DNA of 64,000 nucleotides, from IMG/VR virus record IMGVR_UViG_3300027895_000070, positions 1 to 64,000 of that record, one strand, 5' to 3'. The DNA comes from a virus. A program made the translations under genes and the position numbers. The notes beneath the pieces were generated by a model. The model saw nothing but the letters and a program-made list of their open reading frames with translations, had not been told where the DNA came from and ran no database searches. Positions within the stretch are counted from its first letter, which is position 1. The number at the start of each line of letters is the position of its first letter. Of the stretch, positions 1 through 64,000 are shown piece after piece.

Positions 1-93
1 CGCCCACTCAAACTCGATGGGCATAACTTCGGTGAATGTATGACCAAAATCACGCCGGAGCTTGTGATTGAGGCCGTGCAGGCACTCGTCTAG
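1..93 (+). CDS. C-terminal end of an unknown gene (partial)
   Basis: Frame 1 is open from the first base and gives 30 residues ending ITPELVIEAVQALV before TAG. No start lies in the window. It converges on the pseudopilin gene and the two stop codons overlap. No family can be recognised from so short a piece; it is most likely the end of a host gene. Only the open frame and protein-like composition support it. Confidence 0.35.
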   Translation, partial: RPLKLDGHNFGECMTKITPELVIEAVQALV

Positions 94-839
94 TTGTTAG
101 ACCGATTTACCGATACCATCCCCGCCGATGCTCCAATATCCTGCCCGTTTCCTACTACGTATACACTCACTTCGTCCGCCGTATTCCCATTCGACTTTTC
201 AAGATTTGTTAGCTCCAACGCGGTGAAATCGTATCCCGCCTGCAAAGAGTAGCTTCCGTTTGGTTGCGCCAGCCCCAGTCGCAAGAATCGCCCTGTCAGG
301 ATCGTGTTGGAGTTATTCGATCCGTCATCCGCAATCAGTACGAAACAGCCGGAAGGATAGCCCTGCCCCGCAAACTGAATGTATGCCACTTTGTCCGATC
401 CGGGCTTGATGAGAGTGGCGGGAACCGCCGTCAGATTCATCGGCAATATTGCGCCTTCAAGGGCAATCGTATAGATGTACGCAGATGGGCTTCCGAGCGA
501 ATCTCGGCGATAGAAGGCGGCATATCCATAACGGGAGTCCACCGACGAAACCGTGTCTCCGGAGATGTCCTGCGTAGCCTGCGGCGTGAGCGGAGAAACG
601 ATGGGAACCGTTCCGCGCAAGGTTGGTGGGAACATCGGCGAACAACCGGGCACATCGGCAACCGACTGGATTTTGGCAATTGCGTTATGAGCTAGTGCGT
701 TCGCCTGCGTTTCATCGGAAACGGCCTTTGTCTCGCGGATAGCTACGGGGAAGAGGGTGGCGATCATGATGAATCCGATGCCAAGAAGGATCACCGCGAA
801 TAGAACCTCGATGAAAGTAAAACCTTTTTTCCTTGCCAT
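90..839 (-). CDS. Type II secretion / type IV pilus pseudopilin (prepilin-type N-terminal methylation domain)
   Basis: The 249-residue product begins MARKKGFTFIEVLFAVILLG, a class III prepilin signal. The short basic leader ends in Gly, followed by Phe and the conserved Glu at mature position 5, then a hydrophobic helix of about 20 residues. A prepilin peptidase would cleave after the Gly and methylate the Phe, and the helix would anchor the pseudopilin in the inner membrane. The rest (residues 40-249) is a beta-rich globular part with no further motif recognised. Many such genes occur in planctomycetes. It differs in type from all the phage-like genes to its right, so it probably marks host DNA flanking an integrated element; a phage-borne accessory gene cannot be excluded. 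Confidence 0.8.
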   Translation of the reverse strand: MARKKGFTFIEVLFAVILLGIGFIMIATLFPVAIRETKAVSDETQANALAHNAIAKIQSVADVPGCSPMFPPTLRGTVPIVSPLTPQATQDISGDTVSSVDSRYGYAAFYRRDSLGSPSAYIYTIALEGAILPMNLTAVPATLIKPGSDKVAYIQFAGQGYPSGCFVLIADDGSNNSNTILTGRFLRLGLAQPNGSYSLQAGYDFTALELTNLEKSNGNTADEVSVYVVGNGQDIGASAGMVSVNRSNN

Positions 840-893
840 CGCATACCTCGCGGTTAAACTCCACCCTCAATCCATACCCAAAAGGAGCCACCT

Positions 894-899
894 ATGTAA
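894..899 (+). other. Ribosome-binding site followed directly by ATG-TAA
   Basis: An AAAAGGAG motif at 880-887 sits seven bases ahead of ATG TAA. This is either chance, a start-stop regulatory element, or the scar of a gene start cut by integration at the host/phage junction. The rest of 840-968 shows no other gene. Confidence 0.25.
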
Positions 900-962
900 A
901 ACAAGGCGTTAAACCAAGTGATGCCTGGAAACTGTTCCGGTACTCGAAGTTCCAATTCTCGG

Positions 963-985
963 CCCCGGCTATTTCGGTTGGGGCT
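963..985. terminator. Candidate stem-loop at the end of the leftmost phage gene
   Basis: GCCCCGGC pairs with GTTGGGGC (8 bp with two G-T pairs) around a 7-base loop. A TGTTTCATT tract follows on the + side. The stem overlaps the stop codon of the 969-2201 gene. The U-tract is weak, so this is a tentative call. Confidence 0.3.
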
Positions 986-2201
986 GTTTCATTGGGGCGA
1001 AGATCAGATCGATTGCGGCATTCCATCCCCGGACAAATGAAGATGAGACGCCGCCCAATGGGTCGTTGATGGTATTAATCGCCGTTGCCAAATCCTCTTC
1101 CGTTGGCCTCATCACCCCCGGTGCGGTGGACGCGGAGAGGGCGGAAGCGATTGCGGTTGCGATGGAATTGCGAAGGCCACCCATGCACCTCCGAATCTCA
1201 TGGTGACTAATCTCGTGATTGAGTGGACTAAATGTAATGCCGCGTCCATCTGAACTAACAAATCGAACCTCTGTTCCGCAACTATTCCCGATAGGTATGA
1301 TCTTCTCCGCAATCTCCCTCGCGCGCGTCATCGCGTCCGGCGAAGGCTGCGGCTGCAAGTAACTTGTGGGCCGGTCAGCCAACGCCTCTCGAATCTTGGT
1401 GATGCGAGTCAGGAACCAGTCATCCCGTTCATAGGACACATCAATTCTCTCAAAAGTCTCCGCCAAAAGCCGCTCGGCTTCCCCAATTGCATCCCAAACC
1501 GTCCGACCATTCGGCGTCTTGTCTGGCTGCGGCTGCCGGGAGGCGGCGTAGGCGCGGAGGGCGGAGGCGATTACCTTTTTTGTGGCCCAAGCAAGTTCTG
1601 TGCATGATTGTTTGGGGTGAACCAAAAAGGCGGCGGTAAAAATATCATGCTTTAGGTTAATCCATACTCCGTTTTGCTGCACAATCTCCTCGGCGAACCT
1701 CTCCTCCGCCCCGTCCGTCGTCGCGCCAGCAGCGGGAGAGGCGATAGAGCCACCAGTAAGTGTGACTGTCGCACCAATCGGCTCGCCGACGCATTCGCTC
1801 GGCTCTTTCCCCTCCCCCGCCGTCGCGGCTTGTGCGGGCAGGGGACGGCCTTGGGAATCGCAGCGGAACCAAATCGTATTACCGCGATCGGCGGCACAGG
1901 CAATCTCCTCAAAAGAAAAAGACGGATTATCATTTCTACCACCCCACGACGTGGCGAAATAGATTCCCGCTTCACTTAAAACGTAGTGCCCGTTGCCCTC
2001 GTCGCAATTCCATCGCCCGTAATACCACTCTCTCGGATGCCGACGCTTCCACTCCCCGCCTTCCGCCGGCGGTTGCTCGGCGTAGATGTCGAGGAGGAGG
2101 TCGAGAAGGATAATAAGATAATTGCGATTGGGTTGCGGATGCCCCATTTGGTCTCGGAGCGACTGAAGTCTTTCGCGGATTTGTTGGGGAGTGAGGGTCA
2201 T
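969..2201 (-). CDS. Hypothetical accessory protein, 410 aa, composite
   Basis: No family is recognised with confidence. The product starts MTLTPQQIRERLQSLRDQMG and looks like a patchwork of short phage modules: an N-terminal helical piece, a Trp/Gly-rich segment near residues 45-110, an Ala-rich helical stretch near 210, and a C-terminal part with repeated ATAIASALSAS-like helices. It is the last gene of the leftward run from 4.5 kb. Its 5' neighbour ends six bases upstream, which suggests one transcript. Phage genes that are the most distal in an early operon are often host-interaction genes, but nothing in the sequence shows a role. Confidence 0.55.
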   Translation of the reverse strand: MTLTPQQIRERLQSLRDQMGHPQPNRNYLIILLDLLLDIYAEQPPAEGGEWKRRHPREWYYGRWNCDEGNGHYVLSEAGIYFATSWGGRNDNPSFSFEEIACAADRGNTIWFRCDSQGRPLPAQAATAGEGKEPSECVGEPIGATVTLTGGSIASPAAGATTDGAEERFAEEIVQQNGVWINLKHDIFTAAFLVHPKQSCTELAWATKKVIASALRAYAASRQPQPDKTPNGRTVWDAIGEAERLLAETFERIDVSYERDDWFLTRITKIREALADRPTSYLQPQPSPDAMTRAREIAEKIIPIGNSCGTEVRFVSSDGRGITFSPLNHEISHHEIRRCMGGLRNSIATAIASALSASTAPGVMRPTEEDLATAINTINDPLGGVSSSFVRGWNAAIDLIFAPMKQPQPK

Positions 2202-2206
2202 TGGGA

Positions 2207-2452
2207 TTACCTCTGTTGGATGGCTCGGACGGATATCTGCTTGACGCCGCTGAGTGCGATGCCGCGACTTCCAGATCGTTTGCAGCTCAAATCCTTATCA
2301 TCAGTCCCGGCATCCTGAAAAACCTGTCTAAGCCTTCCCGTCGCATCATCCGTAGCCTGCTTGATGATCTGTTGCATCGTCGTATCCTCGCTCCAACAAC
2401 TGTCGCATTCGATCTGAAGTTCAACGACGCAAGTTGCCTTTACTGAGTTCAT
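2207..2452 (-). CDS. Hypothetical protein, 81 aa
   Basis: Small protein beginning MNSVKATCVVELQIECDS with a helical middle (QQIIKQATDDATGRLRQVFQDA). No motif is recognised. It lies between two genes of the same leftward operon with gaps of 3-5 bases, which supports real translation. Confidence 0.55.
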   Translation of the reverse strand: MNSVKATCVVELQIECDSCWSEDTTMQQIIKQATDDATGRLRQVFQDAGTDDKDLSCKRSGSRGIALSGVKQISVRAIQQR

Positions 2453-2455
2453 CTC

Positions 2456-2746
2456 TCATTTCCTTCCGCCCGCGCTGGGCGGCGTCAAATCACCAAACCT
2501 CGCTATCGGTGCAACAAAATCTCCCCACACAAAGCATTCCCGCCATTGCGTCTCGCGCACGCCATGGACGGATACGCTCAATGCCTCGTCAGCCATCGAA
2601 TCATTTTCCCAATCAATGCTGTTGGCGTTGACCTGAACGATTTCCCATGTGTCCGATGGACACAATTCTGCCTTCTCAAAGGTGTCATCAGCGGGGATTC
2701 GCCACTTTGCCCAGTAATATCCCGGCTTGGTTGGAGTTTTGCTCAT
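2456..2746 (-). CDS. Hypothetical protein, 96 aa
   Basis: The product begins MSKTPTKPGYYWAKWRIPAD. The opening KPGYYWAKW followed by W-E-V/I-V motifs resembles a common family of short phage and plasmid proteins of unknown role. Its ATG overlaps the TGA of the gene before it by four bases (ATGA), typical of translational coupling. Confidence 0.65.
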   Translation of the reverse strand: MSKTPTKPGYYWAKWRIPADDTFEKAELCPSDTWEIVQVNANSIDWENDSMADEALSVSVHGVRETQWRECFVWGDFVAPIARFGDLTPPSAGGRK

Positions 2747-2916
2747 GTTCTTTTTCTCCTCGGCTTCGATAATTCGGAAAGCCGTTTTTGGGCTGCGTGA
2801 TGAGCCTGACGTAGCGTTTCGCGCTTCTCACTAAGTCGAATCCATTCCTTGTGAACCTCTTCAAGTTCAGAGTCGATCAACCTGAATTCTCGTTCGGCTC
2901 GTTCCTTTGCTGTCAT
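2743..2916 (-). CDS. Small coiled-coil protein, 57 aa
   Basis: The frame starts MTAKERAEREFRLIDSELEE and is highly charged and helical throughout, ending in a basic PRRKRT tail. It overlaps its upstream and downstream neighbours by four bases each. The composition suggests a short coiled coil; no function is known. It is too short for many gene finders, but the double ATGA overlap makes it convincing. Confidence 0.6.
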   Translation of the reverse strand: MTAKERAEREFRLIDSELEEVHKEWIRLSEKRETLRQAHHAAQKRLSELSKPRRKRT

Positions 2917-3275
2917 TCCCCACCTCGCCTTTCGGGGGCAGCGGGGAGGGGACGCCAGAGATCGGAATCAAACGCGAAAGGACCGCCAACGGATGACCAT
3001 ATATTCGACGGGTCCACTCCCGTTGTCGCCGGTCTATAAACGGCAACGCAAAGTCTTTCTACCATTTGTTTATTGGCGGGTTTCTCCTCCCCTAGCGTCC
3101 GCCACCGCTCTTCGTCGGGGAGGGCGAGGAAGGCGCGGACCTTTCGCATATGCTCATCCGCAACCGTATCCCAAGGGGGACGATCAGATTCTTTTAGCTT
3201 CTGGTCGGCAACGAAAAGCAACCACTCTATCGCCTCGCGCACGTCTTGGGGGAGAGAATTAGAGGCCACAATCAT
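2913..3275 (-). CDS. Hypothetical protein, 120 aa
   Basis: The product begins MIVASNSLPQDVREAIEWLL and has an amphipathic helical N-terminus (residues 8-55), then a less ordered C-terminal half. No motif is recognised. It belongs to the tightly packed leftward operon. Confidence 0.55.
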   Translation of the reverse strand: MIVASNSLPQDVREAIEWLLFVADQKLKESDRPPWDTVADEHMRKVRAFLALPDEERWRTLGEEKPANKQMVERLCVAVYRPATTGVDPSNIWSSVGGPFAFDSDLWRPLPAAPERRGGE

Positions 3276-3432
3276 CCTCGTCTTCCTGCTCTATCCGTCT
3301 ATCCCCATCCTCCACCTGATCCCCGTCGCGAGGGGAATGCCTGTCCAGCAGCTTCCAATCGTCCCCGCTCTCCATCGCTGCTTGGTTCCGCTCCTCACGC
3401 TCGAAATCGGATTGGGATTTATCGTAGGTCAT
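3259..3432 (-). CDS. Small acidic protein, 57 aa
   Basis: Reads MTYDKSQSDFEREERNQAAM and continues with many Asp/Glu residues to a stop at 3259. It overlaps the neighbouring genes by a few bases on both sides. Such acidic phage microproteins can be DNA mimics, but nothing beyond composition shows that here. Confidence 0.5.
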   Translation of the reverse strand: MTYDKSQSDFEREERNQAAMESGDDWKLLDRHSPRDGDQVEDGDRRIEQEDEDDCGL

Positions 3433-3812
3433 TGTCGCCCTCCATCCTCGGTTTGAAGAAAGGCGAGCGAATACGGCAATGCCTCAATGCTGGGGTCCAT
3501 TTGCTTATGATCGATTCGACCATCCGCCTTTTCGTCCGCCACTTCGCTCCATAGAAGTTTTCGCGGCACGCCTGGATCAGGGCCAAGTGATGGCCACCAA
3601 TTGGCGCGAATAGAAGCCGCGATACTCTTTTCAGCATCCGAACCGCCTTGCTCAACGAATCTCGCCATGTATTCGCGGCAAGCCAATAGCCCAGCACGGA
3701 AGAATACTTTGTGAATCGGATTGTGGGTGAGGACAGCATTCAAATCGGGAACCATCCGATGCAACTCAGCCAAGTCCTCTGCGTCCCATTCCGTGTCAAT
3801 CTTCTCGCTCAT
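3429..3812 (-). CDS. Hypothetical protein, 127 aa
   Basis: The start at 3812 (MSEKIDTEWDAEDLAELH) is chosen over the ATG at 3839 because AAAGGAG lies just upstream of it. The product is mostly helical, with a YMARFVEQGG segment in the middle, and resembles generic phage early proteins. No function is recognised. Confidence 0.55.
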   Translation of the reverse strand: MSEKIDTEWDAEDLAELHRMVPDLNAVLTHNPIHKVFFRAGLLACREYMARFVEQGGSDAEKSIAASIRANWWPSLGPDPGVPRKLLWSEVADEKADGRIDHKQMDPSIEALPYSLAFLQTEDGGRQ

Positions 3813-3835
3813 GACTTCTTCTCCTTTGCGTTTGA

Positions 3836-4297
3836 TCACTGCCGCGCCTCGATGATCTCACCACGGCCCTGACGCAACGATACGATTCCCCAAAATCCCT
3901 CGCGGACCATCGAGCCAGCTTGTTCGTATAGGGAGTTTGTTACGAGGCGATGAGCCGGGTGTGGAAGCTGTAACACGGGAAGTCGGTGGGCAATTTCTGT
4001 CACAACCTCAGCCGCCTGTCGCCCAAAAGTAACCACACAATCCGGCTTAACCTCACGCAACACGCCACGAATATGGGCCTCGTCCGGCGCAACCACTGAA
4101 TTGGGATTGTCGCCGACAATTGGCGTGGTGTTGTCGTAATGAATGGCGCAAGCCGCCGCGCCCTCAAACACACGAAGACGCTGGCCGCTTCGCGATTTAG
4201 CCAGCGCCTTAAGCCAAGATCGGCGAGGCCATGTGCCGCCTGCGTAAAGGGGACTCCACGCATTCTGCAAAAAACAGACTATCATTTTTGGTTTCAC
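3836..4297 (-). CDS. Uracil-DNA-glycosylase-superfamily-like protein, 153 aa
   Basis: The layout fits a small UDG-fold protein: an N-terminal NAWSP segment, a central strand and helix PDCVVTFGRQAAEVV, and a C-terminal LPVLQLPHPAHRL where UDG enzymes carry the HPS-type loop. Family knowledge says such enzymes remove uracil from DNA. Here the catalytic water-activating motif near the N-terminus is not clear, so activity is uncertain. It overlaps its upstream neighbour by four bases. It could serve repair of phage DNA, or be an inactive DNA-binding relative. Confidence 0.5.
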   Translation of the reverse strand: MKPKMIVCFLQNAWSPLYAGGTWPRRSWLKALAKSRSGQRLRVFEGAAACAIHYDNTTPIVGDNPNSVVAPDEAHIRGVLREVKPDCVVTFGRQAAEVVTEIAHRLPVLQLPHPAHRLVTNSLYEQAGSMVREGFWGIVSLRQGRGEIIEARQ

Positions 4298-4473
4298 TTC
4301 TTCTCTTTCTTCCCCGCAGCCTCGCGGGCGGAAATGGCCTCAGAAATAAGAATCCTCGCCATGTTTGATGTAGGGCGGGATTCCCTTTCGGCAAGCTCAA
4401 TCAAATCGCCCCATGTTTCGGCGTCGAGCTTGATGCCCAATACATCGCCATCTTTTTTGGTCGTGGTTGCCAT
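4294..4473 (-). CDS. Ribbon-helix-helix-like small protein, 59 aa
   Basis: Reads MATTTKKDGDVLGIKLDAET, then helices with SNMARILISEAISAREAAGK. The short strand followed by two helices fits CopG/Arc-type RHH DNA-binding proteins. The ATG at 4473 is preferred over the one at 4479 because the predicted -10 box (4480-4485) ends six bases upstream, giving a leaderless mRNA. Being first in its operon and beside a divergent promoter, it is a candidate autoregulator. Confidence 0.55.
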   Translation of the reverse strand: MATTTKKDGDVLGIKLDAETWGDLIELAERESRPTSNMARILISEAISAREAAGKKEKK

Positions 4474-4479
4474 GTCCAT

Positions 4480-4553
4480 AGAGTATTGTCACGAATTCTA
4501 GTTGTCAACAATAAAATTTGGCTATTGACAATTTGGTTGTTTCCGATTATAAT
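4480..4553. promoter_or_regulatory. Divergent sigma70-type promoters with inverted -35 boxes
   Basis: Rightward: TTGACA (4525-4530), 17-base spacer, TATAAT (4548-4553), both perfect consensus. Leftward: TTGACA on the minus strand (4503-4508), 17-base spacer, TACTCT (4480-4485). The two -35 boxes form the inverted repeat TTGTCAA/TTGACAA. The leftward start codon lies six bases past its -10. This is the likely main early promoter region. Confidence 0.75.
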
Positions 4554-4613
4554 GCGGGCGTCGATTGGAATTGGCCAACCGACAGGGGCCGCTAAATGCG
4601 GCAGGAGAATCAA

Positions 4614-4901
4614 ATGGATAAGCTGGCAATTCAGCAGACCATAAAAGAGGCCATGGGATTGGCCGCGAGTAATCCCGGTCCAAACGGCGGTCGATACGTC
4701 GGTCGAAAATACAACAAGAAAACCCAGAAGGGCGAATACATCATCCTCGAAACCGACAATCCCGATGAGCTTCACGCGATGAAGGACTGGAAGTCGAACA
4801 AGCTTGATGTGTTCGCCCATGTGTTGCCGACAAAATGCTATGGCATCGGATATGCCCGGAATTGGCTGAATCAGGACGGCACAGTCCATTTTGAGGATTA
4901 G
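4614..4901 (+). CDS. Hypothetical protein, 95 aa
   Basis: Starts MDKLAIQQTIKEAMGLAASN after a clear AGGAG and a small GCCGC-loop-GCGGC hairpin. The middle GRYVGRKYNKKTQKGEYI is basic and strand-rich, which could suit nucleic-acid binding. It is the first gene read from the strong rightward promoter at 4.5 kb, so it is expected to be expressed early and highly. Function unknown. Confidence 0.6.
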   Translation: MDKLAIQQTIKEAMGLAASNPGPNGGRYVGRKYNKKTQKGEYIILETDNPDELHAMKDWKSNKLDVFAHVLPTKCYGIGYARNWLNQDGTVHFED

Positions 4902-4975
4902 CGGATTCTCCGCCATGCCGCCGCGAGTCGCCGCGTACAGCGGCCCGGCGGCGTGGCCTCTATGCTCTCCCCGTC

Positions 4976-4994
4976 GCCCCGGAAGCGGGCAAAC
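4976..4994 (+). repeat. 19-base hairpin repeat, copy 1 (before an RBS)
   Basis: GCCCCGGAAGCGGGCAAAC folds as GCCC-loop-GGGC and stands just ahead of AAAGGA and the ATG at 5006. An identical copy precedes the next gene at 5291-5309. Confidence 0.6.
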
Positions 4995-5005
4995 AAAGGA
5001 ACAAA

Positions 5006-5284
5006 ATGGCAAAGCGAAAGAATATCAGCGGCGAAGATTTTACTGGACTCATCAAAGGGTGTGAAGATATAAGCGGATATTGCATCGGACTCGGTGATGA
5101 TTTGAGCAAGTGCCGCGTTGATCATATCGAAAATATTCCTCAAATCATCCATCAACTTGTGTGTTCCTCTCGTGATCTGAACCAACTCGCATTAAAGCTG
5201 ATGACTCGGCAGGACATCCAGGAAATGACCGAGAAGACGGCGAAAGCAGAACAAGCAATCGCGGCGTCGAAGGCGACTCTTTAG
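5006..5284 (+). CDS. Hypothetical helical protein, 92 aa
   Basis: Begins MAKRKNISGEDFTGLIKGCE and is helical to the end (QEMTEKTAKAEQAIAASKAT). No family is recognised. It is read from the early promoter at 4.5 kb and is bracketed by the two copies of the 19-base hairpin repeat. Confidence 0.55.
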   Translation: MAKRKNISGEDFTGLIKGCEDISGYCIGLGDDLSKCRVDHIENIPQIIHQLVCSSRDLNQLALKLMTRQDIQEMTEKTAKAEQAIAASKATL

Positions 5285-5290
5285 CAGCTT

Positions 5291-5309
5291 GCCCCGGAAG
5301 CGGGCAAAC
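5291..5309 (+). repeat. 19-base hairpin repeat, copy 2 (before an RBS)
   Basis: Identical to 4976-4994. It lies between the stop codon at 5284 and an AAAGGAAAAGAAG ribosome-binding region ahead of the ATG at 5326. Confidence 0.6.
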
Positions 5310-5325
5310 ACGAAAGGAAAAGAAG

Positions 5326-5865
5326 ATGCATCCCGAAGAAAACAACATCTACATCGTCGAGGGGGAGGTACAACTCCAAATTATTGCCGAATTTTTCAAG
5401 AAGGCCAAACAACTCCGCAGCGATCGCCTGAAGTGGTGCAAATCCCAAGGAACTCCGAATGCAATCACGCGGGGAGACGATATTGTTGGCCTACTTGCCA
5501 ATCCGAGCGCGAAGATTGTCGAGGGTTGGAAGCGAACCGAAAAGCCCGATATGTGCTTTGCATCGCAGTGGTCTTGGATTCCCGATTCACGAACGCGACT
5601 TGGCAAATCGCTTCGCGAGCAAATGGAGGCATTGAAAAGCATAACCACGACGGATTTCGCGCACGCTATCGGAGCCGACAAGGTAGTTATCCGCTATTCG
5701 TGTGGAGCGGTTCGTTACATGACGGCACAGTGCTATCAGGAGGGAAGCAACTGGATTCTGATATCTCCGAAGGACGAGAAAAAAGACGTTCCTCCGAAGT
5801 TAGCCGGATGCCGCCTTTTGAAGACGAGCGAATATTACGCAATCAAGGAAGCATCCGCCGCTTAA
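5326..5865 (+). CDS. Hypothetical early protein, 179 aa
   Basis: Begins MHPEENNIYIVEGEVQLQII. Notable stretches are WIPDSRTRLGKSLREQMEAL (residues 84-103) and a C-terminal strand-rich part with CGAVRYMTAQCYQEG. No known domain is recognised. It has a good ribosome-binding site and lies third in the rightward early unit. Confidence 0.55.
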   Translation: MHPEENNIYIVEGEVQLQIIAEFFKKAKQLRSDRLKWCKSQGTPNAITRGDDIVGLLANPSAKIVEGWKRTEKPDMCFASQWSWIPDSRTRLGKSLREQMEALKSITTTDFAHAIGADKVVIRYSCGAVRYMTAQCYQEGSNWILISPKDEKKDVPPKLAGCRLLKTSEYYAIKEASAA

Positions 5866-5913
5866 CCTCCGCCGGCACAACGGCGGCCTCGAGCGGTAAA
5901 CCCACTCGCGTTG

Positions 5914-6056
5914 ATATGCCGGTTGAATTATTCAGAGAATTACTGGCGATTCAAAAGCTCGCCTCTGACACCTTGGTTTCAGCTGTTCGTGAATCCGCCA
6001 TGCGCTGCGAGCAGGAGAAGAAGCATGACAGGACGAAGCGTTTTCATTCGCCATGA
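5914..6056 (+). CDS. Possible small protein, 46 aa
   Basis: MPVELFRELLAIQKLASDTL and a basic C-terminus. There is no good ribosome-binding site and it overlaps the next gene by 32 bases in another frame, so it is weakly supported. The helix is protein-like, which is the only argument for it. Confidence 0.3.
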
Positions 6057-6279
6057 TCAGGCCCGTCGCCTTTGGTGGATGATGCAATCGTGCATCGACG
6101 AAGGACCAGCACCGCACACGTCGGACGCGCAAGCCGAAGCGGACGATAAATGGTATCGCAAACTACAGCGCAAATTCGATTGGGCAATGGAGGTTCACCA
6201 GCCTCCGTCCCACCGCTCCGGATCAAGCTCCTCTCCATCGGATCCCGATTCCTCGCCCATGATCAAAAACCACTCGTAA
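6025..6279 (+). CDS. Hypothetical protein, 84 aa, with convergent overlap
   Basis: Starts MTGRSVFIRHDQARRLWWMM after GCAGGAGAAG. The N-terminal 60 residues look like a real helical protein. The Ser/Pro-rich last 28 codons lie antisense to the 6195-6368 gene and may be low-constraint sequence. It is the last gene of the rightward early unit. Confidence 0.5.
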   Translation: MTGRSVFIRHDQARRLWWMMQSCIDEGPAPHTSDAQAEADDKWYRKLQRKFDWAMEVHQPPSHRSGSSSSPSDPDSSPMIKNHS

Positions 6280-6368
6280 TCATCCCTGAATCGCTTCCAG
6301 CCAGGATGCCCGTCTTCTGGGAGATTCGGGGGTTCGGGACTGGTCACGTCGATGTATATTGTGTTCAT
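6195..6368 (-). CDS. Small acidic protein, 57 aa
   Basis: Reads MNTIYIDVTSPEPPNLPEDG, then WKRFRDDYEWFLIMGEE and an acidic end finishing in WDGGW. Strong protein-like composition and a clean start and stop argue that it is real. It is the last gene of the leftward methyltransferase operon and runs 85 bases into the opposing gene. Function unknown. Confidence 0.5.
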   Translation of the reverse strand: MNTIYIDVTSPEPPNLPEDGHPGWKRFRDDYEWFLIMGEESGSDGEELDPERWDGGW

Positions 6369-6373
6369 GCATC

Positions 6374-7309
6374 TTATATCGGTGCGAGGGGGATGAGACT
6401 TGAATTATTCTGCGTGGTTATCGCTTCCGGCTTCGGAGCGGAGAATAAGTCGAGTTGATCTTTGCTCGCCATTGTCTCGGCTCGCTGGCAATTGCGAATG
6501 GCCGCTTCGTAATAACTGTCCTTCAATTCGATGCCGATTCCCCGGCGTCCGAGCTTCAGAGCCATGTAGACTTCGCTGCCGATGCCACAAAATGGCGTGA
6601 GTATGATTTCGTCGGGATTACTATACATCCGAATCAGCCGATTAATGACGCCAAGCTGAAGAGGGCAAATATGCTTTGTATCGGACGAATCCCGGCCTTC
6701 GGAGACGTTCAGAGTATCCGTCTGGCGGATATCTGTCCATGCCGCTTCGGCCCATTGAATCCAATCGTTGCGAGTTACTTGGGCTATACTATCGACCGGA
6801 ACTGCGTTTGCACCGGGCTTGCTGAACAGAATAATGTAATCGCCCATTGCTCCCCGGCACTGCGCCCTATCCGCTTCCAATCCCGCGAATTGCAGGCTTC
6901 TCGCCTTCGTGCGGATAGCTTGCGACTGGGGATCTTTAGTGATGAGCCAGTCGTATTCGTAGGTGAATCCGGCGCGTTGGCCAAGGCGGATCAGCAGCCC
7001 ACGAAAATCGAACATGCCCAATTCTCCGCTCCGTTTGAGCCGCTTGATTTGCGAGCAATGCACCGCCATGACCCGGCCCGGCTTAATCAGTCTCAGGATG
7101 GATCGGTAGAAAAACGACAGGTGCAATTTCGCTTCTGATTTTAACTCCTCAGAATTACCGATATCGGCGACCATATTGGTGTATGCGAAGGTAGATGGGA
7201 ACGGCGGCGAAAATACCGAGAAGTCGATCGAATTCTCCGGCATATTTCGCATTTCTGGGATGCAGTCGCCGTGAATGATTTTGAATCTTTCGGTGTCTTC
7301 AAGAAACAT
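6374..7309 (-). CDS. DNA N4-cytosine/N6-adenine methyltransferase (beta-class arrangement)
   Basis: The start at 7309 (MFLEDTERFKIIHGDC) has GGAAAGGAAG upstream and is preferred to the ATG at 7378. Near residue 30 the catalytic motif IV reads FSVFSPPFPS. SPPF is usual in N4-cytosine enzymes and also seen in some N6-adenine enzymes. The SAM-binding motif I comes after it, LTPFCGIGSEVYMALKLG, followed by RGIGIELKDSYYEAA. That order (IV before I) defines the beta class. It overlaps the helicase end by 11 bases. With the D12 methylase two genes away, it probably modifies phage DNA, either against restriction or as a marker of replicated DNA. Confidence 0.85.
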   Translation of the reverse strand: MFLEDTERFKIIHGDCIPEMRNMPENSIDFSVFSPPFPSTFAYTNMVADIGNSEELKSEAKLHLSFFYRSILRLIKPGRVMAVHCSQIKRLKRSGELGMFDFRGLLIRLGQRAGFTYEYDWLITKDPQSQAIRTKARSLQFAGLEADRAQCRGAMGDYIILFSKPGANAVPVDSIAQVTRNDWIQWAEAAWTDIRQTDTLNVSEGRDSSDTKHICPLQLGVINRLIRMYSNPDEIILTPFCGIGSEVYMALKLGRRGIGIELKDSYYEAAIRNCQRAETMASKDQLDLFSAPKPEAITTQNNSSLIPLAPI

Positions 7310-15381: not shown

Positions 15382-15750
15382 ATGAGCGAGCTCCTTTTTT
15401 CACATCTTCGAGAAATGAACCTGATACGCTCGGCGCGTTGGCACAAAGGCGGATTGGATGAATGGAGCGTCAACGATTGGCTCACGGCGTTTGCCGGCGA
15501 AGCCGGTGAGGCTTGCGATGCAGGCAAGAAACATCGACGCATATTGAGTGGAATTCAGCAACACGGAAATACCCCGGCAGATTTGAACGATGCCGAAGAA
15601 AAAATCATGGACGAACTTGCGGATTCCGTCATTTATGCCGATCTCACTGCGACTCGAATGGGGCGGTCTTTGGCCGATGCGATCATTCGCAAGTTCAACG
15701 CCATCAGCGAGCGAGAGGGATTTCCGGAAAGGCTTATCAGTGCCGGATAA
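15382..15750 (+). CDS. MazG-like nucleotide pyrophosphohydrolase, 122 aa
   Basis: WLTAFAGEAGEACDAGKKHR supplies the first acidic pair and EEKIMDELADSVIYADLTAT the second (the ExxE...DxxD pattern of all-alpha NTP pyrophosphatases). RKFNAISEREGFPERL is the usual MazG-like C-terminal signature. Such enzymes hydrolyse NTPs or dNTPs to monophosphates and PPi. Phage versions may adjust nucleotide pools or alarmone levels. Confidence 0.85.
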   Translation: MSELLFSHLREMNLIRSARWHKGGLDEWSVNDWLTAFAGEAGEACDAGKKHRRILSGIQQHGNTPADLNDAEEKIMDELADSVIYADLTATRMGRSLADAIIRKFNAISEREGFPERLISAG

Positions 15751-15779
15751 TGACCCAATCCGCTCCGCCGCGAGGTAAT

Positions 15780-16376
15780 ATGCGAGTCTTGATCGCCTGC
15801 GAATTTTCGGGAATTGTTCGCGACGAGTTCGCGAAACGCGGCCATGAAGCGTATTCGTGCGATCTTTTACCAAGCGAGCGATCCGGCAAGCACATCATCG
15901 GCAAATTTCAATCGGTGATTCAGGAGAGTTGGGATTTCATCGGATTTCATTACGAATGCCGCGTAATGGCGAATTCGGGCGTCCAATGGCTTCACACAAC
16001 TCCGGGCCGGTGGGACGAATTACGAGAAGCGGCGGACGTTTTCAATGTCACGCTTCGAGATTCGCGGCTAGGGTATTCGGAGAATAGTATAATGCACTGC
16101 CACGCAAAAAAGTTGATCGACCGCGAACAGGACCAAGTTGTGCAGCCGTGGCATTTCGGTGTGCCGCGATTCAAGGCGACGTGTTTGTGGCTGCGGAATA
16201 TTCCGAGGCTTGCTCGCACGAACGTCCTGACACCGCCAGCCAAGGGAACAGAAGAGCACAAGCGGTGGTCTGCCGTTCATCGCTGCCCCCCGGGCAAGGA
16301 TCGATGGAAAGAGCGTAGCCGGACCTTTGCGGGTGTTGCCATCGCAATGGCAGAACAGTGGGGTAATTATGCCTGA
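15780..16376 (+). CDS. C5-cytosine methyltransferase-like protein lacking the PPC motif, 198 aa
   Basis: The start at 15780 (MRVLIACEFSGIVRDEFAKR) follows GAGGT. It shares the layout of short phage C5-MTase-like proteins: SAM-binding CEFSG strand, GHEAYSCDLLPSE, then ANSGVQWLHTTPGRWDELRE, the ENSIMH segment in place of ENV, and a C-terminal SRTFAGVAIAMAEQW. Where relatives have HPPCTYL before NSGV, this protein reads FHYECRVMANSGV. The two prolines of motif IV are lost although a Cys remains. It may be an inactive or altered relative, perhaps a SAM- or DNA-binding regulator. Confidence 0.65.
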   Translation: MRVLIACEFSGIVRDEFAKRGHEAYSCDLLPSERSGKHIIGKFQSVIQESWDFIGFHYECRVMANSGVQWLHTTPGRWDELREAADVFNVTLRDSRLGYSENSIMHCHAKKLIDREQDQVVQPWHFGVPRFKATCLWLRNIPRLARTNVLTPPAKGTEEHKRWSAVHRCPPGKDRWKERSRTFAGVAIAMAEQWGNYA

Positions 16377-16431
16377 AAATGATGCTATTCGCTCCGCCGC
16401 CTTCGACCTGCTGAAAGCGTGGGAACCATGA
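16369..16431 (+). CDS. Mini-gene of 20 codons
   Basis: MPENDAIRSAAFDLLKAWEP, overlapping the ends of its neighbours by a few bases. It resembles residues 88-101 of the next protein (DPVRRAAFDLLGAWDRFD), so it may be a relic of a duplicated gene or a short leader peptide. Confidence 0.3.
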   Translation: MPENDAIRSAAFDLLKAWEP

Positions 16432-16880
16432 CAATCACCCATATCAATTCGATTCCTCCCCGTAATGGCATACATCCTTTGAGGGTTGAGGGGAACAAAG
16501 ATAGCTATCTGGCTACGGCGTTCTTCGCTTGCGATGGGAGAGTCGAGGAAATCGGAATCCGGCTCGATTTCGGAAAGGCAATTCTTTTCCCCCAAGACTT
16601 CATCGACAGCGAAATAACGATTTCGGACGATGATCGACAATACTTTTTTGATCGGATCGCCGCTATCGTTAGCGGGAACAAGGCTGTCGATCCTGTTAGA
16701 AGGGCAGCGTTTGATTTGCTTGGAGCGTGGGATAGGTTCGACAACCTCGACACCGCGAAGGGCGTGGCGATGCCGATGGAATCCACCCGCCGCACCCGCG
16801 CCGAAGAAAGGTTCAAGCGGATCGTCCGCAAGGCGAGGGAGTTGGAAGAGGCGGCGAGGAAGAATGCGGATGTGAGTTGA
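16428..16880 (+). CDS. Hypothetical protein, 150 aa
   Basis: MTITHINSIPPRNGIHPLRV begins a strand-rich N-terminal half. The C-terminal half carries VRRAAFDLLGAWDRFDNLDT and a long basic helix (AEERFKRIVRKARELEEAAR). Recurring phage modules of unknown role. Confidence 0.6.
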   Translation: MTITHINSIPPRNGIHPLRVEGNKDSYLATAFFACDGRVEEIGIRLDFGKAILFPQDFIDSEITISDDDRQYFFDRIAAIVSGNKAVDPVRRAAFDLLGAWDRFDNLDTAKGVAMPMESTRRTRAEERFKRIVRKARELEEAARKNADVS

Positions 16881-16882
16881 AA

Positions 16883-17842
16883 ATGGAACACGCCAAACTT
16901 TGGAAGCGGATTTTGAATGAGGGATTAACGGTGGAAGCGTATGCCGTAGATTGTCCGGTCTTATTGGCAATTGCCCACATTTGTGAACAAAACAACATGG
17001 CGAACGCAATTCCTTATTTTGTGAATAGAATTGTCATGGCCCCCATTATCGTCGTTCCATGGCATTCTGATTTAGAGGGAGATGTCGAGAAAATTTCTCC
17101 AGCGGACCTGGAGAGGTTCACAATCGCATTGCCATTCGACGAATTCTACATGGAATTTGTTCGCGGCAATCAGCATGAGGGTATGTATATTGCGGCGACC
17201 GATCAAGAAAATGAAGCGAGGCGGGTTCACGCCATCGTCATACGAATCGTCAATGATCGCGTGTCGGCGCAATGCTTTTTTTCATTCCTCTTGGACAAAG
17301 GCGGAAAATATTGCGGCGACTATCGAATATCCAAGATGACTCGCGACGGTTTTTTGGCGGATAAGGAATTCGGTAATCCTGAAATATGCTCTGTGCAGGA
17401 GTATGCAATATTGAGGGAAAAGCTATTGAGGGCAGAGAGCGAACTTGACACCTCTCTTGAAAAGCTAACTGTTATTTTCGCCGGAGTGCTGCTGACCTGC
17501 CTTTCACTTCTATCGTGCAAAAACATTGAACTTTCGGCCAAGACTTTGGATGAAAAAACAATTCGTCGCGCAGCAAAACGCACTATGCGAGATGCCAGCT
17601 ACTTCCGTTATCACACCTTGGTCGTGAAGCCGCCCGGGGCTAAATCCACTTCGCCCGGAGTTGAAATCGACGTGATGCCATTCCATAAATGCCGTGGTCA
17701 CTTCGCGGAGTATGGCCCCGAATTCAATAAAGGACTTTTGTTTGGAAAATACGCCGGACGGTTTTATATGAGTCCGTGCGTCAAAGGGAAAAAGGAACAC
17801 GGGCGAGTTGAGAAGGATTACGAGCTTCCGAACGTGAGTTGA
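16883..17842 (+). CDS. Hypothetical phage protein, 319 aa, with conserved C-terminal domain
   Basis: Begins MEHAKLWKRILNEGLTVEAY. The C-terminal third shows a pattern found repeatedly in phage hypothetical proteins: KNIELSAKTLDEKTIRRAAK, then YHTLVVKPPGAKS, HKCRGHFAEYG, GLLFGKYAGRFYM and a final charged DYEL. The strictly ordered His, Cys, Arg, Gly and Phe residues suggest a compact nucleic-acid-related fold, but no function is established. A single hydrophobic segment near residues 195-210 (VIFAGVLLTCLSLL) is probably buried. A strong terminator follows. Confidence 0.7.
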   Translation: MEHAKLWKRILNEGLTVEAYAVDCPVLLAIAHICEQNNMANAIPYFVNRIVMAPIIVVPWHSDLEGDVEKISPADLERFTIALPFDEFYMEFVRGNQHEGMYIAATDQENEARRVHAIVIRIVNDRVSAQCFFSFLLDKGGKYCGDYRISKMTRDGFLADKEFGNPEICSVQEYAILREKLLRAESELDTSLEKLTVIFAGVLLTCLSLLSCKNIELSAKTLDEKTIRRAAKRTMRDASYFRYHTLVVKPPGAKSTSPGVEIDVMPFHKCRGHFAEYGPEFNKGLLFGKYAGRFYMSPCVKGKKEHGRVEKDYELPNVS

Positions 17843-17887
17843 CTTCCCCCGCCCCCGCGATAGTTTTTTCGCGAGTCTGCGTCGTCC

Positions 17888-17920
17888 TCCCGGCGGTCTG
17901 TTTGACGCCGGGATTTTATT
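17888..17920 (+). terminator. Rho-independent terminator of the 14.6-17.8 kb rightward operon
   Basis: TCCCGGCG pairs perfectly with CGCCGGGA (8 bp) around a 10-base loop and is followed by TTTTATT. It lies 46 bases after the last rightward stop. Confidence 0.8.
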
Positions 17921-18044
17921 TGGGGTTCGCCTTTGGTCTACCGCCTCGCTTGCCGTTGTCCGCGCTGGACTTCGCCTTGCGTTTGCTGGTATGGCTTCCC
18001 ACCCAGCCCATCACTTTTTTAACCTCTTCGGCGGTCGGCTTCAT
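17916..18044 (-). CDS. Small basic protein, 42 aa
   Basis: MKPTAEEVKKVMGWVGSHTS, followed by a Lys/Arg-rich tail with GKRGGRPK. The tail suits nucleic-acid binding. Its stop codon lies within the terminator T-tract. Function unknown. Confidence 0.5.
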   Translation of the reverse strand: MKPTAEEVKKVMGWVGSHTSKRKAKSSADNGKRGGRPKANPK

Positions 18045-18053
18045 GATCTCACT

Positions 18054-18554
18054 TTAGCAAAGAATGGGAAGAGAAACCAATCGGAAAGCCCCATCGGCGA
18101 ATTTTGCGAGGCCGAGATTCGTGCGATATTTTGTTTGGCCCTTGTCCCAAGTGACCATGACGCAACAGCCATCCCAAGTTGCGCGACTCATGTAGCGGAC
18201 AGTTCCCGTCAACCTCTCCATGTGGAATAACCTATTCTCGGTAATTACGTATCCACGTCCCTCGCAGTTTTTGCAGTCTTTTCGGCGGCCAAAATCGCAT
18301 GACGTGCATCTACCGCGAGTTTCGGAGCGATCCTCTATTTCCAGCCAAATAGCAAATCTGGTACTCTCCGGAAAGAATTTATTAACGTGGGCGCGCCTAG
18401 CATTCTGTCGGTTCGCATGCGCGGCTTTCGCGGCTTTTTGTTTAGCCGTCAATTCGTCTGGTTGTGTCCATCCCGCGTTTGGACTCAGGTCAATAGCCGG
18501 TGTGTTGACGGGCATATACCAAGGCACGTTTCGATTATGATATTTATCGGACAT
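18054..18554 (-). CDS. Hypothetical protein with a four-Cys zinc motif, 166 aa
   Basis: The start at 18554 (MSDKYHNRNVPWYMPVNTPA) follows GGAGGAAAG. Residues near 85-105 carry CTSCDFGRRKDCKNCEGRGY, a DnaJ-type CxxC...CxxCxGxG zinc pattern. A basic helical region precedes it. The DnaJ zinc motif usually appears several times; here a single unit is used. Function unknown. Confidence 0.6.
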   Translation of the reverse strand: MSDKYHNRNVPWYMPVNTPAIDLSPNAGWTQPDELTAKQKAAKAAHANRQNARRAHVNKFFPESTRFAIWLEIEDRSETRGRCTSCDFGRRKDCKNCEGRGYVITENRLFHMERLTGTVRYMSRATWDGCCVMVTWDKGQTKYRTNLGLAKFADGAFRLVSLPILC

Positions 18555-18629
18555 CTTTCCTCCAAAAGGCAAAGGTAAAAGACGCGGAGGATTAGTCCGC
18601 GTCGAGAGGCTCGAAATTGTCGATCCGAC

Positions 18630-19409
18630 TTAGTTGCTGATGGCCACTTGTATATCTTCCGTCGCTTCGCTCCGCAGCGATTCAAGTCGGCTCACGACGC
18701 CGCAGGCCGAATCGAATACGCCATGTAGCTTGGCCGTCCGCATTGGCAACGCATTGCCCCACCGCTTGGCGACTTCCGTGAAGGCGTTAAACAAGCTCCA
18801 ACCCGTACGCGGGCGGAAATCTTCATAGGTCGGCTCATGCCATTCCTTGGCCACATTGATGATGTCCGAAGCAGGGAACAGGCCATTGCGAGCTCCGTTG
18901 ACGATCAGGTCGTGCGCGGAGCGGTCGTCAATCTCGAAACCCTTGTAAGCCTCGATCCGCTTGTGCTGGACCTGCCGGCTTTCCACCAGCGCCGCCGTCG
19001 CCTTGGCAACCAGCGCGGGTAAGTCCCGTTCAATGTGCCGCGTGTGCCGGCGGCTGATCTGAATCTCGCCGGAGAAGGCCAGATTATCGCAGACGAAGAC
19101 GCGGCTACCGAGCGAGATCGCGGCGGGAAACGTCTTGTCGTGCGAGTTGCGAAGGCCAAACACCAGATTGTAATCTGGCTGGTCGCCGCGAAGATCGAAT
19201 AGGCCGAAGAACCGCTGGCCATCTTTCGCCAGGGCGTATTGCTGCTGGGCGATGACAAGGCCCATGTCCGCCATGGCTCCCGTGACCAGTTCGATCATGC
19301 GCTCGTGCGCGATGGGCTGGTAGCTGTCGGTGGCTTCCGGCATCTGAACGCGGCGAACTTCGTCGATTCCAACTTCGCTGCCGCCCGCATGAATCATGAA
19401 ACTTTGCAT
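18630..19409 (-). CDS. DUF932 (phage/plasmid-like TIGR03299) protein, 259 aa
   Basis: The start at 19409 (MQSFMIHAGGSEVGIDEVRR) has CAGGAG upstream. The body follows the DUF932 pattern: the YQPIAHERMIELV helix, RFFGLFDLRGDQPDYNLVFG, LRNSHDKTFPAAISLGSRVF and VCDNLAFSGEI. These proteins are common in phages and plasmids near DNA-processing genes; their role is not established. The promoter upstream contains a palindromic operator-like site. Confidence 0.85.
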   Translation of the reverse strand: MQSFMIHAGGSEVGIDEVRRVQMPEATDSYQPIAHERMIELVTGAMADMGLVIAQQQYALAKDGQRFFGLFDLRGDQPDYNLVFGLRNSHDKTFPAAISLGSRVFVCDNLAFSGEIQISRRHTRHIERDLPALVAKATAALVESRQVQHKRIEAYKGFEIDDRSAHDLIVNGARNGLFPASDIINVAKEWHEPTYEDFRPRTGWSLFNAFTEVAKRWGNALPMRTAKLHGVFDSACGVVSRLESLRSEATEDIQVAISN

Positions 19410-19453
19410 ATGAGACTCCTGAAAAGTGGTAATCACTATCGATTACGTTTCAT

Positions 19454-19481
19454 ATCCTATCTGATAGGTTTTAGTTGTCAA
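19454..19481 (-). promoter_or_regulatory. Leftward promoter with embedded palindrome
   Basis: On the minus strand TTGACA (19476-19481), 16-base spacer, TAGGAT (19454-19459). CCTATC-T-GATAGG (19456-19468) is a perfect 13-base palindrome overlapping the -10 and spacer, well placed as an operator for the DUF932 gene. Confidence 0.6.
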
Positions 19482-19529
19482 GGATAATTTGCAGAATAAT
19501 TTTCGGAATTAACCTTGGGCCTTTCCCCG

Positions 19530-19557
19530 TTGACATTTCCGGGCCGCGAGATAAAGT
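19530..19557 (+). promoter_or_regulatory. Rightward promoter, first of a tandem pair
   Basis: TTGACA (19530-19535), 16-base spacer, TAAAGT (19552-19557), followed by GC. The second copy 101 bases later has the same spacing and -10. Confidence 0.5.
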
Positions 19558-19630
19558 GCAAGCTCAAGGCCGTAAGGCCAACCCCCCTTAATCTGCTCGG
19601 CGAGCCGTTGTGCTTTGCCGGGTTTTTTAT

Positions 19631-19658
19631 TTGACTTTGTAGGTTCGCGTTATAAAGT
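19631..19658 (+). promoter_or_regulatory. Rightward promoter, second of a tandem pair
   Basis: TTGACT (19631-19636), 16-base spacer, TAAAGT (19653-19658). It lies just after a T6 run (19623-19628) that could terminate transcripts from the first promoter. Confidence 0.5.
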
Positions 19659-19664
19659 GCCGGC

Positions 19665-19776
19665 AGAGTAAAGCGCCGGGCCATTTCGATATTGAGCCTG
19701 CATAAATTTTGGAACAGCCGTACCCCGTGTTCGCACGCCCGCTGGCCTGCCGGACTTTACTCTAACGGGGTACGGC
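19665..19776 (+). promoter_or_regulatory. Structured leader with two interlocking inverted repeats
   Basis: Arm A AGAGTAAAG (19665-19673) pairs with CTTTACTCT (19755-19763). Arm B GCCGTACCCCGT (19717-19728) pairs with ACGGGGTACGGC (19765-19776), 12 bp perfect, followed by TTCTTTTTC. The order A-B-A'-B' means the two helices form a pseudoknot or are mutually exclusive. The B helix plus T-rich tail looks like a terminator or attenuator before the gene at 19800. The whole 19482-19799 stretch holds no gene. Confidence 0.55.
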
Positions 19777-19799
19777 TTCTTTTTCACTTCGGAGCAAAT

Positions 19800-20228
19800 A
19801 TGCGAAGCGGATACACCGACGAATTAGATCAAAAGGAATTGGCGATGTGGCGAGGGCAAGTCGCCAGCGCCATTCGCGGCAAGCGGGGCCAAGCTTTACT
19901 CCGCGATTGCCTCGCCGCACTAGACGCGATGCCGCTTAAGCGGATTATTGCTGATGTACTCGTTGACGGGAAGGATGACGTGTGCCTGCTGGGTGCTGGC
20001 GGCAAAACGAGAAACATTCCTGACCTCGATAAGCTTGATCCCGAGGAGCACGCAACTCTCGGAAAATTATTCAACGTTGCGCCCTGCCTCATCCAGGAAA
20101 TCGAGTGGGTCAACGATGAAAGAACCCGAGACAAATGGGTCGGCGACAAACTTGTCGAACAGACGCCGGAAGAGCGGTTTGCGTCAGTTCGCCAATGGCT
20201 TGTGGAAAATATCAAGCCGGTAGAATAA
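19800..20228 (+). CDS. Conserved phage hypothetical protein, 142 aa
   Basis: MRSGYTDELDQKELAMWRGQ, then VASAIRGKRGQALLRDCLAA and DPEEHATLGKLFNVA. The RWRG.V.SAIRGKRGQ.FL pattern is a recurring phage family of unknown role, typically encoded in early regions. A structured leader precedes it. Confidence 0.7.
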   Translation: MRSGYTDELDQKELAMWRGQVASAIRGKRGQALLRDCLAALDAMPLKRIIADVLVDGKDDVCLLGAGGKTRNIPDLDKLDPEEHATLGKLFNVAPCLIQEIEWVNDERTRDKWVGDKLVEQTPEERFASVRQWLVENIKPVE

Positions 20229-20257
20229 TTCATATCTTTTTCACGGGATTTATTTAC

Positions 20258-20426
20258 TTGGCTCATCAAGCTCAATTCAACCTCGCGGGATTAAATTCAC
20301 TGCCGCGGATCGAGTTCCAACGCAGTTGTTTTCATAGACCCCAACTGGTTATTCCCCGGAATCCCCTTTACCTCCGGCGAATCGAAGTCGCTGGCCAGCG
20401 CCTAGATTGTGAATTTGATGAGCCAA
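20258..20426 (+). promoter_or_regulatory. Long-range inverted repeat enclosing a structured noncoding segment
   Basis: TTGGCTCATCAA (20258-20269) pairs perfectly with TTGATGAGCCAA (20415-20426). The inner 145 bases hold further helices: CAGTTG/CAACTG and the palindrome CGCTGGCCAGCG. About 20 bases after it comes CTTTTTTCACTTCGGCGAAGG and the ATG of RNase HI at 20465. The same ending (TTTTTCACTTCGG) follows the 19717-19776 hairpin. It could be an mRNA leader or a small RNA. No gene is seen in 20229-20464. Confidence 0.5.
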
Positions 20427-20464
20427 ACAAATCGACCCTTTTTTCACTTCGGCGAAGGTGAATC

Positions 20465-20932
20465 ATGCCTGATAAGCCTGAAGACGGCGATTTAGTTCTC
20501 TACTTCGATGGTCTATGCGAACCTAAAAATCCTGGCGGAACGATGTGCGGAGCGTTCCTGTTGCACCGCCCCGACGGAGTGATGAGTGGGGTAGTGCATC
20601 GGCCTCCCGATCCCAGAAACACCAATAACCTCGCGGAATATCGAGCGCTCTACATCGGTTTGATTCGGGTCAAGAATTTGGGAGGGTGCAAGCAACTTAT
20701 CATCCGTGGTGATTCTCAGTTAGTGATTCGGCAATTGACCGGAGAATATGCCTGCAATTCTGAAAAGCTGATCCCCGCTCGCGCGTCGTGCCTCGAATTG
20801 CTCCGCGAGATTTGCACAAGCTGGGAAGCCCAATGGATACCTCGCGAACAGAACACCGACGTCGACGCGATTTGCCGCGCCGAGTATTTCAAGCAGACCG
20901 GACATGTCGCACAGGATCGAAGCAGGAAATAG
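20465..20932 (+). CDS. rnhA: Ribonuclease HI
   Basis: The catalytic residues of RNase H1 are present in order: Asp in LVLYFDGLCEPKNPGG, Glu in NNLAEYRALYIGL, Asp in LIIRGDSQLVIRQL, and Asp in REQNTDVDAICR. Length 155 aa is typical. The enzyme cleaves RNA in RNA-DNA hybrids, so it can remove primers made by the primase encoded three bases downstream. Confidence 0.92.
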   Translation: MPDKPEDGDLVLYFDGLCEPKNPGGTMCGAFLLHRPDGVMSGVVHRPPDPRNTNNLAEYRALYIGLIRVKNLGGCKQLIIRGDSQLVIRQLTGEYACNSEKLIPARASCLELLREICTSWEAQWIPREQNTDVDAICRAEYFKQTGHVAQDRSRK

Positions 20933-20935
20933 GGC

Positions 20936-23575
20936 ATGGAAGCCGAACTTCCGCAAGATATGCTCTCGCACGCGCTGGCCTATGCTAAACGGGGCTGGCT
21001 CGTCCTGCCTCTCCACAATCCAATTCTCAGGCTGGACAAGTTGATTTGCTCATGTTCACTGGGGGATAAGTGTACATCTCCCGCCAAACACCCGCGAACC
21101 GAATCGGGGTTAAAAGACGCGACGATTGACGAGCTGCAAATCCGCCGCTGGTGGACGATGTGGCCGCAGGCGAATATCGGGCTGGCGACGGGTTTGGCCA
21201 GTGGAGTCATCGCGGTAGATATTGACGGCGTTTATGGCCAGCAATCTTTGGAAGTGCTTCAACAGGAATATGGAACACTCCCAGAAACATTGCGTCAGCG
21301 GACGCCGCGAGAGGGGGGAGAGCATTATCTGTTCAAATTCGATCCACTTCATCCCGTTGCTAACACCCAGCCGCCAGGGCCGGTTCTAGGAGACAAGATC
21401 GATACGCGGGGTAACGGCGGATACATTGTCGTGGCCCCTTCTCGTGTGCCCAGCGGCAGGCAATACGAATGGCTCAACGATTTCGAGGTCGCGGAAATGC
21501 CGCGATGGATTTACGGGGTAATTGAGGCCAATCGGGACGCAAAAAAGAAACCAAAGGCGATTCCGCCGGCTGAAAGAACCGTGACGGAATCCGGACCTTA
21601 TTGGCTGGGAAAAGCGCTGGCGATAGTCGGAGTAGGAAATCGAAATAACACCGGCTTTTGGTTGGCCTGCCAGTTGCGTGATGCCCGGCTTAGCGAATCG
21701 GAAGCCACGCCAATCATTCAGGATTTTTGCGCCCGTTGTCCGCGAGGCGACAAGGAATATTCTGTCGATGAAGCGATGGCCTCGTTGCGAGAGGCTTTTA
21801 GTCAATCCCCCCGCGAGCCGACGGATTTTGAGAAGCGGCGATTGGAGAGCAAAAAACGCGATCGAACTCGCGCCCCATCGACGCGAAAAAACGGCCATCC
21901 CGACGTTGAAACTGGGGATAACGGTCACCCCGAGGTGATCGAACCGCCTGAACACGCGCACCCCGGCGACGCGAGCGAAGAAGAAGACAATCGACCAGAA
22001 ATCTTCGTGTCAACCGATGAGCATACTGTCGCGGACGGAACGGTTGAGGCAATTGAGGGTGACCCAGAACTTTATCATCGTGCCGGCGCTTTGGTTCATG
22101 TTGTCAATGCGGCGGAACGGAGCAAACGGAAGGGAATTATCGGCGACCCCACGATTATAGAAGCTTCTCCCTTATGGGTACGCGAACGGATCAATCGACG
22201 GGCGAAGCTCATGCAGAAGATCAAAACAAAAGAGGGGTGGAAAGATGTTCGTACACACGTCCCAGTTTGGCTTCCAGGAATGATTCTGGCGCGGGGCGAG
22301 TGGCCGAATGTCCGTGGCCTTCGGGCAATTTCTGATGCTCCGGTATTACGGGCAGATGGCTCACTGCATCAGATAGCAGGATACGATGAACAAACTGGAG
22401 TTTTGTACGTCCCATCCCAGGAATTTCCGGCTATCGGCGAAGTTGATATGGACGATGCCTCAATCGCGGTGGATAAACTGTTGGAACTTGTTTCGGATTT
22501 CCCCTTTGAACTGTCGGAGCATCGATCCGCGTGGCTCGCCAGCCTTTTGACGCCACTGGCGAGGTTTGCGTTTGATGGGCCTTCCCCGGCATTTCTGACG
22601 GACGGCAACGTGCGGGGTTCCGGCAAAGGATTATCGTGCCAAGTCGCCGCGCTTATCATCATGGGCCGCGAGATGCCGGTTAGCGGATATTCGGCTGATC
22701 CCGTGGAAATGGCGAAGAAAATCACGGCTATTGCGTTGGCTGGCCGGTCGATGGTGCTGCTCGATAACGTCACGGGAACATTCGGCAATGACGCGATTGA
22801 TCGGGCATTGACGGCCACACGTTGGGAGGATCGGATTCTAGGATATAGCGAGACGAAAGAGGTTCCGCTTTACACGACGTGGTACGCGACGGGGAACAAC
22901 TTCACCATCGCCGCGGATGCGGCGCGTCGGGCTATTCATATCCGGTTAGACTCACAAGAAGAACGACCAGAGGAGCGGAATAATTTCAAAATTCCCAAGA
23001 TTCGTTCGCATATCCTGAAATCCCGTCCCCAATTATTGTCGTATGCCCTGACGATTTTGATGGCTTATTTTCGCGCCGGTGCTCCCAAAAAGGAAAAACT
23101 GTCGGCCTTCGGATCATTCGAGGGATGGTCGGATTTGATCCGCAACGCTTTGATTTGGATCGGACAAGTTGATCCATGCAATACGCGGGCGAATATGATG
23201 GAGCTATCTGATGAGACGGGAATTCAATTGCGGGATTTAGTCAAGGCATGGGACCAATTTGACCATCACGGAATCGGCATGACCTGTGCCGATCTTATCA
23301 ACCGTCTATACAACCCGCGATTGCGCTCCGAGGGGGATATCGACATTGCCATGCGGGCGGCGGTTGAGGCCATTACAAAGACAGGGCCAGGGAAGACGCC
23401 AACCGCCAGAATGATTGGTTCCAAATTAAAACAGTTTCGGCGGCGAGTAGTGGGAATTCTCAAATTCGATGTCGATCCCAAAAAAGACGACTCGGCGGGG
23501 GCAACTTGGAAGCTATTCCCAAAAACGTATGTGCCTGAAATTGCCGTTGAAGCGGACTCGACCATTCCAGATTGA
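20936..23575 (+). CDS. Prim-Pol primase-polymerase with C-terminal helicase-like ATPase, 879 aa
   Basis: Residues 8-200 are a Prim-Pol (AEP) domain: AYAKRGWLVLPLHNP, a zinc-type CSCSLGDKCTSPAKHP, ANIGLATGLASGVIAVDIDG with the catalytic Asp pair, and PREGGEHYLFKF in place of the S/GGGxH motif. After an acidic linker with an NGHP..NGHPEV repeat, residues 520-720 form an ATPase: DGNVRGSGKGLSCQ (P-loop with Gly instead of Ser/Thr after Lys), MVLLDNV (Walker B-like) and a late AADAARRAIHIRLDS arginine motif. It would prime and unwind DNA at the phage origin. The gene precedes the iteron cluster. Confidence 0.88.
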   Translation: MEAELPQDMLSHALAYAKRGWLVLPLHNPILRLDKLICSCSLGDKCTSPAKHPRTESGLKDATIDELQIRRWWTMWPQANIGLATGLASGVIAVDIDGVYGQQSLEVLQQEYGTLPETLRQRTPREGGEHYLFKFDPLHPVANTQPPGPVLGDKIDTRGNGGYIVVAPSRVPSGRQYEWLNDFEVAEMPRWIYGVIEANRDAKKKPKAIPPAERTVTESGPYWLGKALAIVGVGNRNNTGFWLACQLRDARLSESEATPIIQDFCARCPRGDKEYSVDEAMASLREAFSQSPREPTDFEKRRLESKKRDRTRAPSTRKNGHPDVETGDNGHPEVIEPPEHAHPGDASEEEDNRPEIFVSTDEHTVADGTVEAIEGDPELYHRAGALVHVVNAAERSKRKGIIGDPTIIEASPLWVRERINRRAKLMQKIKTKEGWKDVRTHVPVWLPGMILARGEWPNVRGLRAISDAPVLRADGSLHQIAGYDEQTGVLYVPSQEFPAIGEVDMDDASIAVDKLLELVSDFPFELSEHRSAWLASLLTPLARFAFDGPSPAFLTDGNVRGSGKGLSCQVAALIIMGREMPVSGYSADPVEMAKKITAIALAGRSMVLLDNVTGTFGNDAIDRALTATRWEDRILGYSETKEVPLYTTWYATGNNFTIAADAARRAIHIRLDSQEERPEERNNFKIPKIRSHILKSRPQLLSYALTILMAYFRAGAPKKEKLSAFGSFEGWSDLIRNALIWIGQVDPCNTRANMMELSDETGIQLRDLVKAWDQFDHHGIGMTCADLINRLYNPRLRSEGDIDIAMRAAVEAITKTGPGKTPTARMIGSKLKQFRRRVVGILKFDVDPKKDDSAGATWKLFPKTYVPEIAVEADSTIPD

Positions 23576-23578
23576 GCA

Positions 23579-23931
23579 CAGAGTCACACATCCAAAAACA
23601 CAGAGTCAGAACAGAGTCAGACATATGTGACTCTATGGATGTGATAATAGATAAAGCAATTTCACAATATTCACAGAGTCACAGAGTCACGGCCACTTGA
23701 CTCTGACTCTGCTAAAAACGGCGATTCTTATTCAAAAACACCATATCTATAGATTTAAATAACATATGACTCTGCCTTAAAAGTTGATTATTTGGTCATT
23801 CATATATGATTTACAGAGTCAACCCTTACTCTTCGCGTATAAGGAAGAAATGATAAAAGCGCCATAAGTCCTTATGCGCCGTACGGGAATTCCTAAAAGC
23901 TCTGGCGCACGGGAGGCTGACTCTGACTCTG
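23579..23931. repeat. Cluster of 12 iterons CAGAGTCA / TGACTCTG (candidate replication origin)
   Basis: Direct copies begin at 23579, 23601, 23612, 23674, 23682 and 23814. Inverted copies begin at 23628 (last base changed), 23698, 23704, 23767, 23918 and 23924. Two pairs overlap by two bases and one pair is tandem. Between them is AT-rich DNA (23640-23820, with ATATCTATAGATTTAAATAA). This 490-base space has no convincing gene and follows the primase gene directly, the usual setting of an iteron-type phage or plasmid origin. Confidence 0.7.
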
Positions 23932-24069
23932 TTTTTCCCGCGATTTCCGAAAACCACATGTCGCAAATCCACGCGTCGCCACCGCCAAAATCCCGCCCCA
24001 AGGCACCTAACCCCACAAAATCGTCGCCGACGCTTGTAATGCGTTCCTAGGTGGGTTAGTGAGGCGTTT

Positions 24070-24441
24070 ATGAGTGACCTTGAAGGGGATAAAAACGTTT
24101 CCGTAATCGAGCGTGGAACGATTCCCGACAAGATGACTCCGGCCTCTCACGACCGCTGGGGGCGGTTTGCGGTAGGCAACCAATTGAACAAGGGCAAGCC
24201 AGCCCCACATGCCCGGCGAATCGCCCTATTACGTGCGGTGCTGTTCAAGGCCGCAACGCCAGCAGACATGCTCGAAGCCTCCCGCAAGATGGTGGAGATG
24301 GCAAAGGAAGGCGACCGCGCGGCGTATGCGGAGATTATGGACCGGACGGTCGGCAAAGCTGTTCCGAGCGACTTGGAATCGCGGATGCACGAGCTGGAGC
24401 AACTGGTGCGCCAGGTGCTGGGGAAATCGGGCGGGAACTAA
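24070..24441 (+). CDS. Hypothetical phage protein, 123 aa
   Basis: DRWGRFAVGNQLNKGKPAPH followed by ARRIALLRAVLFKAATPADM and EIMDRTVGKAV. The opening GRFAxGNxxxKG and following helices match a common family near phage replication or packaging genes, sometimes annotated as a terminase-associated or DUF5681-like protein. No function is shown. It converges on the 24438-24674 gene with a four-base overlap. Confidence 0.65.
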   Translation: MSDLEGDKNVSVIERGTIPDKMTPASHDRWGRFAVGNQLNKGKPAPHARRIALLRAVLFKAATPADMLEASRKMVEMAKEGDRAAYAEIMDRTVGKAVPSDLESRMHELEQLVRQVLGKSGGN

Positions 24442-24674
24442 TCACCAACGTTTTTCGGGACGGCATATTGCATTGCTTGTGATGCCAACCCTAAGCATCG
24501 ATCACGGTCATCTGCGGTTGTAGGTTTGCGCCCATCAACCGCCAGTGCGATTACCGCTGTGAAGTCGTGGTGATCGGCCATCGGTCGCATCGCGAAAAAC
24601 ATCGTCTTCGATCTGCGGCGAAGCTCTTGCAGGAGATCATCCGTACTTACGTCTTCGAGGGGGTTATCGTTCAT
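24438..24674 (-). CDS. Hypothetical protein, 78 aa
   Basis: MNDNPLEDVSTDDLLQELRR, then RSKTMFFAMRPM. The start DLLxELxRR followed by a short helix is frequent among phage small proteins. A GC hairpin (24688-24701) and AAAGGTG lie upstream. Confidence 0.55.
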   Translation of the reverse strand: MNDNPLEDVSTDDLLQELRRRSKTMFFAMRPMADHHDFTAVIALAVDGRKPTTADDRDRCLGLASQAMQYAVPKNVGD

Positions 24675-24702
24675 CTTTCACCTTTCGCCGCCGGAGGGCG
24701 GG

Positions 24703-24918
24703 TTAAAGTTCTGCTGCCACAAGCGCGATTGCCAAATGAGATATAACGGATTCAAGAACCGCGTATTGGCTGATGTCGTCAATGTGAGACACATGTTTCT
24801 TGAGAGCCTCTTGAATGCAGTCCGGAACTCCTGTCCCAACCCACATTCCCGCATTTGCATCGCGGGCGGCGTATTGTTTGCAGCATCGAATCACAAGTTC
24901 TCGGGGCATGCGTATCAT
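24703..24918 (-). CDS. Hypothetical protein, 71 aa
   Basis: MIRMPRELVIRCCKQYAARD, then a helical body ending LAIALVAAEL. GAGGAGATAGGAAG upstream supports the first ATG. No function is recognised. Confidence 0.5.
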   Translation of the reverse strand: MIRMPRELVIRCCKQYAARDANAGMWVGTGVPDCIQEALKKHVSHIDDISQYAVLESVISHLAIALVAAEL

Positions 24919-24956
24919 CTTCCTATCTCCTCTCCCCGCCGCGCCGGGCGGGAAGG

Positions 24957-25175
24957 CTAATATTGGTCAACTTCAACTACTCGCCACATAAATGATTGCC
25001 AACGCTCGCGAGTTGGCGGCATTGATGCGCGGAGCGTCACTTGTCTTTTTTCGTACCGCAACGAAATATTTGCGCTGTCCGTCTCGGTAAATGGAAAGCA
25101 TTGATCGTAGCGCAGCATGTCGTAGGGGAACTGGCCGATGCCCTCAACGGTGATTTTGAAATACTTTTTGCTCAT
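24957..25175 (-). CDS. Hypothetical protein, 72 aa
   Basis: MSKKYFKITVEGIGQFPYDM, strand-rich, with FTETDSANISLRYEKRQVTL and a C-terminal WRVVEVDQY. A compact beta fold is likely. Unknown role. Confidence 0.55.
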   Translation of the reverse strand: MSKKYFKITVEGIGQFPYDMLRYDQCFPFTETDSANISLRYEKRQVTLRASMPPTRERWQSFMWRVVEVDQY

Positions 25176-25202
25176 CTGTCTCTCTTTCCCGCAGTGGGAT
25201 GG

Positions 25203-25841
<639 letters not shown>

Positions 25842-25898
25842 GTTCTGTTCCTTACAATTGTTCCCCCGCGCTCCGGCCTGGCGGTGAAGGGGGTTAAG

Positions 25899-26066
25899 TT
25901 ACTCGTCGGCGGCATTGTCATCGCTGTCTAGCGCGTCCAACTTCGTTTCGATCTCGTCTTTCAATTCTTCGAGAGATTCGCGAGTTGTGCTCCTACCGAC
26001 ACTCTGATCGGAAAAGAGCTTATCAATCGCGTCCTTCGCATCGTCCAAAAGTTCTTTGTGATTCAT
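25899..26066 (-). CDS. Small acidic helical protein, 55 aa
   Basis: MNHKELLDDAKDAIDKLFSD and then SLEELKDEIETKLDALDSDD. Highly charged and helical. It overlaps the next gene upstream by four bases, so it is probably real. Unknown role. Confidence 0.55.
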   Translation of the reverse strand: MNHKELLDDAKDAIDKLFSDQSVGRSTTRESLEELKDEIETKLDALDSDDNAADE

Positions 26067-26341
26067 GACCTCACCTCATGTTGTCCAAGATCCACGTGGT
26101 CCGAACCAGCGGCCATCGCGACCATCAAATCGCGGGCTTTACTCAAGCTTGGGCAGGCGACGTGGTATGATGATGGTTCGTGCATGACGATCCAGCGTTC
26201 ATCGGCGTCAATGCCAGGCGATGGGTTTGCGTCCCTGTCATAGACAACGAAGTGTCCTGGTAGCTTCGGGTGGTTGCTTTTTCGCTCGGTCACATAACCA
26301 GCATTATGCATGTGCGGCTTGTGATTATTGGTCTTTTTCAT
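26063..26341 (-). CDS. Hypothetical protein, 92 aa
   Basis: MKKTNNHKPHMHNAGYVTER, then GHFVVYDRDANPSPGIDADE and ERWIVMHEPSSYHVA. A His-rich N-terminus and a mixed alpha/beta body. No family is recognised. Confidence 0.55.
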   Translation of the reverse strand: MKKTNNHKPHMHNAGYVTERKSNHPKLPGHFVVYDRDANPSPGIDADERWIVMHEPSSYHVACPSLSKARDLMVAMAAGSDHVDLGQHEVRS

Positions 26342-26369
26342 CTCTTCATCTCCCGCCGCATCGCGGCTG

Positions 26370-26606
26370 TTAAGGACGGTACGAAAGTATCTCTAGCATT
26401 GGACGATGCGCGGTCAACTGGCACATGCAAGCTCCGATAGTAAGTCCTCGACCAATGCCATGGGGAATATATCTGCGCCCAAAGACTGTTCCGCAGTCTC
26501 CGCAGGCGTACGCAGTTCGTGTCTCGCCTTTGACACGAGGAATACTCCGGAGGATAGCTCTGGCCTTCGCCATAACGGCCTTAGTTTTTCTAAGCTTGTA
26601 GGACAC
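26370..26606 (-). CDS. Small zinc-ribbon-like protein, 78 aa
   Basis: GTG start at 26606 (MSYKLRKTKAVMAKARAILR) with CGAAGGAAATAAC upstream. CGDCGTVFGRRYIP and CMCQL give the Cys pairs of a small ribbon. A longer frame to 26753 overlaps the neighbouring gene and looks antisense-like, so it is rejected. Confidence 0.5.
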   Translation of the reverse strand: MSYKLRKTKAVMAKARAILRSIPRVKGETRTAYACGDCGTVFGRRYIPHGIGRGLTIGACMCQLTAHRPMLEILSYRP

Positions 26607-26641
26607 GTTATTTCCTTCGCCGCATCGCGGCGCGTTGGGGG

Positions 26642-26866
26642 TTAGGCGAACGTTACAACATGGGCATCTGGATACGGCCCATAGAATGTTATATCTTTGG
26701 GATTCTCGACTAACGCCGCCCTGATGTAGTAACCGTGATCGCGGCAGGCCCACGAATCGGTAGGACCAGCGACAACTTCGATAACCTTTAGGGGAATAAC
26801 GTGGAGCTTGATAATATCGCCAGCCCGCAGGTTTCCAACCAATTCAGTTCTCGTTGTTGATTTCAT
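26642..26866 (-). CDS. Hypothetical protein, 74 aa
   Basis: MKSTTRTELVGNLRAGDIIK, LHVIPLKVIEVVAGPTDSWA and a final HVVTFA. The strand-rich core with a GDIIKL start recalls small SH3-like or KOW-like barrels. GGAGAAAAAG supports this start over 26878. Confidence 0.55.
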   Translation of the reverse strand: MKSTTRTELVGNLRAGDIIKLHVIPLKVIEVVAGPTDSWACRDHGYYIRAALVENPKDITFYGPYPDAHVVTFA

Positions 26867-26938
26867 CTTTTTCTCCATTTCCCGACGCCCAATTGCGTCG
26901 GCGAGGGAAGGGTAGCAAAGCAGCTTGGCTTAGTCAAG

Positions 26939-27175
26939 TCAAAAGGTAACGAGGGTTTCATTTTTCGAAATTTTCGGGCGAACGCGATGCCATTGCTTTG
27001 CAATCAACTCACCGTTTTCCCCATTAAGGCAGACGAGGAATTTACATCGTAGGCCCCTGGGGAGACTCGACACGTTTCGAAGCTTGGATTCCATCGCCGG
27101 TGTATACTTTACAATACTGCTCATATCGCTTCTCCAAGAAAGTCTTCGTCTTTTGAATCGTTCGTTAGCGTTCAT
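26939..27175 (-). CDS. Hypothetical protein, 78 aa
   Basis: First gene of the leftward unit. The ATG at 27175 fits a leaderless message from the -10 box at 27182-27187. An inner ATG at 27124 (MSSIVKYTPAMESKLRNVSS) is also possible. Basic N-terminus, strand-rich end with CLNGENGELIAKQWHRV. Confidence 0.5.
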   Translation of the reverse strand: MNANERFKRRRLSWRSDMSSIVKYTPAMESKLRNVSSLPRGLRCKFLVCLNGENGELIAKQWHRVRPKISKNETLVTF

Positions 27176-27181
27176 GCCTAT

Positions 27182-27285
27182 ACTTTAACCCAACCAGCTT
27201 GGGATTGTCAATCATTGAATCGGAAAATTATCCAGACGACTCGAAATATTCTATGCTTGACATTCGATAGCCAAGCGGCTAGGGT
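27182..27285. promoter_or_regulatory. Divergent promoters between the 26.9 and 27.3 kb genes
   Basis: Leftward: TTGACA (minus, 27206-27211), 18-base spacer, TAAAGT (27182-27187). Rightward: TTGACA (27257-27262), 17-base spacer, TAGGGT (27280-27285). The leftward ATG is six bases and the rightward ATG nine bases from its -10, so both would be leaderless. Confidence 0.6.
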
Positions 27286-27294
27286 ATTCTGACG

Positions 27295-27621
27295 ATGGAT
27301 AACGTGAAGCGATTGCAAATCGAATTCACCGCTTGGGAAGCAATTCCCGACGGCGGTGGGTTGGCGGATGGAATCGACGCGATAATCTGTCCAGGCCGTC
27401 TGTCGGATTGCTTGAAAAAAGCCGTCACTCGAACGAATGCCGCGATTCTTGCCGTCCGAAACGCTGGCGAACCGAATCCCTTCAGAGAATGGACGGACGA
27501 CCAAATTGCAGGCGAAATACTCCGCAAGGTGTGGGAAAAACGCGGTCGATGCCAGAAGTGTGGCGGACAACGGTATCACACGCGACTTAGCGGATATAAG
27601 TGTTTTACATGCGACAGGTGA
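27295..27621 (+). CDS. Hypothetical protein with C-terminal zinc ribbon, 108 aa
   Basis: MDNVKRLQIEFTAWEAIPDG, a helical centre with WTDDQIAGEILRKVWEKRGR, and CQKCGGQRYHTRLSGYKCFT ending CDR, a CxxC...CxxC ribbon. Probably nucleic-acid binding. It appears to be transcribed as a leaderless mRNA. Confidence 0.6.
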   Translation: MDNVKRLQIEFTAWEAIPDGGGLADGIDAIICPGRLSDCLKKAVTRTNAAILAVRNAGEPNPFREWTDDQIAGEILRKVWEKRGRCQKCGGQRYHTRLSGYKCFTCDR

Positions 27622-27626
27622 AACAG

Positions 27627-27782
27627 ATGCACGAATACGGAACCAACCAAGTAATAACGATCTCTAAGGAGATTCGTCGGGCGCTCGCCGCTGAGTATGG
27701 CTGCAAAGGCGGAAAATCCCGCTCCAAAGCCAAGATCGCCGCCGCCCAGGCCAACGGCAGGAAGCGGAGGAAGAAGGCATGA
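27627..27782 (+). CDS. Small basic protein, 51 aa
   Basis: MHEYGTNQVITISKEIRRAL, then GCKGGKSRSKAKIAAAQANG and a RKRRKK tail. The Lys/Arg-rich end is DNA- or RNA-binding in style. Its stop overlaps an ATG at 27779 whose frame looks non-coding further on. Confidence 0.5.
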   Translation: MHEYGTNQVITISKEIRRALAAEYGCKGGKSRSKAKIAAAQANGRKRRKKA

Positions 27783-27807
27783 ACGAGAAAATGCTATTTG
27801 TCAGCTT

Positions 27808-27858
27808 TGCACAACGGAAGCCACTTGCACAACAGAAGTTGTGTCTGCACAACGGAAG
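27808..27858. repeat. Three direct repeats TGCACAACRGAAG
   Basis: Copies at 27808-27820, 27826-27838 and 27846-27858, spaced 18 and 20 bases. They lie between the ends of two convergent units. No gene function is apparent; a short protein-binding array is possible. Confidence 0.55.
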
Positions 27859-27868
27859 GGGGGAGGAG

Positions 27869-28468
27869 CTACGGCTTGGGGCCAACATAGATGTCAATCG
27901 TTCCGAACGGGGGTTGATCTTCCAAGGGAATGCCCGCTCCCATCGAAGATGTTTGCACGCCAGCGTCGTCAAACGCCACATACAAACTGTGGAAGATCGG
28001 CATTCCGGTCCCCAATTTTATATCTGTCATAACATCATCGCCGCTGGGTATGACAGCAACCCCGGGCGACAAAATTACCCGATCAAATATGCCAACCGAC
28101 CCCTTCCAGCCACAATCATCGCGAAGGCAAGAAGCCAGTATTTGAGCGAATCCCAATCCCTCAAGATTATCTGCCGCTACGACAACGCGAAACCGCTGGC
28201 CGCGATATTTGGACAATTCCTGCCCAAGCGTTCGTCGCTCAAGCCAATTGAGAGTCCGAGGCGCACGGGTGGCGTATTCTCCCCACCCCGCAAGGCAAAT
28301 TCCTATCACATCGAATACCACAACAATTGCGAGCAACCGATAGCTAAGCCGCTCCAATGGTTCTTTGGGATCTTTCTTGTGTTTTTTTCGATCCACCCAC
28401 ACGACGAGCGCAAGAAAGAAATTGCCAACCAACAGGATGAAGTAAGAAATGGTCGTCTGCCAGTTCAT
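27869..28468 (-). CDS. Two-helix membrane protein with a C-terminal sensory-like domain, 199 aa
   Basis: Membrane helices at residues 6-24 (YFILLVGNFFLALVVWV) and about 46-62 (LLAIVVVFDVIGICLAG), separated by a basic loop. Residues 80-199 form a domain that begins QELSKYRGQRFRVVVAADN, has ASCLRDDCGWKG, and ends PFGTIDIYVGPKP. The same domain ends the protein encoded at 28737-30134. It is a recurring, uncharacterised C-terminal module of bacterial membrane proteins. The gene converges with 27295-27782. Confidence 0.65.
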   Translation of the reverse strand: MNWQTTISYFILLVGNFFLALVVWVDRKKHKKDPKEPLERLSYRLLAIVVVFDVIGICLAGWGEYATRAPRTLNWLERRTLGQELSKYRGQRFRVVVAADNLEGLGFAQILASCLRDDCGWKGSVGIFDRVILSPGVAVIPSGDDVMTDIKLGTGMPIFHSLYVAFDDAGVQTSSMGAGIPLEDQPPFGTIDIYVGPKP

Positions 28469-28494
28469 TTATCGTCGCAGTGGAGGATAACGTC

Positions 28495-28566
28495 ATGCTA
28501 ATAGCCGCCCTCCTCTCTCAACTTGCGCTCGCAATCGCACTGTTAATAATAAGGCGCAATCATTAG
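28495..28566 (+). CDS. Possible 23-residue membrane peptide
   Basis: MLIAALLSQLALAIALLIIR followed by RNH, with GGAGGATAACG upstream. A single hydrophobic helix with a good ribosome-binding site. Small hydrophobic peptides of this sort often act in lysis or toxin systems, but nothing else supports that. The next 170 bases show no gene. Confidence 0.4.
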   Translation: MLIAALLSQLALAIALLIIRRNH

Positions 28567-28736
28567 GCCAACATCTTACCCGCAAATGCAGCCAATTCGA
28601 CAACATCTTCAGCATTCGAGACAATATCCAGTATTCGGGAGCGGCGGAATAGCTATCCGCCGTGAGTCCGGGGCGGTGTTGTTGCCTCCAGCGGCAGCAC
28701 CGCGCCGGGCCGACCCGATTACTGGAGAAACATTTC

Positions 28737-30134
28737 ATGCAGAAGCTCAGCGCCTTCCTGTTCAAGCTCATTGCATGGGTCGTAGGGATTTATTCGTGGT
28801 TCTACCTATGCGTGGAATCCCAGACTTCTCCCCGCGAAGCGGCATCTCGCGCCTTACAGTGGGAGCACACGAAGGTGACTAGATTCGAGGTCATTTCGTT
28901 ACTTATTTTAGTAGCTTTCTTAGCTGTTGTTTCGTTTATAGAGCGAATTTGGAAGTTCATTTTTAAGGCCCCGATGCAACGACTTCTAAAGAAATTCGGG
29001 CCATATGGATTCGTGCGAGCCGAATGGGGCAAGGGCCTAGCGGCCAGAAAAGACCTTTGGACGGATTTTACGTTGGATGGACGCCACTTGGTTGAGACAG
29101 TGAAGCGGGAAATGTTTGAAGCGAAAAAAACGGGGGCGGTCATCCGCGCGAACTTCAGGGAACTCAATCTTCCCCAAATGTTTCCTGACAGTAAGTTCCT
29201 AAAGCTCACATTTCCGAATGGAAGGTATGTCGAGATTAAAGAAGGTGACTCAATAGACTTCCCTGCGAATCTGACGGTCTATGCTGGCGATCCGAGCCGA
29301 GCGCTTACACCAGAACAAATAGCTACCCCTAAACTGGAAAAACAGGAGCCGGAAGACCGCCCCATCATTCCGTCTATCGCTGGAGCGTGGAAAGACGCGG
29401 AAGGAGCAATCACGCGAATTACACAGGATGGCGATAAGTGGACGGGGAAATGTTCGTATAAGCTGAAGGACGGCACACTCGTTGAATCCGAGATTTCCGG
29501 GACAATCGGACTAGATAGGAAAATTAGGGGAACTCTTTACCATACAAATTGCCCTCCTGATTGGGAGGTTAAACAGGATCACGAGAGCGAAGTATCGGAA
29601 GATGGAAATAAAATAAACGGTACGGCAATTTGGAAGGGTGGTGCTCGTAATTACACGTGGTCCAGAAACGTACAGACCGACTCTTCAGCGGTGTTTGTTC
29701 CCTCTGAAAAGCGCGTCTCCACACCCGAGAATTCGTACCGCATTCTTACAGATGCTCAACGGGCATCCATCAAAGATGCTCTTTCTGAATTCGCGCCACA
29801 ACAATTCCAAGTATTGCAGGTGGGGTTTGGAGACAATCAAGCCGCTCACTTCGCGCAGCTAATCCACAAATGCATGATTGACGATTGCGGCTGGTGCGGA
29901 GGTATAAGCTTGCACCTCGACGCGAGCGAACAGGGGATAAAAATCCATTCGGGTATCGGCGTAATGCTTAGCCAAGAAGATTCCAATCGGTCCGATAGAA
30001 TGAGGGAGATACGAAAGCGAGCCATGAAGATATTTGCGATTGCGGGCATCCCCGTTTCTGACAGATTTGCAAAAGAAGCGATCCATCCGACGCCGGTCGG
30101 TATCGTGGAAATTGTTGTGGCGGCGAAGCCATAG
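28737..30134 (+). CDS. Two-helix membrane protein with lipocalin-like middle and shared C-terminal domain, 465 aa
   Basis: Start MQKLSAFLFKLIAWVVGIYS follows GGAGAAAC. Membrane helices at about residues 5-24 and 58-78 (VISLLILVAFLAVVSFIER). Residues 210-330 are a beta-rich GAWKDAEGAITRITQDGDKW segment resembling lipocalin-type or DUF stability domains. Residues 345-465 match the domain of the 27869-28468 protein: FQVLQVGFGDNQAAHFAQLI, CMIDDCGWCGG, and a final VGIVEIVVAAKP. The two genes lie back to back in opposite orientation. Confidence 0.65.
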   Translation: MQKLSAFLFKLIAWVVGIYSWFYLCVESQTSPREAASRALQWEHTKVTRFEVISLLILVAFLAVVSFIERIWKFIFKAPMQRLLKKFGPYGFVRAEWGKGLAARKDLWTDFTLDGRHLVETVKREMFEAKKTGAVIRANFRELNLPQMFPDSKFLKLTFPNGRYVEIKEGDSIDFPANLTVYAGDPSRALTPEQIATPKLEKQEPEDRPIIPSIAGAWKDAEGAITRITQDGDKWTGKCSYKLKDGTLVESEISGTIGLDRKIRGTLYHTNCPPDWEVKQDHESEVSEDGNKINGTAIWKGGARNYTWSRNVQTDSSAVFVPSEKRVSTPENSYRILTDAQRASIKDALSEFAPQQFQVLQVGFGDNQAAHFAQLIHKCMIDDCGWCGGISLHLDASEQGIKIHSGIGVMLSQEDSNRSDRMREIRKRAMKIFAIAGIPVSDRFAKEAIHPTPVGIVEIVVAAKP

Positions 30135-30138
30135 GAGC

Positions 30139-30360
30139 CTAGCCAGAAAGACGCTCTAGAAATGCCACGGGCAAATTCAAATCCTCCAGTTCCCTTTTGG
30201 CATCCCGGCGTAGGCGTTGCCTTATCCAGCCGGATAGGGGCAATCCCGCCGCTTCCGCTGCGGCACGGAATGCGTCTTTTTCGGACTTCTCGACGCGCAT
30301 CTCAATCCACTCGGTTTTCACGGCATCCGGTTTTTTCTTCGGTCGTCCAGCTTTTGCCAT
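30139..30360 (-). CDS. Ribbon-helix-helix repressor-like protein, 73 aa
   Basis: MAKAGRPKKKPDAVKTEWIE, then MRVEKSEKDAFRAAAEAAGL and PLSGWIRQRLRRDAKRELED. The basic tail, a beta strand (EWIEMRV) and two helices with GxxxSxWIRxxL match the CopG/DUF1778 RHH fold, dimeric DNA binders of palindromes. Its start is six bases past a -10 box, inside the palindromic promoter at 30367-30436, so autoregulation is likely. Confidence 0.8.
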   Translation of the reverse strand: MAKAGRPKKKPDAVKTEWIEMRVEKSEKDAFRAAAEAAGLPLSGWIRQRLRRDAKRELEDLNLPVAFLERLSG

Positions 30361-30366
30361 ACGATA

Positions 30367-30436
30367 AGGGTACGGACAAAAATCGTATTCGTCAAGACAT
30401 TTTATTCTTGACGGGGACGATTAATGTCCGTACACT
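30367..30436. promoter_or_regulatory. Palindromic divergent promoter with likely RHH operators
   Basis: GTACGGACAAAAATCGT and ACGATTAATGTCCGTAC are inverted arms (15 of 17 match) around CGTCAAGA...TCTTGACG. Leftward TTGACG, 17-base spacer, TACCCT (30367-30372). Rightward TTGACG (30408-30413), 17-base spacer, TACACT (30431-30436). Both genes start six or seven bases from the -10. The repeated GTACGGACA half sites are the best operator candidates for the RHH protein. Confidence 0.75.
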
Positions 30437-30443
30437 CATATTC

Positions 30444-30947
30444 ATGGAAAACGGCAACCTTAATCTGTACACCGATGGGATCACGGCTGGCATTGATGCC
30501 CGCAAACAGCGCGGTTTGGAAATCGCAGCTATCGCTCGGATCGACAAACAGAATGGAATCTACCTTGTCCCGTCCGTCACCAATCCCCGTCCCACGAAAT
30601 ACAAGGTCGCATACAACGCGGAGCGTCCGACCTGTACTTGCGAAGATCACACGATCCGGGGTTGCCGTTGCAAGCACATTTACGCCGTCGAATACTACAT
30701 CAAGCGCGAGCATCACGCCGATGGCTCAACCACGGTTACGGAAGCCGTCACCGTCACCAAAACCCGCAAGACGTATCCACAGAATTGGCCCGCGTACAAT
30801 CAGGCCCAAACCACCGAAAAGGCCACGTTCCAAAAGCTGCTGGCCGATCTTTGCAAGAGCCTGCCGACGCCAGCGCAGACTGGAAGCGGCCAGAGCACTC
30901 GTGCGAATGGGCATTTGCGAGGTCGCGGAAGTAGACGACGAGGATAA
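30444..30947 (+). CDS. SWIM zinc-finger protein like the N-terminus of a transposase, 167 aa
   Basis: MENGNLNLYTDGITAGIDAR, then a SWIM motif CTCEDHTIRGCRCKHIYAVE (CxC...CxH). The following KTYPQNWPAYNQAQTTEKAT is a signature of the N-terminal part of certain large bacterial transposases. The catalytic DDE part is missing, and the protein ends in a basic GRGSRRRG tail. Either a domesticated or truncated transposase piece, or an independent SWIM DNA-binding protein. It is divergently controlled with the RHH repressor. Confidence 0.65.
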   Translation: MENGNLNLYTDGITAGIDARKQRGLEIAAIARIDKQNGIYLVPSVTNPRPTKYKVAYNAERPTCTCEDHTIRGCRCKHIYAVEYYIKREHHADGSTTVTEAVTVTKTRKTYPQNWPAYNQAQTTEKATFQKLLADLCKSLPTPAQTGSGQSTRANGHLRGRGSRRRG

Positions 30948-31064
30948 TCCCGACACTTCTCTCTTGACAAAGCGCAAACAGGATGGCTAAGTTACGCGGG
31001 AACCTAGGGAAAGTTGTCCCAAAATCAATGTGGCTACCGCGTCGGCGGGTTGGGAAAAACGAGC

Positions 31065-31637
31065 ATGGAAGCAGCGGTCTTAGACGTTCCATCACGCATC
31101 ACCCCAGATCAACTCACTGGCGATATCCGCCTGATTCAAACCCGCTGGAAACAGGAACAAAACCTTTGCGGCGATCTGACTGATCAGGGATTTCAGTGCT
31201 ATGTCCCCAAGCAGCGAATTAAGCGTTGGTATCCACGATTAGCAGAGTGGCGAACATGGGAAGCGATCATCTTCCCGATGTACGTGTTTCTGGGGGACTG
31301 CGGACGCGAAGAGGCCGACGTTTTCTACGCGGTGGCGGACACGGGCCGAGCTTTGCGACAGCAGCGAATATCCGATCAATCGAGGCTTCGGGCCGATCTG
31401 CGGAACTTTGAAATTGTCTACGGTGCCGGCTTGGGCGACCGACTGCAAAGAGTGACGAACTTCCGACCTGGCGAGCGATGCCGGGTAATTGCCGGGCCGA
31501 TGATGGGGCTTGAGGGGTACGTGGTTCGGGACGGGAAGAAATCTAAAATCGTGATTTCGCTAAGCTCGGTCAAAGACTTCGGCGTTGCTTCGGCTCGGCA
31601 GCTTGAGATTGATCGGGACTGCTTGGAGGAATATTGA
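31065..31637 (+). CDS. NusG/RfaH-family transcription elongation or antitermination factor, 190 aa
   Basis: The NGN domain is visible as IRLIQTRWKQEQNLCGDLTD, then CYVPKQRIKRWYPRLAEW and PMYVFLGDCGREE. The C-terminal KOW motif reads FRPGERCRVIAGPMMGLEGY, then VVRDGKKSKIVISLSSV. This is the NusG/RfaH/UpxY layout. The start is uncertain (31014 or 31065). It stands just upstream of the lysis, head and tail genes, the place where phages put late antiterminators, so it may let polymerase read the long late operon. Confidence 0.8.
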   Translation: MEAAVLDVPSRITPDQLTGDIRLIQTRWKQEQNLCGDLTDQGFQCYVPKQRIKRWYPRLAEWRTWEAIIFPMYVFLGDCGREEADVFYAVADTGRALRQQRISDQSRLRADLRNFEIVYGAGLGDRLQRVTNFRPGERCRVIAGPMMGLEGYVVRDGKKSKIVISLSSVKDFGVASARQLEIDRDCLEEY

Positions 31638-31918
31638 ACCGCAACATCGACTACTTCAAAACCCTTGAGCAACTCCCCCCGCTCGCCAAGCAAGTGCTCG
31701 GAACCCTTCGTCCGCCCGGCCATCGGGTGGATTTCGATGATATCGCGACGGAACTTGATACGACCGAAAGTCTCGTAGTCGGTGCATTGACGAGTTTGAA
31801 ACGCGCTCAATATGGATTGCTGGTGGACTTGAAACTCCGTCATGTATCCGTGCAAGCGGCGTCGTGGGCGCGTATCAGCCGTGACGCGGAGATCGTGCTG
31901 GAAACGATGGATGTGTGA
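31634..31918 (+). CDS. Winged-helix-like small protein, 94 aa
   Basis: TTG start overlapping the NusG-like stop. Contains LPPLAKQVLGTLRPPGHRVD, then FDDIATELDTTESLVVGALT, the helix spacing of a winged helix-turn-helix. Possibly a DNA-binding partner; only secondary-structure style supports this. Confidence 0.5.
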   Translation: MNRNIDYFKTLEQLPPLAKQVLGTLRPPGHRVDFDDIATELDTTESLVVGALTSLKRAQYGLLVDLKLRHVSVQAASWARISRDAEIVLETMDV

Positions 31919-31920
31919 AA

Positions 31921-32172
31921 ATGAACGGAGCATCAATGCTTGAGCTTATCGCACAGACCTCACAACCGACTCCAAGCCTCGCAACGCTGTATAAAGCATT
32001 GATCGGCGCGATGATCGGCGGTTTGATTGCTGTAGGCGTCGATCTGCACAGTTACGGCCAGTCTGCTCCGGGGGCCGCATGGAATTGGAAACTGACGGCG
32101 GCGCACGCTGGATACGGCATCATCGCCGGCGGACTTGGCGCGATCGGCATCAGCATCACGGGCACAATTTAA
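31921..32172 (+). CDS. Small two-span membrane protein (holin-like), 83 aa
   Basis: Membrane helices near residues 25-45 (ALIGAMIGGLIAVGVDL) and 58-80 (YGIIAGGLGAIGISI) with short hydrophilic ends. Size and topology fit small holins, and the next genes are a lipoprotein and small membrane proteins. No sequence signature proves it. Confidence 0.45.
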   Translation: MNGASMLELIAQTSQPTPSLATLYKALIGAMIGGLIAVGVDLHSYGQSAPGAAWNWKLTAAHAGYGIIAGGLGAIGISITGTI

Positions 32173-32180
32173 GGAACCTC

Positions 32181-32615
32181 ATGAAATTCAGAATATTTGG
32201 AATCGTGACGATGTTGATTGGGCTGGCGATTGCCAGTCTGAACGCGGGCTGCGCCTCGGCCCCGACTACGCAGGAATCCGCCGTCATCACGGGAATTTCG
32301 GAAGTCGGCGTCACCGTGGGCTATGACCTCGTTCGCGCCGAACTGATTAACGATTGGAACGCCAACAAAATCAGTCCGCAGACTTGGACGAACATCGTAG
32401 CACCGGCCTTGGCTACGGCTTCCGCCGACGTGGCGGCGTATGACGCGAATCCAACTTCGGCGACACTCTCCGCGAATATTCAACGTGACACCGCGGCACT
32501 GACTACCATCGCGGCCAACTACATCATCCAATCATCGCCAACGGCGTCCTCGCCGCCCGTTATGCCGCCACCGGTCGCGGCAATCCCCATTCCCATCATC
32601 ACGACACAGCCATGA
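32181..32615 (+). CDS. Putative lipoprotein, 144 aa
   Basis: MKFRIFGIVTMLIGLAIASL then NAGCASAPTTQ, a signal peptide with a lipobox-like AGC (the -3 residue Asn is unusual). The middle is Ala/Thr-rich helical, the end Pro-rich (PPVMPPPVAAIPIPIITT). AAGGAACCTC supports the start. A phage lipoprotein here may take part in lysis (spanin-like) or in exclusion of other phages. Confidence 0.55.
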   Translation: MKFRIFGIVTMLIGLAIASLNAGCASAPTTQESAVITGISEVGVTVGYDLVRAELINDWNANKISPQTWTNIVAPALATASADVAAYDANPTSATLSANIQRDTAALTTIAANYIIQSSPTASSPPVMPPPVAAIPIPIITTQP

Positions 32616-32845
32616 GCGTTGCGACAATTGCATTGATTATCCAGTGCTTGCCCTACCTTGAATCACTGGGCGCGGATATCGTGACGCTGATTACGGACTT
32701 GATCCAGCACAACGATGATCCTGATGCCGATGAAGTAAGGGATATCAAGACGGCACTGGCGTCCGCAATCGCGGAGCAAGGCGAAATCGATCAGGAAATC
32801 GCACAGATCACGGCGGCGGCAAAAGCCAAATTGGCTGCTGGCTAA
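32612..32845 (+). CDS. Hypothetical phage protein, 77 aa
   Basis: MSVATIALIIQCLPYLESLG, then ADIVTLITDLIQHNDDPDAD and an Ala-rich helix. ATGA overlap with the lipoprotein stop. A hydrophobic N-terminal helix and charged tail. Unknown role. Confidence 0.5.
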   Translation: MSVATIALIIQCLPYLESLGADIVTLITDLIQHNDDPDADEVRDIKTALASAIAEQGEIDQEIAQITAAAKAKLAAG

Positions 32846-32850
32846 ATCGT

Positions 32851-33183
32851 ATGTTTCAACAGATCATCAATCGACTCGACCGTATCGAACAACTTTTGCA
32901 GACCTTAATTGGTCAGGAGAAATCAATCATGGCATCCATCACCGATCTCGCCAACGAAGTCACCCAGGAAACGACGCTCGAAACAAGCTTGGAAACCCTT
33001 CTCAGCGGAATTCAGGCCCAACTCACTGCCGCGCTGGCCAATACCATCACTCCCGCTCAGCAGGCGGTCATTGATTCAACCTTCGCCCAGCTTCAAACCA
33101 ACGTGACGACACTCACGACCGCCGTGGCCGCGAATACGCCTGCCGCGCCGCCAGTCACCAGCACCGTCGCGCCGACGGCCTAA
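32851..33183 (+). CDS. Hypothetical coiled-coil protein, 110 aa
   Basis: MFQQIINRLDRIEQLLQTLI then QEKSIMASITDLANEVTQET, a typical four-residue-spaced coiled coil, followed by a Thr/Ala/Pro-rich end. Similar short proteins follow tail or lysis genes in planctomycete phages. Function unknown. Confidence 0.5.
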   Translation: MFQQIINRLDRIEQLLQTLIGQEKSIMASITDLANEVTQETTLETSLETLLSGIQAQLTAALANTITPAQQAVIDSTFAQLQTNVTTLTTAVAANTPAAPPVTSTVAPTA

Positions 33184-33203
33184 CCGATTCCTATTCCCCC
33201 TTC

Positions 33204-33233
33204 CCCGCGCCGTCCCCGCAATGGCGGCGCGGG
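33204..33233 (+). terminator. GC-rich hairpin after the lysis-type genes
   Basis: CCCGCGCCG pairs with CGGCGCGGG (9 bp) around a 12-base loop and is followed by TTATTTG. The T-tract is short, so it may be a partial terminator. Confidence 0.5.
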
Positions 33234-33255
33234 TTATTTGAACTGAGGTTGCGCG

Positions 33256-33639
33256 ATGGCCGTTTACTGTAGGGGCCAAATAACTTGTCCAAGATGCCTA
33301 AGGGTCGGATCGCTTAGGGCTACCGAAGGAATTCCGGTTCGGACGCTCGCTCCGTGCCAGCAACACTTTTCTTGTGAATGCGGATATCGTGAATGGCTTC
33401 CGGTTTTTTACGACGAGCAAAAGTCAGTTATGAAAGATGTATTCGGTCAGGAATTGAACGCCGGGGATATCGTGATCGAGGTTTCCCGCGTCACGAAACA
33501 GCCTGACGATTCGATCCCCGCGTCGATCAATTACCTCGACCGGCTGCCGCTGGGGATTATCCGCGCCAACCCCGGCGATGATACCCGTTTCCGCATCATC
33601 AAAGACGGCGACCGGGAGATTGTCGCGAGGCCACGATGA
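33256..33639 (+). CDS. Hypothetical protein with zinc ribbon and small beta domain, 127 aa
   Basis: The N-terminal part has CPRCLRVGSLRATEG and a further CxC (QHFSCECGYREW). The part from residue 59 (MKDVFGQELNAGDIVIEVSR) looks like a separate beta domain and could be made alone from the ATG at 33430. No function is recognised. Confidence 0.5.
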   Translation: MAVYCRGQITCPRCLRVGSLRATEGIPVRTLAPCQQHFSCECGYREWLPVFYDEQKSVMKDVFGQELNAGDIVIEVSRVTKQPDDSIPASINYLDRLPLGIIRANPGDDTRFRIIKDGDREIVARPR

Positions 33640-33758
33640 AGGTGCGAAAAAGGAATTCAAAACGATTCGCTCGATCCTTGTTCATGCGTGCAGAGGATCG
33701 GTCTAGGCACAAGTCTGCGGTGGTTGAACGCCTCGAAAACGGAAATCCAAGGAAATGA
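33636..33758 (+). CDS. Small basic protein, 40 aa
   Basis: MKVRKRNSKRFARSLFMRAE, then DRSRHKSAVVERLENGNP. Very basic, ATGA overlap with the upstream gene. A GCCCG/CGGGC hairpin follows at 33778-33803. Confidence 0.4.
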   Translation: MKVRKRNSKRFARSLFMRAEDRSRHKSAVVERLENGNPRK

Positions 33759-33836
33759 AAATCCTAACCGCTTTTGCCCGCGTCACGGTAGCCGTCCGGG
33801 CTTAAGTTGAAACAGCCAATCGCGGGCTAAAACAAC

Positions 33837-34148
33837 ATGGATTGGAATGCCATCATCCTTGCCATTTGCGGAGTTGCTGGACTGTACATCCAATATCGGA
33901 TGAATCTCCAAGCCAAGGCCGACCGCAAAGCGAACACTGAAACCACGTCTGGAAAGCTCGAAACGATTCGCCTTGACGTGAACAGTAAAATGCAAGAGGC
34001 GATCAAAAAAATGGAGGAACTGGCTTTTTTAAAGGGGAAGCAGTCGGCAGTTGACGATGCTGCCGCACTGAAGATTACAGAAAAGGACGCGGCCACGATG
34101 GAAATCGGCAGGGCAGTTCAGGCAAAGGACGCCGAGATTCCTAAATAA
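33837..34148 (+). CDS. Membrane-anchored coiled-coil protein, 103 aa
   Basis: MDWNAIILAICGVAGLYIQY is one N-terminal membrane helix. The remainder (SGKLETIRLDVNSKMQEAIK) is a charged helix. The topology recalls Rz-type spanins or small holin-associated proteins, but sequence evidence stops there. Confidence 0.5.
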   Translation: MDWNAIILAICGVAGLYIQYRMNLQAKADRKANTETTSGKLETIRLDVNSKMQEAIKKMEELAFLKGKQSAVDDAAALKITEKDAATMEIGRAVQAKDAEIPK

Positions 34149-34191
34149 TTTTCCGCGTGAGATGTTCGCGGCGATATCGTTAAAATGAATA

Positions 34192-34581
34192 ATGAGCAAC
34201 GTCCCAGAAACTTCCGTTCGTCCAAAACCCATCGATCTCAAACGGGCCGCTGTATCAGCAGCAAAGTGGATTGCGATCCTCAGCGGGTTCGTCGGCGGGG
34301 TTGTGACAGTTTTTGATGCGAAGGATCGGTATGATGCTCGCGTTGCGAGCGAGACGGCGGATACGATCGAAAAAGGAAACGTCCAGAAACAACTAGGTAC
34401 TCTTGCGGGATGGATGGAAAAGCTGGATAGCAGGCTCACGAAGGACGAAAACTGGATGAGCTACATGGCGGGTCATGACAACGTGCCGATGAGCACCAAT
34501 CGCGATCATCACGCGCCGGAACCCACGACGGAACCGAGCGGAGAATCACGGGTTGCAACGATCAAGGAAAATCAGCAGTAG
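34192..34581 (+). CDS. Membrane-anchored protein, 129 aa
   Basis: MSNVPETSVRPKPIDLKRAA then a membrane helix (WIAILSGFVGGVVTVFDA) near residues 26-43, then a helical outer part with LGTLAGWMEKLDSRLTKDEN and a disordered end. Placement with the previous protein suggests a membrane pair of the lysis or entry-exclusion type. Confidence 0.5.
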   Translation: MSNVPETSVRPKPIDLKRAAVSAAKWIAILSGFVGGVVTVFDAKDRYDARVASETADTIEKGNVQKQLGTLAGWMEKLDSRLTKDENWMSYMAGHDNVPMSTNRDHHAPEPTTEPSGESRVATIKENQQ

Positions 34582-34600
34582 ACTTTGAAAGGCGAATTCT

Positions 34601-34756
34601 ATGTCAGAAATTGTACCCCCAGGCAATTCTGGATCGGGACTCATCACGGCGGCCCGTCAGTTTCTTTTCGGATTGTTTTTCGGGATGGGATTCTGTATCT
34701 CAGAGGCGATACTTCACTTCATTGCGGAGTTGATTTCCAATCACACGGGACGCTGA
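34601..34756 (+). CDS. Small membrane protein, 51 aa
   Basis: MSEIVPPGNSGSGLITAARQ then FLFGLFFGMGFCISEAILHF, one amphipathic membrane helix. GAAAGGCGAATTCT upstream. The frame is too short for many gene finders but is flanked by coupled microproteins. Confidence 0.5.
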   Translation: MSEIVPPGNSGSGLITAARQFLFGLFFGMGFCISEAILHFIAELISNHTGR

Positions 34757-34757
34757 C

Positions 34758-34910
34758 ATGAACTCCACCGCCCGAACCATCCTACTCGTCATTCTGATTC
34801 TCCTCTTGATCGGAGCATTGGGCGGCGGACTTCACGGCTACTACTATGCGGGGTATGGCGGTGGCGGATTGCTGGTTCTGATTCTCGTTCTCGTACTTGT
34901 ATTCGGATGA
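34758..34910 (+). CDS. DUF3309-like small membrane protein, 50 aa
   Basis: MNSTARTILLVILILLLIGA, a Gly-rich HGYYYAGYGGGG linker, and a second hydrophobic LLVLILVLVLVFG. The hydrophobic-GGG-hydrophobic pattern resembles DUF3309, a widespread small membrane family of unknown role. Confidence 0.55.
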   Translation: MNSTARTILLVILILLLIGALGGGLHGYYYAGYGGGGLLVLILVLVLVFG

Positions 34911-35002
34911 GCAGTGACGCCAAGTTCCTTCTGTTTCTGGCCGCGTTGCTCCTCGTCTTTTGCGGCCTCGTTCTCTTGCTGGAATATTTGAGTTATCAAT
35001 GA
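34907..35002 (+). CDS. Single-span membrane peptide, 31 aa
   Basis: MSSDAKFLLFLAALLLVFCG and LVLLLEYLSYQ, one membrane helix. It overlaps both neighbours (ATGA), which is the chief evidence. Confidence 0.4.
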   Translation: MSSDAKFLLFLAALLLVFCGLVLLLEYLSYQ

Positions 35003-35319
35003 GCGAGTTAACCAAGCACACGCCAAAACTCCATGAGCGGAAGTACCCAGATTATTCGATTTGGATGTTTTGGTGTCCCGGATGCAAATGTGGACATAGC
35101 TATCACGTGCCCCGATGGAGTTTCGACCGAAACGTGGAGAATCCTACATTTCGCCCGTCGCTTCGACTTCAATGTAACGATACGGCAGATCGATCAATGC
35201 GAACCGTTTGCCATCTGCATATTACGAACGGAAGTATCGAATACTGCGGCGACTGTTCACACGAACTGAATGGCAAGACAATTCCGATGGAACCGTTCCC
35301 GGAGAATTACGGAACATGA
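34999..35319 (+). CDS. DUF6527-family protein, 106 aa
   Basis: The start at 34999 gives MSELTKHTPKLHERKYPDYS. The pattern MFWCPGCKCGHSYHVPRWSF, FDRNVENPTFRPSL, CHLHITNGSIEYCGDCSHEL and GKTIPMEP agrees with the DUF6527 phage family, with Cys and His residues placed to bind zinc. Function unknown. It overlaps the next gene by four bases. Confidence 0.75.
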   Translation: MSELTKHTPKLHERKYPDYSIWMFWCPGCKCGHSYHVPRWSFDRNVENPTFRPSLRLQCNDTADRSMRTVCHLHITNGSIEYCGDCSHELNGKTIPMEPFPENYGT

Positions 35320-35705
35320 GAGAAATCACAACACACAAGCTCAATGGCCTAAACGAAGCATTGCAAGTCGGTACGATTGACGAACCTGGATCGGGCGGCG
35401 CGCATCATGAATATCTAGTGAAGATGCCCGATAACACTACATTGCATCAATACGCGATTGATGATGGCAAGAGCCTCTTGATTCCGTTCCAGAAGGGGCC
35501 AATAGCCGAGAACGGAGTCAACGGCATCAGTAACGAGCTTTTGCTTGCCGTAGTGATCGACCGCCTTCAAGGCTTCCAGTCCGGCGAGTTCAAGTGCCGC
35601 GAGAACGCAATCGCGCTGACCCATCTTGAAGACGCAATGCACTGGCTTCAGCACCGAACGCGCCAACGACTTGCGCGGGGTGTTGAAGGAACATCGAAGG
35701 TCTAA
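35316..35705 (+). CDS. Tad1/Acb2-type cyclic-nucleotide sponge (anti-defence), 129 aa
   Basis: The second half, GVNGISNELLLAVVIDRLQG, FQSGEFKCRENAIALTHLED, and AMHWLQHRTRQRLARGVEGT, follows the Acb2/Tad1 hairpin signature, as does FQKGPIAE before it. In this family, proteins bind gcADPR or cyclic oligonucleotide signals and so block Thoeris and CBASS defence. The N-terminal 60 residues form the beta part found in many of these phage proteins. I recognise the family by pattern; the ligand here is not shown. It is coupled to the DUF6527 gene and precedes the adhesin genes. Confidence 0.75.
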   Translation: MREITTHKLNGLNEALQVGTIDEPGSGGAHHEYLVKMPDNTTLHQYAIDDGKSLLIPFQKGPIAENGVNGISNELLLAVVIDRLQGFQSGEFKCRENAIALTHLEDAMHWLQHRTRQRLARGVEGTSKV

Positions 35706-35720
35706 AGCCAAGACAAAATT

Positions 35721-37727
35721 ATGAAACCAATTCATAAGGTTTTTATTTTCAACGGGATTGTCGCGGCACTTACTCTTGCAGCGATTTCGCAGACGATTCC
35801 GATTCCGCCTGGCGCAACGTCGATCACGTTCAATATCCCTACCACCTCCCCGACGCCGCCGGCAACCCTTCCAACTCAGCCAGTCACCCCGCCGGTTACA
35901 CAGCCTTCGCCGCCCGTAGTGGTGACACCGCCAACGACCGCGCCGACAAGCCAGCCGGCAGTCGCGGACAACACCAATGGATGGCTGCCGCGCTTTGCGG
36001 TCGATGGCGATGGACATCCCGATCTTGCCGGAAAGCTGATTCTCGACTCGTCTGGGCTGCCCGTCTCCCCAACTTGGCCGACATTGGATAGCACCACGTT
36101 TGCGACTACCGCGATCAAGGCTCGCGCCTGCGATTCCGGCGGGATCAATCCGGAGCTGATGCCGGGATGGGGTGTTTCGTATGGCGACGGATCGCCGGAG
36201 GTGGCGATGCCGGGGACGCCGCATTACCACACAGCGGCTTGGGTCGATGCCAACGGCACAATGCATCCGGCATCGTCCACAACGATTTCAGCCGCAGTCA
36301 GCAGCACGAAAACCGGATGGATCAAGGTTTGGTTCGATGGGCTCATCAGTACCACATCCGCCGGTTTCACCAACATGACGATGCAGCCCACCGTCGGCAC
36401 GCACTGTGGCGTGGAGGTTATCGGCGGCCTCGGTCAATGGTACGATTCCAGCAAAAATAACGGAATCCTGCCGATTGCGTACATCACGCCGAAATCCCAG
36501 ATCAACATCCCCAGCCCGAACCACATTTGGTTTGACGGATTTGAGACGGATGGAACCGGTGCCGATGGAGTGATGGTGGCTACGGTGGTGATGACCGCAC
36601 CGGGGCCAAGCAACGCGGAAATCTATTTTCAGAATTGGCACTCAAAAAATCACCAGAACGTCTTTCAATTCCAGTTCAGCGTTTATAACGGATCGACCTA
36701 CACGAATCCCGCCTATCAGTTCCCCACGATCATGCTCTACAACTGCGATATGGAGGGCGGTTGGGGCGCTCGCGATCAGCTTTACATGGCCGGTGTTCGT
36801 GATGTGTGGGTGGTAAAATGCAAGTTCAAAGACTATGACGCCGGCATCGTTTCGCTAGGTCAGCCGCCGCGTAATGGCGACGACACCGTTTGGAACGTGT
36901 ACATTAATCCAACCGCTTACACCAACGACGCCATCGGCGTGAACATCCCCGCCACGGTTCCAGAGCCGTGCAATCGATTCATCGGGGATTACATTGGCCC
37001 CAGCCTGGACGGATTGAAGGTCGTCGGCGGGGCTATCGTCGCAAAATGCACGTTCGAGAATCCAGCCTATGGCCTCATGATCGCCATGTACAACCAGTGG
37101 GTATTCGGCAATGCCGTTGAAGGCGCTGGCCCCGTTTTCGATGCTCATATGGCGGCCACCAACGGCACAACGACTCAGCCGGCCGGAACGCCGGGGATTT
37201 CGCAATCGTTGGGATACACGGGCACGCAGACCAACATGAAGGGAAATGAGCGTGGGCTTTGGTTCAACCCGGTGTGCGCGCAATATCTCGAAGTCTCCGG
37301 CAACGTCGTCTATGCCAAGAACTGGCCGACGCCGGATTACTTCTGGTGGTGCGACATCCAGCCGGGAGATCAGAATACGCAAGATCCCGCCGTCAACGGC
37401 AAGATGGATTGCATCGGAAATTATGTCGCCTGGGGACAGGGCAGCTTCAATAGCCCGCAGCAAATCCCCTGCCTGCCGAACGTCGATTTGACGCGCGGTG
37501 GGACCGAGACAATCAACTACGTCGGCAGCGCGCCGAATTATCTCTGGGGCGTCACGGGAGTCGGCGGCGTGATTGGAACGTTGCCGTCGGTAGTCAATCC
37601 AAGCTTCACGCTCGGATCGTTCATGGGGGCGACGGATAGCTTCACGGCGGATCAGTCGATGCCGTGGAATTTCGACTCGTCTACGATCAGCCCGGAGGCG
37701 CTAGCCGCGTTCACGGTAAAGAATTAG
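35721..37727 (+). CDS. Large secreted beta-rich protein with signal peptide, 668 aa
   Basis: MKPIHKVFIFNGIVAALTLA is a Sec signal, followed by a Pro/Thr-rich linker (residues 36-85) and a beta-helix-like body with repeated N-x-V/I-x-x-N rungs (DVWVVKCKFKDYDAGIVSLG, then GGAIVAKCTFENPAYGLMIA). Parallel beta-helices of this style bind or cleave polysaccharides in tail spikes. A signal peptide is unusual for a virion protein. It may be an exported enzyme, or a tail-spike relative taken from a secreted host protein. Confidence 0.6.
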   Translation: MKPIHKVFIFNGIVAALTLAAISQTIPIPPGATSITFNIPTTSPTPPATLPTQPVTPPVTQPSPPVVVTPPTTAPTSQPAVADNTNGWLPRFAVDGDGHPDLAGKLILDSSGLPVSPTWPTLDSTTFATTAIKARACDSGGINPELMPGWGVSYGDGSPEVAMPGTPHYHTAAWVDANGTMHPASSTTISAAVSSTKTGWIKVWFDGLISTTSAGFTNMTMQPTVGTHCGVEVIGGLGQWYDSSKNNGILPIAYITPKSQINIPSPNHIWFDGFETDGTGADGVMVATVVMTAPGPSNAEIYFQNWHSKNHQNVFQFQFSVYNGSTYTNPAYQFPTIMLYNCDMEGGWGARDQLYMAGVRDVWVVKCKFKDYDAGIVSLGQPPRNGDDTVWNVYINPTAYTNDAIGVNIPATVPEPCNRFIGDYIGPSLDGLKVVGGAIVAKCTFENPAYGLMIAMYNQWVFGNAVEGAGPVFDAHMAATNGTTTQPAGTPGISQSLGYTGTQTNMKGNERGLWFNPVCAQYLEVSGNVVYAKNWPTPDYFWWCDIQPGDQNTQDPAVNGKMDCIGNYVAWGQGSFNSPQQIPCLPNVDLTRGGTETINYVGSAPNYLWGVTGVGGVIGTLPSVVNPSFTLGSFMGATDSFTADQSMPWNFDSSTISPEALAAFTVKN

Positions 37728-39602
37728 ATGCTGATTCAATCCGGGAAACCCGTAGGCATCTACGCTGATTTCTGGGTATCTCCCAGTGGCAACGATCTAT
37801 GGTCCGGCAGCGCATCAAGCCCTTGGCTTACGCCGTCTCACGCCGCCAGCTTTGTTGCCTCCCTCGGCAGGACGCAGGCGACCATCGGACTTCGCGGCGG
37901 GAGCTACTATCTGCCATCGGCTTTGGCTTTGACGAGTTTGCATAACGGCATCAATTGGGTAGGCAATCCTGGCGAAACCCCGATCCTTTCCGGCGGTCAA
38001 GTCGTGCCAGGATGGTCGCTATCGAGCGGATCGATTTACGTCGCGTCCTTCGCGGCCAGCCTCGGCAAGCCCCGCGTTCTGTGGGATAGCCTCGGCAACC
38101 GATATTCCCGCTCCTCCACGACGATCAGCACCAGCGGGTGGGCGGCGACAAGTACGGGGTACACCGGGACAGTCCCGACCTACGCGAAACCGAGCGAGTT
38201 GGAATTCGTCGTCAACTATCAACCGCAAGCCGGTTGGTTTATCTCGCGGCTGGGCGTGACATCGATCAGCGGATCGACGATCACGATGCCGACTACGGCA
38301 TACGGGAATTTGAAGGCGTGGATCGGACTACTGGGGTACAACTCGTTTCCCACGACGATTGAGAACGCGACGGAAATATTCACGGCCAACAATGCGGCGG
38401 GAACATTCTGGCAGGACACCACAAACAACCTGCTTTACCTCATCCCGGCAGCAGGCGTGACTGGTGCTCAAATCACCGGCGGAAGCGTGAAGATCATCGC
38501 CGGTCTGTTGAATCAGGTGATGACCGCCAACGGGCTTCAGAATTCCACGATCGCCGGAATCACCTTTTCGCATACGACCGCGCCGGAACCCGCCAGCACA
38601 TCGGGATATGTTGGAATCGGCGGAGACTCCTATTGGACGGGCGGCGCGATTAGCAGCAACGCGGCGTTCTATCTCCCGAACAGCGGCCAAAAAAAGACGA
38701 CGGCGGCAGTTCAATTGACGGGGTGCGATAACATCGTCTTCAATAACAACACGGGCATCCATCTGGGTACGGCGGGCGCGGCGTTCGACGGAGCGGGAAA
38801 CAATCTGGATATCTTCGCCAACGTTTTTGAGGATGTTTCCGGCGAAGGCGTCTTCATCGGCGATCCGACGCAACAGACGCATGCCCTGACGATCCACAAC
38901 GTCAATTTTCATTCCAACGTCGTGCATGATGTGGGCAAAGAGTTTTTCGACGCATCGGGCGTCCACCAGTATTGCGGCGACAACATCAGCATCAGCAACA
39001 ACGAAGTTTACAACATTCCCTATCACGGGATTTCAGCTGGGCAGGCAGGTGGCTACAACTCAGTCATCACCTCGCCGGGATGGTTATATGGAGACGCGAA
39101 TCGCAACATCAGCATCAACAGCAATCTAGTCTATAACGTCGTCCTGCGGATGAATGACGGCGGCGGCATCTACCTGAACACAAACAACGCCGGCTCAGCG
39201 GTCAACGGCAACTACGTTTACAACGTGAACCCGAACGCGGTGGGCTCGTTCACCCCCGCCTATTACCTCGACGATGGGGCGAGCGGCATCACATTGACAA
39301 ACAACGTTGCGGCTCTCGTGGGGGGAATCTGGTGTTGTCAGATCAATGATAATGTGGGGCCGAACACGTTCAACGGCTTCATTACGGACTGGAATGGCGT
39401 GGTGACGAATCCCTACGGCAATGTGAATGGAACCGACACGCTGATGCATGTCACCCAGTCGAGCGGGAGCATTTGGAACGCGTTCTGGACGGCGAACGTC
39501 TACCAGAATATTTCGCAAGTCCGGACCGCAGCGGCGCAAGCTGCCGGCCTCGCGTTGAATGCCGGATTGGAACCACAATTTTCAGGATTGAAGGCCGCAT
39601 AA
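37728..39602 (+). CDS. Right-handed beta-helix tail-spike-like protein, 624 aa
   Basis: Opens near GIYADFWVSPSGNDLWSGSA, then SSPWLTPSHAA, the usual start of a pectate-lyase-like protein. A long run of rungs such as NISISNNEVYNIPYHGISAG and NRNISINSNLVYN follows, the repeated-Asn pattern of right-handed parallel beta-helices. Such proteins degrade or bind host surface polysaccharide. It is joined head-to-tail to the previous gene with no gap. Confidence 0.75.
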   Translation: MLIQSGKPVGIYADFWVSPSGNDLWSGSASSPWLTPSHAASFVASLGRTQATIGLRGGSYYLPSALALTSLHNGINWVGNPGETPILSGGQVVPGWSLSSGSIYVASFAASLGKPRVLWDSLGNRYSRSSTTISTSGWAATSTGYTGTVPTYAKPSELEFVVNYQPQAGWFISRLGVTSISGSTITMPTTAYGNLKAWIGLLGYNSFPTTIENATEIFTANNAAGTFWQDTTNNLLYLIPAAGVTGAQITGGSVKIIAGLLNQVMTANGLQNSTIAGITFSHTTAPEPASTSGYVGIGGDSYWTGGAISSNAAFYLPNSGQKKTTAAVQLTGCDNIVFNNNTGIHLGTAGAAFDGAGNNLDIFANVFEDVSGEGVFIGDPTQQTHALTIHNVNFHSNVVHDVGKEFFDASGVHQYCGDNISISNNEVYNIPYHGISAGQAGGYNSVITSPGWLYGDANRNISINSNLVYNVVLRMNDGGGIYLNTNNAGSAVNGNYVYNVNPNAVGSFTPAYYLDDGASGITLTNNVAALVGGIWCCQINDNVGPNTFNGFITDWNGVVTNPYGNVNGTDTLMHVTQSSGSIWNAFWTANVYQNISQVRTAAAQAAGLALNAGLEPQFSGLKAA

Positions 39603-41303
39603 ATGGCAGCTTATGAGTCCTATGTAACTTCGCTGGGTCCGCCGATCCGAAATTATCGGCTCAGCGAAACCACGGGAACAACTGGCGCAAGCTCCATCGT
39701 CAATAGTGGTTCGGACGGCACGAGCAAGAATGGGACTCCGATAGTTGCCGTCACGAGCGTTGCCGGGCCGCTCCAAGATGGCGACACAACGACCGCTCAG
39801 GTTTTTAATGGGACAACTCAGGCGATTAGCGCCGGAGCGATAGCGACTGCCAGCGCCGCCAGCTTAACCCTGAATTGCTGGGTGAAGTTCGGTGCGACCT
39901 CCCAATTTGCGATGCTCTTCGGAAACGCGCTTCCGTCAAGCGGCGGGGGTGCTGGGTTCTGGCAACAAAATGCCGCGTTCAACGGGGCCGGGACACACGT
40001 CTATCTATATACCAGCAGCACGTTAAGCGCTGGCTGGGCTGTGCCGGATACGACCAACTGGCACATGCTGACGGCGGTATTCAACGCCAGCGGCTATAGC
40101 TTTTATGCGGATGGCGCGCTGGTCACGAGCGGCGCATTTTCCTATCTCGCGGCGACCGGACAATCAATCATCATCGGCAACGCATCTGCCGCAGTTATTG
40201 CTGCCGTCACCGCGACACAGTTTTTCAATGGCGATCTCGGCAACTGCGAAATCTACAATGGCGTGGCGCTCACCGCGTTGCAGGTTCAGAACTTATTCGA
40301 TTACGGGAATGGAACACTAACTCCGACTCCGCCGTCCGCCCCGACAATCACGATTAATACAACGGCAGGGAACGATACAGTTTATGCAACCGCTCCAACG
40401 GCGGGAGCATTTCCGGTCGGTGGACAAGTCCTGTTTCAATCAATCAACGGTGCTTCGTATAGCGCCATTCAAACGGTCGCCACAACGGGGACGGTCGTTT
40501 ATTCCGGCGTAGCAACGGCCAGAGCTGGCGGGCGCGATCAGTTTTATTCTGAGGCATATGACACGGAAAGTCCGGCGAATTTTGGATCGGCGTCGAATAT
40601 CGTCTTCAGTGCCACGGCCTCGGTTGCGAATTCTGGGGGCGTTACCAATGTCGTGCTTCCTCCGATTGTCTATGGCTCAGCATATTCCGGAGACGCATCG
40701 CAAATCACGGTTCAAGTCACGCAGCCGAGCAATGGCGCGGTGCTCTATGGGACATACAACGGATCGAGCATTGCAGGAGCAGGCGCGACGACGGTCACGG
40801 AGCAAGCATCTGGAAGCGGTATTTATGGCGTCACCGTTCCGATTTACAATTCGTGGGGCAATGTCATCATCACAGTTACGGGGCCGGCTGGAACAACGCC
40901 GCAATCATTCTCGACGAGTGCCGCTACGGCCTCGGGAGGCGGAATGACTCTAACCCCATTTGATTTGACGCCGACAGTAAGCTCCACGGCCTCCAACACG
41001 TCCGATATTGGCGCTCCGCTCACCAACAACAGCGGAACGATGCGGCTTACGGTTCTGGGCGTGTCCAACGGCACGATGTCTTGGACAATGCACTGCCGAG
41101 GCAAGGCCGGAGACATCGGAATAGTCGCGGCATCCAGCGTATCCTCGCGAACAACCGACGGTCAGACATTTCCCAACGGGATGCCTCCGAGCGGATCGGC
41201 GAATTATCAATTGCAGGGATTGCCGACGGGCTACGCCTACTATTTCACGATTACGACAAGCAACGCATCGAGCGCGGCTTGCGAGCTATTCGGTGTGACG
41301 TGA
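39603..41303 (+). CDS. LamG/concanavalin-like adhesin or fibre protein, 566 aa
   Basis: Residues 8-230 follow the LamG pattern: the RLSETTGTTGASSIVNSGSD opening, SLTLNCWVKFGATSQFAMLF, DTTNWHMLTAVFNASGYSFY and GDLGNCEIYNGVALTALQVQ. The remaining half is a series of Ig-like beta domains (PSAPTITINTTAGNDTVYAT and later). It likely binds a surface sugar, as a virion fibre or host-adhesion factor. Confidence 0.7.
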   Translation: MAAYESYVTSLGPPIRNYRLSETTGTTGASSIVNSGSDGTSKNGTPIVAVTSVAGPLQDGDTTTAQVFNGTTQAISAGAIATASAASLTLNCWVKFGATSQFAMLFGNALPSSGGGAGFWQQNAAFNGAGTHVYLYTSSTLSAGWAVPDTTNWHMLTAVFNASGYSFYADGALVTSGAFSYLAATGQSIIIGNASAAVIAAVTATQFFNGDLGNCEIYNGVALTALQVQNLFDYGNGTLTPTPPSAPTITINTTAGNDTVYATAPTAGAFPVGGQVLFQSINGASYSAIQTVATTGTVVYSGVATARAGGRDQFYSEAYDTESPANFGSASNIVFSATASVANSGGVTNVVLPPIVYGSAYSGDASQITVQVTQPSNGAVLYGTYNGSSIAGAGATTVTEQASGSGIYGVTVPIYNSWGNVIITVTGPAGTTPQSFSTSAATASGGGMTLTPFDLTPTVSSTASNTSDIGAPLTNNSGTMRLTVLGVSNGTMSWTMHCRGKAGDIGIVAASSVSSRTTDGQTFPNGMPPSGSANYQLQGLPTGYAYYFTITTSNASSAACELFGVT

Positions 41304-41304
41304 T

Positions 41305-42108
41305 ATGCCGACGATTTCCATCCCACTTTCCGGCGGAAGCCCCACCGCCGTTACGCTACTCAGCTTGCAGGATATTTTCGGTAATATTCCGTCCGGCGTC
41401 ACGTTCCCAAGTTCTTTCACGCTGACGGGCGGTTCCTGGCAGTTTACGTTTGCTGGAAACAGCGCGACGTATAATTTCACGTACTCGGTCACAAACGCAT
41501 CGCAGACCATCGGCCCATTCGCCGGGACGATTACGCAGAACGCGGGATATCAGGGCAGGTACATCAATTCCACGTTGCTCACGACGTATCTGGGCAGCGT
41601 GAACGTGCAAATCCAAAGCGACGCGGACAGTACTGGCCAGCAGAATTCGCAGGCCATCCAGCAGTGCATCATGGCGGCGGAGGACGAATGCGACTCCACG
41701 GTATCGAACAGTCCAACCGGCCTGCAAGTGCCGATTTCCTTCGGAACGAACCCGATTAACGCGAGCTTGCAATTGGCTCTTTATCAACTCGCGGGAACGG
41801 ACCTCTACGATAAGCGGTTGCTCAGCAGCACGACCAAGAAAATGCCGCCATGGGGAGATTTTCGGAAGCGGGCCGGCGACTGGCTCAAGATGGTCTGGTA
41901 CGGAGATAGAATTCTGACAGGAGCCGTTTATAATCCTCCGCAGACCGCACCGACCGGAGCGATTCAGACGGTCAACGCGGCTTCGCTGCCGATTGTCCCC
42001 AACGGCGCGAGTCCATGGCTTTCGTGGTGGCCGTACTATGGTTTCTGGGGAGCATATGGGTGCGGGAATTCTTACTTTGGATGGGGGTATAGCTGGTTTA
42101 ACGGGTAA
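41305..42108 (+). CDS. Gp36/DUF1320-like head-tail connector fused to an N-terminal beta domain, 267 aa
   Basis: Residues 1-85 are a beta sandwich (SGGSPTAVTLLSLQDIFGNI). Residues 88-205 resemble Mu gp36/DUF1320: GRYINSTLLTTYLGSVNVQI, a QAIQQCIMAAEDECDS helix, NASLQLALYQLAGTDLYDKR and FRKRAGDWLKMVWYGDRIL. The end is an aromatic Gly/Trp/Tyr-rich tail. It may be a head-completion protein placed before the terminase instead of after the capsid. Confidence 0.55.
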   Translation: MPTISIPLSGGSPTAVTLLSLQDIFGNIPSGVTFPSSFTLTGGSWQFTFAGNSATYNFTYSVTNASQTIGPFAGTITQNAGYQGRYINSTLLTTYLGSVNVQIQSDADSTGQQNSQAIQQCIMAAEDECDSTVSNSPTGLQVPISFGTNPINASLQLALYQLAGTDLYDKRLLSSTTKKMPPWGDFRKRAGDWLKMVWYGDRILTGAVYNPPQTAPTGAIQTVNAASLPIVPNGASPWLSWWPYYGFWGAYGCGNSYFGWGYSWFNG

Positions 42109-42160
42109 CGTTACTAGAGATATTATAAAGCGAAAAACTTGGCCACACATTTGAGATAAA

Positions 42161-42718
42161 ATGATAGGCGACGAACAAAATAAAACGCTGACTCGTGAAG
42201 AGCTTTTGGAACTCACCAATCGCGAGCGAGAGCTTAACCGAGAACTTTCTCCGGACGAGATAAAAGAGTTCCGCTTGGAGCGGCGAGCGGCATTGCAAGC
42301 CGCTTTTCTGGCTGCATATCGGCAGAGTGGCGTTATCAGAACGGCTAGCGAGGCCGCCGGGGTTTCCCGCAAAGCTGCTCGATATTGGAAGGACGTTGAT
42401 CCAACTTGGGCCGAACGCTTCGCCGAGGCGAACGAAGAGGCCATTGAGCGGTGGGAGGAAGAGGCGGTTCGTCGCGCGGTGGAAGGCGTGTGGAAATACA
42501 AATTCCACAAGGGGCAAATGATTATGATCCCCGAAAATCCAGACGATCCGAATAGCAAAATGGTTCCATATCGAGAACATGAATTCAGCGACAATCTTCT
42601 GATGTTCAAATTGAAAGCGGCGCGCCCGGAAAAATATCGGGACAATTTGGACGTGACGACCGGCGGACAGCCGATCACAGTGAAGATTCTCCAAAATGTC
42701 AGCATGAGCGATCTGTGA
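42161..42718 (+). CDS. terS: Terminase small subunit, 185 aa
   Basis: AFLAAYRQSGVIRTASEAAG and VSRKAARYWKDVDPTWAERF form a helix-turn-helix DNA-recognition domain (residues 45-80). A helical centre follows (AIERWEEEAVRRAVEGVWKY) and then the typical late segment EFSDNLLMFKLKAARPEKYR. It overlaps the TerL start by four bases. It recognises the packaging site and recruits the large subunit. Confidence 0.85.
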   Translation: MIGDEQNKTLTREELLELTNRERELNRELSPDEIKEFRLERRAALQAAFLAAYRQSGVIRTASEAAGVSRKAARYWKDVDPTWAERFAEANEEAIERWEEEAVRRAVEGVWKYKFHKGQMIMIPENPDDPNSKMVPYREHEFSDNLLMFKLKAARPEKYRDNLDVTTGGQPITVKILQNVSMSDL

Positions 42719-44898
42719 ACGAGTATGTGATCGCGGAATTGAAATCTGGACAAGAGGGCGGATTCTCTCCACGCGGTGCGGCAAGGGAACTTTGGAAGAC
42801 AAGAGATTTTGAAACGATTGTCTCTGGCCCTGCCGAATGTATCGCGGGGGAAACGATAATCGACGATCCGGTTAGCGGTATCGGTACAAGAATTGACAAG
42901 TTATGCCGCCTTGGAAAGAGGCCCATCGTGCAAACGATGGATGGTCCTGTTTTGGCGGAAGTTCCGTTTCTGAAGGGACGCGATAGAATTTTCAGAGTTC
43001 GGTTTAATGATGGAACTGATTTTTGCGGAACACGACAGCACTTCATTTTGACTGAGCTTGGCTGGCGGGGCGTCGGATCGCTGCAAGTTGGCGACCGCGT
43101 TCCCTCATCTTCTCGATCCCAGCGGGGGTGTGGCGAGGTTTTTTGCCAGCCAAAGTTTTCGCGAGGTGGCTCGCATTGTTTGCAAACAGTTGAAGATTGC
43201 TCGGATCGTTGTTTGAACAGTTATCGTCAAGATGATGAACAACCTCTGTCGGGAGTAATCGGCGTCCAAGTTGTTTCTCCATCACAATCCGATGTTCGCG
43301 TACAAGCCCGTGACTGTCCGCATCCGGATGATCCGGAATCCAGAGTAAAACGTATCCGCTTTTGTCGATTCGGCGTCCGCCCTTCCAGCGAGCGTTTCCA
43401 GAACCAGAATTGGAATGTGGGACGTATCGAATATTCTGAGAAATCAAAAACGCCTTCACATGCCGCTTGTTTGTACCAATTGCCCTCGCCATCGCGGACA
43501 GTGAAGTGCCGGTTTTGGCAAGGGTCCTCATGGGAAAATTCCGATTTGGTCCAGTGGAAACTTGTCGATTCGATAGAATTTGATCGGATAGATGACTTCT
43601 ATGATTTGCGTGTTCCGGACAGCGAACACTACTCGGCACATGGCGTCTGGCATCACAATACGGGCAAAACATGGGGATGTCTGCAATACGCCGATGCCTT
43701 GCTTTGGAAATATCCGAACGCTCAAGGCGTCATGTGCCGAAAGGTATATTCGACGCTCGTGGGGACGGCGATACAAACCCTTAAAAGAATTTTGGGGCCA
43801 GATACGCCGGTTAAAACATACGGCGGCGAACATCCGCAGTGGTTCGATTACCCGAATGGTTCTCGGCTTTGGTTGGCAGGAATGGACAATCCCGGTAAGG
43901 CTCTTTCCAGTGAGCGGGATTTTGTTTACATCAATCAGGCCGAAGAGCTTTCACTGAACGACTTTGAAATCCTGCTGACCCGTACAACGGGTCGCGGCGC
44001 GGTGATGCCTTATACGCGGGTCTTTGGCGACTGCAATCCCGGTCCTCCGCAGCATTGGCTAAAGCAGCGTTCGATATCCGGGCCGCTAAAGATGCTGGAT
44101 TCGCATCACCGCGATAATCCGACGCTCTTCACGGAATCGGGAGAAATAACCCAGCAGGGCAAGCGGACGATGGGCATTTTGTCCAGCTTGACTGGCGCGA
44201 GAAGGCTTCGTTTATTGGAGGGAAAATGGTCGCAAGCGGAAGGATTGGTTTACGAGGGATTTGACGCCGAGAAGCACGTCATAACCCGAAAGAAATTTTC
44301 AGAAGTCTCGGTTCGACGATATGTATTCGGTATAGATTGGGGATATACGAATCCCGGAATCATTCAGGTGTGGGGGATCGACGGAGACGGCAGGGCTTAT
44401 CTTACAAAGGAAATATTCCGCTCCAAGCGTACGCTCGATTGGTGGATTCTCAGGGCGAAGGAGTTGAATCAAGAATACCGTCCCGAACTCGTCGTATGCG
44501 ATCCCGCCGAACCGGCGAACATCGAGGCGTTCTATAATGCAAAGCTTCCCGTGATTGCGGGATTCAACGATATCTCGCCCGGCATTCAATGTGTGGCTCA
44601 GCGGCTTAAAGACGCGGGCGACAAAAAACCTCGATTGTTCATGGTCGAGGACGCGAGAGAAGAAATTGACGAGGCATTGGTTGAGATGAAATTTCCAACC
44701 AGCACACGGGAAGAAATGGACGCCTACTCTTGGCCGAAGAGCGCTGATGGAAAGCCGATTAAAGAAGTCCCTATAGACAAAGACAACCATGGATGCGATG
44801 CAATGAGATATGTCATGGCCCAACTCGATGGATTGAACGGACGAATCGTTCAATTTGAAAGTGACTTTGACAGTTATATCGCGACGGCGAGAGGATAA
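42715..44898 (+). CDS. terL: Terminase large subunit interrupted by an intein, 727 aa precursor
   Basis: Exteins are residues 1-41 (to GPAE) and 316-727 (from TGKTWGCLQYAD). Removal of residues 42-315 yields the Walker A motif SGPAETGKTWG. Further motifs: Walker B VYINQAEEL, coupling TTGRGAVMPYTRVFGDCNPG, and a RuvC-like nuclease with YVFGIDWGYTNPGII, LVVCDPAEPANIEA and HGCDAMRYVM. This is the packaging motor and headful nuclease. The joined protein would be 453 aa, normal for the family. Because the P-loop is split exactly, the enzyme can only pack DNA after splicing. Confidence 0.92.
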   Translation: MNEYVIAELKSGQEGGFSPRGAARELWKTRDFETIVSGPAECIAGETIIDDPVSGIGTRIDKLCRLGKRPIVQTMDGPVLAEVPFLKGRDRIFRVRFNDGTDFCGTRQHFILTELGWRGVGSLQVGDRVPSSSRSQRGCGEVFCQPKFSRGGSHCLQTVEDCSDRCLNSYRQDDEQPLSGVIGVQVVSPSQSDVRVQARDCPHPDDPESRVKRIRFCRFGVRPSSERFQNQNWNVGRIEYSEKSKTPSHAACLYQLPSPSRTVKCRFWQGSSWENSDLVQWKLVDSIEFDRIDDFYDLRVPDSEHYSAHGVWHHNTGKTWGCLQYADALLWKYPNAQGVMCRKVYSTLVGTAIQTLKRILGPDTPVKTYGGEHPQWFDYPNGSRLWLAGMDNPGKALSSERDFVYINQAEELSLNDFEILLTRTTGRGAVMPYTRVFGDCNPGPPQHWLKQRSISGPLKMLDSHHRDNPTLFTESGEITQQGKRTMGILSSLTGARRLRLLEGKWSQAEGLVYEGFDAEKHVITRKKFSEVSVRRYVFGIDWGYTNPGIIQVWGIDGDGRAYLTKEIFRSKRTLDWWILRAKELNQEYRPELVVCDPAEPANIEAFYNAKLPVIAGFNDISPGIQCVAQRLKDAGDKKPRLFMVEDAREEIDEALVEMKFPTSTREEMDAYSWPKSADGKPIKEVPIDKDNHGCDAMRYVMAQLDGLNGRIVQFESDFDSYIATARG
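42838..43659 (+). other. Intein inserted in the TerL P-loop, 274 aa
   Basis: Block A begins with Cys (CIAGETIIDDPVSGIGTRID). Block B is GTRQHFILTELGWRGVGSLQ, with the TxxH motif. After a linker, block F is VDSIEFDRIDDFYDLRVPD, and block G ends SAHGVWHHN before a +1 Thr. Cys1, TxxH, penultimate His, terminal Asn and Thr+1 are the class 1 intein requirements. The linker (about residues 86-240) has no LAGLIDADG or sense HNH motif and reads as antisense filler of the endonuclease gene at 43043-43531. Confidence 0.92.
43043..43531 (-). CDS. HTH-HNH homing endonuclease, encoded antisense inside the intein, 162 aa
   Basis: The ATG at 43531 gives MRTLAKTGTSLSAMARAIGT (the HTH-like part, SAMARAIGTNKRHVKAFL). 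Then comes GSGNARWKGGRRIDKSGYVL, VREHRIVMEKQLGRRLLPTE and the HNH core VVHHLDDNCSNNDPSNLQLF followed by NNASHLAK, with a basic end. All HNH residues are present and the frame is intact. A start at 43672 is possible but would extend over block G into the extein. Family members cut DNA at homing sites; here the likely target is an intein-free terL gene. Confidence 0.88.
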   Translation of the reverse strand: MRTLAKTGTSLSAMARAIGTNKRHVKAFLISQNIRYVPHSNSGSGNARWKGGRRIDKSGYVLLWIPDHPDADSHGLVREHRIVMEKQLGRRLLPTEVVHHLDDNCSNNDPSNLQLFANNASHLAKTLAGKKPRHTPAGIEKMRERGRQLAAIRRPASQAQSK

Positions 44899-46505
44899 TG
44901 TCTCAATTCCCCGGCCCAGGCATCGGTTGCGTCGATCAGTTCTTCGGCGGATGGGCGTTATGGCCCGGACTCGCGCCGTGGGGCGGTCCCTATACCGCTC
45001 TGACGATGGATCAAAAGGACCAGCCGGAACTCGGCAAGGTCAAGCCGAAAGACGCGACGGATCGGAATCAGCTTTCGTATTCCCCGAATTCCACTGGCGG
45101 ATTGGGATACGGCGTATTTGGAGATATCGGGCAGGCGTCGGGCTACGATCCGAGTCCGCCCAGCAGTCCAGGTTTGTTCTGGTGGATTCGCAAAGACCCG
45201 ATGGTGGTGATCGCATTCGGCGCAACGACCAAGCCGCTGAGCGGTGGAACTCGATCCGTTGAGATAGTCGATGATCGTGGCAACCCCGATCTGGCCAAGG
45301 AAATGAAAGAGTCGGCGGAAAAGGATTTGCTGCCGGTCATGGCGACCGGCTTGATTGCGGCTTGCGAGTGCCTGAATTTCGGCTTGTGGCTGCAAGAGGT
45401 GGTTTGGGACAAAAATAAAGAGGGGCGTATTGCTCCAGTCACCTTGGATTCCGTGCTGCCGGGCGAGGCCGTTTTGCATTGCGATCCACATCGCCACTTC
45501 GCGGGATTTGAGATTAACAATCAGTTTCGCGATAAGCGTTACGCTTGGCACTCCGTCAACCAGCCGCACATTCATCCGGTGCTCGGATATGCCCGGTTAG
45601 AGGCCGTGAAGTATCCGTGGTGGGGGAAACTCAACACCAATCTCAACGCGAACAAGATCGAGGGAAAAGCCAGCGGCATCCAAATGCTTTTGGGTGTGCC
45701 GATGGGAAAGAGTTTCACGGATAGTTGGATCGATTCGGCTGGCGTTCAACAATCGCGGGAAATTTGGCCAGCCGAACTTTGCCAACGAATGGTGAATCTC
45801 GGAGTGACGGGGGCGAGCGCGACCTATCCCCTCTACGCCTTTAAGCAAGGGGATATCGCGGCAAATCCGGAGCTTGCGACAGTTCCGGGCATGAAGATAG
45901 ACCGCTTCGATTGGGGCAACCAAGGTCCGATGCTGGAAGCGGAAAGAAGCCGTCTCGATCATTTGGACCAGCAGATCATGTATGCCTACGGGCGACCTCC
46001 CCGCGAGTCCACGGAAGGGCAGCACGGGACGAAGGCGGAGGCGGAATCGCACGCGGAGAACATCGGCATCCGAGACAGTGAAACCGTGCATCAGGAGCGA
46101 TGCGATGAGTATTGGAATCAGGTTGGAATGGTCTGGCGTCGGGCAAATTACGGCGACGATGATAAGACGCCGGTATTGAGGATTGAAGCCGCGCCGCTGG
46201 CGGATGAACAGCAATCGTTCTTGCAAGAGGCGGTTATTTCCCTGCTTACGGATCGGATGACCGGGCCTGAATTTCTGGACCATATCGGGCAGCGGGATTT
46301 GCTTGGGAAGGTTGAAATGCCGATGGTCGATGAGGAGACGGCGAAAAAGAACAAGGCGGCTCGGATCGCTCAGCAGCAAAGCCAGAATCCACCCGGCGGT
46401 TCAGGCGATGTGCCTCCAAATGGCGACAATCCCGATGTTGACCTGAACTCCATCCGCGCCCGTCTCAAAAAGCGTGCTGGGGTGAATGGAAATGGGCAGC
46501 ATTAA
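44898..46505 (+). CDS. Phage portal protein (DUF935/Mu gp29-like), 535 aa
   Basis: Late residues include the DUF935-style IDRFDWGNQGPMLEAERSRL, DHLDQQIMYAYGRPPREST and EAESHAENIGIRDSETVHQE. The N-terminus is Trp/Gly-rich. Portal proteins form the dodecameric channel through which TerL packs DNA; size and place (one base overlap with terL) agree. Confidence 0.75.
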   Translation: MSQFPGPGIGCVDQFFGGWALWPGLAPWGGPYTALTMDQKDQPELGKVKPKDATDRNQLSYSPNSTGGLGYGVFGDIGQASGYDPSPPSSPGLFWWIRKDPMVVIAFGATTKPLSGGTRSVEIVDDRGNPDLAKEMKESAEKDLLPVMATGLIAACECLNFGLWLQEVVWDKNKEGRIAPVTLDSVLPGEAVLHCDPHRHFAGFEINNQFRDKRYAWHSVNQPHIHPVLGYARLEAVKYPWWGKLNTNLNANKIEGKASGIQMLLGVPMGKSFTDSWIDSAGVQQSREIWPAELCQRMVNLGVTGASATYPLYAFKQGDIAANPELATVPGMKIDRFDWGNQGPMLEAERSRLDHLDQQIMYAYGRPPRESTEGQHGTKAEAESHAENIGIRDSETVHQERCDEYWNQVGMVWRRANYGDDDKTPVLRIEAAPLADEQQSFLQEAVISLLTDRMTGPEFLDHIGQRDLLGKVEMPMVDEETAKKNKAARIAQQQSQNPPGGSGDVPPNGDNPDVDLNSIRARLKKRAGVNGNGQH

Positions 46506-46522
46506 ATGGTAAGGTATTGCCT

Positions 46523-46711
46523 ATGACCTACGAATATGAGCGTGGCAGAACCAATGATCCGCTGCTTCCGTTTCAAGATGATGGAAGCCGTGGATGCATT
46601 TGTCGTACCTGTGGGAAACATCCAGCCGCTTATCTCGATCAGTGTCAACAATGTCGGATGAAATCGACGCGCGAGGATGATCGAAAATTTTGCATGGAGG
46701 CAAGCAAGTGA
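46523..46711 (+). CDS. Small zinc-binding protein, 62 aa
   Basis: MTYEYERGRTNDPLLPFQDD then GCICRTCGKHPAAYLDQCQQ and CRMK. Four Cys plus His suit a zinc ribbon. Its end overlaps the groES start by four bases. Role unknown. Confidence 0.5.
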   Translation: MTYEYERGRTNDPLLPFQDDGSRGCICRTCGKHPAAYLDQCQQCRMKSTREDDRKFCMEASK

Positions 46712-47037
46712 AACTCCGTCCCATCCACGACTACCTCGTTGTCCGTCCCGATGAACCCGAAAATAAAACTCCAAGCGGATTGCACCTGCCGAATCCGGCC
46801 AAGCAATCGCGGGGTGTAATTCTCGCCGCTGGTCCGGGAAATCGGCACGCAAAGACGGCTGCGGTCATTCCGATCCAAGTGAAAGCCGGGGATCGGGTCG
46901 TTTACCTCGAACATGTGGCCAAAGAAGTGGAGGTTGACGGCGAGAAATTAACCGTCATCACCGAACGCGATGTAATCGGGGTGATCGAAGGAACGGCGAG
47001 GGCTAAGAAGGCTTCGCAGGCGGTATACGCAGCATGA
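46708..47037 (+). CDS. groES: GroES-like co-chaperonin, 109 aa
   Basis: A GTG start at 46708 (MKLRPIHDYLVVRPDEPENK) follows ATGGAGG. The Cpn10 pattern is clear: RPIHDYLVVRPDE at the N-terminus, the SGLHLPN mobile loop, RGVILAAGPGN, GDRVVYLEHVAKEVEVDGEK and VITERDVIGVIEG at the end. Length is normal. Host GroES normally pairs with GroEL; a phage version, like T4 gp31, adapts GroEL to fold the capsid protein. Its position among the head genes, between portal and capsid, supports this. Confidence 0.93.
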   Translation: MKLRPIHDYLVVRPDEPENKTPSGLHLPNPAKQSRGVILAAGPGNRHAKTAAVIPIQVKAGDRVVYLEHVAKEVEVDGEKLTVITERDVIGVIEGTARAKKASQAVYAA

Positions 47038-47462
47038 ATAACCAGATTCCCGAAACTCCCCTCATCAGTCTACCCGAAACAGAATACGAGCAAGTGCCGG
47101 CGCGCCGTCGCGGTACGAAACTGGTGATGGCATGGGTGGCGATTGATTCATCTGCGGAAAAAAACGGCGGGAAGAAAAAGGTTCTCGGTCCCCCCGGCAG
47201 TTTCAGCGGATCGGGCAATCTTGAATTTGTGGACAATATGACGGGGCAAAAACAGATTGTCCCTGTCAACTTCCCCATCGCGAATTGTTCAAGCTTCGAT
47301 GAAGCGTTTGGGGCGTTTGACGATGCGATGCAATTACACGTCAAATTGCTCAACGCCCAGCAGCAGATGATGCAGCAGCAAGCGGTGGCGGCGCAAGCGG
47401 CACAGATGAGGAAATCGCAGATCGACAACGCAGTGCGGGGAATTGAGATCGCGAGGCGTTAA
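47034..47462 (+). CDS. Hypothetical protein, 142 aa
   Basis: MNNQIPETPLISLPETEYEQ, a strand-rich body (PGSFSGSGNLEFVDNMTGQK), then a Gln/Ala-rich helix (LNAQQQMMQQQAVAAQAAQM). It overlaps groES by four bases. Possibly a head-assembly accessory. No homologue recognised. Confidence 0.55.
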   Translation: MNNQIPETPLISLPETEYEQVPARRRGTKLVMAWVAIDSSAEKNGGKKKVLGPPGSFSGSGNLEFVDNMTGQKQIVPVNFPIANCSSFDEAFGAFDDAMQLHVKLLNAQQQMMQQQAVAAQAAQMRKSQIDNAVRGIEIARR

Positions 47463-47665
47463 TGGGATCACTTCAAGACACCTACGAAGTTGATCGGGAT
47501 CACAGGTCGTTCGAGGTTTGCGTGGATGGTGTTGAGGTTCCGGCAGTCCAAGCAAATGCAAAAGAGGGATGGGCAATTATTGATTCTCAGCGACCAGATG
47601 GAACATATATTCCGAATGCCCAAAAGAAAGTTACCGGGAAAGTAACGATTCAAAAGCGATATTGA
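47462..47665 (+). CDS. Hypothetical protein, 67 aa
   Basis: MGSLQDTYEVDRDHRSFEVC, then VDGVEVPAVQANAKEGWAII. One base of overlap with the previous gene. A small beta fold is likely. Confidence 0.5.
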   Translation: MGSLQDTYEVDRDHRSFEVCVDGVEVPAVQANAKEGWAIIDSQRPDGTYIPNAQKKVTGKVTIQKRY

Positions 47666-47725
47666 AATGGGGTTCTACGGAACGGCCATCCTCGATGATC
47701 GCCCGCTTCGAACAACGCGAACGCG

Positions 47726-48586
47726 ATGGACAGCGAAACCCAAACCGATCAGCCTGATATCGTGCCGCGAAAAAAGCGGAAAGAAAACGATCTTCTGGCT
47801 CTATGGGCGATCCACGAACCCGCCTACTCTGGCTTGCTCACTGGCGATGGATTTCGCTGGGACCCAGATACCCAAGATTACACCAGTGACACGGGGACGC
47901 GGTTAGGCCCGAATCAAATTCGCAGCCTCGCCATTCACTTCGCAACCGCGTGCGAGCTTGACCTTGAACAGAACGCCGCGTTGCTCGTCAACGGGGACAT
48001 CGACGCGGACGAGTGGCATCGGCGAGCGCAGCAGGAAGTAGACGATGAATATTTTCTCCTCGCCGCCTTGGGGGTGGGTGGAATCGACAATCTTCAAGAC
48101 GATGATTACCAAACAATTGTCGGCAAGCTCACGACGGACACGCAAATGGGGAGCGGGATTTTGGATGCTCAGGAACGTCTGCTTAATTTTCGGGATGAAT
48201 TGACCGCACCCAAGCCGGCAGACGCATCACCCGACGCGATGGGAGAAGCGGGGAGCGCGAAGCAAGTTATTAATCGGGCTGGGATGTATGCACATGGCGG
48301 GTACAGCATGTGGGCTAGCACCCAGCAAAATAGCTATCGAAGGCTTGCCCAGCAATTGCAATTAGAAATCGAGGAGAGAAATATTTTGGATGACGGGGCG
48401 ATCCATTGTCGGCCCAGACCATTCACCTTTGGGTGTCCAGAGTTGACGGCTGTCGGATGGCAGAAAATCGGATCGCTTCCTCCCCCTGGTTCAGAACGAT
48501 CCTGCGGTCCGAATTGCCGGTGTCATTTCGAGTACAGGATATCGCATCCTGACGCGCAATCCACCGACGAGAGTGCTAGCAATTAA
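47726..48586 (+). CDS. Minor head / head-morphogenesis protein, 286 aa
   Basis: MDSETQTDQPDIVPRKKRKE, a helical centre (EWHRRAQQEVDDEYFLLAAL), and a C-terminal Cys/Trp part with RPRPFTFGCPELTAVGWQKI and GPNCRCHFEY. The PPxGS..C..NCRC ending recalls Mu gpF/SPP1 gp7-type head morphogenesis proteins. Located between portal and protease, where such genes belong. Confidence 0.6.
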   Translation: MDSETQTDQPDIVPRKKRKENDLLALWAIHEPAYSGLLTGDGFRWDPDTQDYTSDTGTRLGPNQIRSLAIHFATACELDLEQNAALLVNGDIDADEWHRRAQQEVDDEYFLLAALGVGGIDNLQDDDYQTIVGKLTTDTQMGSGILDAQERLLNFRDELTAPKPADASPDAMGEAGSAKQVINRAGMYAHGGYSMWASTQQNSYRRLAQQLQLEIEERNILDDGAIHCRPRPFTFGCPELTAVGWQKIGSLPPPGSERSCGPNCRCHFEYRISHPDAQSTDESASN

Positions 48587-48604
48587 AAAGCATAATTGCA
48601 TATC

Positions 48605-48805
48605 GTGTCGCACCCAAAGAATCCGAGACTGACGAAGCCGACGAATGAGGCGGCGGCAGAGATTGTCATGGACGCTATTCGCGAGGCTGGACTAGATCCA
48701 CGAAAGGTCGGCAACGACGCAGGCGTCAGGTTGGCTTATCAGAAGTGGATTGACGGGGAGATTGATCGCAGTCAATTCGTCGAATCGATCCGAAACCTAA
48801 GATAA
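48605..48805 (+). CDS. Hypothetical protein, 66 aa
   Basis: GTG start (MSHPKNPRLTKPTNEAAAEI), then REAGLDPRKVGNDAG. A short mostly helical protein. The start is uncertain because no good ribosome-binding site is present. Confidence 0.4.
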   Translation: MSHPKNPRLTKPTNEAAAEIVMDAIREAGLDPRKVGNDAGVRLAYQKWIDGEIDRSQFVESIRNLR

Positions 48806-48915
48806 CTCTTACGAACTAGCGCGGCGTTTCATGAGGCATCCGTGTCGCCTTGGTGAAGCAATGGCGGGCCGTGCGTTAATCGGCCCGCAAATTTTACCTT
48901 CAAACTTTTACGGAT

Positions 48916-50673
48916 ATGGCCAAGCTCACAACCGAAGCTCGAAAGAAACTCGATAGCGATGTGTTCGCATTGCCGGATCGTCGATACCCGATTCCCGACG
49001 AAGCGCATGCCCGCAATGCCCTTGCGCGGGTTTCTCAGCATGGAACCACCGACGAAATCGCCAAAGTAAAAGCGAAAGTACGCAACAAATTTCCAGGTAT
49101 CGATGTGGACGGAACCCATCCATCCGACGAAACGCTTTCGCTTCCCGATCCGAGTGATAACGATAGTCAGGAAGATTTTGTCGGTCGCTTCATGGGCGAC
49201 GATTACGCTCAAGACGATTTCCCCGAACAAAAACAACGCCTTGCCGTCGCCTATCAGAAGTGGCGAGACAAGCGCGGCATCGAACCAAAAAAGATGATGA
49301 TTTGCCTTGGGCTGACCGAGGGCCAAGGGTATCGCGCCGACGCTTCCGATATAGCGGGACTTCCCACTGAAATTATGGGCCAGCCCGTTGAATATTGGTG
49401 GAAGGATGTTTTGCAACCTGGCACGTATATGAAAAAGGGCTGGCCGATGGCGCTTGCCGCCACCCCGGAGCTTATCCAGCAATTGAAGGGGACGGGGGAC
49501 GGGATGTTGGATGCGAACGTGCCGATTCCGATCAACACGGATCATTCCGATGCAGCCCGCGATGCGATGGGGAACATTCTGCGGTTCAAGATGAAGGACA
49601 GCCGCCTGATGGCGCTCCACCAACTTGTGGGGAAAGATGCCGTCGCAATCGCGGCTCGGAACAAAGTTTCCCCGACGATCGATCCAGACTTTATTGACGG
49701 AAAGGGACGGCATTGGGGAGAAGCAATCGTAAGTGTATCGCTGACCCCGCGTCCCGTCGTACCAGACCAAAACGGATTTGTTAAAGCCGCAAGCCTCGCG
49801 TCCGGGGCAAGTGTGCTCATGCTCTCACTCGCGGACGAGCCACCTATCAGGAGATCAAATATGGCAGACATGGATATGCCGTGCTCACTCGCCACGATGG
49901 GCAGATTTGAGCATCACGTTAAGGGATTGTCTCAAGTTCCCATGCCGGATAAGGCCGAACATATCGCCAAAAACTTGGACGATGTTCACGGCGGACTCAA
50001 GAAACTCAGTGGCATGGGCGACGATTACAACCACACCGCCGCAATGTCCCTCATCGAAGGCAAGATGAAGGGCGGCGGCATGAAGTCGCTGTCGGCGGTC
50101 GTCGCCAACAAGGCGCGAAAGCTCCTCAGTCTCGCACCGGAGACGACCGAAGAGTCGTTGCCCGAGGTCATTGCTGACCGGGCGATGTCTTTGGCTTCGG
50201 AGATTTCGACCAAGGATCAGCAGATCAGCAAGCTTGCTGAAGAGGCGAAGAAAAAGGACGAAAAGATTCTCGAAATGTCCCAAGCCATGCCGCAAGACCA
50301 GCCGCCCGCGCTCGCGGCCCAATATTGTGCGGCTTGGAAGCGTTTTTGCGATGGATACATGCGGGAAGCAAAGGTTACGCAGCCCGAAGTTGCGGCATTC
50401 GAGAGCCTCTTTGGCGTCAAAGCCAACAAGGTTCCCGGACTGGCTTTGTCTGCGGTGGAGGGCGGCGACCAGCTTATGTTCGCCGTCTTCAAGTGGGCGA
50501 TGTCCCTCAGCGGCGTAGCTCCGGCGATCCAAAGAGGACTAGAGCGAGACCCAAACTATAAGCCGCTCGATGTTCAGCAGATGGCGGACAGCAAGGAATT
50601 GACCCGCGAAGAGTGGCGAAAGTGCGGCATCAATAATCCCCCGGAACACTGGCTGAAACCGGTTGGCAAGTAA
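48916..50673 (+). CDS. Protease-scaffold fusion (Mu gpI-like), 585 aa
   Basis: Residues 1-55 have the pattern RRYPIPDEAHARNALARVSQ and KVRNKFPGI of a common phage N-terminal helical domain (DUF6582-like). Residues 150-290 resemble the Mu gpI family protease (PVEYWWKDVLQPGTYMKKGW, then VPIPINTDHSDAARDAMGNI), with a His in the expected region. Residues 390-470 form a charged coiled coil (QQISKLAEEAKKKDEKILEM), and a scaffold-like end follows. Such proteins mature the procapsid. Confidence 0.65.
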   Translation: MAKLTTEARKKLDSDVFALPDRRYPIPDEAHARNALARVSQHGTTDEIAKVKAKVRNKFPGIDVDGTHPSDETLSLPDPSDNDSQEDFVGRFMGDDYAQDDFPEQKQRLAVAYQKWRDKRGIEPKKMMICLGLTEGQGYRADASDIAGLPTEIMGQPVEYWWKDVLQPGTYMKKGWPMALAATPELIQQLKGTGDGMLDANVPIPINTDHSDAARDAMGNILRFKMKDSRLMALHQLVGKDAVAIAARNKVSPTIDPDFIDGKGRHWGEAIVSVSLTPRPVVPDQNGFVKAASLASGASVLMLSLADEPPIRRSNMADMDMPCSLATMGRFEHHVKGLSQVPMPDKAEHIAKNLDDVHGGLKKLSGMGDDYNHTAAMSLIEGKMKGGGMKSLSAVVANKARKLLSLAPETTEESLPEVIADRAMSLASEISTKDQQISKLAEEAKKKDEKILEMSQAMPQDQPPALAAQYCAAWKRFCDGYMREAKVTQPEVAAFESLFGVKANKVPGLALSAVEGGDQLMFAVFKWAMSLSGVAPAIQRGLERDPNYKPLDVQQMADSKELTREEWRKCGINNPPEHWLKPVGK

Positions 50674-50704
50674 TTCAACACATCATCAACTCAGGAGATT
50701 TATC

Positions 50705-51817
50705 ATGGCAGTATTAGCTTGGCGTTCGGCTCCCGGCACAAATATTTTGCAGCCGGCGATGCCATCTGGTTTTCAGCGAATGGACCCGTGGGCGTTTGCT
50801 CCCAGCATCCAAATGAGCAGCGGTCAGGCCGTGGCCCGGCAGACGGCAAACGGACTCGGTTATCCGACGAACCGTGCGGCAACGGACGGCACACAAATCT
50901 TTGGCGGATTTCTGGCGATGAGCATCGCCACGGATGCCAGCGGGTTCGTGTATATCGTCGCATCTGGTTCGTCCGCCGGATCGAACTATTACGTTCCGCT
51001 CGCGAGCAATGCCCCGGTCTGGACATCGGGCATCTTCGATCCCAATGATGTTTCCACGGGGTACACCACGGGAAGTCTGACGGCGGAAGTCGATACCGTT
51101 GTCATCGGCGGAACGTTGGGTGCAACCGATTCTTACGCCATCGCCAGCAGCGTTGCGGGAGCGCAGGCGATTTATGCCGGTGGGAACACCAACACCAGCA
51201 GCGTGGCGACGGAATTGGGAGACATTTGGACTTCCAATCCGGTTCTCACCTCCGTTGCGACCGTCGCGGTGTCCAACAACACCATTACGATTACCGGAGC
51301 AAATCCAGGCTACGCTCTTGGGATTTCCGTTGGCAAGCAAAGCACTTCTGGAACCATCACGCTGGCCCAGACGACCGCCCCGGTCGCTCCCCAGACGGCG
51401 GAAGTGGATACGTGGACTCTTTCAGGAACCGCGCCCACGGCGAATACCGGAACGTTTACACTGACGATCACTTACCCTGGAAGTCCGCTTGGATACCTTG
51501 GCAATACGCTTGCCGTGACGGCGACAATGGGCGCTACCGGCACAATCGCGGCGGCGACTGCGCTTATCGCGGCGGCTTGGAATGCGAACCCACAAGCGGC
51601 GGCGTATGCCACGGCCACAAGCACCGCCACGACGGTCGTGTTGACGGCGGTGGTTTCTGGAAGCGCCATGAACGTGGCGATGACGACCAATACGTCCACC
51701 ACGATCACAAAAACCGTCACAACTCCGGCGTTTGGCAGAAACATCACCGATATCCAAAACGCCGGACGGCCCGGCGCTTATGTCCTGCAATCAACCGGGT
51801 ATTGGGCCATTCCCTGA
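50705..51817 (+). CDS. Putative head-decoration or beta-rich virion protein, 370 aa
   Basis: MAVLAWRSAPGTNILQPAMP then Thr/Ala/Val-rich segments, including TATMGATGTIAAATALIAAA and several Ig-like beta domains. Position between protease-scaffold and capsid genes suggests a decoration or cement protein. No direct family recognised. Confidence 0.5.
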   Translation: MAVLAWRSAPGTNILQPAMPSGFQRMDPWAFAPSIQMSSGQAVARQTANGLGYPTNRAATDGTQIFGGFLAMSIATDASGFVYIVASGSSAGSNYYVPLASNAPVWTSGIFDPNDVSTGYTTGSLTAEVDTVVIGGTLGATDSYAIASSVAGAQAIYAGGNTNTSSVATELGDIWTSNPVLTSVATVAVSNNTITITGANPGYALGISVGKQSTSGTITLAQTTAPVAPQTAEVDTWTLSGTAPTANTGTFTLTITYPGSPLGYLGNTLAVTATMGATGTIAAATALIAAAWNANPQAAAYATATSTATTVVLTAVVSGSAMNVAMTTNTSTTITKTVTTPAFGRNITDIQNAGRPGAYVLQSTGYWAIP

Positions 51818-51955
51818 TAGTCACGAAATTCCGGGCCGGGGTAGCTCCCCGTGTGTGCGGCTTAAGCCAGAGTCGCACCGCCCGGTCAAACCTCACCATC
51901 TGGCATATCTCCGCACTGGCAGCGGGAAAACGAAAGAACATTCAGGAGATTCGTC

Positions 51956-53029
51956 ATGGCATACACCTTTGTATTTCCGTCCGCTGCCCAGATGGAAAAG
52001 ATCGAAGCGGACCTTCCGGCCCGTGGAAAAGAAGGCCGTCTCGGCATTGAACTATTCCCCGTCGAAACGACCAGTACGCATAACGTGCGATGGTCGCAAG
52101 AAGACAACCCATACGGCCTCATGAAATTCCGTGGCTTGGACGGGAAGCCGTCGCGCGTGCTGATGCTCGGAGAAAACGTGTACGAATACGAGCCTGGCGT
52201 TTACGGCGAATATTCGATGATTAGCGAGACGGAATTTACGAAGCGGTCAACATTCCAGAATCCGAGCGTGCCGATTCCCGTCGGCGATCTGGTCGAAAAC
52301 CGGATGCGGCTGAACACCGAACGCATGTACAACCGCATGGAGTACAACGTTTGGGATTTGCTCATCAACGGAAGCTTGAACGTTCCGATGAACGGGCCGC
52401 AAGGCGTCACCGTCTATTCGGATGTCTACACGATTCAGACGTTCACGGCGAATCCGACGTGGAACAACACAACCACGGCGACACCGATGGCCGATTTGCA
52501 GACCGTCCAGCAGAAGTACGTCGGGCACGGCGTGAACTTCGGCGCGGGCGCAAAGCTGTATGTGAATCAAAAGACCGCGTTCAATGTTATCACCAACACG
52601 AACGCCAATGACCTGTACGCCTTCCGCAACCAGTATGGGGCGACGGTCATTAACGATCTGAAAGTCATCAATGATTTCTTTGCGGCACGAAATCTGCCGA
52701 GCATCGTTGTATACGATGAATTCTTCCAGACGATCTTGCTGGCGGGTCCGAACGCCACGCCAACGACCTACAACGTCCAGAAGTACATCCCAGACCATCA
52801 GGCGATTTTGGTCGGACAGCGGAAGACGGGCGTTCCCCTCGGCAAGTGGTATCAGACCATCAATTCGGTCAATCCAGAGAAGGGCGGGGGTCCATACAGC
52901 GTCGTCAAGGACCTGTTCAATGGAATCAACGGAGCGAAGGAAATTCCCGGACGCATTGAAGTTCACAACGGCTTCAACGGCGGCTTGGGATTGCATTTTC
53001 CGTTAAGTGTGGTCTCGTTGACCGTGTAA
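51956..53029 (+). CDS. Major capsid protein (lambda gpE / E-family), 357 aa
   Basis: MAYTFVFPSAAQMEKIEADL then DNPYGLMKFRGLDGKPSRVL and EYSMISETEFTKRSTFQNPS. Late residues: QKYIPDHQAILVGQRKTGVP and GINGAKEIPGRIEVHNGFNG. The E-family pattern and length fit a HK97-fold major capsid protein. CAGGAGATTCGTC supports the start. GroES and the protease-scaffold upstream would assist its folding and assembly. Confidence 0.8.
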   Translation: MAYTFVFPSAAQMEKIEADLPARGKEGRLGIELFPVETTSTHNVRWSQEDNPYGLMKFRGLDGKPSRVLMLGENVYEYEPGVYGEYSMISETEFTKRSTFQNPSVPIPVGDLVENRMRLNTERMYNRMEYNVWDLLINGSLNVPMNGPQGVTVYSDVYTIQTFTANPTWNNTTTATPMADLQTVQQKYVGHGVNFGAGAKLYVNQKTAFNVITNTNANDLYAFRNQYGATVINDLKVINDFFAARNLPSIVVYDEFFQTILLAGPNATPTTYNVQKYIPDHQAILVGQRKTGVPLGKWYQTINSVNPEKGGGPYSVVKDLFNGINGAKEIPGRIEVHNGFNGGLGLHFPLSVVSLTV

Positions 53030-53066
53030 TCACCGATAAGAAAATCCCTCACGCTCAGGAGTTTTA

Positions 53067-53564
53067 ATGATGCCAAACGCAACCCTCGAATCTTCCGCGA
53101 AGCCCTCGGCAAAGCGAAATCGCGTGTTCATCACCAAAAAGGTTATGTCTGGATTCCCAAACGTCGGACATAAGTTTTCCGAAGAACAGTTCCGCCAGTT
53201 ATTCTCGCTGAATACGACGGACGAAAATCACGCGAAGCGCATTCAAGAACAGGTTGACGCCGATTCGTACCACGATATCTGCCTGCAACGGCTTGAAGTG
53301 ACGGACACCATCGAAGAAGCTCCGCCGGGGACGGAACCGGATGATATTCCGGCTTCCCCGCATAATCGGATCGGGCTTGGAAAAGGAAAAAACGCTTTTA
53401 TTCAAGAAGCGATCAAGTCGATCGCGGAAGCGAAAGCCAAGCGGGCCGAGACAAGCAAGGCGGACCTCGCGGACTATATCGCGGGTCAGCAGCAAGGCGA
53501 CGGAGGCCGCGCCGCGATTCCGGGAGAGGTGATTCCCGTCCGCCGCGCCGCCGGATCGAAGTAA
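53067..53564 (+). CDS. Hypothetical head-tail region protein, 165 aa
   Basis: MMPNATLESSAKPSAKRNRV and GFPNVGHKFSEEQFRQLFSL, then a charged helix (FIQEAIKSIAEAKAKRAETS). Follows the capsid gene. Possibly a connector or tail-joining accessory. Confidence 0.5.
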   Translation: MMPNATLESSAKPSAKRNRVFITKKVMSGFPNVGHKFSEEQFRQLFSLNTTDENHAKRIQEQVDADSYHDICLQRLEVTDTIEEAPPGTEPDDIPASPHNRIGLGKGKNAFIQEAIKSIAEAKAKRAETSKADLADYIAGQQQGDGGRAAIPGEVIPVRRAAGSK

Positions 53565-53565
53565 A

Positions 53566-54099
53566 ATGCCGCTCACGCAACCCGATCCGTTTACGCAGAT
53601 ACACTATGCGATCTGGAGAGTTTTGATTGCATACCCCCCATGGGCCGAATTCGTTCCACAGGGATGTAGAATCAACTCGATTCCGTCAAATATTCCCAGC
53701 ATCGGCGTAACGGGGATTAGTCATCTGCCCACCTTCGTAAAAGTCGGTGTTGATCCTGGTGACAGACCGGAAGTTCGGATATCCCAAAAGATGTATGGTA
53801 GGGATCAAAAAAATGACAACTCTATGATCCGAGCCTACAAGCAGGATTATCTTCTTCAGATGAGTACGACTGATCCAAATCTCAGTATCGTTCCGCAAAA
53901 TTATCTGAAATATTTGACGGAAATCGCTCTGTTTAAGGCTAATTTTTCTCTGGGTCTTCCGGAGCTTGTCCGCAAAATGGACTACGCAGACGGCGCTGAT
54001 ATGCCGGTTGAAACAGAAGACGAAACGAAGTCTTGGGTTACGACTTTCGTGATCAACGTGCAATTTTACCTCAACAAGTCTTTTCTAAATTCTCTTTAA
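53566..54099 (+). CDS. Hypothetical head-tail joining protein, 177 aa
   Basis: MPLTQPDPFTQIHYAIWRVL then PEVRISQKMYGRDQKNDNSM and a beta-rich end (SWVTTFVINVQFYLNKSFL). Size and place suit a neck or tail-terminator protein. No family proven. Confidence 0.45.
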   Translation: MPLTQPDPFTQIHYAIWRVLIAYPPWAEFVPQGCRINSIPSNIPSIGVTGISHLPTFVKVGVDPGDRPEVRISQKMYGRDQKNDNSMIRAYKQDYLLQMSTTDPNLSIVPQNYLKYLTEIALFKANFSLGLPELVRKMDYADGADMPVETEDETKSWVTTFVINVQFYLNKSFLNSL

Positions 54100-54623
54100 T
54101 GTCTTCCTTCCCCTCAATCTCCCTTTCTCTCTCGATGACGCCCACAATCGATGTGAGCGCACCCATCGCCGCAATAGGCCGTCTCCTCGATTCGCTGTCG
54201 GATATGCAAGTCGGCCCGATGGCTCAATCCAATCTTGACGCGTCGGATATCTACCAGCAACAGGATGTGCGTGATCGGTTTGACGTGTACTCATTGGGAG
54301 GTGGCGATTGGGCAATCTTACGACCGAGAACGATTCGCCAAAAACGCAACAGCTATGGAGCTAATCTAATTCTCGTTGAGAATGGGAATATGCGGAGAAG
54401 TTTGGATCGTGGCGATCCGAACCATTTCATACAGCCCACGTCCGATGGACTTCGCGAGGGAAGTATGGATGAAAAAATTGGGTATCACCAGAGCGGAACG
54501 AGCCGTATGCCGCAACGAAAAGTCTATCCCGATCCATCTCCATCCGTTGTCGATCAGATGGCCAACACTGCCGCGGTGGGATTAACGGAGGCGGCGAGAG
54601 AAGCGAGTTTTGAGGCCGCGTAA
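54099..54623 (+). CDS. Putative tail-completion / virion morphogenesis protein, 174 aa
   Basis: DIYQQQDVRDRFDVYSLGGG and WAILRPRTIRQKRNSYG, then LVENGNMRRSLDRGDPN. The W-x-x-L-x-x-R-T-I-x-x-K-R...L-x-x-x-G-x-M/L-R-x-S pattern agrees with Mu gpG and HK97 gp10-type tail completion proteins. It overlaps the previous stop (TAATG). Confidence 0.65.
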   Translation: MSSFPSISLSLSMTPTIDVSAPIAAIGRLLDSLSDMQVGPMAQSNLDASDIYQQQDVRDRFDVYSLGGGDWAILRPRTIRQKRNSYGANLILVENGNMRRSLDRGDPNHFIQPTSDGLREGSMDEKIGYHQSGTSRMPQRKVYPDPSPSVVDQMANTAAVGLTEAAREASFEAA

Positions 54624-54632
54624 CGGAGAATT

Positions 54633-54869
54633 ATGAAAATCACCTACAAAAACAAGCGAACGCACGATTTTAAAGACGCGACGTGGATCGACCGAAAAGG
54701 GAACGCCCTTCACATGATGAAAACAGTCGTTCACGCGAATGGCGACCGCAAGGCAATTTGCGTCGGCGTCGTCAACTCGTCCGAAGTTGCCAACATCGAA
54801 GGCGAGACGCCCGAGACGCCCGCCGCGTCAACCCCGGAAGCACAAGTACCCGAACCAACCCTCCAATGA
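54633..54869 (+). CDS. Hypothetical protein, 78 aa
   Basis: MKITYKNKRTHDFKDATWID and MMKTVVHANGDRKAICVGVV, then a Pro/Glu-rich tail. Small beta fold with a disordered end. Role unknown. Confidence 0.5.
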   Translation: MKITYKNKRTHDFKDATWIDRKGNALHMMKTVVHANGDRKAICVGVVNSSEVANIEGETPETPAASTPEAQVPEPTLQ

Positions 54870-55177
54870 CAAAACACACAGTTAGCGGACATTGCGACTT
54901 CCCCGAATGCGGCGAGACGTTTGAAACGGACGCCGAAGAACGGGACGTTGTAAGCGTGGAGGGTGTTGCACCGCATATCCAGAGATTCCCCGGCGCAATG
55001 CCGGATGGATGGCGGCACGTTCAGGTCCGCGAAGTCACTCGTAAGCATACCCACGGCGATTGGCTCGATTTGTGTCCTTCATGCGCGGCCAAGCTCGCGT
55101 GGATGCTTCCCAAGGAAGCGGCCCAAGATGGCCTGGAAGTGCGTCACGTCACGGGCATCGGTCCCATCGGCGAATAA
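54866..55177 (+). CDS. Zinc-binding hypothetical protein, 103 aa
   Basis: MTKHTVSGHCDFPECGETFE, then WLDLCPSCAAKLAWML. HxCxxxxC and CPSC pairs suggest one zinc site. ATGA overlap with the upstream gene sets the start at 54866. Confidence 0.55.
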   Translation: MTKHTVSGHCDFPECGETFETDAEERDVVSVEGVAPHIQRFPGAMPDGWRHVQVREVTRKHTHGDWLDLCPSCAAKLAWMLPKEAAQDGLEVRHVTGIGPIGE

Positions 55178-55198
55178 ACCAACACAGGAGTAATCCAA

Positions 55199-55711
55199 AT
55201 GGCCTACTCGAATGCAGGCTACAATATCAGCGTCAACGGATCGATTTCCCTCGTCAATGGGAACACGACCAACGTTATCACCACGAATTCCAGCCGATCC
55301 AACTCATTCACGATTGGCAGCGCGGCGGGAAATGTCGATCAGATTTACGACGCATCGGGTACGGTCGCGAGTTCCGGGAGCGCGACAACCATCGATCTGT
55401 CAACGGCCCTGAATACCGCTGGCGTTGCGCTCGGAATGCTTCACGCCGTCCTGCTTTTCTTCCAGAATCTTGACCCATCTAATACGTTGACAATCAAACC
55501 TGCCGTGAGCGATGGAGTAACCTGGCTTCCAAGTGCGGGTGTCGTTTGTCCGCCGGGTGCATTCTTTATGATTGGGGCCGACGCGATTCCCGGCGGCGCT
55601 GCGGTCGCTGGATTCGCCATTGTTGCCAGCACTTCGGATTCGATCACCATCGCAACGGGCGGCGGAACAAATGTGCCTTATAAACTAACAATCCAGGGCC
55701 GTGACGCCTAA
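55199..55711 (+). CDS. Putative beta-rich virion protein, 170 aa
   Basis: MAYSNAGYNISVNGSISLVN then Ser/Thr/Gly-rich strands, DPSNTLTIKPAVSDGVTWLP and ITIATGGGTNVPYKLTIQGR. The sequence is almost all beta. Placed just before the tail-tube gene. It may decorate the tail or head. Confidence 0.5.
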   Translation: MAYSNAGYNISVNGSISLVNGNTTNVITTNSSRSNSFTIGSAAGNVDQIYDASGTVASSGSATTIDLSTALNTAGVALGMLHAVLLFFQNLDPSNTLTIKPAVSDGVTWLPSAGVVCPPGAFFMIGADAIPGGAAVAGFAIVASTSDSITIATGGGTNVPYKLTIQGRDA

Positions 55712-55739
55712 TCCAATTCCATAACTACGGAGTTCATCC

Positions 55740-56153
55740 ATGCCAGGAACATTCATCGCGGGAAATCGCGCCACTGCCGAACTAGTCGGAAACGAAATCC
55801 CCATCATTTCCGAAAACATCAAAGACAACTGCAAGCTCGTCCCGATCATCAACAGCATGACGCAGCAAAACACGCTGTACATTCCCACCTTCCGCAATGC
55901 GGATATCATGTTTGTTCTGGACGACAACACTTTCCAGCCGATCTATCTCTCGCCCTTTAGCATCCAATCCGGTTCGATCATAGCAGCGAAAATGTTTCTC
56001 GATCAGACGGGAAACGACACTCTCGATGGTCCATATTTCAACATCAGTTCGATGGTGGTAGCGACCGTTGAATTCAACGTCGTCATCAACGATAAGCTTG
56101 GCGTGCGGTTGACTGGCAAGGCAAGCGGAACATACGTCTATCCGCTAACGTAA
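55740..56153 (+). CDS. Putative major tail (tube) protein, 137 aa
   Basis: MPGTFIAGNRATAELVGNEI, NADIMFVLDDNTFQPIYLSP and VATVEFNVVINDKLGVRLTG. Strand-rich, right before the chaperone frameshift pair and the tape measure, which is the usual place of the siphophage tail tube gene. Confidence 0.5.
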   Translation: MPGTFIAGNRATAELVGNEIPIISENIKDNCKLVPIINSMTQQNTLYIPTFRNADIMFVLDDNTFQPIYLSPFSIQSGSIIAAKMFLDQTGNDTLDGPYFNISSMVVATVEFNVVINDKLGVRLTGKASGTYVYPLT

Positions 56154-56167
56154 TTTGAAAGGGAACC

Positions 56168-56713
56168 ATGGCAGATACGGATACGATCACCAGCGCTGGG
56201 CGAGCGGATATTATCGAAGGGAAGATGTTGCATCCCTTCTCAGCCCAAGCGTTGGGGACGGCGGCGGGATACTTCAGGCGGCAAGCGATTGAGGAGTACG
56301 CAACAATTGCGGCTGGACTTCGCGCTCAAAAGCCTCCCAAGATTTCCGAAGCGTCTATTGTGATGGAATTGATCGATAGCAAGACACGAAACGGGGATTT
56401 TAACGCGATCAGGGGCGGCTTTATTTCAGCGGCTTACGACTTTGCAAATCTTCCGTTTCTACTTTGGGTTTGCATTCAACAAAACGACAAGAAATTTACG
56501 CTGGTTGAGGCGTCGGCACTGATTGACGATGTGACCAAATTCAAGATTCAAAACGGTATTCTTGAACTGATGCGAATACGCAAGCCAAGCGGATCGAATC
56601 CTCCTCCCGATTCAAAAAAAAACCAAAACGAATCGATCCCTTCGACCGAGACGCAATCGGCTACGACATCTCAAAACTCATCCGACTTGTCCGAACCCGT
56701 CGCGAGCGTTTGA
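56168..56713 (+). CDS. Tail assembly chaperone (gpG-like), 181 aa
   Basis: MADTDTITSAGRADIIEGKM, a helical body (FRRQAIEEYATIAAGLRAQK), then a Ser/Thr-rich tail. The tail begins after the slippery A-run at 56614-56622 and would be replaced in the frameshifted form. Position (tail tube, this gene, tape measure) matches lambda G/GT. Confidence 0.7.
   Translation: MADTDTITSAGRADIIEGKMLHPFSAQALGTAAGYFRRQAIEEYATIAAGLRAQKPPKISEASIVMELIDSKTRNGDFNAIRGGFISAAYDFANLPFLLWVCIQQNDKKFTLVEASALIDDVTKFKIQNGILELMRIRKPSGSNPPPDSKKNQNESIPSTETQSATTSQNSSDLSEPVASV
56614..56623 (+). promoter_or_regulatory. Programmed -1 ribosomal frameshift site
   Basis: The zero frame reads TCA AAA AAA AAC. A AAA AAC (56617-56623) and A AAA AAA (56614-56620) are classic -1 slippery heptamers. 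The -1 frame is open from here to 57021, giving KKPKRIDPFDRDAIGYDISK then LIRLVRTRRERLKLPASD. Confidence 0.75.
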
Positions 56714-57021
56714 AACTCCCAGCCTCGGACGTCGATTCGATGAGCCTCGATCAGATGATAATCGAGCTTGGAGGGGGCGAGGAAGATCACAAAAACGAAC
56801 TTATCGCCGCGAAGAAAACGAAACAGCAAGAGCAAACGGTTGCGCAAATGGAAGGCTTTTGCGATCTCTACAATCTCACCCACCTCGATCTGCTACGGAT
56901 TCCTCCCGCCACACTCATCCGTCATTTTAGTAAATACGTGAACGCACCCATCAAAAGCGGTGCGTTGCGTCCGTCTGTTGTCGCCTACCTCAAAGAACTT
57001 TACCCCGATCCAACATTATGA
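56623..57021 (+). CDS. C-terminal extension of the tail assembly chaperone (gpT-like, made by -1 frameshift)
   Basis: Frame -1 after the slip gives 132 residues, so the fused protein is about 284 aa (152 + 132). Composition is helical and charged: GYDISKLIRLVRTRRERLKL, SLDQMIIELGGGEEDHKNEL and FCDLYNLTHLDLLRIPPATL. A TTG at 56710 could start a separate 103-residue product, but the frame is open for another 29 codons upstream, which points to frameshifting. The GT form normally binds the tape measure protein and tail tube. Confidence 0.7.
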   Translation, partial: PKRIDPFDRDAIGYDISKLIRLVRTRRERLKLPASDVDSMSLDQMIIELGGGEEDHKNELIAAKKTKQQEQTVAQMEGFCDLYNLTHLDLLRIPPATLIRHFSKYVNAPIKSGALRPSVVAYLKELYPDPTL

Positions 57022-59060
57022 GCCAAGCTACCGCCGGAGTTACGTTTGACCTGACGTGGCAGATAGAGCAATGGCGCGCCCAAGCTCAGGCGTTTCAAAG
57101 CGATCTGACGCAGATGGCGGAGCAAGCCCAGAATACGCCGATTAATATTCCGGTTACCATTGATATCGTTGGTTTGGAGAATCAAGTTGATGCCGCGATT
57201 GCGGAGATTGAGGCTACTCGAAGTATCAACATTCCCGTCAACGCGGGTTCTTTGCCGTGGTCACAAGGCGATTCAATTGATCTCGATCCAAATCAGATTC
57301 CCGGCGGCGTCGGTGGATTTACGGGCGGAGTATTCGGAAGGCCGTTTGTGACGCGAAATTGGACGGATTACAACCTCGCTGAAAGAAGTGGAGAACAGGA
57401 GTTTTCGGAGGGCGAATTGTCCCAACTGGCCGGCGGCACGGTAGAGGAGGAAGGAGAAGAGGGAGCGGCAGCGGCACGAGGCGCTGGAGGTGGCAGAGGA
57501 TTAGGCGCGTTCATGGGTCTGATGCTCTTGCGCCGCGCCGTCTCCGAATATGATGAAAATTCCGCTCTGAATGCCAAGATAGACCAAACGGGTGGAACCG
57601 ACGTTGGCGTTGCTGGCGGTGAAAGCCAAAACACTAAGACGGCGAAGGAAGCTCTTGGTGCTTTGGAAACGGAAAAGAATTCGTTTAGCGGCGAGGCGAT
57701 GCAATGGATTAACGATAATCCCTACAAATCATCACTGATTGAAGGGCCGCTAGGTCCGCTTCTTCAATATACGGGCGCAAATCAATGGGTGGGAAAAGAA
57801 CTTGGGGTTGACTTTGATTTCGACAAACGAGAGAGCGATTTGAAGTCGGCCCTTCAAAGCAGCGAACAAACTGACGAAAAACAAAAAAAAGTCGAACAAG
57901 AAAATAGAGCCGAAGATAGATTTCAAAAAGAAGCGGATTCCATCGGTGATCGCCCCGAAGTTGGGGCCAACAAGTACGATCAGGCTCGCGACGAAATCTC
58001 GTCAAAGTACGGCAAGCTCGGCGAGGCGTTGGTTGACGATTACGAAGCGACGCGTCAGACAGCCGAAGACTTAAATCGCTTCCGTGAAGCCTATCAGCAA
58101 TTGGGGCAGGAGCGGTTCGCGGCGATGGCCAAGGTCACCGAAGCCGAACAAGCTCACGCCCAAGAGCTTGCGGATCGAGACAATATCGAGCGAGCACATT
58201 TAAGCGGAGATTCTTCCGCAGCGGCTAAAGCTGAATTGCAATCTAGCGTCGATCAGGAATTTCAAAGCAGAGGCGGCGAAAGCAGCCCCGATGCCGTCAA
58301 GTGGCGACAGGGTATTGGCCAACAAATCATCACCCAAGGCTCCGCCGAAATCGACGAATCCCAGCGTTTCGGTCAACAGCAGGCGATCAGCGGATTGGAA
58401 GGCCAAGCACTGTCACAAGAGGCCCGCAATTCCGGCGATACCTTCGGAGCACAACAGACGGAGAACGATGCGCAGACGCGGCAAAGAGCGTTGGATATTC
58501 AAGAGAAGATCGACACGCTAGTTGAGAAATCAGGTAATAACCGTTCCGAAGATACTCAAAAGGAAATCGACGCACTTGAAACAGAACTCTCGCTAACCGA
58601 GCGAATCGGCGCGGAGCGGGATCAGGCAATAGGCAAAGCCCGCGCCCAGCATGAGGGAGATTTAGATACAGATATCAAGGCGACGGAGGCTCGCGCCCAT
58701 GGCGGAGACAGACAGGCCGACCTTTACGAACTTGAAAACAAGATCAAAAAGGAAATTGCCGACGCCAGCCCGGAAGATCAAGCGAAGATGCGCCAGCTTG
58801 GCAGCGCACAAATCGATCAATTCCTACACGCCGATTCGCATCCGTTCATGGGGAGCGAAGATCAGTATTTACAGCAACTGCAAATGGGGATTCTCAAGGG
58901 CGGCGCAAATGTCGATGCGCAGGCGAAGCAATTTCAGGATGATATCAACCACCCAAAGAAAACCGAGGATGCGGCGGACATGTTGCATAAGGCGGCGGAG
59001 GCCGTCGCGGAGGCGGCTAAGAAGTTCGCGGGGATTTGGGTGATGGAGGCGATAGGATAA
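57018..59060 (+). CDS. Tape measure protein, 680 aa
   Basis: Long helical protein (MSQATAGVTFDLTWQIEQWR, then AQAQAFQSDLTQMAEQAQNT) with many charged coiled-coil stretches (AKVTEAEQAHAQELADRDNI). The end (TEDAADMLHKAAEAVAEAAK) is amphipathic. Its length predicts a tail of about 100 nm at 1.5 angstrom per residue, the known rule. It overlaps the chaperone extension by four bases. Confidence 0.75.
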   Translation: MSQATAGVTFDLTWQIEQWRAQAQAFQSDLTQMAEQAQNTPINIPVTIDIVGLENQVDAAIAEIEATRSINIPVNAGSLPWSQGDSIDLDPNQIPGGVGGFTGGVFGRPFVTRNWTDYNLAERSGEQEFSEGELSQLAGGTVEEEGEEGAAAARGAGGGRGLGAFMGLMLLRRAVSEYDENSALNAKIDQTGGTDVGVAGGESQNTKTAKEALGALETEKNSFSGEAMQWINDNPYKSSLIEGPLGPLLQYTGANQWVGKELGVDFDFDKRESDLKSALQSSEQTDEKQKKVEQENRAEDRFQKEADSIGDRPEVGANKYDQARDEISSKYGKLGEALVDDYEATRQTAEDLNRFREAYQQLGQERFAAMAKVTEAEQAHAQELADRDNIERAHLSGDSSAAAKAELQSSVDQEFQSRGGESSPDAVKWRQGIGQQIITQGSAEIDESQRFGQQQAISGLEGQALSQEARNSGDTFGAQQTENDAQTRQRALDIQEKIDTLVEKSGNNRSEDTQKEIDALETELSLTERIGAERDQAIGKARAQHEGDLDTDIKATEARAHGGDRQADLYELENKIKKEIADASPEDQAKMRQLGSAQIDQFLHADSHPFMGSEDQYLQQLQMGILKGGANVDAQAKQFQDDINHPKKTEDAADMLHKAAEAVAEAAKKFAGIWVMEAIG

Positions 59061-59911
59061 TGGCCGCAAGCAATATACCCCTCAGTACCGCAATCAGTAT
59101 CGGCGGTCTGACGGCATGGGATGAAGGCTGGACCGAACACATTATCCGTCTCGGCACATCCACGGCTACTCGCCGCATACGCTGTTTTTGCAGCCAACGC
59201 GAACTCGTCACGGAATTCCTTTTAGCCGGATATGTGGTGCAGGGCGGACGTGTTGTTCAGAATCTCACGCAGTATCCAGACATTCCGTGGATGTATGTCG
59301 ATGAGGTTGAGTCAAGTCCCGCCCCGGACGCGATGGGAACAAGTGTAAGCCCGGCTGGCCAGTTTGCGGAAGAGTACGCGATTCTCAACGTCAAGTACAA
59401 AGCGTATCCATGGGCATCCGGCCAACAGGGATATCTCACATTCCGATACGGTTCTGCGGTGCTAGCGTTGCCAAATGATGGAACGGGGAATACGGGTATT
59501 CTTTGGGGAAGCGATTCGACTCCGGTTCCCGCATCGTCCGCCCCGGCGCTTCGCTACATGCTGGTGGGAATTTCTTGTCATCTTTTGAATCAGCCTCCCG
59601 TTGCAGACAGCACGATTCAAACGCTGATCGATAACGTGAATAGCGATACATTCTTTGGATACGCGGCCGGGCAAGTGCGATTTCTCGGCTGCAACACGCA
59701 ATTGTCGGCAAGTGGATACAATTCCTTGGGACAGGGATTTACCGAAAGTCAAACGTGGGAATTTGAGGCTCGGAGCTTTTCGTGGAACAAACTTTTGCGT
59801 CCCTCCCTTATGACGGGCGCGGTTTCGATGCTCGCCGCCCTGGACACGACCATCCCTCCCCAATTTGCAACAACGGCGTTTTCTCCACTGTTCCCATTGG
59901 GCGGAGCGTGA
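59060..59911 (+). CDS. Putative distal tail protein, 283 aa
   Basis: MAASNIPLSTAISIGGLTAW then CFCSQRELVTEFLLAGYVVQ and a strand-rich body (QEYAILNVKYKAY-type strands, WEFEARSFSWNKLLRPSLMT). It overlaps the tape measure stop (TAATG). Position after the tape measure suits a distal tail or baseplate-hub protein; family not proven. Confidence 0.45.
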   Translation: MAASNIPLSTAISIGGLTAWDEGWTEHIIRLGTSTATRRIRCFCSQRELVTEFLLAGYVVQGGRVVQNLTQYPDIPWMYVDEVESSPAPDAMGTSVSPAGQFAEEYAILNVKYKAYPWASGQQGYLTFRYGSAVLALPNDGTGNTGILWGSDSTPVPASSAPALRYMLVGISCHLLNQPPVADSTIQTLIDNVNSDTFFGYAAGQVRFLGCNTQLSASGYNSLGQGFTESQTWEFEARSFSWNKLLRPSLMTGAVSMLAALDTTIPPQFATTAFSPLFPLGGA

Positions 59912-59914
59912 TCC

Positions 59915-60379
59915 GTGGGAAATTGGTTCAAGACGAATTATCCCGATGGTATAGGAATTCCGACGGGGCGATGGATGAATGCTGTCGGTTCTTTTATGAA
60001 CCGGCTTTGTGGCGGCTTCATTCAAGGCGATGGCATCTACGTTCAAGTCCAGTCCAGCGCCAACGGCATAATCATTTCCGGAACGCAGCAAACGGCCACT
60101 GGTATAACCGTTAAATACGGTTCCCCCACCGCCACCAACATGCAGTACAACGGCAACATCATGATCGGTACTCCCACCGGCTCCCCGCCCGCCGGCCTTA
60201 CTGTCGGCCCCGCCTGCATCATCAACAACGAATTCGATCAAGGCTTAACCGGCATATGGCCCATCACATCGGGAACCTATGACACCAACGGCAGGCAAGT
60301 TGGCACAGCTACATCCGGCGGCATGGCCGTTCCCCTCATCTTCTGTCAAACCATCGCAACCGAAGATTGCGGAAGTTGA
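59915..60379 (+). CDS. Hypothetical tail-region protein with GIWPI/DCG domain, 154 aa
   Basis: GTG start (MGNWFKTNYPDGIGIPTGRW). The C-terminal half reads GLTGIWPITSGTYDTNGRQV and ends IATEDCGS. The same domain closes the 63058-63495 protein. The two are paralogous modules of the tail-tip gene group. Role unknown. Confidence 0.5.
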   Translation: MGNWFKTNYPDGIGIPTGRWMNAVGSFMNRLCGGFIQGDGIYVQVQSSANGIIISGTQQTATGITVKYGSPTATNMQYNGNIMIGTPTGSPPAGLTVGPACIINNEFDQGLTGIWPITSGTYDTNGRQVGTATSGGMAVPLIFCQTIATEDCGS

Positions 60380-62490
60380 TCCTTCCTCATAACCAAATCC
60401 TCGACGGCACTGGACGCCCGGCATTATCCCAGCCCGTGCGCGTCTGGCGTCACCAACAACAACAGCAAAATCAGGCGGTAGGCGAGCTACTTCGCAATGC
60501 GAAGACGGGGAGATACTATCAGAACCCAACGACAGGAAAATTAAAACAGGCGACGGCGGAATCGGATTGTGACGATTGCTGTACGCCTTCGCCGTGCACG
60601 AACTGCGCAAGCTCAACTGGAATTCTACAACTTACTTTGGCGGGAATATCGCAAGTCTCCTGGACGTGGACGGGAATCGGTTCAAGTCCAGTAAGCTTCT
60701 CGGGGGACTTTTCAGAATTAAATAATGGGTGGTCGCTAGAATTTTGTTATCAGAATCAAAACCAGTGCATGTACGGCGGCTGTTATTCTTCTCCGTTTGT
60801 CATCACATTTGATTCTCCGTCGTCGGGCGCGAATTGTGGAGTCAACCAAACGCATCGCGCGGTGATAGTATGCAACCTTTCGTTTCGGGTATTACTGACG
60901 TTCCTGATGTCGCCATGCCGACTCAGTTTTGATATTTTCGTTCAGATAACACCATACTTTTATCCCCAAGGCATGGGCAATCCCAGTGTGTGTTCCGCGA
61001 ACAGTTACGGATGCACTGGATCACAGGGAGTTCCCGGACAGTTTTACAATTATCCTTTGTTTGTAGCCGATTCAGTTGTTCCAGATACCGAATTTTGCGG
61101 ATATTGCAGTGGAACCGGAACAGGGACGGGAACTATTCAACCGTCAATTTCGTTCGATAATACTCTCAGTAATTCTACTCTGGATTTCGACGCAACAACC
61201 ACCCCATGGTTGACGGGAGACGGCTACGGTTGTTGTGCATTTGCGGGGGCACAGCCTGTTGGATACGGGGGAACGGGGACGCTGGAATTTATTCCGCAAA
61301 CCGGGACGGGAACCGGCACAGGAACCGGCAGTTCTTCGCCGACAAATCCGTGGACTTGCTCCGAATGCAATCAACCTCTTTGCGAGTGCGTTACCGGGAC
61401 GGGAACCGGCACAGGAACCGGCACAAGCCCGTCCTGCAATTGCGGATCAAGCACCCCATGCGACGACACGGAAACAACCGTCAGCGTCAACCTCGATGGT
61501 CTGAAAGCGTGCGATCCTGATTTTGTCAGCCTGATAATTCCCCTGAAGCGTATCGCGGGCTGCCCCAACGCCGAGTGGTACGGCATCGGCTACTTCGGCA
61601 ATGTCAATGTCACAATTAAGTACGTTGGCGGCTGCTACGAAATGACGGTGATCCACACGCCGCCCGGTCACGTCTACCAGCGGTTCTTCGGAACAGCAAC
61701 TAGTCTCACAGGAAGTTATACATATTGCTCCGGAGACTGCACGACGCCGCCCGTGGTTACGTCGGGATGCTCGCTGGAAAACTGCTCGAATCAGTGCGGC
61801 GACTGCACGCAACTCGGCACAGTGTTTACTTTCACCGCCGCAACCACCGGCCAAATGCGGCTCATCTTCAACGATCAGGTTGCCGGGTTCTGGAATAACA
61901 ACGGCTCGTATACCGTCACGTTCACGGCTGGCGACACGGGAACCTATACCTGCGATGCCCGCGCTGAAAATGGTTCTCCCGGACCAATGGTGACAGCGGG
62001 AACGGTTTATTCTGGGACAGCAACGGGACTATGCTGCGGCGCTCCATCGCCGCCATTCGCATGTTGTTGCACGGCGGATGGCGCGGCGTCTTGCCCCGGA
62101 TGCTCTGTCGTCGGCGATCTGGTTTGCCCCAGCCTGACGGCTTATTCTCTCGTCGGCCAGATTTGTGACGCCCCCGGAACTTATTGTGACGGAATTTGCG
62201 ATGACTCGCTGACGACGTTGACGGTCGATACATCTGCATTCAACGATGGCATCTGCGTATCCACGAGCACGGATACCGCGAACCAAACGAAAAATTGTTC
62301 ATCCGGTTTCCCGCATGTGTCGTGGGCCGGAGCGGTCAGTACCATCCAGCTCAACAATACCTGCTACACGCTCACAATCACCTGCTCTGGCGGCGGACAG
62401 TGGATCGGCAATTGCTGTACGCCCACGGGAACCTACTGCGAAACCTCCAACTCAACCGGGAAGTCCGTTGACACTGTATCTGTCGGATAA
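60367..62490 (+). CDS. Cys-rich tail-tip or adhesin protein with Gly-Thr linkers, 707 aa
   Basis: TTG start, overlapping the previous gene. Residues 60-85 begin a Cys-rich stretch (CDDCCTPSPCTNCASSTGIL). Linkers of repeated Gly-Thr (GTGTGTGT) occur near residues 245, 310 and 345, each flanked by CxxC. The remaining parts are beta-rich (NVTIKYVGGCYEMTVIHTPP). Many CxxC pairs suggest multiple small disulfide- or zinc-bound beta modules. Probably a tail fibre or surface-binding protein. Confidence 0.5.
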   Translation: MRKLILPHNQILDGTGRPALSQPVRVWRHQQQQQNQAVGELLRNAKTGRYYQNPTTGKLKQATAESDCDDCCTPSPCTNCASSTGILQLTLAGISQVSWTWTGIGSSPVSFSGDFSELNNGWSLEFCYQNQNQCMYGGCYSSPFVITFDSPSSGANCGVNQTHRAVIVCNLSFRVLLTFLMSPCRLSFDIFVQITPYFYPQGMGNPSVCSANSYGCTGSQGVPGQFYNYPLFVADSVVPDTEFCGYCSGTGTGTGTIQPSISFDNTLSNSTLDFDATTTPWLTGDGYGCCAFAGAQPVGYGGTGTLEFIPQTGTGTGTGTGSSSPTNPWTCSECNQPLCECVTGTGTGTGTGTSPSCNCGSSTPCDDTETTVSVNLDGLKACDPDFVSLIIPLKRIAGCPNAEWYGIGYFGNVNVTIKYVGGCYEMTVIHTPPGHVYQRFFGTATSLTGSYTYCSGDCTTPPVVTSGCSLENCSNQCGDCTQLGTVFTFTAATTGQMRLIFNDQVAGFWNNNGSYTVTFTAGDTGTYTCDARAENGSPGPMVTAGTVYSGTATGLCCGAPSPPFACCCTADGAASCPGCSVVGDLVCPSLTAYSLVGQICDAPGTYCDGICDDSLTTLTVDTSAFNDGICVSTSTDTANQTKNCSSGFPHVSWAGAVSTIQLNNTCYTLTITCSGGGQWIGNCCTPTGTYCETSNSTGKSVDTVSVG

Positions 62491-63061
62491 TCTCCAATCG
62501 CACAATCGCGTCAACTGCAAGCATTGGCAGGAGATTCCCAACGCGAAGGGTGGCATCTGCGATAATCGAGAGGCGTGGAAGCACTTCAAATGGGACGGTC
62601 CACTGGCAATGCGGCCGGGGAAGTTGACATGCGTGAATTGCCCATTGCGAGAAGCATTCTCCCCCGATGAGCCGGTGATTCTCGGCGAGATCATGAGGGT
62701 CAAAAAAACTACGCCGGTTCCAGCCGCGCCGCGAATAGATATCAAGGATTGGATGAAAAAGCACGGCCCGGAATTGTGGACGGATTTTCATCGAGAATTA
62801 GCGGTACTCGCGGCGGAAGAGGTGGAGCGGTGGTTAACGGCTTGGGAATCGCGGGTGACCTGCCGTGTGTGCGGGATGCACTGGCGGAAGATTCGCAAAG
62901 AGAATCCGCTGGATAATTCGAGTCCGATTGCGCGGTGCAAGTGGGGGTGGCGGGTGCATTTGATCGTGAGCAAGGAAAAAGAGGAGCCGACGCAGACGGG
63001 ATTTACTTGGGAAAATGCAGTTGACTTATACGAATACCCGATAGAATGGAAGCCATCATGA
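62468..63061 (+). CDS. Hypothetical protein with two Cys clusters, 197 aa
   Basis: TTG at 62468 (MTLYLSDNLQSHNRVNCKHW) is chosen because upstream codons of the longer frame overlap the preceding gene and look antisense-like. It has NREAWKHFKWDGPLAMRPGK, LTCVNCPLREAF and a late CRVCGMHWRKIRKEN...CKWGW. Possibly a zinc-binding tail or assembly protein. Confidence 0.45.
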   Translation: MTLYLSDNLQSHNRVNCKHWQEIPNAKGGICDNREAWKHFKWDGPLAMRPGKLTCVNCPLREAFSPDEPVILGEIMRVKKTTPVPAAPRIDIKDWMKKHGPELWTDFHRELAVLAAEEVERWLTAWESRVTCRVCGMHWRKIRKENPLDNSSPIARCKWGWRVHLIVSKEKEEPTQTGFTWENAVDLYEYPIEWKPS

Positions 63062-63495
63062 AACGCAGAACATTTCTCGGCGCGGCGTTGGCATCGATCA
63101 CGTCTCTTGCCTTATCGAAACTTCCTAAGATTTCGGCTAAGCAGGTGAGGCCATCGTTTACCTTTATTGCTCCCACCACTGGCAAGATGAAGTCCCTGCC
63201 CAATCCTACAATGAAAATCGTTATGTTTGGTGGCCCGAAAAATATTAGCGGAGGATATTTCGGAAAGATAATCGAGCAGGGGTCTGTTTTCGACTGCCAC
63301 ATAGTAAACTCTCCCGATGAAAATCTAATCGGCATCTGGCCAATCGCGGCAGGGACTTACGCACACGGGGTTAAAATCGGAATACATCCCGATGGCCTTC
63401 CGATTATCCTAACCCACTCGATTGCTTTCGCTGACTGCGGAGGCGGTCTCGGTGCTGGAACTGACGGACCTTCTCTCCCCAATTCTTGTGGATGA
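63058..63495 (+). CDS. Exported protein with Tat-like signal and GIWPI/DCG domain, 145 aa
   Basis: MKRRTFLGAALASITSLALS has twin arginines with FLGA, like a Tat signal, followed by a beta-rich body. The C-terminal half, IGIWPIAAGTYAHGVKIGIH then IAFADCGGG, is the module shared with the 59915-60379 protein. Twin-arginine export would place it outside the cytoplasm, odd for a virion protein. Confidence 0.5.
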   Translation: MKRRTFLGAALASITSLALSKLPKISAKQVRPSFTFIAPTTGKMKSLPNPTMKIVMFGGPKNISGGYFGKIIEQGSVFDCHIVNSPDENLIGIWPIAAGTYAHGVKIGIHPDGLPIILTHSIAFADCGGGLGAGTDGPSLPNSCG

Positions 63496-63499
63496 AATA

Positions 63500-63814
63500 A
63501 TGGATGAACCGATTCCGGCAACTCGATCAGAATATTTAGCGAGATATTCTCCGTGGATTGGTACAACGAAATTTACTTGTATTGCCGAGTTTCCATGGGA
63601 AGAGGATCGCGTTCTCGAAATCAGAATCAAATCAATAAATGACCTCGGCTTTCTGGTCGCCGAATATGTAGATGATCCCGATATCGACATTTCTTGGCAG
63701 TTCCATCCCAATGTCGTCTACGAGACTCGCGAAAAAGCACAGGAAATGCTAATCGTGAGACTTCGCGAATTTGAAGAACGGCGTAAACATTGCTGCGAAA
63801 ATCCCCGTGGATGA
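63500..63814 (+). CDS. Hypothetical protein, 104 aa
   Basis: ATG at 63500 (MDEPIPATRSEYLARYSPWI), then FTCIAEFPWEEDRVLEIRIK and EYVDDPDIDISWQFHPNVVY. The start could lie upstream in the same frame (TTG at 63422). Mixed alpha/beta. Role unknown. Confidence 0.45.
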   Translation: MDEPIPATRSEYLARYSPWIGTTKFTCIAEFPWEEDRVLEIRIKSINDLGFLVAEYVDDPDIDISWQFHPNVVYETREKAQEMLIVRLREFEERRKHCCENPRG

Positions 63815-64000
63815 TTTCGTTCCTACCGACATAATTCTGAAATGGCGGTATTGCGTTGGCGATGCCATCGTCATTTCCGGCATCATTCGCGATTTACACC
63901 TCGCACATCCGGGGAAATATCGAACGGGGATTGTCACCGCTTGCCAAGATATTTTCTGGCACAATCCGTATATTGCGGCCAGCGTCGGTTATGGAAATCA
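63807..64000 (+). CDS. Glycosyltransferase family 9-like protein (partial, runs off the window)
   Basis: The open frame gives VDDFVPTDIILKWRYCVGDA, IVISGIIRDLHLAHPGKYRT then GIVTACQDIFWHNPYI. The pattern GDxxxxxxxIRDLHxxHPGKY...NP fits GT9 (ADP-heptose:LPS heptosyltransferase-like) enzymes. The start is uncertain (GTG 63807 or an upstream codon). Only the first 60 or so residues are visible. Confidence 0.45.
   Translation, partial: MDDFVPTDIILKWRYCVGDAIVISGIIRDLHLAHPGKYRTGIVTACQDIFWHNPYIAASVGYGN

Follow-up and report, generated by a model that had tools for sequence, protein, structure and literature searches.

A phage terminase intein with a putative homing endonuclease gene intact on the opposite strand

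The large terminase subunit gene (terL) of a phage is interrupted in its Walker A motif by an intein, and the opposite strand of the same DNA carries an intact frame for an HTH-HNH_3 protein, a putative homing endonuclease. We read this arrangement, with a probability of roughly 0.86, as a mobile class-1-type P-loop terminase intein with an antisense homing HNH, in which splicing, cleavage, homing and antisense expression would all take place. Several features at the level of sequence support this reading: both frames and their catalytic residues are intact, the HNH protein is under purifying selection in relatives, stops are avoided in the sense frame, a related system offers an exact empty site, and the element occupies unrelated P-loop hosts. 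The DNA analysed, hereafter the window, comprises 64,000 nt of a 64,690-base IMG/VR phage record. A preliminary description had proposed a TerL intein with an antisense HNH in this window; sequence checks confirmed that observation in coordinates and content and support its core interpretation, that of an intein with an intact homing endonuclease gene on the other strand.

The terL gene occupies positions 42715–44898 (+), begins with GTG and remains free of stops over its full 727 aa. It matches phrog_5653, terminase large subunit (E 2e-24), and TIGR01547 phage_term_2 (E 3e-11, below the curated cut-off). Directly 5′ of it lies terS, the small terminase subunit gene (42161–42718, +; phrog_4044, E 4.5e-31). 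Other genes of the phage include those for a primase-polymerase-like protein (20936–23575, +) and a DNA helicase (7299–8978, −).

The intein spans 42838–43659 (+), exactly 274 codons corresponding to TerL residues 42–315, and is inserted in the Walker A motif between GPAE and TGKT, with the exteins at 42715–42837 and 43660–44898. As first described, all splicing elements are present in the sense frame: Cys1, TRQH in block B, the terminal His-Asn and Thr+1. Together with a block F Asp, these are the features of a class 1 type intein (Cys1, block B TxxH, block F Asp, His-Asn, and Ser, Thr or Cys at +1). Specifically, C1, H68, D256 and N274 are invariant across 60 relatives, and H273 is nearly so. 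When the intein was queried against protein profiles and solved structures, Pfam Intein_splicing matched it at E 1.2e-4, under the curated cut-off, and a profile of the 60 relatives matched solved inteins in the PDB at E 1.5e-24. The AlphaFold2 (AF2) model of the two halves resembles the HINT fold of the Mtu RecA intein (2imz; Foldseek E 1.4e-8).

The N-terminal splicing domain, with blocks A and B (aa 1–90; 42838–43107, +), is modelled at a pLDDT of ~97, and the C-terminal splicing domain, with blocks F and G and ending in HHN (aa 240–274; 43555–43659, +), at ~95–98; they match our N-domain and C-domain profiles at 7e-28 and 5e-15, respectively, with the window itself among the seeds of both profiles. 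Between them, at the usual position of an endonuclease, lies a stop-free linker (aa 91–239; 43108–43554, +) that is predicted to be disordered (pLDDT ~45–63). In the sense model as a whole, residues 1–90 and 240–278 reach ~97, the last few extein residues being lower, while residues 91–235 stay at ~50. Consistent with the preliminary description, the sense stretch between blocks B and F holds no endonuclease: it has no domain match, and the window thus lacks the in-frame sense endonuclease of canonical inteins. The N and C halves form one continuous frame, so the window carries neither a split intein nor a fractured gene. An intron, of group I or group II, was considered and rejected, as neither strand of 42300–44200 gave an Rfam match at E values up to 1 and the host frame runs through the insertion without a stop. 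The TerL intein presumably undergoes protein splicing.

On the minus strand, a frame at 43043–43531 encodes a putative HTH-HNH_3 homing endonuclease of 162 aa, counted from an inner ATG. The longest version of the frame comprises 209 aa (43043–43672, −), and the C-terminal end of the HNH overlaps the N-terminal splicing domain of the intein. The complete minus-strand HTH-HNH of the preliminary description is borne out in its frame and its catalytic residues (HH...N...N...H); its start is uncertain, the candidates being ATG 43672, GTG 43639 and ATG 43531. The protein, searched against protein families, matches Pfam HNH_3 (PF13392) at E 5.6e-8, above the cut-off, and phrog_20891 at 1e-27, and its AF2 model has a pLDDT of 90.8. 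I-HmuI is encoded in sense inside a group I intron, whereas no intron was found at the window locus. The two proteins share the layout of an HNH and a helix-turn-helix, and I-HmuI (PDB 1u3e) is the best Foldseek match of the HNH, though a weak one (E 0.9). No recognisable Shine-Dalgarno sequence precedes the three candidate starts, and no sigma-70-like promoter was found within 42600–44400, which leaves the independent HNH transcript of the preliminary description without a promoter of that kind in this interval. Production of the HNH would presumably proceed through an antisense transcript.

The arrangement recurs widely. Viral contigs were searched with the HNH protein and then scanned with a profile; with splicing domains identified by profiles built here, this yielded 83 loci (71 without near-duplicates) that carry intein splicing domains in one open frame and an HNH on the opposite strand, the same antisense arrangement that had been sought in relatives. 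HNH relatives lie antisense inside inteins of other terminases at L002, L003, L004 and L016, locus L001 was recovered with a TerL query, and the profile scan added 80 loci, nearly all of them built in this way. As a control, ~50 loci hold stand-alone or otherwise placed HNH homologues with no splicing domain opposite. In a second search, based on sense splicing motifs and independent of the HNH, 67 of 75 complete continuous inteins had their HNH antisense and in the phase shared by the family, a count that includes repeats of contigs already in the family set. None of the 75 has a sense in-frame HNH, and no relative inserted at the site of the window intein has a sense in-frame endonuclease; an endonuclease in that position in related inteins had been named in advance as evidence against the preliminary description. 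HNH_3 was matched in 61 of the 62 family members scanned, with invariant key residues, and HTH families were detected in several members, so that an HNH_3 is joined to a DNA-binding domain. At the family level, 22 of the 82 ATGs at the expected HNH N-terminus are preceded by a Shine-Dalgarno sequence, compared with 4.3% of other positions (p 6e-12). Translation of the minus frame is thus indicated for the family, and the window adds no Shine-Dalgarno sequence of its own.

Throughout the family, the two frames share one phase: in 83/83 loci, codon position 1 of the HNH faces position 1 of the sense frame, and position 3 of the HNH therefore lies opposite sense position 2. The sense frame contains no stop in any of the 83 loci, compared with 5.15 expected per locus when the HNH protein is held fixed and synonyms are redrawn from the codon usage of each locus; because the loci are related, they do not amount to 83 independent trials. 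For the window alone, 4.6 sense stops are expected over the HNH stretch, and the probability of an open frame is 0.005. The other two antisense frames of the 83 loci hold 407 and 823 stops. An open sense frame by chance was rejected on the absence of stops against the 5.15 expected per locus.

Selection distinguishes the two strands. Twelve pairs of relatives were compared, drawn from loci other than the window and not all mutually independent. Eleven of them have a dN/dS of 0.08–0.24 in the HNH frame and, over the same DNA, 1.1–2.7 in the sense frame; in the remaining pair, which has few changes, the values are 0.52 and 0.55. Conservation of the HNH frame in relatives, set beforehand as a test of the preliminary description, was thus found in the form of purifying selection. 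In pairs of relatives, the flanking splicing domains and the exteins are conserved in the sense frame. Furthermore, among five cultured Pectobacterium and Dickeya phages, variable sites at sense codon positions 1, 2 and 3 number 12/5/138 in the C-extein and 9/22/12 in the HNH region (p 8e-18). The dN/dS values and the codon-position pattern indicate that protein-coding constraint switches strand along the element. Since the sense-frame dN/dS exceeds 1 where the HNH frame is constrained, the sense middle is a stop-free, apparently disordered linker; AF2 agrees, with ~97 for the HINT halves, ~50 for the linker and 91 for the HNH. The middle of the sense intein retains openness, not sequence. The preliminary description had placed both strands under coding constraint: this holds for the conserved HNH protein, and the sense middle is held mainly to the absence of stops. 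Across 71 family loci, the hydrophobicity of the sense linker slightly exceeds that expected when the HNH is recoded synonymously (0.243 versus 0.217, p 0.002), and selection for a hydrophilic sense linker was therefore rejected.

These data bear on two explanations in which the HNH protein has no part. The HNH frame could be a fossil or a chance antisense frame, with the intein alone functional; the missing start signal in the window and the existence of mini-inteins without an HNH, one of them with a remnant, fit such an origin, but the near-universal HNH_3 match with invariant key residues, the low HNH-frame dN/dS in all but the low-divergence pair and the Shine-Dalgarno enrichment at family HNH ATGs make it very improbable. 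Alternatively, the antisense transcript itself could be functional and regulate TerL production. Antisense RNA within a late gene could in principle dampen that gene, but a regulatory transcript leaves the protein-level conservation of the HNH unexplained, and we regard this as extremely improbable.

Among the other inteins of the motif search, the endonuclease varies. One ~148-aa mini-intein (L175, 3501–3956 of its locus) keeps an antisense remnant of the C-terminal tail of the HNH and was apparently formed through deletion of the endonuclease; four others (L177, L189, L223 and L224) are mini-inteins without an HNH. Another intein (L222) has a partial HNH match, and L221 has a divergent antisense HNH_3. 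In L183 (locus 3501–4478), a TerL intein is closely related to L003 in its splicing domains and has a sense frame open over 951 aa, and its antisense HNH is Cys-rich, belongs to an unrelated family (PF01844) and lies in a different codon phase; we read it as an antisense endonuclease captured independently. A homing life cycle predicts such cases, in which the endonuclease is lost, reduced to a remnant or replaced.

The distribution of the element points to mobility. Insertion points lie in or beside the Walker A motif, at several neighbouring positions, and the host proteins are terminases of several families, helicases of the SNF2 and ResIII types, one SMC-like protein and one AAA ATPase. 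C-exteins show no detectable similarity in 2,028 of 2,415 HNH-related pairs, and HNH distances correlate with splicing-domain distances (Mantel 0.39, p 0.001). HNH genes adjoining terminase genes help packaging in some phages, and the present HNH, which sits inside terL under strong purifying selection, could likewise serve the phage, for example as a packaging nuclease partner of the terminase, instead of acting as a homing enzyme. We consider this highly unlikely, because close intein-free relatives have a terL without an HNH, the same element occurs in helicases, the SMC-like protein and the AAA ATPase, and the exteins of most HNH-related pairs lack detectable similarity. It is also unlikely that the HNH is an independent selfish gene that uses the intein as a safe home, chooses its own target and lets the intein hitch-hike. 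Stand-alone HNH homologues exist, and the unrelated HNH of L183 was captured in antisense; against this stand the correlation of HNH with splicing-domain distances and the confinement of insertions to Walker A. This alternative differs little in practice from homing of a composite element. Under the preferred reading, a mobile intein with an antisense homing HNH, distribution and selection together suggest that the HNH cuts the element-free allele and drives homing.

Nine cultured phages carry the element: the Pectobacterium phages Koroua, Amona, Ymer, Abuela, Sabo, Taid and Pappous, Dickeya phage Setonix, and Pseudoalteromonas phage PHS3. Their viability with an intein-bearing TerL is indirect support for splicing. 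Intein-free alleles had been sought in related terL genes, and Escherichia phage KW1E_UTAR offers a precise empty site: AGFG is followed directly by TGKS, where 288 aa separate AGFG from TGKS in Koroua (a site in the terL of a relative, not that of the window). TerL is annotated as hypothetical in the seven Pectobacterium records, and the Setonix record is unannotated; the Ymer genus paper makes no mention of an intein or an HNH. In PHS3 (L106, KX912252.1, locus 1149–3275), the HNH is annotated in GenBank. The GenBank 'terminase large subunit' begins at a Met inside the C half of the intein, leaving the N-extein and the N-intein unannotated, and no P-loop was seen in the CDS named 'terminase ATPase subunit' (locus 4253–4990). 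A fractured terL, as the GenBank annotation of PHS3 would imply, was rejected: the sense frame is continuous and the record is misannotated. Streptococcus phage IPP24 was rejected as a further cultured case, since its HNH-like gene is contained in an ordinary gene of the same strand, and tblastn of the metagenomic sense inteins of L003 and L064 against cultured phages gave no matches.

Two loci resemble derivatives in which the intein has been split. On a contig that also carries L045 and L226 (IMGVR_UViG_3300049489_001113), the intein of L001 splits an AAA ATPase gene: a stop ends the sense frame behind the N half, the C half begins at a separate ATG with GAGGT 5′ of it at a spacing of 7, and the HNH is encoded in antisense between the two halves. 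L001 is likely a trans-splicing split intein. In L077 (1–773), the N half-intein ends in a stop beside the antisense HNH, further sense stops follow, and the end of the contig hides the C half. Both loci appear to be stages in the passage from whole intein to split intein.

An intein with an in-frame HNH was reportedly described by Dalgaard et al. in 1997. Canonical endonuclease-containing inteins (LAGLIDADG or in-frame HNH) share with the present element a HINT domain, a P-loop target gene, an endonuclease region between blocks B and F, and HNH chemistry; here, in contrast, the endonuclease lies on the opposite strand, outside the spliced-out protein, and its sense counterpart is a linker without domain content. 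Fractured genes, with split inteins and an endonuclease gene between the halves, were reportedly described by Dassa et al. in 2009. There too the endonuclease is a separate gene between intein halves, a form that L001 takes, whereas the window halves make one polypeptide and the endonuclease is antisense. The mycobacteriophage TerL inteins (PMC5050341) are likewise inserted in the TerL Walker A motif, but here insertion is usually two residues before the Lys, with some relatives at their GK/T site. That survey mentions no antisense endonuclease, and the words 'antisense' and 'opposite' are absent from it.

The closest description found in the literature is that of the ShiLan domain, an out-of-frame HNH inside phage DNA methylases (PMC11855218). 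Both systems hide an HNH in an open host frame, involve overlapping coding and are mobile in phages. However, the ShiLan HNH is read from the host transcript in a different frame, is not accompanied by a splicing domain and remains part of the host protein, whereas the window element has its HNH antisense in an intein. The ShiLan paper cites a preprint for actinobacteriophage inteins of 'non-canonical architecture' (Gosselin 2025, bioRxiv 10.1101/2025.01.02.630785) and cites Gorbalenya 1998 regarding overlapping frames; some cases of an antisense-HNH intein may already have been reported, for example in that preprint. Separately, one locus (L010, 2331–2852) holds a ShiLan-like same-strand, out-of-frame HNH within a DNA methylase. 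In another (L015, 3875–4354), an HNH_3-like gene lies antisense, in yet another phase, in a 2,508-aa open frame without intein domains, and may be the antisense counterpart of a ShiLan insertion.

We propose that the HTH-HNH_3 gene, which is housed head-on within the intein, opposite the stretch where canonical inteins hold their in-frame endonuclease, is the homing endonuclease gene of the intein. Ribosomes would read the TerL mRNA straight through the intein; the N- and C-terminal thirds would fold into the HINT splicing domain, the middle serving as disordered, stop-free filler, and excision would restore GPAE-TGKT. A separate antisense transcript would give the HNH protein. P-loop DNA without the intein would be recognised and cleaved by this protein, and repair would copy the intein in.

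In this element, the splicing and the homing of a mobile intein are placed on opposite strands of the same DNA, an arrangement conserved across dozens of unrelated phages. It provides a natural long antisense overlap of two useful products with a measurable trade-off, the protein being kept on one strand and openness on the other, and it is testable now because nine carrier phages are already in culture. More broadly, we hold it to be an even proposition that the family is a large, old lineage of P-loop inteins whose endonuclease moved to the antisense strand, in a layout that arose more than once (with HNH_3 and, in L183, with PF01844), that allows expression of the endonuclease independently of the host gene, and that leads naturally to split inteins when the linker gains stops, as in L001 and L077. 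Split inteins are tools in wide use, and how they originated is a standing question; the family makes a path from whole to split inteins visible.
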